Source: Mycoplasmataceae bacterium
Lineage (GTDB): Bacteria > Bacillota_I > Bacilli_A > Mycoplasmatales > Mycoplasmoidaceae
Reading direction: 5' to 3'
Assembly (NCBI GenBank): GCA_031275175.1
Contig: JAISPD010000017.1
Coordinates: 1-43,983, forward strand
DNA length: 43,983 bases
Below are positions 1 through 43,983 of the stretch, one piece after another. The notes below the pieces were generated by a model that worked only from the letters and a program-made list of their open reading frames with translations, did not search any database and was not told the origin of the DNA. Position 1 is the first letter of the stretch. Each line of letters opens with the position of its first letter. Made by a program: the position numbers and the translations under genes.

Positions 1-66
1 TATTAATATGTATTTGTATTCTTCCTTGGTCATTATTTGTCCTTCTCGTTAATTAAACGTTATTTT

Positions 67-115
67 GGGACAAAGTCGCTGATCCTTTACTCGGGACATT
101 TTCGCTGATCTTTTA
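67..115. repeat. Two tandem imperfect copies of a 23-bp GGGACA...CGCTGATC motif
   Basis: Positions 67-89 and 93-115 are two direct copies, 26 bp apart, sharing GGGACA, then CGCTGATC, then TTTA. The last 18 bases of copy 2 plus one (TTTTCGCTGATCTTTTAG, 99-116) recur exactly on the minus strand at 20264-20281. Repeated short boxes like these occur at the ends of some insertion sequences (IS21-like elements, for example), but no transposase is visible. The rest of 1-190 shows no gene. Confidence 0.6.
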
Positions 116-190
116 GAAATGGAGCAATAAAATCTTAACAATTAAGGTTCTTGCTAATAAATATTTTAATGTATTGTTAATAAGAGGAAT

Positions 191-295
191 ATGACATTAC
201 TTAATTTGGTAAAGAAAATTGCAGGAGATGTTGAAGACATCAATGCTCGCTCGGACAAGCTCGAGGAGAGAGTTGCTAGACTTGAATTTCGTTAA
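191..295 (+). pseudogene. Truncated small coiled-coil protein, paralogue of the 19142-19351 protein
   Basis: A 34-residue reading frame starts at ATG 191 after a good ribosome binding site (AAGAGGA). Its N-terminus MTLLNLVKKIAGDV matches the internal stretch MILFNLVKKIATDV of the 69-residue protein on the minus strand at 19142-19351. It therefore corresponds only to the C-terminal, coiled-coil-like half (DKLEERVARLE). A stop codon at 167-169 prevents extension upstream. The DNA just downstream (306-335) also matches DNA downstream of the other family members, so the similarity includes the flank. It may be a remnant or a working short form; function unknown. Confidence 0.55.
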
Positions 296-305
296 ATTCA
301 CAATT

Positions 306-1456
<1,151 letters not shown>

Positions 1457-1464
<8 letters not shown>

Positions 1465-2047
1465 ATTGATGTTCATCATTTAAACTTTCACTACGTGTTT
1501 TATCTAATGATAGGTAATTACCATGTTCCAATTTTCGATAAATATGTTTATTAAGAAATTTTATTAGTTTAGAAGAAGAGTCATCCGATAGTTCATCAGT
1601 AATTGGTGACACTAAAATACTTTTGCACCCAATACGGCTGGCTGTTCAAATATCGGTAATAAATTGATCACCCAAAAATATTACTTCGTTTGGTCTTAAA
1701 TTTTGTCTAGTTAACATCTTAGTAATTTTGCGTTTCATCGGTTTCTTGGCATTAAAAATAACTTCATCAACTTCTAATCGACTTGTATAAGTTAGCACAC
1801 GTTTCTTAGAATTATTGGAAACGATTGCTAATTTAATATCGTTGCTACGAATTTCATTGCAAAAATTAATAACTTTTTTATTAGGTCATTTTGTGAAATG
1901 CGGTGAAAGTGTATTATCCAAATCACAAATTAACATCTTGATACCAATTTTTTTTAATAAGAAAATATTAAGATTAGTGTAAGACTTAATAAAAATTGTT
2001 GGTCGGAAATAATTTAATCAATGAGCTTTAGTTTTAATTTTTGCCAT
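1457..2047 (-). CDS. HAD-superfamily (class IIIA, YqeG-like) phosphatase
   Basis: 196 residues, beginning MAKIKTKAHWLNYFRP. The HAD motif I is ICDLDNTLSP, with nucleophile Asp42 and acid/base Asp44. Motif II is probably the Ser of IVSNNS, motif III the lysine of AKKPMKR, and motif IV is FLGDQFITDI. The short length without a large cap fits the YqeG/PGP-like class IIIA phosphatases; the substrate in this organism is unknown. It is the last gene of the operon parE-parC-HAD, starting 3 nt after the parC stop, and overlaps the end of mnmA by 8 bp. In-frame TGA codons (AHWLNYF, TKWPNKK, TDIWTAS) hide it under the standard code. Confidence 0.85.
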
Positions 2048-2050
2048 ACT

Positions 2051-4500
2051 TTACTTATCAAAAATTGTATTATCAACACTTTCATTTTCAACTAAACTTG
2101 TTCGATTAACAAAAATAGAAAATTTATTGTTAATCATACTTACACGAGTTTCATCATTGCCAATCACTACCACACTCGCTTTAATCAAAGATCATTGTCC
2201 ATCAATGTTTACATGATTTATCCAGTCATTGTTATTAACTGGAAAAGCATTAAGTACTTCAAATGGATGAGATTTCACTTGGCTAATTAATCGATTCCCT
2301 TTGTTTGTTCGGTTACCAATGGTTATTAATTCTCGATGGATGCGTTTCATACCTTGTTTACAACCAATCAAAATAAATTCACGTTTTGGATCATCTAAAA
2401 AAATGGCACTCACTTCATCATCTTCATTTAAGAAAACATTTTTAACCCCAGCGGCAGTACGTGAAATAATACTAACTTGATCAATTGGATAAAATAATCC
2501 CATACCATATTTAGTAATTACACCAATTTTTTGTGATGCATCAGTGCTATTTTCACAAACAACACATGAAGTTACCGCATCACCAGCATCAAGTTTCATA
2601 ACGGTAGTAATTTTAATTAATTTAGAAATTCCTAAATCTTTGATTAATGTTCTTTTAATTTTATTTTTACGACTAGCGATTATAAGACAACGACTATCTT
2701 CTAAATTATTAGAAAAGTTAAAAGCCTGAATAATTTTATCATCTGGATCATTGACGACAATATTATTTAAATGTATACCCATATCGCCTCATTTTGATTC
2801 AGGAATTTTAAAAGTAGGAATACTAATGTAATTGCCCTTACTTGTAATTAGAATAACTTTATCACGTTGATTAGAAATAAACTGTATGATTGGGATATCG
2901 CCTTCTTTTAGTTTTAAATGATCATGTTCAGAATTAGCATAGCTACGTTTATAAATGTTTTTAAGGTATCCATCCCTAGTTACTAGGATAATATTTTCAC
3001 GATCTTCAATAATGTCAGCTTGGTCAATCGTAATTTTCGTTTCTTCTTGCGAAATCAAAGTTTTGCGAGCAGAACCAAATATTTTCTTATAAATCCGTAA
3101 TTTGTTTTTTAAGAAATTGTTACGATGATCCTTATCTTTAATTAGTAATTCTAATTCACAAATTTGGCTTTCCAGTTCAATTAACTCCTGCTTAAGTGTA
3201 GTTACATCATGATTGGACAAACGATAAAGACGCATGTTAACAATTGCTTCAGCTTGCGTTTCGCTAAAAACCATTTTTGACATTAAATTATTTTTAGCAG
3301 TAACTTTGTCACTGGATTTACGAATTAATTCAATAACATCATCCATCATACTAATGGCTTTAACCAAACCTGTAATAATTTCTTTACGCAATTTGGCTCT
3401 ATTTAAATCATATTTACTTGCCAAAATCGTGATATTTTGAATGTGGTCAATAAAAGCATCAAGCACTTCTAACAACGGCATACAGTATGGCTTACGGTCT
3501 TTAATCGCTACCATATTGATGTTGTAAGAGATTTGCAAAGGAGTATTTTTAAATAAAAAGTTCTTTACAAACTCAAAATTCTTACCATTTTTCATATCAA
3601 GGGCAATGGCGATACCATGATCATCGGATTCGTCACGCACTTCTTCAATGTTTAATACGTCATGCTTAATTGCTAACTCTTGAATATTTTTAATAATGGT
3701 TGATTTATTGGTTTCATAAGGAATTTCTGTAATATAAATTTGTTTAGCACTTTTTTGAGAGATCTTACCTCGAATAATAATTTTCCCTTTACCTTTTTCA
3801 TAAGCTTCACGCACACCTTTAGGATTTAATAATAGACCACCTGTAGGAAAATCAGGACCTGGCATTATTTTCAAAATGGTTGACAAATAACCTGTTGGTG
3901 AATCTATTCTAGTAATGATTGCATCAATTACCTCTGTCAAATTGAATGGTGGAATATTAGTTGCATAACCAGCAGCAATTCCGTTTGCTCCATTAATTAA
4001 TAAATTTGGTAAAAAAGTGGGCAACACAGTAGGTTCTTTTTCGCTATCATCAAAATTATTAATAAACGGAACAGTGTCTTTCTTGATATTTTCAATCAAT
4101 GTTTGGCCAAATTGAGATAAACGACATTCAGTGTAACGCATAGCTGCTGGGCCATCACCATCAATGGAACCATTATTACCATGCATATCCAACAATGGCA
4201 TATTATTCTTTCAGTTTTGAGACATGCGTACCATAGCGTCATAAATTGAAGTATCACCATGAGGATGGTATTTACCAATTACTTCACCAACTGTTCTAGC
4301 AGATTTTTTATGAGGTTTATCATAAAAAAGCTGTAAATCATTCATCGCATAAATAATTCGTCGTTGTACTGGTTTTAATCCATCTCGAACATCTGGTAAT
4401 GCCCGATCCTGAATAATATATTTGGCATACTTGCCAAAACTTTCAGACATGATTTCTTCAATAGGTTTGATATGAATTGATGAAATTTCAGTTTTAGCCA

Positions 4501-4501
<1 letters not shown>
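2051..4501 (-). CDS. parC: DNA topoisomerase IV subunit A (ParC)
   Basis: 816 residues with UGA = Trp. This is the DNA-breaking and rejoining subunit of topoisomerase IV, which unlinks daughter chromosomes as an A2B2 enzyme with ParE. The catalytic tyrosine is Tyr123 in RYTECRLS. The quinolone-resistance region is [12 protein letters not shown] (79-90), with Thr84 and Asp88 at the positions of E. coli ParC Ser80 and Glu84; these look like ordinary variants. The C-terminal half carries degenerate beta-pinwheel repeats ([26 protein letters not shown]). It is coupled to parE by a TAATG stop-start overlap, with its ribosome site (GGAGAG) inside the end of parE. ParC rather than GyrA is inferred from the adjacent ParE and the mollicute parE-parC order. 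Confidence 0.93.
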
Positions 4502-6456
<1,955 letters not shown>

Positions 6457-6462
6457 TATAAT
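6457..6462 (+). promoter_or_regulatory. -10 box of nadD, close to the start codon
   Basis: TATAAT ends 6 nt before ATG 6469 and no ribosome site is present, which implies a leaderless transcript. Confidence 0.5.
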
Positions 6463-6468
6463 TGGAAC

Positions 6469-7506
6469 ATGGATAATATAATACTTTTAGGTGGTGTTTT
6501 TGATCCGGTACACATCGGTCATCTATTAATTTATAAAACTATCAAAAAGCATTTACAATTCAAAAAATTTATCATTATTCCAAGCAAAAACCCTCCGCTA
6601 AAAGATCATCAACCTTATGCACCCATTGCTGACCGAATTAATATGCTTAAATTATTGTTCGGTAGATACCGAGATATTGAAATATCCACCCATGAAGTTT
6701 TTGTGAAAAACAAAATCGTTTCATATACGATTGATACTTTGAAGTATTTTCATAAAAAATATCCAAATGCTCATTTATATTTCGTGATTGGATCAGATCG
6801 GTACCTTGATTTCAAACAATGAAAATCTTGAAGGGATATTTTACAATTAGTAAAATTACTCGTAGTAAAAAGAAATCATAAAAAAATAGTTAAGTCTATT
6901 CCTGCTACTTTTCTTAATGTTAAACCAATCATGATTTCAAGTAGTCAATTGCGAATTGAACCAAACAATCGTTACTTGACGACATCAGTGAGCGATTACA
7001 TTAGTTCACATGGGTTATACATTTCTAATCAGATTCGTCCATTACTTTCATTTAAACGGTATGAACATACTTTAAGAGTTGCCAAATTAGCAGTTGAATT
7101 GACTAAGGCAATTGCTCCTAAGTTAATAAAAAAGGCCTATATTGCTGCAATGTATCACGACATTGCTAAAGAATTTAGTCAAACAAAAATTAAGAGCATG
7201 ATAGAAAAATGAGATAAAAAAATGTTCCCTACAATTCACACAATGCACGGATTAGCGAGTGCAATTTACGCTCAGAAATTTTTTAACATTAAAGATCCAC
7301 AAATTTTAGATGCGGTTAGTTATCATGTTATTCCTAATGTTCATTCAAGTACTTTAACAATGATTATTTATTGTGCAGATAAATTAGAACCAGCCAGAAC
7401 CAAAAAAGATGTATCTAATCGACTTAAATATATTAAACTTGCTAAACATAATCTTAAATTAGCATTTACAATGCTTAAACAAGAAATGAGTAAGCACTAT
7501 AATTAG
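6469..7506 (+). CDS. nadD: Nicotinate-nucleotide adenylyltransferase fused to a YqeK-like HD hydrolase
   Basis: 345 residues in two domains. The N-terminal part is NadD, which makes nicotinate adenine dinucleotide from nicotinate mononucleotide and ATP: GGVFDPVHIGH (8-18) is the nucleotidyltransferase GxFxPxHxGH motif and ISSSQLR is the ISSTxIR-type signature. The C-terminal part (from about residue 185) is a YqeK-type HD domain, with MYHDIAKE (His230-Asp231), a later His in VSYHVIPN and YCADKLEPAR. YqeK proteins hydrolyse diadenosine tetraphosphate. NadD-HD fusions are common in mycoplasmas, so the architecture is normal. In-frame TGA codons in FKQWKSWRDI and EKWDKKM join three pieces. mtnN follows 3 nt later. 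Confidence 0.93.
7498..7503 (+). promoter_or_regulatory. Possible internal -10 box for mtnN
   Basis: TATAAT lies across the last codons of nadD-yqeK, 6 nt before the mtnN ATG at 7510, the same geometry as at mnmA and nadD. mtnN may thus have its own leaderless transcript as well as read-through. Confidence 0.4.
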
Positions 7507-7509
7507 ACA

Positions 7510-8196
7510 ATGATTGGTTTTGTAATTGCTTTAAAAAACGAATTACCTAATTTATTGAAAGAGTTTATCAACTTTTCCGTTCTAAAACAAAACGGATACG
7601 ATATATTTATATGAAAACAACATAACCATTCAGCGTGTCTTATTTATAGTGGTGTTGGAAAAGTTAATGCGGCAATGGCTACACAAACATTAATTAATAG
7701 TTGTAAGGTGACTAACATTATTAACATTGGTAGTTGCGGTGCAATTAAACCAAATGTTCACTTAAATAATGTCATTATTCCTAAAATTGTCAGTTATTTT
7801 GATATTGATTTGACAGCATTTGGTTATGAACCAAATCGATTGCCACATTTGCCTGTTCAATTTAAAATAGATCAAGCATTAATTAAAAAAATCCGTAAAA
7901 TCTTGCAACCTCTAAATTATAAAATTTCTCACGATGAATTGGTAACAGGTGAAACTTTTATCAATCAAAATAACTTTAAGAATTTCAAAATTAGTAAGAA
8001 TGCAATTGTTGTTGACATGGAAGGAGCAGCTATTGTTCAAACATGTAAACATAATAACATACCTTGTGTAATTATTAAAATTGTTAGTGATAGTATTTTT
8101 GATAAAAATAAAAATGAAATAAGCTGGAAGAATAACATTTTACCCATTAGTAAAATAATTAATCAAACTTTTTCAAGTTTAGTTTTTAAACTCTAA
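7510..8196 (+). CDS. mtnN: 5'-methylthioadenosine / S-adenosylhomocysteine nucleosidase
   Basis: 228 residues. The enzyme cleaves adenine from methylthioadenosine and S-adenosylhomocysteine, the by-products of SAM-dependent reactions such as those of the methyltransferases and the radical SAM enzyme in this window. Family features: N-terminal IGFVIALKNEL, VGKVNAAMATQ, the NIGSCGAI loop (usual form GSAGGL/GTAGG), TGETFI, and VVDMEGAAIVQTC at about 167-179, where Glu171 of MEGAA is the ribose-binding residue. The catalytic Asp should be in IVSDSIF. One in-frame TGA (IFIWKQH) is read as Trp. It is convergent with the phosphopantetheinyl transferase gene, with 25 nt between. Confidence 0.9.
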
Positions 8197-8221
8197 AAAA
8201 CAACGCAATTTTAATAATTCA

Positions 8222-8812
8222 TTAAAGTTGCACTTCAATAATTTTAAGCTCACCAATTTTCTCATATTGAGCAATCGCTATTTGCATATTTTTATTGAAT
8301 AACTTACTTCATGTGTATATTTGCATACCGCTAATCTTTAAGTTATCTAAGGGAAAAGAATTCATTTTTTTAGTAATACCAGTACCTATTAATTTAACAA
8401 CGGCTTCTTTTAAAGTTCATATTTGTGTTAATTTTGCAGCTGATGATCGATGATACATTTTTTGTTCACTTACAGAAAGAAATGCTTGAGAAATACTTTT
8501 AATTCGTTGATTAATTTTTTCAATATCAGCTCCAACTGAAAATTTAGAAACAGCACAAATTACATAATTATCACTATGCGATAAATTGAAATATAAACTT
8601 TGATTTTTTAAAAATGGTTTTCCATATTCATTAACACTTATGCCGCTGTTTGAGACATGATGAATACGTAATACATGTGTCAATAGTAGATGGGAAGCAA
8701 TTTTTTGGATGCGAGCCTGTGGATTTAAATAATTGTTAACAGTAGCTAGTAATTTTTTACTAACTTTCCTTGTTTGTAAATCCTGATTAATTTTTGCAAT
8801 ATATAACTTCAC
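8222..8812 (-). CDS. Sfp-type 4'-phosphopantetheinyl transferase
   Basis: 196 residues. It transfers phosphopantetheine from CoA to a serine of a carrier protein. It is the Sfp/HetI type, not the short AcpS type: GKPFL (64-68), the FNLSHS motif (75-80), VGADIEKI with metal ligands Asp96 and Glu98, and WTLKEAVVKLIGTG (132-145) containing the WxxKEAxxK signature. The start is GTG at 8812; the W codon at 132 is TGA. It ends the seven-gene operon and lies 6 nt after the acyl carrier protein gene, so the likely substrates are that protein and the carrier domain of the 13316-15247 ligase. Many mycoplasmas have only AcpS, so a dedicated Sfp-type enzyme is notable. Confidence 0.88.
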
Positions 8813-8818
8813 TATTAT

Positions 8819-9076
8819 TTACTTATGGTTAGCTTTAGATAACTGAGATTGAATAGTTTTAATAGCATCACCAACAGTTATGGTGCGCATTTGCAAAAAA
8901 TCAGGCAAAGTGATTTTAAATTGCTTTTCAATGGCAAAAGCCACCATGATAAGAGTGCTACTATTTGCACAAATATCATTGAATATGTGAGTATTTTCAT
9001 CGATTAGTGCATAGTCAATTTTTGCGTCCGGTATTACTTTCTTAAAAATGATAATTAATTGTGGCAATATATCCAT
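8819..9076 (-). CDS. Acyl carrier protein with a degenerate attachment motif
   Basis: 85 residues with the pattern of a small four-helix carrier protein: acidic loop ALIDENTHIFNDICANSS, then TLIMVAFAIEKQFKITLPDF as helix II, and TVGDAIKTIQSQL as the last helix. Aligned to ordinary ACP, the DSL attachment motif becomes N38-S39-S40, with Ser39 at the phosphopantetheine position. Its place between an acyl-activating enzyme and an Sfp-type transferase strongly supports the carrier role. The usual Asp before the serine is lost, so it may be a specialised carrier rather than the housekeeping ACP. No fatty-acid elongation genes are nearby. Confidence 0.8.
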   Translation of the reverse strand: MDILPQLIIIFKKVIPDAKIDYALIDENTHIFNDICANSSTLIMVAFAIEKQFKITLPDFLQMRTITVGDAIKTIQSQLSKANHK

Positions 9077-9093
9077 AAATAAATATTAAATGA

Positions 9094-10602
9094 TTATTGT
9101 TGATTTCTCAATATTTTCATAACAGGAGATCGCTTAAAATCAGTTGTACGAATAATTAATTTATTGATCCTCATAAACATTGGCAATGTGCGATTGGTTT
9201 TCTCATAATAATCTTTAATTAAATCATTCACATTTTTTGTATTTGAATTTTGATTCATATATGGGTAAACTTCTAAAATCAATTCACCTTTTTCATAATA
9301 AATTAAAGAATCTTTAATTAAAGAATAATCATTAAAAATAGCTTCAATTTCTTCTGGGAATATCTTCTCCCCACTTGGTAAAACAATTGTGTTTGTATTT
9401 CTTCCAATAATGTAAAGATTTTTATTTTTATACTCAACTAGGTCTCCTGTTTTAAATCATCCTTTATCAAACGCAAGATTTGTATTAACTTTATCAAAAA
9501 AATAACCTGGTGAAACGTTGTCTCCTTTAATTCAAAGTTCGCCATTAACAATTTTAATTTTTTGATGTGGGAATAAGTAACCAACTGAATGCGGTCGTTT
9601 AAGTGAGAAACGATTACCAGAAACTAAATTAGTAGTCTCAGTGGACCCGTAACCACTTGATGCATAAATTCCCAATTTTGCTGCTCTAATTAGCAAAGAT
9701 TGTGGAATGTGTGCTCCTCCACAAACTATGAATTTCAATTTTCCACCAAGTAATTGTTTGTTCTGTTCTCCAAAAAAACATATCACTTCTAATAATGATG
9801 GTGTAATGCAAGTGATATCTGGGTGAGCGATAGAAAAATTATGAATAAAATTTTTGGGCTCATCGCAAATGTAATTATTACTTCCTGTATATAGTGGCGT
9901 AAGCAAACTACGTACTAAACCAAAAATATGAAAAAACGGAATAACTGTTAAATAATTTAGATGTAATATTTTAGGAAAACCATATGCACCATTTACCATT
10001 CCTCTTGTTAAATTACGATGAGTTAAAGTAACTATTTTTGGTTTACCAATAGTTCCACCTGTGAAATAAAGTGCAGCTATTGTATTTTTGGTTAATTTAA
10101 CTGTGCTATTTTTCTCTTTACCTTTGTTTTCAATTTTAGCGGTATTGATAACTTGAGTTTTATTATTTCAAGAAGAATAAATCTTATCTAATGAATCACT
10201 ATAAATTAATAGTCTAACATGATGCTTCTCTATAAGATTTGCGATCAATATTCCAGGCATTGATAAAGGAAAAACCATAGAAATCGCTCCCATGGATGTG
10301 ATTGCTAAAAACATCGTGATGAAAGCATACTCGTTTTTCATATGCAAACCTACGATATCACCGAATTTAATTTCCTTGGCAATGAGAAAACTTTGCATTT
10401 TTGCAACATCATTCAACATGTCAAAATATGTTTTTGAAAAATTTTTGCTAGTTATTGCCACTAAATTTGCATAATTTTTATTCAAAAATTTCAACAAATC
10501 CGGAATCGTTTGGATGTCACCACTTGATTCTAGTTGTTGAAGTTCGTTTTCAGGCATCGGATTGGTTCAATATCTACCATATCCTAATCTAGATTTTTTC
10601 AT
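9094..10602 (-). CDS. AMP-forming acyl-activating enzyme (acyl-ACP/CoA synthetase family)
   Basis: 502 residues with UGA = Trp. ANL-superfamily ligase: ATP activates a carboxylate to an acyl-adenylate, which is passed to a thiol. Visible motifs are the phosphate loop YFTGGTIGKPK (about 177-187), SGYGSTETTNL (about 314-324), FKTGDLVEYKNKNLYIIGR and the hinge LPSGEKIFPEE. The start at 10602 (MKKSRLGYGRYWTNP) lies 2 nt after the upstream gene's stop. A free ACP gene follows 17 nt downstream and is the likely acceptor. The substrate is not evident from sequence; a long-chain fatty acid is inferred from the adjoining glycerolipid acyltransferases. Confidence 0.86.
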
Positions 10603-10604
10603 AA

Positions 10605-11249
10605 TTAATTGTTTATTTCTGATTCCAATGTATCTTTCATTAAATTCAAATAATCATAAAGCATTTTGGTCATTTCAGAACTAGTGATTGTGTTTAGTTC
10701 CTTAAAGTGATCATACAAAACTATCTTTTTACCTAAGATGATATGTTGTGGATGAAATGGTTTATGATGGGGATGGATGTAAATTGGATAAATGGGAACA
10801 TTTGCTAAATATGAAATAGTTGCTACACCTGTTTTTAATGGTGCAATTTCTTTTGTTCCGTTCATGGCTCCTTCAGGAAAAATTAATATTAGCTGACCAT
10901 TCTTTAATAGATTAATAATTTTTTTGAAATTTTCTAGTTCAAATTTTTCTTTATTGATAATAACAGTATCTATAGCATTGAGAAATCAACGACTTATTTT
11001 ATTGCTCACAACTACATCAGAAATTACTGAACAAATATTTCGTAATGGCATAGTAAAAGTAATTAATGGTGCTTCAATTCAATGATTGTGATTGCAAACA
11101 ATAATACCTGGTCCTTTTAATTTCAAACGTTTAAAAGCTCCTTCCATATAGTGATATTTTCGATGATAAATAATTCACCACGATGGTCAAGCAAAAATTT
11201 TACAAAGTCATAATAATCAGTAAAAATGTTTAATTTTATTTTTTTCCAT
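10605..11249 (-). CDS. PlsC-family acyltransferase B, with Glu in the HX4D motif
   Basis: 214 residues of the lysophospholipid acyltransferase (LPLAT) family. These enzymes move an acyl group from ACP or CoA to a glycerolipid. The N-terminus is Trp-rich and hydrophobic (several W from TGA; HFYWLLWLCKIFAW), suggesting membrane attachment. Motif I is NHNHWIEAP: catalytic His54, but Glu59 where the usual HX4D has Asp. Motif III is FPEGAMNGT (124-132), and VPIYPIYI is the last block. ATG 11249 lies inside the preceding acyltransferase gene (14-nt overlap). The residue change may alter activity or specificity; otherwise the fold signature is intact. Confidence 0.83.
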
Positions 11250-11898
11250 GTTCTACCATGGCTTTTAATTCTAAAATCTTTTGTTCTAAAATTTTAGTTA
11301 ATCTTTGCAATTCGGCTAATGATGGGTTTGAGACTTTAGTTGATTCGTATATGTGAATCGGTACGCCAATTGCAATTGTCTCCCTTTTGAATATTCCATA
11401 ATTACCAGTATGATACACAGGAATAATAGGTACTCTTGATTGAATAGCAATTAGCGCAGCCGAAGATTTAAAGGGAAGCATCATTTCACTACCACGAAGT
11501 GGTAAACGACCTTCAGGAAAAATTTGAATAACATCGCCATGCTGTAAAACTTCATTGCACTCACCAATAAAATCTGGGTTAGCATTGTATCGCTCAACTT
11601 TAATTGAACCGAATAAATTCAAAATAGTTTTTGCACTACGGACTCTCACATAAATTATTTCGCCAACTAAACATCGTAAATATCTAGTGACAAACACAAA
11701 CATTAATAAAAATGGATCAAGTGTTGTTTTATGATTACTAATAACAATGGCTGGTCCTTTAATATATCGCTTTTGAATTTTTTTATTTTCATAATAATAT
11801 TTTGGTTTAAAAAGAATTAATGAAGGCAACCACCCTGTTGTTTTCATAAATCATCGAAACAAATTTTTATATCAAGCATTCTTATATGATTTTGACAT
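11236..11898 (-). CDS. PlsC-family acyltransferase A (1-acyl-glycerol-3-phosphate acyltransferase-like)
   Basis: 220 residues of the LPLAT family. Motif I is NHKTTLDPF with the canonical His56-X4-Asp61; motif III is FPEGRLPLRG (about 127-136), followed by the VPIIPVYHTG block. Start ATG 11898 (MSKSYKNAWYKNLFRW) overlaps the upstream transporter stop as TAATG, so the two are translationally coupled. With acyltransferase B it gives two acyl-transfer enzymes in one operon, which could serve the sn-1 and sn-2 positions or different lysolipids. The general name PlsC is possible, but the genome may have another plsC elsewhere, so I leave the symbol empty. Confidence 0.87.
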
Positions 11899-13301
11899 TA
11901 TGACTGCTTTTTCCCAATATTTTGTAAGTGTTTAGGCATAAAAAAAGCGGCAACTAATGCTAAAGTACAAATCGCAACAATGATATATGTAATGACATGC
12001 GGTCCAAATTCAGGATGATTTTCATAGTCAATTTTTGAGACATTTATCCATACTGGTTCATTTAAAGCATTAGATAATGCTACCACAATTCCTTGAGTAC
12101 CAAAAAACATTGCTTGATTAGCTCGTTGGTTCTTATCTGTTTGTTCTTTAGCTATTTGGGTAGGCACTAAATAAGGAGCAGAGAAAAAATTAGTTAACCC
12201 AAAACTACCAATTGATGAGCCGATGGCGGTAATAATTAAGATTATTAAATTAGAATCTATTCAATTTTTATACGCAATCATAAACGATAACATTGCTAAA
12301 ATAAAAGTGGTTATCGCTATGATAAAGGAAACTTTAAATCCATAACGATTCATAATCTTTTTATTTAACAATAACATTAATGGAATTGGCGCAAACGCCG
12401 CAGTATTAATCACTGTAATTTGCCATGTTTTTAATCCCATGGAAGAAGAAGCAATTGTCGTTTGACCTTGTAAGAATAAATCTAAACCAAAATAAAAAAC
12501 TGCAAAGATAATAATCCAGGTTAAAAACGGTTTATTACCAATCGTAATTTTGATTGATTCAAAAAATCCAACACTTTCTTTTAATTTAACTTCGTTTGAT
12601 AATTTTTTTTGTTTAACACCACTCGCTGTATATGTTATTAAGTAAGAAGGGGGTTCTTTAATGAAGATTAATGGAATAATCATGGTAAGCATCAACGGTG
12701 ACAAAGACATGGATATTCAACGCATATTTACTCCAGGTATATCTTTAATCGCACCTAAAATTACTGGAAATAACGCATACCCAATTGAATAGCAAATGGT
12801 ATCATAAAACGCCTTTCAACTCGTTAAACGAATACGGGCTTGAACATCATATGTAATCTCAGGAAACGAAGCATAAAATGATTCTAAACAAAGGCAATAA
12901 CTAGCAAAATAAAGTAAAAGAGCTACAAATATATAAAATGTATTGCTCATACTATTTGGCTCCAAACTTATAGGATTACTGATAGCAAGATAAGTGCAAA
13001 TTAATCCGATCATCCCAATTAAAATACAAGGACGGCGTCTTCCCCAGCGAGTTTTAGTGCGATCACTAATATGAGCAGCAGGAATATTTAATAAAGCATC
13101 AATTACTTTACCAATTGTAAATAGAATACTAAAAACAACAGTGGCAACGATTGCTTGATTTTCTTGACCAAAAAAAATTATGGCTCCCGAATTACCAATG
13201 AGCGCATTCTGAATGTAAATGCTAAAAAATAAATTTAAAAAAATTGGACCAGAGCTGGCTAAAGCAAATATCGGTTCACGGCGTTTAGTAAGCTTATTCA
13301 T
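11898..13301 (-). CDS. MFS_2 (GPH-type) transporter, possible lysolipid or fatty-acid carrier
   Basis: 467 residues with about 12 membrane segments. The loop after segment 2, ISDRTKTRWGRRRP (78-91), is the signature of the glycoside-pentoside-hexuronide (MelB-like) branch of the MFS; this branch also contains the animal lysophosphatidylcholine transporter MFSD2A. MelB's cation-site pair Asp55/Asp59 corresponds to Asp68 and Asn72 here, so the second acid is missing and Na+ coupling may differ. It lies in the acyl-activation operon, 14 nt after the ligase-ACP gene and overlapping acyltransferase A. E. coli pairs Aas with the MFS lysolipid flippase LplT, which is an analogous arrangement. Sugar transport is the alternative. 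Confidence 0.78.
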
Positions 13302-13315
13302 AAAACTAATTCTAT

Positions 13316-15247
13316 TTAATTTTTAGTAAAAAATAACGCAAAATCTAAAGGCGTCAATAAAACAGTTGATCCCGAAAGTTTAATTTCTTTATTTATCTGC
13401 AAGTAGATTTCGTTCAGAAGGCTGTAATAATCAAGACTACTACCACCTAAATCATAAATAAAATTAGTGTTATCATGAATATCATTAAGACTAGTATTAA
13501 ATATTTTTGCATAGCACTTTCTAATAATGATTAATAGATTTTGAACATTTTCAGTTTGGACAAATTGTAAATTCGTGTTCGCTTCAGAAGTACAAGGCAC
13601 TAATTTTAATTTATGATTTTCATATAATTCAACTAGTGTTTGGTGTTGAATTTTACCTAATTCTGTAAGTGGTAATTTATCTACTAAGTAATATTTTGTT
13701 GGTCTTTGATAAAGCGAAAGATGATTGGCAATTTCTTTGATTTTCTTAATAAGTAATGTTTGTGTAGTTTGGTCTACATTTTTAAATAAAATTATTAGAT
13801 TAATTTGATGGCTACCAGAGCGTTGTTTAATACCAAGAATTGCACATTGATAACGTTTATCAATGTTGAATAAATTTTCTAGTTCCTCTGGATTAATGTT
13901 TTCACCATCAGCACCAATGATTACATTATCTGAACGCCCAAGAATCATTAAGCGATTATTTTTAACTCTAGCAACATCATGCGTGTTATATCATTCATCT
14001 TTATTATTAACAGTTAATTGCCCAGACTCCATTTTACTCTTGAAAAGTAAATTACCTTTTAAAAGCAATTCATTCTGCTGATTAATTTTTCATTGAACAA
14101 TTTTAAAAGGTTTGCCAACTGTTAATTTATTACGGAAACGTGGATATTTAGATAATTCCACAGAAATGATACCACTTTCTGTCAAACCGTAACCATTATG
14201 AACAGCATAACCTAATCCATTAAGAACTTTTAAATATCGTTCATTAATCATTGCCCCACCAGAAATTAAAAAACGTAAATTTTCACCTAAAATCTTTTTT
14301 CGCAATCGCTTAAAAAGCAAGTTTCGTACAATGTAATTCCCGGTTTTTGGTAAAATATTTTGCAAAAAATTACCTAAATTTATAGCACCTAATAATTGTT
14401 TTTGTTTTTTTTGTTTTGTTGCTTCAGTCATGAGACTATTAACAACATTTTCTCAAACCATTGGCACAGCAAAAAAATGAGTAACTTTATGTTCCGTGCA
14501 AGTTGTGCGAATAGTTTCTGGTGAAAGATCTTTTAAAAAAACAATTGTTCTACCAAAAAAACTAAACCAAATTACAATTACTATAAAACCAAAAATGTGA
14601 TGCAAAGGAAGAAAGGCTAAAATTTTGATTTTGTTTGCATCTTTCATTCAGTTTCCCAAACGAATCATTTTATTATGTTTTAAAATCTCAGAGGCAATTG
14701 AGATTTGCGATATCAAAGAAGCAACATCATAAGTTACTACTTTAGGAATGTTTGTAGTCCCTGATGATAAAAAAGCTACTTCTGTAGCATATTCTGTGCG
14801 CCTTTTGATCTTATCATTGGGGGTATTCCAATGATGAAAATTAGTGTCGTTGATTTCATCAGCGACACTAATTTTTGTCAAAATTGTTTTTAAATATTCA
14901 TTGTCAATTTCAGGTTTAACCAAAATAGGCTTAAAACCTGCACCAATTATCCCTCAAAATGCGATATATCAATTTGGAGAATTATGCATCCTTAAAACAA
15001 TATCGCCTTTGGTTACTATGTGCTTAGACAAAATATTGTTGCTCACGTGAGTTGCTAAAGCGAACATATTTTGATAAGTTAATTGTTGATTAACACCATT
15101 GAGTTGGTACTCTGCAAAAATGTTATCTTTAAAAAAAGCTAAAGTAATTTCTTTGATGGAAGCAAAAGAAGATGGTGATTGTTTCAAATTCGTGAGCACT
15201 AGGCTGATCAACTGATTAACTTTTTTATATTTATTCATTTTATTCAT
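13316..15247 (-). CDS. AMP-forming acyl ligase with fused C-terminal carrier (PP-binding) domain
   Basis: 643 residues. The adenylating domain shows FLSSGTTNIPK (phosphate loop), FLPLHHIFGF, GYGLTESGI, LGRSDNVIIGADGENINPEE and the C-terminal Lys of LTELGKIQ. After a linker (about 535-560) comes a phosphopantetheine-binding domain (about 565-643) with DLGGSSLDYY, the carrier serine being Ser604. An acyl group could thus be activated and loaded onto the same chain, as in acyl-ACP synthetase fusions. It is the first gene of the seven-gene operon. The start could be ATG 15247 or ATG 15238; only 25 nt separate it from the divergent sufB ATG. Chain specificity cannot be read from sequence. Confidence 0.87.
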
Positions 15248-15262
15248 TAAAAAGGCTTTAAT

Positions 15263-15268
15263 TATAAT
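15263..15268 (+). promoter_or_regulatory. -10 box of sufB in a 25-bp divergent gap
   Basis: TATAAT ends 4 nt before ATG 15273, so transcription probably starts at or just inside the first codons; a second in-frame ATG lies at 15279. The whole gap between the divergent lipid operon and sufB is 25 bp. Confidence 0.4.
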
Positions 15269-15272
15269 ATCT

Positions 15273-16664
15273 ATGCAAATGAAATATCAATTTCCTCAAC
15301 AGACATACCAATATGGATTTAATGATCGAAACCAATCAAATCTTTCATTCAATAAAGGATTATCCATTAATGTAATTAAACAAATTTCTAAAATCAAACA
15401 AGAACCAACCTGAATGTTAAATATTCGGTTAAAAGCTTACAAAGCATTCAAAGAACTCAAAAATCCCCGTTGAGGTGTAGATTTAAACTTTATCAATTTT
15501 AATGATTACATCTACTATGCCTCACCAATTAAGAACAACCAACAATGAAGAGATATCCCTAAAAAAATTAGAAACACTTTTAAAAAATTAAATGTGCAAG
15601 AAATTGATGCTAAATTCTTATCAGGAATTAATAATCAATATGATTCAGAGTCAATTTACCATGATTTGATTAAAGAATTAAAAGATAAAAAAGTCATTTT
15701 TACCAACATTGAAACTGCTATCAAAAAATATCCACAATTAGTTAAAAAATATTTTGGTAAATTAGTATCTAGTAATGATAACAAGTATGCAGCTTTAAAC
15801 ACCGCAGTATGGTCTGGCGGTTCTTTCATATATGTTCCTAAAGGTGTCCAATTAGCAAAACCATTGCAAGCTTATTTTCGTATTAATACTAAATCAGTCG
15901 GTCAATTTGAACGAACACTCATCATTGTTGATGAAGGAGCTAAAGTACATTACACCGAAGGCTGTACTGCTCCCATTTATGATCAAAATAATTTACATGC
16001 AGCAGTTGTCGAAGTGTTTGTATTAAAAAATGCTAAAGCACGTTATTCTACAATTCAGAACTGATCGGATAATGTATTAAATTTAGTCACCAAGCGCTGT
16101 CTATGTGAATCTAACGCTACAATGGAATGAATTGATGGTAATTTGGGTAGCAAACTTAATATGAAGTATCCAGCAACGATTCTCAAAGGTGACAACGCTT
16201 CAGCAAAATGTATTTCGATTGCTATCGCCCATCATGATGTGATTCAAGATGCAGGAGCAAAAATGATTCACATTGGTAAAAATACACGTAGCCAAATTAT
16301 TTCTAAATCAATTGCTCACAATGGAGGTAATGCTACTTATCGTGGTTTAGTAAACATTACTAAAAATGCAACCAATAGCTATGCAGAGGTGCAATGTGAT
16401 ACTTTAATTTTAGATAACAAAAGTAAGACGGACACAATCCCAACAGAAATCATAGCCAACCACACATCTTTTTTAAAACACGAAGCTAAAGTTACTGATC
16501 TAGACAAAGAAAAAATGTTTTATTTAAATAGTCGTTCAATAGATCAACAAAATGCTAAACATTTATTGGTTTTAGGTTTCATTGAACCTTTCGTTGATGA
16601 ACTACCAATAGAATATGCGGTAGAATTAAATCGTTTGTTAAAAATAGATTTGGAAAATGGGTAA
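15273..16664 (+). CDS. sufB: Fe-S cluster assembly scaffold protein SufB
   Basis: 463 residues, typical SufB length. SufB with SufC and SufD forms the scaffold on which Fe-S clusters are built. Family landmarks: NTAVWSGGSFIYVPKGVQLAKPLQAYFRIN, the FERTLIIVDEGAKVHYTEGC block with the conserved Cys, YSTIQNWSDNV, RCLCESNATMEWIDGNLGSKLNMKYP, and RSQIISKSIAHNGGNATYRGLV near the C-terminus, ending GFIEPFVDELPIEYAVELNRLL. Several W are TGA. No sufC, sufD, sufS or sufU lies next to it, so partners must be elsewhere or the scaffold works alone. The superoxide reductase gene follows by 38 nt and contains iron centres. Confidence 0.95.
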
Positions 16665-16702
16665 TATACTTATAAAAAGTAATATGCAAAGAGGTATCCT
16701 AT

Positions 16703-17095
16703 ATGAAACAAGTAAAAATGTATAAATGTTCAGTCTGTGGTAACATCATTTTAAAGTTACAAGATCAATCAGAGAACTTAGTTTGTTGTAATCAACCAAT
16801 CAATTTATTAGAGGCTAATAGTGTTGATGCAGCAGTAGAAAAACATGTTCCAGTCTTAATTGATAAAGTTAAAGACTGTAAAATAGCTGATGCACCAATT
16901 TATGCTGTGCAAGTAGGTAGTGTACCACACCCAATGGTACCAGAGCATTTCATTAATTGAATTGGTTCTTTTTCAAACAAAACATGGGTCATAAAATGAT
17001 TGGTACCAAATGATAAACCACAACATAATTTAAAAATTGGTAAAGATGCTACCGTTTATGAATATTGTAATATTCATGGCTTGTGGAAGAAATAA
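16703..17095 (+). CDS. Desulfoferrodoxin (two-iron superoxide reductase)
   Basis: 130 residues. It reduces superoxide to hydrogen peroxide without releasing oxygen and is typical of anaerobes and microaerophiles. Centre I (rubredoxin-like FeCys4) has Cys9, Cys12, Cys28 and Cys29. Centre II (FeHis4Cys) has Glu46-Lys47-His48 (EKHVP), VPHPMVPEHFINWI with two more His, and CNIHG at the C-terminus with Cys and His. All expected ligands are present, so the enzyme should be active. A clear ribosome site (AGAGG) precedes ATG 16703. It follows sufB in the same direction, which makes a small iron and oxygen-stress unit. It is rare in mollicutes as far as I know. Confidence 0.94.
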
Positions 17096-17108
17096 TTTTT
17101 AGAATATT

Positions 17109-17146
17109 TATCGTTTCATATAATTACCATCAATATGAAAACGATA
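17109..17146. promoter_or_regulatory. Inverted repeat over the asnS promoter and start codon
   Basis: TATCGTTTCATA (17109-17120) pairs with TATGAAAACGATA (17134-17146), leaving one unpaired A. The -10 box lies at its inner edge and the start codon in the right arm. As RNA it could end superoxide-reductase transcripts, although no U tract follows; as DNA it could be an operator. Confidence 0.4.
17119..17124 (+). promoter_or_regulatory. -10 box of asnS
   Basis: TATAAT ends 10 nt before ATG 17135; no ribosome site is present, consistent with a leaderless or very short-leader mRNA. Confidence 0.45.
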
Positions 17147-18493
17147 GAAATTAAAGAGATTTTTGAAAGTCCGCATCAATCAAGTTTGGTCACAATTAAA
17201 GGTTGAGTTAAATCTAATCGTGATAGTGGTAAGATTGCGTTTTTGGAAATTAATGATGGAACAACCATCAATAATATTCAAGTGGTGTATAAAAAACTTA
17301 CAACTACAGGTTTTGACACAGTAATTAGTGCACGTACTGGCAGTGCCGTTTTAGCAGTTGGTGAAATTAAAACAAATAATAAAGCTGAACAAAAATATGA
17401 ATTGGTGGCTAAAGAAGTCAAACTACTTAAGCAAGCTCACGAAGATTATCCATTGCAAAAAAAACAACACTCTTTAGAATTTTTGCGTGATCATGCTCAT
17501 TTACGAGCTCGTACCACAACATTTGCTAGCATCATGCGTGTTCGTAGTCGCTTAGCTTATATCATTCATAAATTCTTCCAAGATAACGGTTTTATCTGAG
17601 TGGCTTCGCCTATTATCACATCCAACGATGCAGAAGGAGCTGGAGAAAATTTTGAATTAATTAACGGTACACCTAGTAAAACATTTTTTGATAAAACGGC
17701 TAAATTAACCGTTTCGGGGCAATTAAATGCAGAAGCATATGCTCAAGCATTTAGCCAAGTGTACACTTTTGGACCAACGTTTAGAGCAGAATATAGTCAC
17801 ACTAATCGCCATATAGCAGAATTTTGAATGATTGAACCTGAAATTGCTTTTATTGACTTAAATCAACTGATGCTAGTCATTGAAACTTTCATCAAAACCA
17901 TTGTTAAAGATATTACTAAACAATGTAATGATGAAATTAATTTTTTCACTAAAAACAATCCTGAAATTCAACAAAGATTGAATACACTTATTAAAGATAA
18001 ATTTAATAAGGTTGAATATCAAGAAGTTATTAATTTATTACAAACTGCTGTAAAAAAAGACCATAAATTTGAAAATAATGATATTCATTTTGGTATGGAT
18101 CTCGCGAGCGAACACGAACGATACATTTGTGAAAAAATTTATAATAGTCCAGTGTTTATTTTTAATTACCCTAAAGAAATTAAGGCTTTCTACATGAAAG
18201 TAAATTCCGATAATAAAACTGTAGCAGCATGCGATTTATTAGTTCCGGGGGTGGGTGAAATCATTGGTGGTAGTCAAAGGGAAGATGACTATGATACGTT
18301 ATTAAATCGTTGTCAAGAGTTACATATTGATTTAAAAAATATTCAGTGATACTTGGACTTACGAAAATATGGTTATCATTCATCCGCTGGATTTGGTTTA
18401 GGTTTTGAACGTTTACTAATGTATCTTCTCAATTTAGATAATATTCGTGACGCAATCCCTTTCCCTAGATCTCCAGGTAGTCTAAAGTTTTAA
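17135..18493 (+). CDS. asnS: Asparaginyl-tRNA synthetase
   Basis: 452 residues, class IIb synthetase that charges tRNA-Asn. The N-terminal OB-fold anticodon-binding domain has the pattern [24 protein letters not shown]. Motif 2 is [26 protein letters not shown], where HxAEFWMxEPE is diagnostic for AsnRS. Motif 3 is [30 protein letters not shown]. Trp codons written TGA occur at GWVKS, FIWVAS, AEFWM and IQWYLD. The ATG at 17135 has a TATAAT 10 nt upstream. pgsA starts one base after its stop codon, so the two are co-transcribed. An own AsnRS means Asn-tRNA need not be made by transamidation. Confidence 0.95.
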
Positions 18494-18494
18494 C

Positions 18495-19112
18495 ATGGTT
18501 TTTAAAAAGCAATCAATTCCTAATTTTTTCACCATTTTTCGCATATTGCTTGTACCAATCATTGTTGTTTTATTATTAATGTCATCTGCCGATATTTATC
18601 ACATTAATTTTAATGGTACAACTTATTCTTTTTCAATAACTAATGTAATAGCGGCATTATGTTTTGTGCTTGCGTGTTTGACAGATGCTTTAGATGGATA
18701 TTTGGCTAGACGCAACCAATGAACAAGTGATTTTGGTAGACTATGAGATCCAATTGCTGATAAATTACTTATTAATGCAATTTTAATTTGTTTTGCATTT
18801 CAAGGGAAAATTTATGTTTGAATTCCCATCATTATGATTTCACGTGATGTAATCGTAGATGCTCTACGCATGTATACAATTACTCAAAAACATGCAAAAG
18901 ATATTTCAGCCAACATTTTTGGCAAAATGAAAACTATTTTTCAAATGTTAGCTATTATGATAATTTTATTTATTTTCAATGGTAATGCTCAATCATTGAA
19001 TTATCACCTTTTCCAAAATATGCTCATGGATTTAGCTCTATGTGCTTCAATAATTTCTGGCATTATTTATGTCCATAAATTTTTACCCACTAAAAATAAA
19101 CTACAAAATTAG
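18495..19112 (+). CDS. pgsA: CDP-diacylglycerol-glycerol-3-phosphate 3-phosphatidyltransferase
   Basis: 205 residues, integral membrane CDP-alcohol phosphatidyltransferase that makes phosphatidylglycerol phosphate, the committed step to phosphatidylglycerol and cardiolipin. The signature DGX2ARX8GX3DX3D is complete in DALDGYLARRNQWTSDFGRLWDP followed by IAD. N-terminal FFTIFRILLVPIIVVLLL starts the first of about five membrane helices. Start ATG 18495 follows the asnS stop by one base. It is the only phospholipid head-group enzyme in the window and lies about 3 kb from the acyl-remodelling operon on the other strand. In-frame TGA at NQWTSD, RLWDP and YVWIPI is read as Trp. Confidence 0.92.
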
Positions 19113-19126
19113 GTTCTTATATTTAA

Positions 19127-19153
19127 AATTGGTTAAATTGACTAGTTTGTTTG
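19127..19153 (-). repeat. 3' flank motif of the small-protein family, copy 3 (diverged)
   Basis: On the minus strand CAAACAAACTAGT overlaps the last codons and stop of the 19142-19351 gene and is followed by CAATTTAACCAA. It matches copy 1 at 306-335 best in the first 13 bases. Confidence 0.5.
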
Positions 19154-19351
19154 CTCTTTGAGTTTATTCGCCTTAACGAATTTGTCTAAACGTCTGTCAT
19201 GTTTTTTTAAATGAGTTTTGATGTTTCCTACATCCGTAGCAATTTTCTTTACCAAATTAAACAATATCATATTCTTAATTATAACTACTTCAAATTCAGT
19301 ATTTTCCAATTGCGGATCTGATGGATATTTAGTAATTTTGTATTTCGCCAT
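19142..19351 (-). CDS. Small unknown protein of a local paralogous family (69 aa)
   Basis: 69 residues, basic, without signal peptide or membrane segment. The N-terminus MAKYKITKYPSDPQ resembles MKQVKITKYNKDPK of the neighbouring gene at 19489-19677, and the ends RLDKFVKANKLKE and RLDNIVKMNNLKE also match. Its middle MILFNLVKKIATDV matches the truncated gene at 191-295. The second half looks helical and coiled-coil-forming. A ribosome site (AGAGAT) precedes ATG 19351. I do not recognise the family; a small cytosolic protein associated with a repeated or mobile element is one possibility. Confidence 0.6.
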   Translation of the reverse strand: MAKYKITKYPSDPQLENTEFEVVIIKNMILFNLVKKIATDVGNIKTHLKKHDRRLDKFVKANKLKEQTN

Positions 19352-19408
19352 AATTATCTCTTACATTCACTATTCAAAAATACATCACAGATTTATTAAT
19401 AAAAAGAA

Positions 19409-19454
19409 AAAACCAAGATAGGGATTCAAAGTTAATTAAATGTATCTTGGTTTT
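19409..19454. repeat. 12-bp inverted repeat between the two small paralogues
   Basis: AAAACCAAGATA (19409-19420) and TATCTTGGTTTT (19443-19454) are perfect complements around a 22-nt loop. The right arm is the end of the 3' flank motif, so the left arm is an extra inverted piece of it. It could fold as a stem in transcripts of the upstream small gene; no U run makes it a clear terminator. Confidence 0.45.
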
Positions 19455-19473
19455 GAATAAACTAGTGTGTTTG
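19443..19473 (-). repeat. 3' flank motif of the small-protein family, copy 2
   Basis: On the minus strand it begins CAAACACACTAGTTTATTC and ends AAAACCAAGATA. It is nearly identical to copy 1 (306-335) apart from single-base indels and one substitution, and lies about 15 nt downstream of the 19489-19677 gene. Confidence 0.6.
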
Positions 19474-19488
19474 ATTGCGAGATTTGAA

Positions 19489-19677
19489 TTACTCTTTAAG
19501 ATTATTCATCTTAACAATGTTATCCAAGCGAGCGACAATTGGCTTTAAGGCCTCTTGCATTGCTCCAGCAAATCAAGCAGGGACTTTAGGCCCTCTTGTT
19601 GGCTGAATTTCAACAACAATCTCGTCACCGACACGTTTAGGGTCTTTATTGTATTTAGTAATTTTTACTTGCTTCAT
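19489..19677 (-). CDS. Small unknown protein of the same paralogous family (62 aa)
   Basis: 62 residues from ATG 19677: MKQVKITKYNKDPKRVGDEI at the start, then VVVEIQPTRGPKVPAWFAGA and a helical end closing with RLDNIVKMNNLKE. The W codon (PAWFAG) is TGA, so under the standard code the gene would be missed. An alternative in-frame ATG is at 19683, but TATAAT (19686-19691, minus strand) lies only 2 nt from it and 8 nt from ATG 19677, which favours 19677 and a leaderless start. It is similar to the 19142-19351 protein at both ends but differs in the middle. Function unknown. Confidence 0.6.
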
Positions 19678-19685
19678 GCTCATAA

Positions 19686-19691
19686 ATTATA
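19686..19691 (-). promoter_or_regulatory. -10 box of the 19489-19677 small gene
   Basis: TATAAT on the minus strand, 8 nt from ATG 19677. Upstream of it lies ATCTTTTAGGGACGAAGT, loosely like the repeat at 67-115 (GGGACAAAGT, GATCTTTTAG). Confidence 0.4.
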
Positions 19692-19822
19692 CTTCGTCCC
19701 TAAAAGATTTATTATGGTTGACAGTTAACATAGTTATTTTTAGAAAAATAGTTGAATATATTGATTGAAGTCTTAGCTTATTTAACTTCATGCTAACGCA
19801 CTTATTTTATTACTCTGTTTAT

Positions 19823-20083
19823 CTATAACGGTGCCATCATTGTTGATCTACTTGGATATGCAGACATACGAATATATCCGTTATTTTGTCTAAATGCATA
19901 GTAACTTTTTTTATTTTGGTGTTCATTAGATGCTTTCGCTCTTTGTTTAGCATCAATAATTGAACTAGCTGTATGTGTTGCTGTACTGACGGCCATACTA
20001 ACTCCCATAATAATTACTCATAACAGCATTGGCGCAATTCCGCCCACTGTTTGTTTTTTATTATCTTTAGTCATTAATTCCAT
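19823..20083 (-). CDS. Small single-pass membrane protein, unknown (86 aa)
   Basis: 86 residues: a short charged N-terminus (MELMTKDNKKQT), one hydrophobic segment about residues 13-35 (GGIAPMLLWVIIMGVSMAVS), then a polar tail rich in Lys, Asn and Tyr ending SRSTMMAPL. Start ATG 20083 is fixed by a strong ribosome site GGGAGGT five bases upstream; the later ATG at 20008 lacks one and would remove most of the membrane segment. One TGA is read as Trp (LLWVII). It lies upstream of the two small paralogues in the same direction, with about 145 nt between, which holds nothing else recognisable. Function unknown. Confidence 0.6.
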
Positions 20084-20138
20084 AATTACCTCCCTTCAAA
20101 ATATATAAATAAACAAAATTAAGTAAATTGACTATTTT

Positions 20139-20305
20139 TTATATATCTTGGGAAGTGTAACTAGAAAGTACCACCTCATATCCAAAGTTACCAAGGATAT
20201 TTTGTACACATATATTGTAGTTATTGTAGCTTTCTAAAGCGGTTCTGTAACTAAATTTTTCGTCTAAAAGATCAGCGAAAACACTACTTTTTTTTACATA
20301 CAAAA
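20139..20305 (-). other. Gene-less stretch with an open frame remnant
   Basis: Between the small membrane gene and gapA, a minus-strand frame is open and reads protein-like (SVFADLLDEKFSYRTALES, then YNNYNICVQNILGNFGYEVV), ending at 20139. It has no credible start: the first upstream ATGs lie in the gapA leader and coding region. Its VFADLLD section is encoded by the 18-bp repeat shared with 99-116. It may be the end of a lost mobile-element gene, or chance. Confidence 0.3.
20264..20281 (-). repeat. 18-bp copy of the 67-115 repeat
   Basis: On the minus strand TTTTCGCTGATCTTTTAG is identical to 99-116 near the left edge. It lies 31 bp upstream of the gapA -10 box. Confidence 0.6.
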
Positions 20306-20311
20306 TGTGAG

Positions 20312-20317
20312 TATAAT
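20312..20317 (+). promoter_or_regulatory. -10 box of gapA
   Basis: TATAAT preceded by TGTGAG (extended -10 like), followed by a leader of about 35 nt with a ribosome site AGGAG at 20341-20345. Unlike many genes here, gapA thus has a proper leader. Confidence 0.5.
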
Positions 20318-20358
20318 CATTAATGGTTATTATAAAAATTAGGAGAATTAAAAAATTT

Positions 20359-21360
<1,002 letters not shown>

Positions 21361-21467
21361 TAAATTGTGTCTATTAAAACAAACATAAATAAACTAAACA
21401 AGAATACTACATTCTATTCACAATTTGCTAATCAGAATACTTCACATAGTGCTCTAAAATTGTAAGT

Positions 21468-21473
21468 TATAAT
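21468..21473 (+). promoter_or_regulatory. -10 box of manA
   Basis: TATAAT ends 10 nt before ATG 21484 with no ribosome site. The rest of 21361-21467 shows nothing recognisable. Confidence 0.45.
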
Positions 21474-21483
21474 AGACATCGAA

Positions 21484-22389
21484 ATGAAAAATAATATTAT
21501 TTTTTTACAGCCATACCTTGTCCCCAAACTTTGAGGAGGCCACAATCTTGCTCAATATGGAATTTCTTTCAAAGAAAATCTTGGCGAGGCATGAATCATT
21601 AGCGGCATTGAAGGTAAATCATCAATCATTGCAAATAATGAATATAAAAATATGACACTTCATGAGTTCTATCAGGACCATCGAGCGTTTTTTGATAACC
21701 ACGAAAATACACAATATCCGTTATTATTGAAACTCTTAGATTGCAATGATGATTTGAGCATCCAAGTACACCCAACAGACGCATATGCCAACGATAATCA
21801 CAATGTTTCAAGCAAAACAGAATTATGATATATTTTGGATACAATCAAAAATGCAAAAATAGTTTATGGACACAAAGCACAGACTAAAGCTGAATTAATA
21901 ACTTTGATTAATAACCATAATTGAAATTCCCTATTAAACATTGTGCCGGTTAATAAGAATGATTTGTTTTATGTACCTAGTGGTACATTACATGCTTTGA
22001 AAAAAGGATTGGTAATTTTAGAATTACAACAAACATCAGATACTACCTTCCGTTTATATGATTATGGTCGTAATCAAAAAAATAGACCATTAAATATTAA
22101 TGAAGCGATTGAAAATATTACTACCCCTTTTGTTTTGCCTCAATTGGAACATAAAAACGGCGAATTATTGACATCTCCGTTTTTCTCTATCACCAAAATT
22201 AAAAACAAAGGTGTTAAAGATTATGATTTTTCGTACGCTCGTTGATTACAATGTTTTGTTGCAGAAGGCAGTGGTTCTATTGAAGACAACGAAATTAGTA
22301 AGGGTTCCACCTTCATTATTGGTAACAACGATCTAAATTTTCAATTAAATGGTGACTTAGAAATTATTATTTCTTACATAAGAAGATAA
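21484..22389 (+). CDS. manA: Mannose-6-phosphate isomerase, class I (short form)
   Basis: 301 residues, cupin-fold zinc enzyme interconverting mannose 6-phosphate and fructose 6-phosphate. Features: KLWGGHNLAQYG near the N-terminus (KxWGG), GEAWIISG, PLLLKLLDCNDDLSIQVHPTDAYA with the zinc-binding QVHP, SKTELWYIL with the Glu, and VPSGTLHAL with the second His. The C-terminus is a second cupin domain. It would feed host-derived mannose to glycolysis. Trp codons are mostly TGA. mutM starts one base after its stop, so manA-mutM-coaE form one transcription unit. Confidence 0.93.
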
Positions 22390-22390
22390 A

Positions 22391-23221
22391 ATGCCAGAAC
22401 TTCCTGAAGTCCAAACAATCATTAATACACTCTTGAAGAGTGGCATGCTGCACCACCCTATTACAAAAATTAATATTTATAAAAGGAAATTATTAAAAAA
22501 TAGTACTCCAAATACATTTATCAATTTTTTACAGGGCGAAAGCTTTGAAAACATCGAACGTAAAGGTAAATTCTTTATTTTTTCATTAACTCATAATAAA
22601 ACATTAGTAGTTCATTTACGCATGGAAGGGAAATTGTTTTATGAAAAAAATCATTCTACTGTACAAAAAACTCATCTAAGAGTGGAGTTTTTTTTCAAAA
22701 ATGATTTTGTTCTTCGTTATTATGATTCAAGAATTTTTGGCACATTTCACATCTATAAAAATCAAGAGCATTTGCGTGCAAATCAATTAACTAAATTAGG
22801 TCTAGATCCATTAGCAAAAGATTTTAAAGGATCTTATTTAAAAAATCAATTAATAAAATCAAATAAAGCGATTAAAACATGTCTCTTGGATCAAACCAAA
22901 GTTTCGGGAATTGGTAATATATATGCCGATGAAATTCTTTTTTTAAGTGGAATAAATCCTACCAAAAAAGCTAATCTATTACATGATAAAGATTTTGACA
23001 ATATAGCTAAATATAGTAAACAAGTTTTACAGAAATCAATCAAATTTGGTGGAACCACCATTGCCACTTATTTATCTTCTGCTAATCATACTGGACGTTT
23101 TCAAAATATGTTATTAGTCCACACTAAAGAAGGATCACCGTGTATCCGTTGTCATACTAAAATTGTGAAAATTAAACTCAATGGACGCGGTACTTATTAC
23201 TGTCCCAACTGTCAAAAATAA
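22391..23221 (+). CDS. mutM: Formamidopyrimidine-DNA glycosylase (Fpg)
   Basis: 276 residues, full length and with no TGA codon inside. This base-excision repair enzyme removes 8-oxoguanine and ring-opened purines and nicks the site. Pro2-Glu3 of MPELPEVQTI are the catalytic residues; KGKFFIF and HLRMEGKLF hold the conserved Lys and H2TH approach region, and SGIGNIYADEIL is the helix-two-turn-helix. The C-terminal zinc finger is CIRCHTKIV ending CPNCQK with four Cys. It is followed 2 nt later by coaE, the usual mollicute order. Confidence 0.97.
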   Translation: MPELPEVQTIINTLLKSGMLHHPITKINIYKRKLLKNSTPNTFINFLQGESFENIERKGKFFIFSLTHNKTLVVHLRMEGKLFYEKNHSTVQKTHLRVEFFFKNDFVLRYYDSRIFGTFHIYKNQEHLRANQLTKLGLDPLAKDFKGSYLKNQLIKSNKAIKTCLLDQTKVSGIGNIYADEILFLSGINPTKKANLLHDKDFDNIAKYSKQVLQKSIKFGGTTIATYLSSANHTGRFQNMLLVHTKEGSPCIRCHTKIVKIKLNGRGTYYCPNCQK

Positions 23222-23223
23222 TT

Positions 23224-23799
23224 ATGTTAATATGTGTTACTGGCGAAATTAATAGTGGTAAAACAACTGCTTTAACAATCATTAAAAAGCAAGGCTATCA
23301 TACTTTTTCTATGGATGAATACATTCATAGAATTTATAAAATTAATAAAATCGGTTATCAATTAATTAAGAAAAATTTTGGTGATAAATATGTAAATTCG
23401 CGAGAAGTTGATCGTGAGAAATTAGGAAAATTAGTTTTTTCTAATAAGCAAGCATTAAATCAGTTAAATAAATTAATGATTCCAATAATGTTGGATAAAA
23501 TTCAAGAAATCTCTGAAAAATTCGACGTTTTATTCATTGAATTAGGCATTTATATTTATCACGAATCTTTGTTTTATCATTTTTTTGATAAAGTTATTTT
23601 TATCAATGCTAAAAATTTAATTCGAAACCAAAAATTTAAAGAAAAAAAAGCATTCTTAAAAAATTTTCCCACAATCAATGTGGGAAAATTATATTCGCAC
23701 TCAAAAGATTGAAAAAAACATCATTATATGATTGTGGAAAACACTCAAAATCTTCAAAAATTTCAAGACAAAATTTTAAAAATTTTAAAAATAATTTAA
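23224..23799 (+). CDS. coaE: Dephospho-CoA kinase
   Basis: 191 residues. It phosphorylates dephospho-CoA, the last step to coenzyme A, the phosphopantetheine source for the carriers in the lipid operon. The P-loop is GEINSGKTT (7-15; usual form GGIGSGKS), followed by SMDEYIHRIY with the conserved acidic residue, and DREKLGKLVFSNKQALNQLNKLMIP, typical of CoaE. The C-terminal lid is degenerate. One TGA (KDWKKHH) is read as Trp and extends the frame from 23712 to 23799. A perfect 12-bp inverted repeat lies inside it (23662-23690). Confidence 0.88.
23662..23690 (-). terminator. Perfect 12-bp hairpin inside coaE, terminator-like on the minus strand
   Basis: AATTTTCCCACA (23662-23673), loop ATCAA, TGTGGGAAAATT (23679-23690). 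Read on the minus strand the stem runs into TTTTAAG, like an intrinsic terminator for antisense transcription; on the plus strand no U tract follows. Confidence 0.4.
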
Positions 23800-23866
23800 A
23801 TGTCAATATACTTCTAAAAAATACTTTTTTTACATTTATTTTTTTAAAAAAAATGGGAGGTATGTT

Positions 23867-25033
23867 ATGCAGCATGATGTTCGATTTTATGTCATAAAAA
23901 AATATGCATTTTCTTCCAATTTCCATTTTTTAGATGATTTATATAGTCCCATTTTAGGTTGCAATGCCACTAGTCTTTATACTAAACTAATCCATGAAGC
24001 AAAAAAACAAGTTATCACTCTAGGGGTATCTACTGAACTAAAAGATTTTTTGAAGCAGGTGAATTTAACTGCTGTTGAATTTGGCGAAACCCGTATTAAA
24101 CTAGAGGCCTTAGGATTAGTAACTACTTATTTAGTAACGAAAGATAATCAATGCGTCTATACTTTTGTTTTAAATGAACCACTTAATTTCAGTTTATTTA
24201 GTCAAAATCAAAAATTTCGTCATTTATTAATTAAACAAATAGGTGAACTTAACTATCAAAAATTAGAATATGTTTATGGAGCTACCCGTATTTCTGTAAA
24301 TACTGATAATGTAACTGCTTCTTTTGAATCTGTATTTAGCGATGAAGAAATTAATCAAATTTCATTGATGAATTTTGACGAATTATATAAGCGAATTGCT
24401 GCGTGTACATCGTTGCCAATCGTAATTAATAAAGAAGCTAAAGCAATCATCGAATCTTATTTTAAAAATTACGATTTATCGATTAACGAAATTGAAAGAA
24501 TTATTTATCAATCAATTGCAATAACTGATGATCACTGTTATCATATTGATCCAGGACTATTACGCATTAAATTTCATCAAATGATTAATAGTGTAAATAA
24601 CTTAAATGTTTTGCAAAATATCAAACTTAACCGTAACATTAAAATGTTTGCTAAGCATTTGTCTCCTATTGAAACTGCTCAAGTATTTGCTGATTATCAG
24701 TCGTTAAATGCTGAACAATATTTAAGAGCCATCGTGAAAAATCATCTAACTGAGGAACAATTATCAATTATTAATATTTTGAGAACAAAATATCTCCTCC
24801 CAGATTTTGTGATCAACCTATTGGTGGATTTTACAATATACAAAGCTAATGGCACATTAAATAAGAAATACATTATTAAAGTTGCCCAAACTATCAATAA
24901 TTTAGGGTTAAAATCATTACAAGCAATTTATGACTATTTCCACTTTAATAATATAAGCAGCAGTTCTTATTCACAACTGATTAATCAAACTAATGAACTA
25001 GAAACTTTAGTGGAATGATTGCCTGAGGAATAA
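23867..25033 (+). CDS. Replication initiation / helicase-loading protein (DnaB/DnaD family)
   Basis: 388 residues. By position and pattern it is the Firmicutes-type DnaB (helicase loader, membrane attachment protein), not the helicase. The N-terminal half reads as a winged-helix region (SNFHFLDDLYSPILGCNATSLYTKLIHEAK), and a DnaD/DnaB-like C-terminal block includes LSIINILRTKYLLPDFVINLLVDF and KYIIKVAQTINNLGLKS. The start is fixed by the strong ribosome site GGGAGGT 6 nt before ATG 23867. The end includes a TGA-coded Trp (VEWLPEE). dnaI begins one base after its stop. Function rests mainly on gene order. Confidence 0.82.
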
Positions 25034-25034
25034 G

Positions 25035-25910
25035 ATGGACATCAAAGAACTAAAAAAAGAAAAAACCAATCAAGATGATAACGAAATCATTTTAAATAAA
25101 TATCGCCACCATCCACTAATAAAGGATCTAAACTTGACAGATAAAGAATTAAAAGAATATTTGGGTGTAATAGCTCACATTATTAAAAAAAAAGAATCAT
25201 ATGAAACAAGCAACCATAACAATGCTTTTTTTTATACGCAATTAATCCGTAATATTCACGGTAAACTAGAAGTTATTTCTGTTCCTAATGAAAAAACATA
25301 TGAATGATTAAACATTCGCAATCATTATTTAATTCGTAATTTCCCAGATTCTCATTTAAAAATCTTAATGAATCATGAATCCATCGGTAAAATAAGTGTC
25401 TCTAAAAAAAATGTGCTGGATGAATATCGAAAAATATTAAATAACCCAAATAAAGCACGCGGTATTTATGTTTATGGTAAAGTGGGTGTAGGCAAAACAT
25501 ATACATCCATTGCTTTAGCGAATGAATTTGCTAAACGAAATTTTAATGTGGCATTCGTGAATTGTGCAGAAATAGGTTATAAATTGAAATTAGGATTTGA
25601 TTTACCTAACTCAGTTAATGATGAAATCGTTGATAAAATGAAAGAAAGCGATGTGTTGTTTTTGGATGACATTGGTGCTGAAGATGAAAAAATTTGATTT
25701 TACAACAATTACTTATTAATTACCTTAAATTACCGAATGGATCGGAATAAATTAACTTTTTTTACCTCCAACTTAAACATTGAATCTTTTTACAAAAAAT
25801 TGTCTAATTTGATGCATAAATCATTTAACGCTGAACGACTAATTGAACGGATTAAAGCGCTCACTCATAATCAAGAAATTGAAATTACTGGTAGTAATCA
25901 ACGTTACTAA
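25035..25910 (+). CDS. dnaI: Primosomal protein DnaI (helicase loader ATPase)
   Basis: 291 residues, AAA+ ATPase that loads the replicative helicase at oriC and at restart sites. Walker A is YGKVGVGKTYTS, Walker B is VLFLDDIGAE, and FFTSNLNIESF gives sensor 1. The N-terminal 100 residues are the less conserved helicase-binding part. It is translated right after the dnaB-like gene, as in other mollicutes and in Bacillus. TGA codons (YEWLNI, KIWFYNN) are read as Trp. Confidence 0.92.
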
Positions 25911-25914
25911 TATT

Positions 25915-25920
25915 TATAAT
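25915..25920 (+). promoter_or_regulatory. -10 box of argS
   Basis: TATAAT just after the dnaI stop, 7 nt before ATG 25928; no ribosome site is seen, so argS may be read from its own leaderless mRNA. Confidence 0.45.
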
Positions 25921-25927
25921 AGTCCCT

Positions 25928-27616
25928 ATGCTTAAATATCCCGAAACTACAATTGAATTAATCGAAAAAGAAATTACCAAAGCACTTAGTAAACAAGATG
26001 AGCTTATATATAAGTTTAGTATTAATCTTGCAAAAATTAAAGTCCAAGTTGAATTAATAAAAAATCCAAAATATGGAGACTTTTCCACCAATATCATGAT
26101 GTTGTTTGGTTTAGAACTTAAAGATGTTATAAAATTCGGTAGACAAATTATTGCCATTTTACCTAAACATATTTTTCAAAAAGTAGAGATTGTCAATCCA
26201 GGTTTTATTAATATGTTTTTAAGCAAAGATTTAAATAACGATCTGCTTATACAGATTTTAAAGCAAGCAGATAAGTATGGTAATTTTAAAACTAAAAAAG
26301 ATTTTTATAATATTGAATTTGTTTCTGCTAATCCCACTGGTTTGTTGCATATCGGACATGCAAGAAACGCTGCGATTGGTGATACACTTGCGCGTATTTG
26401 GAACGCTTACGGAATAAAAGTTAATCGTGAATATTACATCAATGATGCAGGCAATCAAATTGATAAATTGGCAATGTCTACACTTGTGCGCTATAAACAA
26501 GCATGTGATCAAAGTGCTTCATTACCTGAAGATGCATATCATGGCAACGAAATCGTTCAAATTGCTAACCAAATTAAAGCTGAGAATGGTCAACAGTATG
26601 TTGAAACTCCTTACAACGATAACAAGATACTAGATGCAAAAACTGATATTTTTTTCAAAGATTATGCAAAAGAATATTTACTAAATATTATTAAAAAAAC
26701 ATTATTAAATTTTGGAATTAATATAGACATATGATTTAGTGAATCTGTACTTTATGAAAAAAAGATTATTGATGTGACTCTTAGACGATTACGTGAACAT
26801 ACATATAAAAAAGATGAGGCACTTTGATTAAAAACATCGCTTTTAGGTGATGATAAGGATCGCGTTCTTATCAAAAGCGATGGAGCCTATACCTATTTTT
26901 TACCAGACATTGCTTATCATAATATTAAATGTTCAAGAGGTTATGATAAACTTTTTGACATTTGAGGCAGCGATCATAACAGTTATGCAGATCGAATGAA
27001 AATTGCAATTCAATTTTTAGGCTATGATTCTCAAAAAGTAGAAATACTTATTATGCAAATGGTTCGTTTAGTTAAAAACGGCACAGAATTTAAAATGTCA
27101 AAACGAAGTGGTAATTCTTTAACTTTGCAAGATTTATTAGATACCATTGGTAAAGATGCTGCACGGTGATATTTAGTAAGTCAATCGCTCTCAACACACT
27201 TAGAAATTGACGTAGATAGGGCTACTGAAAATAACAATAATAATCCACTCTACTACGTCCAGTATGCACATGCACGTATTAATCAAATTACTGAGAAGAT
27301 CAAAGGGAAGAATAACTTTATTATTCCAAAAAATTTTAATTTACTCAATACTCCATTTGAAAAAAATATCATTAATTTATTGCATTATTTCAAACATACA
27401 ATTAAAACAATCGCTAATAATTACGAAATCCAAAAAATGACTTTATATTTAACCAATTTAGCTAAAGCTTTTCACGCATACTATGCAGCTAACAAAATTA
27501 TCGATGTAAATAATGACGAATTGAGTTGTCAAAGATATTATTTGGCTCAAATTGTAAAAATAGTTATTAAAAAAGGATTAGATCTTATTGGAATCAAAGC
27601 TGTTGATAAAATGTAA
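25928..27616 (+). CDS. argS: Arginyl-tRNA synthetase
   Basis: 562 residues, class I synthetase charging tRNA-Arg. The N-terminal additional domain (1-120) recognises the tRNA D-loop. The ATP-binding HIGH motif is in [18 protein letters not shown], and KMSKRSGN is the KMSKS loop. [31 protein letters not shown] is a typical ArgRS block, and DALR-type anticodon-binding helices occupy the end. Four or more W are TGA (DIWFSE, ALWLKT, DIWGSD, ARWYLV). Confidence 0.96.
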
Positions 27617-27621
27617 ACTAG

Positions 27622-28368
27622 TTATTTCCAATTATCGCCTTTGGAGTTATTATTTTTTAATCAAAGACAGAAATCACTAGAACTATTTCATGCACCTGTA
27701 TTAATAGAATCAGTAATCGGATATCCTTTTACCCATTGAATCGCTATGAAATCATTATTGGAACTTTTAAAAAGTTTATTCGTAGTATCAATCAAATCAC
27801 GATATGCTTTTGCATCAGCATCATTGCGAATGTAATCACCATTTACGTGTTTGTCATTTATTTTCTCGTCAGCTTCAGAATATTTTTGAAATGGTGAGCA
27901 TGGTTGATTAGTTGGTAAACGATAACTACTATCGCCAATATAGTTTTGTGAATTGTCTTCCTCAATCACTGAAACAAACTTATAAGAAACGTCAGGCATT
28001 TCATCCTTGTAATTAGAAATAGCGTCAATCAAATTTTTAGTAGCATTAGGGCCTTCATTACCAACTAATAATTTAGGGTTGTCCCCACTCAAATATGTGT
28101 AATTATTTAACAAGAAACCAACACCGATATCTGACAATGAATGAGTAATGAAAAGCACATAATTACCATTATTAAAACCTTTATCCCCCCACATTAAACT
28201 ATGCAATGAAGGACCTGGTGTACTTAAATTTTTATATTCTTTCTCAGTAGAATTGACATCAATAATCTTATAACTTTTTTGCAAAGTGCTACAAGAAGTA
28301 ATACTGAAAATTACCGGCATTGATATTGTAGGAATTAATAAGAGTGATAAAAATTTTAATTTTTTCAT
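27622..28368 (-). CDS. Surface lipoprotein of unknown function
   Basis: 248 residues. The signal peptide MKKLKFLSLLLIPTISMPVI ends in the lipobox ITSC, making Cys26 the lipidated residue, so the protein should be anchored outside on the membrane. The mature part starts Ser/Lys-rich, then a compact domain (GNYVLFITHSLSDIGVGFLL, LLVGNEGPNATKNLIDAI) with alternating hydrophobic strands. The C-terminus extends through a TGA Trp (NTGAWNSS) to TAA at 27622. It converges with argS, whose stop is 5 bp away, and is divergent from miaB. I do not recognise a family; no transporter genes are adjacent that would make it a binding protein. Confidence 0.8.
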
Positions 28369-28407
28369 TATGTATATAATTTTAATATAAAAAACATAAA
28401 AAACTTA

Positions 28408-29841
28408 ATGAATAAAAATCTACATAAACTTTCAACATTAACTCTTGTAAAATTTCAAAGGTATCTGACTAAGTCTTCCAATTGCAATAATGCCTTTAAA
28501 ATTCCTAATGATACACAAAATATCGGCAAAGGACGTAGTTTTTTTGTTAAAACATATGGGTGCCAGGCTAATATTCGCGATACTGAAACCATTGAAGGTA
28601 TTTTAAAACTATTAGGTTTTGTTAAAAGCAATGAATTATTGAAAGCAGATTTGATACTTTTAAATACCTGTGCCGTACGTGAAAATGCCGAAAAGAAAGT
28701 TTTTGGTGAAATTGGATTTTTAAAAAAATTAAAATCCATCAATCCTAAATTTCTATTTGGGATTTGCGGTTGTATGCCCCAAAAAGCAGATACTGTAAAG
28801 AAAATATTTAATCAAAATACACACATTGATCTTATTTTTGGTACCCATAATATTCATGCATTACCAATGATGTTGAATCAAGTCATTAATCAACAGCAGC
28901 GTTTTGTTCAAACCCCAACTAAGGAAAATAAAATCATTGAAAATTTACCAGTAAATCGTTTTAGCAAGATTAAAGCATATGTCAATATTATGTGAGGTTG
29001 TGATAAATTTTGCACATATTGCATTGTTCCTTACACTCGTGGGCGTATTCGAAGTCGTTTAAAAAATGAAATTATTAACGAGGTAGAAACATTAATACAA
29101 GCAGGTTATAAAGAAGTGACTTTACTAGGCCAAAACGTTAATAATTACGGTATAGATTTATATAAAAAATATCATTTTGCCGACTTATTAAATGACGTAG
29201 CAAATACTAAAATATTACGCCTCCGTTTTGTTACAAGTAATCCATGAAATTTTGACAAAAAGATTGTGAAAGTCATGCAAAGACATTCAAATATTATGCC
29301 CTATATTCATTTACCGATTCAATCAGGTGATCAAAATATTCTTAAAAAAATGAACCGTTCTATGAAAATCAAAGATTATTATGAGTTGATTTCATACATT
29401 CGCAAACGTTTACCAACATGTGCGATTTCAACTGATATTATTGTAGGTTTTCCTAATGAAACTGCGCAAGAGTTTGACAATACAATCAAAATGTATCAAG
29501 ACTTAAAATTTGATAATGCATACACTTTTATTTATTCTCCACGAACTGGAACTCCTGCTGCTTTGATTGAAGATAAAATAGATTTACAAACCAAAAAGAA
29601 ACGTTTATATAAATTAAATGAATTGGTGAAATATTATGCGAAATTAAACAACGAAAAATGAGTTGATAAAATTGTGGAAGTTTTAGTGGAAGGGTTTTCA
29701 AAGACTAACTCACATTTGTTAACTGGTTACACACCAGAGTGAAAAATTGTTAATTTTAAAGGAAAAGCTCAAATCGGCGATATTGTCAAAGTACAAATTA
29801 CTAGTGCCTCTAGGTTTTCACTAAATGGTAAAATGATTTAA
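28408..29841 (+). CDS. miaB: tRNA-2-methylthio-N6-isopentenyladenosine37 methylthiotransferase MiaB
   Basis: 477 residues, radical-SAM enzyme that adds the methylthio group to i6A37 of tRNA. Three parts are seen: the N-terminal UPF0004 domain with its own cluster cysteines ([32 protein letters not shown]), the radical-SAM motif CDKFCTYC in [19 protein letters not shown], and a C-terminal TRAM domain. [11 protein letters not shown] is the MiaB-type wording rather than RimO or MtaB. It needs two 4Fe-4S clusters, so it depends on the Fe-S assembly system represented by sufB. It overlaps the convergent MATE gene by 4 bp. Confidence 0.93.
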
Positions 29842-31526
29842 TCCTTTGCTAGAACTTTTTGAATAAAAGTTTGTTTTGGTTTATTTATTGAAATTCATGT
29901 AACATGTTTTTTACCATCAGTTTGAATAATTCTTTTAGTTTTCCCAAAACGATATTTTAGTCATCAATGAGTATAAATAATCATTAAGGTTGATGCGATG
30001 GTTGCATTAATTACATATGTAGATACAAGCACCCAAATATTATCAGAAGCTATTGTTATGCCATAGCATATCCCTAATATAGGAAAGAAGGTAATTAGAT
30101 CTTGAAATATTGAAGAGATATTAGACCTAACGATGTCAGCGGTCGACATGTAAATGGACATAGCAGGTGCTTGGAATGAAAATGCTGGTAGCATTGCCAA
30201 CTGAATTAATAATACATAATAAGCATCTGTAAACATGCTGCCGTTCGTGATATCAAATAAATGCAATATCGGTTTACCTAGAGCAAGAGCTAGTAGGATT
30301 ACCATTAATATCGCATAAATAAATGAGATGAAAATTGTGTATCGATATGTACTCTTAATACGTTTTCAATTACCAAGTGAATAGTTATAAGCAATGATCA
30401 ATCTTTCACCATCTACGATTCCATAGATAGTAATGAACACTAAATTAAGAATTGGCATGGTAGCACCTTCAATCGTTTGGAAATACATGCCATTACCTTG
30501 AGCATTAGGATAAATATTTTGAGCAGTATTAGCTAAAATAGGAATATAAAACATATTGGCGATGCTATAGCTTATATCGATTAAAAATGCTGATAAGCCA
30601 ATCAAAATTATGGGAATAATTAAATTTCTTTTGATGCTTACATCACCACGTTTAAACAAAATTCTGAAAGTAAGTCAAGTTTGTTCAGTTCGGTTTAAAT
30701 GCGATAAATATATTAACAAAATCACTAAGTTTATCGCATAACTAACTGTACTACCCAAAGATCCACCGAGCATATTTAAATGACCGACTAAGATAAATAC
30801 AACTATTAATCCTAAATTTAATATGTTGCATAAAATACTGGTAATTACTACAACTCTAAAACGTCCTTCAGATTTGATTAACGAAGCAAAATAAAAAATT
30901 AACAGTGGCATAGGAATACCAGCAGAGTAAACTAATACATAATCACTTGCAAATTTAAGTTGTAACTCATGAACTTTATTAAAATAAGCTTGTAGATCTG
31001 GATTACTTGATTTTTCTACAGGTGAACTCATCACTTGTAATAATGGACGATAAGTAACTAATAATAAAGCAGTTTCTAATAGCGCTAAAAATAAAACCAT
31101 ATAAAAAGATGTTTTAAATACTTGTTCTGACTTATATTTATTTTGTTTTCCCATGGCTTGTGCAAATAACACCGTCGCTCCACCGGCTAAAAAAAATGGA
31201 GAACTACCAATAATAGTAACCAAAGGTGAAGAAATTGACATGGCCCCTTTAACAACATCACCCACATCTGAAAAATTATTTGGGCCACACAAATCTTTAA
31301 TGGTTTGATAATCCATATGAAATCAATAATAAAAATTATCAGTTGCATTATTTCCATGTGAAATTGGTACCAAACGATTGATTACCACCTGACTAACAAA
31401 AATATAAATCCCCGTCATAAAAGTCATAGTCAAACTTGGAATTATCACTATGAGAATTGACTTCAGTAATGATTTATTTGTATATAAATCATGGGCTTTT
31501 AGATTTTTAACAAAACCATTTTTCAT
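29838..31526 (-). CDS. MATE-family (MOP superfamily) transporter
   Basis: 562 residues with about 12 membrane helices; longer than the usual 450. Typical pieces are SLTMTFMTGIYIFVSQVVIN in helix 1, FLAGGATVLFAQAMGKQNK (the G/A-rich helix and AxxxGxxN pattern), ILNLGLIVVFILVGHLNMLGGSLGST, and EGATMPILNLVFITIYGIVDGERLIIAYNYSLGN in the second half. MATE proteins export drugs or other small cations with Na+ or H+. Extra length lies in the loop after helix 1 (about 60-100) and the basic C-terminal tail. It starts 2 nt after the helicase gene, same operon. Several W are TGA. Confidence 0.85.
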
Positions 31527-31528
31527 AA

Positions 31529-32908
31529 TTAATGTTTTTGCCTTCGTTGATGTAAACGTTTTGAGTCCATAATATTTTTGAGTAATAATTGATTTTTAAT
31601 TTTTTTCTCAATAAATTCATGACGTTTTCGTTGTTTAATTTTATGAATTTGCTGGCGCATCTTCTTTTTGTATCCAGGCTTAATTTTTTTTGAATTAATG
31701 CCAATAATTGTTTTAATTTTTTGGTTTGTTTTTGCATCTAAAAGTTGACGATGACGTTTTTTTAAATGCAGTGGTTTTTCTACCAGTCCACCTTCTTTTG
31801 TTAACAACAAGTAATGCCAAACTATTTGTTTACGACTTAATCTAATAATTTTCATATCAATTGAACCATCATAAATTGTATATGCAGTACCACTTTGATT
31901 CATTCTTCCGGTTCGACCAATGCGGTGCATATACCAAATATCATCATCTGGCAAACCATATGAAATCACTATATCAACCCCGTTAATATCTAAACCTCGT
32001 GATGCTAAATCTGTTGCAACAAGATACTGGTATCTTCCCCTGTTTAATTCGCGAAAAATATTTTTACGTTGTCTAGTGGTGAGATCTTTATGCAACAAAG
32101 CAATATTAATATTACGATTTAATAATTTATCATAAAGTTCATTTGCATTTTTTTTAGTATTAGTAAAAATAATACAAAAATAAGGATTGATGTTATTTAT
32201 TAAACCACATAATGTATCAAATGGATTTTGATTATTATTGCTATAGACTAAATTATGTTTAATATTTTTATTCGTTCAAATTGATTGTTCTGTGCCGACA
32301 GTTATTGTGTTACCTAAATAATGTTTCAATTGTTGTGCTAAAGAATAATGAGTTGTAGCACTACACGCTATTTTCACCAGTTTCGTAGAATTAAAAAACT
32401 CAAAAATTTGATTAATTTCTCTGAAAAAACCCAAGTCAATTAGCATATCAGTTTCATCAAATACCAAAAATTCAATATCACGATTAATGACGTGATTTTT
32501 AATCAATTCTAAGATTCTAACTGCTGTTCCAATTATTATCTGTGGATTTTTAAATTTGATTACATTTATTTGCAGATTAATATCTTGATTGCCGATTGCT
32601 AGTGCAATTTTTAATCGTTGATTAAACGATTTAAAATTTTGAAAATTACTAAACACTTGACGGGCTAATTCCTTTGTAGGTAAAATTACAATTGCTTGAA
32701 CATCATGTTTGTCAAAATTTATTTTATTTAGAATTGGCAATAAAAAACAAAAGGTTTTCCCTGTTCCGGTTTGTGAAGTTATCATTAAACTTTTGTTATC
32801 CAAAACATAAGGAAGTGCTTTTTCTTGGATAGACGTTAAATGTTTAATACCAAAATATTCAAGAGCGTTTGTTATTCAAGATTTAAACTGAAGCACTTTG
32901 ATATCCAT
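31529..32908 (-). CDS. DEAD-box family RNA helicase (motif II is DETD)
   Basis: 459 residues. Both RecA-like domains are present: Q motif (FGIKHLTSIQEKALP), motif I SQTGTGKT, PTKELAR, motif II VFDETDMLID, motif III SAT (ACSATTHYS), then VATDLASRGLDI and motif VI HRIGRTGR. The usual DEAD is DETD. The end is a lysine/arginine-rich tail (LHLKKRHRQLL, KKMRQQIHKIKQRKRHE), an RNA-binding extension like those of cold-shock or ribosome-assembly helicases. The start ATG 32908 lies just below a promoter region shared with the divergent membrane gene. Confidence 0.93.
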
Positions 32909-32910
32909 AT

Positions 32911-32932
32911 TTATAATACCTGTCTATTATAA
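32911..32932. promoter_or_regulatory. Palindrome in the helicase / membrane gene divergent promoter
   Basis: TTATAATA (32911-32918) and TATTATAA (32925-32932) flank CCTGTC. On the minus strand the region supplies TATAAT and TATTAT boxes for the helicase gene, so the palindrome may just be two promoter elements, or an operator. Confidence 0.3.
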
Positions 32933-32949
32933 AAGACATTTTTTGACAA

Positions 32950-32955
32950 TATAAT
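32950..32955 (+). promoter_or_regulatory. -10 box of the 32963 membrane protein gene
   Basis: TATAAT ends 7 nt before ATG 32963. A TTGACA at 32943-32948 is only one base away, too near to be its -35. Confidence 0.4.
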
Positions 32956-32962
32956 CTTCTCA

Positions 32963-34549
32963 ATGACAGGTTTTATACTAAGTATTGTTTTAATCCCAAT
33001 AGTAATTCTTTTAAATAGTTTATTTATTGGAAAAATTGTAAGAAGATTTTCAGTTGATATAAATGCTTATATAGCGACAAGTATTGGTTTTCTAATTTAT
33101 CTCGCCACTTTATTTTTGTTCTTTTCTTTACTGTATATTTTCATTGCTAATGTTCTGACTTACCTAATTTTCTTTTTAGTAATTCAGTCCATTCTGGTTA
33201 TACTTTATATTTTAAATTATCGTTATCTCATAATAAGCTACAAAATTCAGATAAAACAAATGATTTTATTTGGAATTTTATTGCTTTTTATTGTTGGAGC
33301 ACTTTGTCTTATTATTTTGGTTGCCTACCATGACCAACCAATGTCAAATTCAATGAAAATTTTAACAAATTATTTCCATGATTCTTTCACTAAATATTCA
33401 GATACTGTGAAATTTTATGATGATCAGTTCACTTTTAAAAATTTTTCAGTACTGATTATTCTTGCCGCAACTTTTAAACCATTATTTGGTATTAGCAATA
33501 ATTGGGTTACTAATTTTTTATTATGACAAGAAGTCATTACATTTAGTGTAATACTTACTTGTGCACTTATAGGTTTTTACTATTATAAACTTCGTTCTAA
33601 AAATTTATGGATTTGCATTCCGTTATTAGTAGTATTAGTTGCACTTATGTTTTTCTCTTTTGCTTTTTTTGAAGCTCCAATTTTGGGATGTGTTTGAATC
33701 GCGATTCCACTAATTCTTTATTGTTATCAAATTTTCCACAGAATTCAATACGATAGTCTCTTGACCAATAATATATTCTTAATTATTATTATTAGCTTTG
33801 TTGCCCTAAGCGTAGATTTGACACCATTAATGATTATGTTAGTAATAATCCACCTAGGTTATTCACTCATTAAAAATCTAAATCCTATTGGTCAACTTTT
33901 ATATTACGCATTCCCTTTTTGATATCTTTTCTTTTTATGAATGCCTTTATTAAACAACATTCTTTATTTCGTACTATTAATTATTTGTTTGCTAAGTAGT
34001 TTAGTCGTCTTTTTAATGTATTTCCATAATATCTTGCACAACTTTATCGTGAAAACAAATATATTGGTCTTACGTCATTCCGTTTTTATAATTAGTGTAA
34101 TCACATTAATAATTTATACAGTTTCTATTTTCTTTGCCATTATTGTTTCTAATTACCACATTAATTGGTGATTATGACCAGAAAAGTCATTTAATTATCT
34201 TTGAAGCATTGATATGAGTAATCATCCTACTTTTAATTTACTATTAAATTTGTATTCTTGATTAAGAGTATTAATCACACTAATTATTTTTTCAGTCTTT
34301 TTCTTTAAAAAACGAAAGACAATTAAAAACCATCCTTACCAAATACTTACATTTATAATAATTTTATTTTTCATGAACCCATTATTCATAAATATTTTTA
34401 CTATCATAATTTCATCAACCAATTCTTCTACAATGGATCTGGGTTTCATTAATTTTTTAATTTTTGTCCCTACATTGCTATCATTGAGTAATAGTATTAT
34501 TGCGATTGACAAGGATCAATTCGAATGGAGTGTTAATGTCCGATATTAA
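32963..34549 (+). CDS. Polytopic membrane protein of unknown function (528 aa)
   Basis: 528 residues and very hydrophobic: at least 12 membrane segments (from FILSIVLIPIVILLNSLFIG to the last near FLIFVPTLLSLSNSII). The loop at about 120-170 (DQPMSNSMKILTNYFHDSF) is the longest polar stretch. No transporter signature I know is visible; the shape would suit an integral-membrane glycosyltransferase or a mycoplasma-specific membrane protein. Seven or so Trp are TGA, so it breaks into pieces under the standard code. Its last 14 nt overlap the start of ligA. Confidence 0.75.

Positions 34550-43983: not shown

Follow-up and report, generated by a model that had tools for sequence, protein, structure and literature searches.

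A family of short modular coiled-coil genes in Mycoplasmataceae bacteria, possibly seeded by a conjugative element

Three related loci and their downstream block

The window, that is, the whole 43,983-nucleotide stretch analysed here, carries three loci of a family of short genes. Its open reading frames were translated with code 4 (TGA=Trp). Gene A (19142-19351, minus strand) encodes a 69-residue protein, MAKYKITKYPSDPQLENTEFEVVIIKNMILFNLVKKIATDVGNIKTHLKKHDRRLDKFVKANKLKEQTN, with an H3-type head, no P.WF motif and a T1-type tail; its closest relatives are a tandem pair in another genome of the genus (G003:C21, 59-60% identity). Gene B (19489-19683, minus strand) encodes 64 residues, MSMKQVKITKYNKDPKRVGDEIVVEIQPTRGPKVPAWFAGAMQEALKPIVARLDNIVKMNNLKE, comprising an H1 head (MSMKQVKITKYNKDPKRVGDEIVV), a P.WF motif and a T1 tail (RLDNIVKMNNLKE); its start at 19683 lies 6 bases upstream of the 19677 given in the original prediction. 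An AlphaFold2 model of gene B shows a helix at residues 36-59 with moderate confidence, and the head has a pLDDT of about 50. Locus C (191-295, plus strand) is a remnant or short copy of 34 residues counted from its ATG, MTLLNLVKKIAGDVEDINARSDKLEERVARLEFR, which is 46% identical to gene A over 35 residues.

Reading the sequence reveals a -10-like GATAAT (19353-19358, minus strand) immediately 5' of the gene A ATG, and a -10-like TATAAT (19686-19691, minus strand) 2 bases 5' of that of gene B. The spacing from TATAAT to ATG of gene B is near-identical in the C6, C23 and C4 copies of the same genome (G000), in which such a box is often found a few bases 5' of the ATG. The position of the box suggests that gene B may be transcribed as a leaderless mRNA, and the same would apply to the other G000 copies.

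The original prediction held that the three loci share protein ends and a downstream DNA block, and both sequence and BLASTN comparison bear this out. KITKY and RLD..VK.N.LKE are common to A and B, and LVKKIA.DV to A and C, whose DNA is 84% identical over 58 bp (BLASTN E 4e-10 among family loci). The downstream block begins with an exact 13-mer, CAAACAAACTAGT, at gene A (19141-19153, minus strand). It recurs with one mismatch at gene B (CAAACACACTAGT, 19461-19473, minus strand) and at locus C (307-319, plus strand), where the longer block AAAACAAACTAGTTATTCAAACCAAGATA (307-335, plus strand) retains only the 5' arm of a terminator and adjoins mnmA. Conservation beyond the coding region, as originally claimed, holds for B and C, in both of which the block lies in the 3'UTR. 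In A the block is partly coding and takes in the final codons together with the TAG stop, GAG CAA ACA AAC TAG reading LKE-Q-T-N-stop.

Behind gene B the block leads into an intrinsic terminator predicted by folding (19409-19454, minus strand), a hairpin formed by AAAACCAAGATA...TATCTTGGTTTT and followed by TTCTTTTT, with -15.9 kcal/mol and z = -5.8. The homologous terminator of the C23:22290 copy (z -4.1) folds like the gene B hairpin and carries a compensatory C-G to U-A change, which supports the suggestion of a common RNA 3' end for gene B; folding finds no hairpin behind the gene A tail block (z +1.4). Blocks related to the gene B tail also lie behind the C9, C14:2436 and C23:22290 copies. 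The longer block is significant within the genome (C tail against C9, E 1.5e-5; against C14, E 1e-4) and also follows copies in two other species.

Taken by itself, the 13-mer is a poor marker and barely exceeds chance expectation in the window, where six matches with up to two mismatches compare with 2.7 expected and 5 of 100 shuffles reach six. In the genome-wide search that the original prediction proposed, three of the six matches with up to one mismatch have no family gene recovered alongside. Within three mismatches it follows 4 of the 15 G000 copies and no copy in G033 (0 of 11) or G003 (0 of 20). The 'conserved DNA tail' is best read as the start of one common 3'UTR/terminator block.

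Further copies exist in the genome, an 833-kb draft: tblastn gives six matches to A and 11 to B, and a profile built from 15 members gives 16, dispersed over the genome as expected of the proposed duplicating unit. Of the 36 genomes sampled from the genus, 32 have at least one match to the same profile, with up to 26 per genome, and a narrower profile has none outside the genus among 198 genomes of 41 genera (own included) sampled from the order. Named relatives are 'Mycoplasmataceae bacterium' metagenome bins, which, judging by such bin names, may come from termite guts. Pfam, NCBIfam and PDB return nothing beyond generic coiled coil for the family. Gene B has no homologue in collections of phages, plasmids or viral contigs, and its protein matches no PHROG. 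PHROGs are matched by other members (best E 2.5e-13, two members), presumably through the coil, and we set aside as generic coiled coil the Pfam and PHROG matches to XhlA, DUF7310, COG6 and others.

Upstream of gene B lies a gene for an 86-residue membrane protein (19823-20083, minus strand), which we considered and rejected as part of the unit: it has one match per genome in 29 of the 36 genomes and adjoins family copies only in G000, G003 and G023. It adjoins mnmA in four other genomes (L181, L182, L184, L185). In the window this gene and mnmA (346-1464) are 18 kb apart, each with an adjoining family copy.

Modular units and exchange of their blocks

We read 117 copies from 14 genomes. The genomes are drafts, in which copies at contig ends may be collapsed; G033 and G004 have about seven copies each at contig ends, as expected because near-identical repeats break assembly. 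The proteins are short (about 60-210 residues), and the unit follows a regular order: a -10 box, an N-terminal head, commonly followed by a P.WF or L-rich helix, then a heptad coil and a C-terminal tail peptide, closed in many copies by a terminator hairpin. There are at least seven head types. The middle is a P.WF helix, an LDERIA-type or KELLLEF-type helix, or none, and the tails include VIKLNNLKTE, VFKRNNLK, DYMKSHP, EYNVQLNILKTPE and RLTNLETR. The coil varies in length between copies and holds 21-nt tandem repeats, with an array of 5.4 x 21 nt in L100 (one genome per species). Classed with hand-written patterns for head, middle and tail, the 84 fully classed copies display 27 combinations. 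Single copies are no longer intact: an early stop interrupts C14:55913, the C9 copy is divided between reading frames and locus C lacks a head.

Several further features lie beside these units. A hairpin, GGCATATTAC...GTAATATGCC, that encloses a GAAGGGATGG motif just 5' of the ATG is almost invariant ahead of the G033 heads (for example, L069 and L071; folding, -16.4 kcal/mol, z -4.0). A (CA)n microsatellite follows close 3' of the family gene in L088 (G023:C3, after 433062). In G000, a gene for a 1070-residue Cas9-like protein (C14:56643-59855), recognised by eye from its first residues, immediately follows a broken family copy and the remnant of an IS66-like transposase, and a CRISPR-like array with a 66-nt period (C9, about 8.2-8.7 kb) lies beside the family copy C9:7816.

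Common DNA between copies, which is the basis of our comparison, follows blocks rather than whole genes. C4:83235 and C4:84147 have a 126-bp 3' block in common at 92% and different heads. Gene B and C4:84147 have a common head (87% over 126 bp) and different tails and terminators, and gene B and C23:22290 a common 3' block (83% over 84 bp) and different heads. This pattern points to independent exchange of blocks within the unit, probably by segmental duplication and recombination and not by a self-mobile cassette.

An ordinary lineage-specific family, spread by tandem and dispersed duplication and divergence, might gain a modular look from its low-complexity coils. Tandem pairs and arrays do occur (A and B; G003:C5; G004:C12), and coil matches to unrelated Pfam families indicate that coils easily resemble each other. 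Against this, DNA identity extends to non-coding 3' blocks between genes with unrelated heads, and vice versa, and a single head in G033 occurs with middles and tails of three classes each. The block-wise identity largely refutes this account, and we consider it unlikely.

The heads are under strong purifying selection. Their dN/dS between paralogues is 0.074 in G000, 0.051 in G033 and 0.068 in G003; the G000 value is pooled over the gene B head, which is common to C4, C6, C14 and C23 copies. The T4 tail has a dN/dS of 0.074 across six genomes. It follows that the family does not consist of decaying repeat DNA. A pooled dN/dS of 0.79 for the KKETKILKADHNP head was not used, as the loose pattern mixed unlike heads.

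Association with an SSB-like gene and conjugative elements

An SSB-like gene precedes family copies in G000 (C23, C4), G003, G020, G024, G027 and G033, the start of each copy coinciding with its stop or lying no more than about 30 bases from it, and the two genes stand in the same order in G005:C48. The SSB-like protein has an OB-fold and 89-93 residues ending in ER-(V/L/I/M)-QVF. The ordinary SSB is present as well and is a different protein; one of three scanned SSB-like proteins matches Pfam SSB, at 18.5 bits and below the cut-off. A recurrent gene order places genes for 97 and 63 residues ahead of the SSB-like gene and the family gene. Large TraG/VirB4-type proteins are encoded near the copies in G020, G024, G027, G033 and G000:C4, the calls in G020 and G027 being made from the resemblance of their first residues to the G024 proteins. 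TraG-D_C is matched in G024:C63 and G033:C3 (E 6e-7), and the G000:C4 element has AAA_10/DUF87 and a weak TcpE match.

The majority of family copies lie outside conjugative elements, a family gene follows only a minority of the SSB-like genes examined, and the genus also has lone SSB-like genes. On a tree, the element-linked SSB-like genes cluster, needing three changes where shuffling gives a mean of 6.5 and reaches so low a number in 1 of 500 runs. Truncated SSB-like ends of 31 to 120 bp precede the C23:11754, C15, C2 and C14:2436 copies. These ends (NKLRLIGER, KLCLIGER) are of the linked type and do not match the lone gene of the same genome; no SSB-like fragment is present upstream of either A or B. 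It is mainly because dispersed copies carry linked-type truncated ends that we infer a spread of the family from the element.

A discrete mobile cassette, one form of the duplicating unit suggested in the original prediction, might carry the small gene from place to place and have the CAAACAAACTAGT block as its end. Such a cassette (MITE-, integron- or IS-like) would account for the many dispersed sites and for the 5' and 3' flanks that copies have in common, and one copy adjoins the IS66-like transposase remnant (C14:56105-56407, by eye). Aligning the copies to locate the ends of the unit gave no fixed borders, the 5' limits lying about 31, 40 and 120 bp inside the SSB-like gene and the 3' blocks being of several types. 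We saw no terminal inverted repeats at these borders, and the 13-mer is neither exact nor in every copy. We regard a cassette with its own ends as very improbable.

Candidate function and related systems

We favour, at somewhat better than even confidence, a family of short coiled-coil genes that was seeded by a conjugative element, was reshuffled by recombination and encodes oligomeric adaptors. The units would have been introduced by an integrative conjugative element and then duplicated ectopically, with the 3'UTR/terminator, the former 'conserved DNA tail', travelling along with the gene. Homologous recombination or gene conversion through common heads, heptad repeats and 3' blocks may have reshuffled them, and shuffling between copies may be ongoing. 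The heptad coil would hold the proteins together as oligomers that serve as adaptors, with the conserved head and tail as binding surfaces, such that mixing of modules alters the bridged partners. The original role in the element could have involved DNA transfer and the SSB-like protein encoded alongside. Our best guess at a function is thus that of a modular oligomeric adaptor.

The element-borne coiled-coil proteins and their dispersed variants on the chromosome could instead serve as exclusion or immunity factors that interfere with conjugative elements or phages, whether incoming or co-resident, with shuffling keeping pace. Their position at the end of a conjugative gene block behind the SSB-like gene, their copy number, the modular diversification with conserved ends and the copies near the Cas9-like gene and the CRISPR-like array in G000 would fit such a role. 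However, the heads are strongly conserved within a genome and not diversifying, and the Cas9 adjacency is a single case, and we think this role distinctly unlikely. The favoured account, an element-seeded and recombined family of adaptors, can be carried further in a tentative form that we rate as rather doubtful: an element-borne adaptor next to an SSB-like protein may have given the host lineage a combinatorial repertoire. Each genome would then hold at least a dozen promoter-head-coil-tail-terminator units, and their RepMP1-like reshuffling would yield strain-specific heterotypic coiled-coil assemblies. Such a repertoire might be used, for example, in element exclusion or in a cytoskeletal role.

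RepMP1/DUF16 (UPF0134) has been regarded as a repeat confined to M. pneumoniae. It is the largest paralogue family of a mollicute and has no known function (PMC3472980). Its genes have a conserved proximal block and a distal heptad coiled coil with a 21-nt repeat, short repeats lie in the intergenic flanks, and recombination couples the proximal portion of one gene with the distal portion of a second (PMC3472980). In the present family, too, recombination between paralogues appears to join a conserved 5' block to a coiled-coil 3' block that varies. The family does not belong to DUF16/UPF0134 (PF01519): among the members scanned the best score, in one protein and over the coil only, reaches 16 bits where the cut-off is 40, and DUF16 is absent among the Pfam matches of 15 members at E 0.01 or better. 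Unlike RepMP1/DUF16, it has several unrelated heads, conserved C-terminal tail peptides and a P.WF helix, is linked to an SSB-like gene and conjugative elements, and spans a whole genus rather than one species.

An unrelated family with RepMP1/DUF16 logic, in which dispersed short genes join an exchangeable coil to a fixed head, in another mollicute genus suggests that small shuffled coiled-coil genes arise repeatedly in minimal genomes. It provides a handle that M. pneumoniae does not offer, on origin through the element and on function through a possible SSB-like partner.

PARCEL/DUF285 elements are likewise modular coding repeats dispersed through mollicute genomes, and are repeats of extracellular lipoproteins. 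Unlike these lipoproteins, the present proteins have no obvious signal peptide by eye, and DUF285 is absent among the Pfam matches of family members.

The elements themselves resemble the Mycoplasma ICE (MICE/ICEA) in that TraG/VirD4- and VirB4-like proteins are encoded beside the family gene. The M. agalactiae ICEA is described as having 23 genes, with CDS5/TraG and CDS17/TraE, and a keyword search of that description finds no SSB (PMC6030558). The conjugative element of G000:C4 also encodes a GIY-YIG domain protein (85459-86046, E 1.6e-6).
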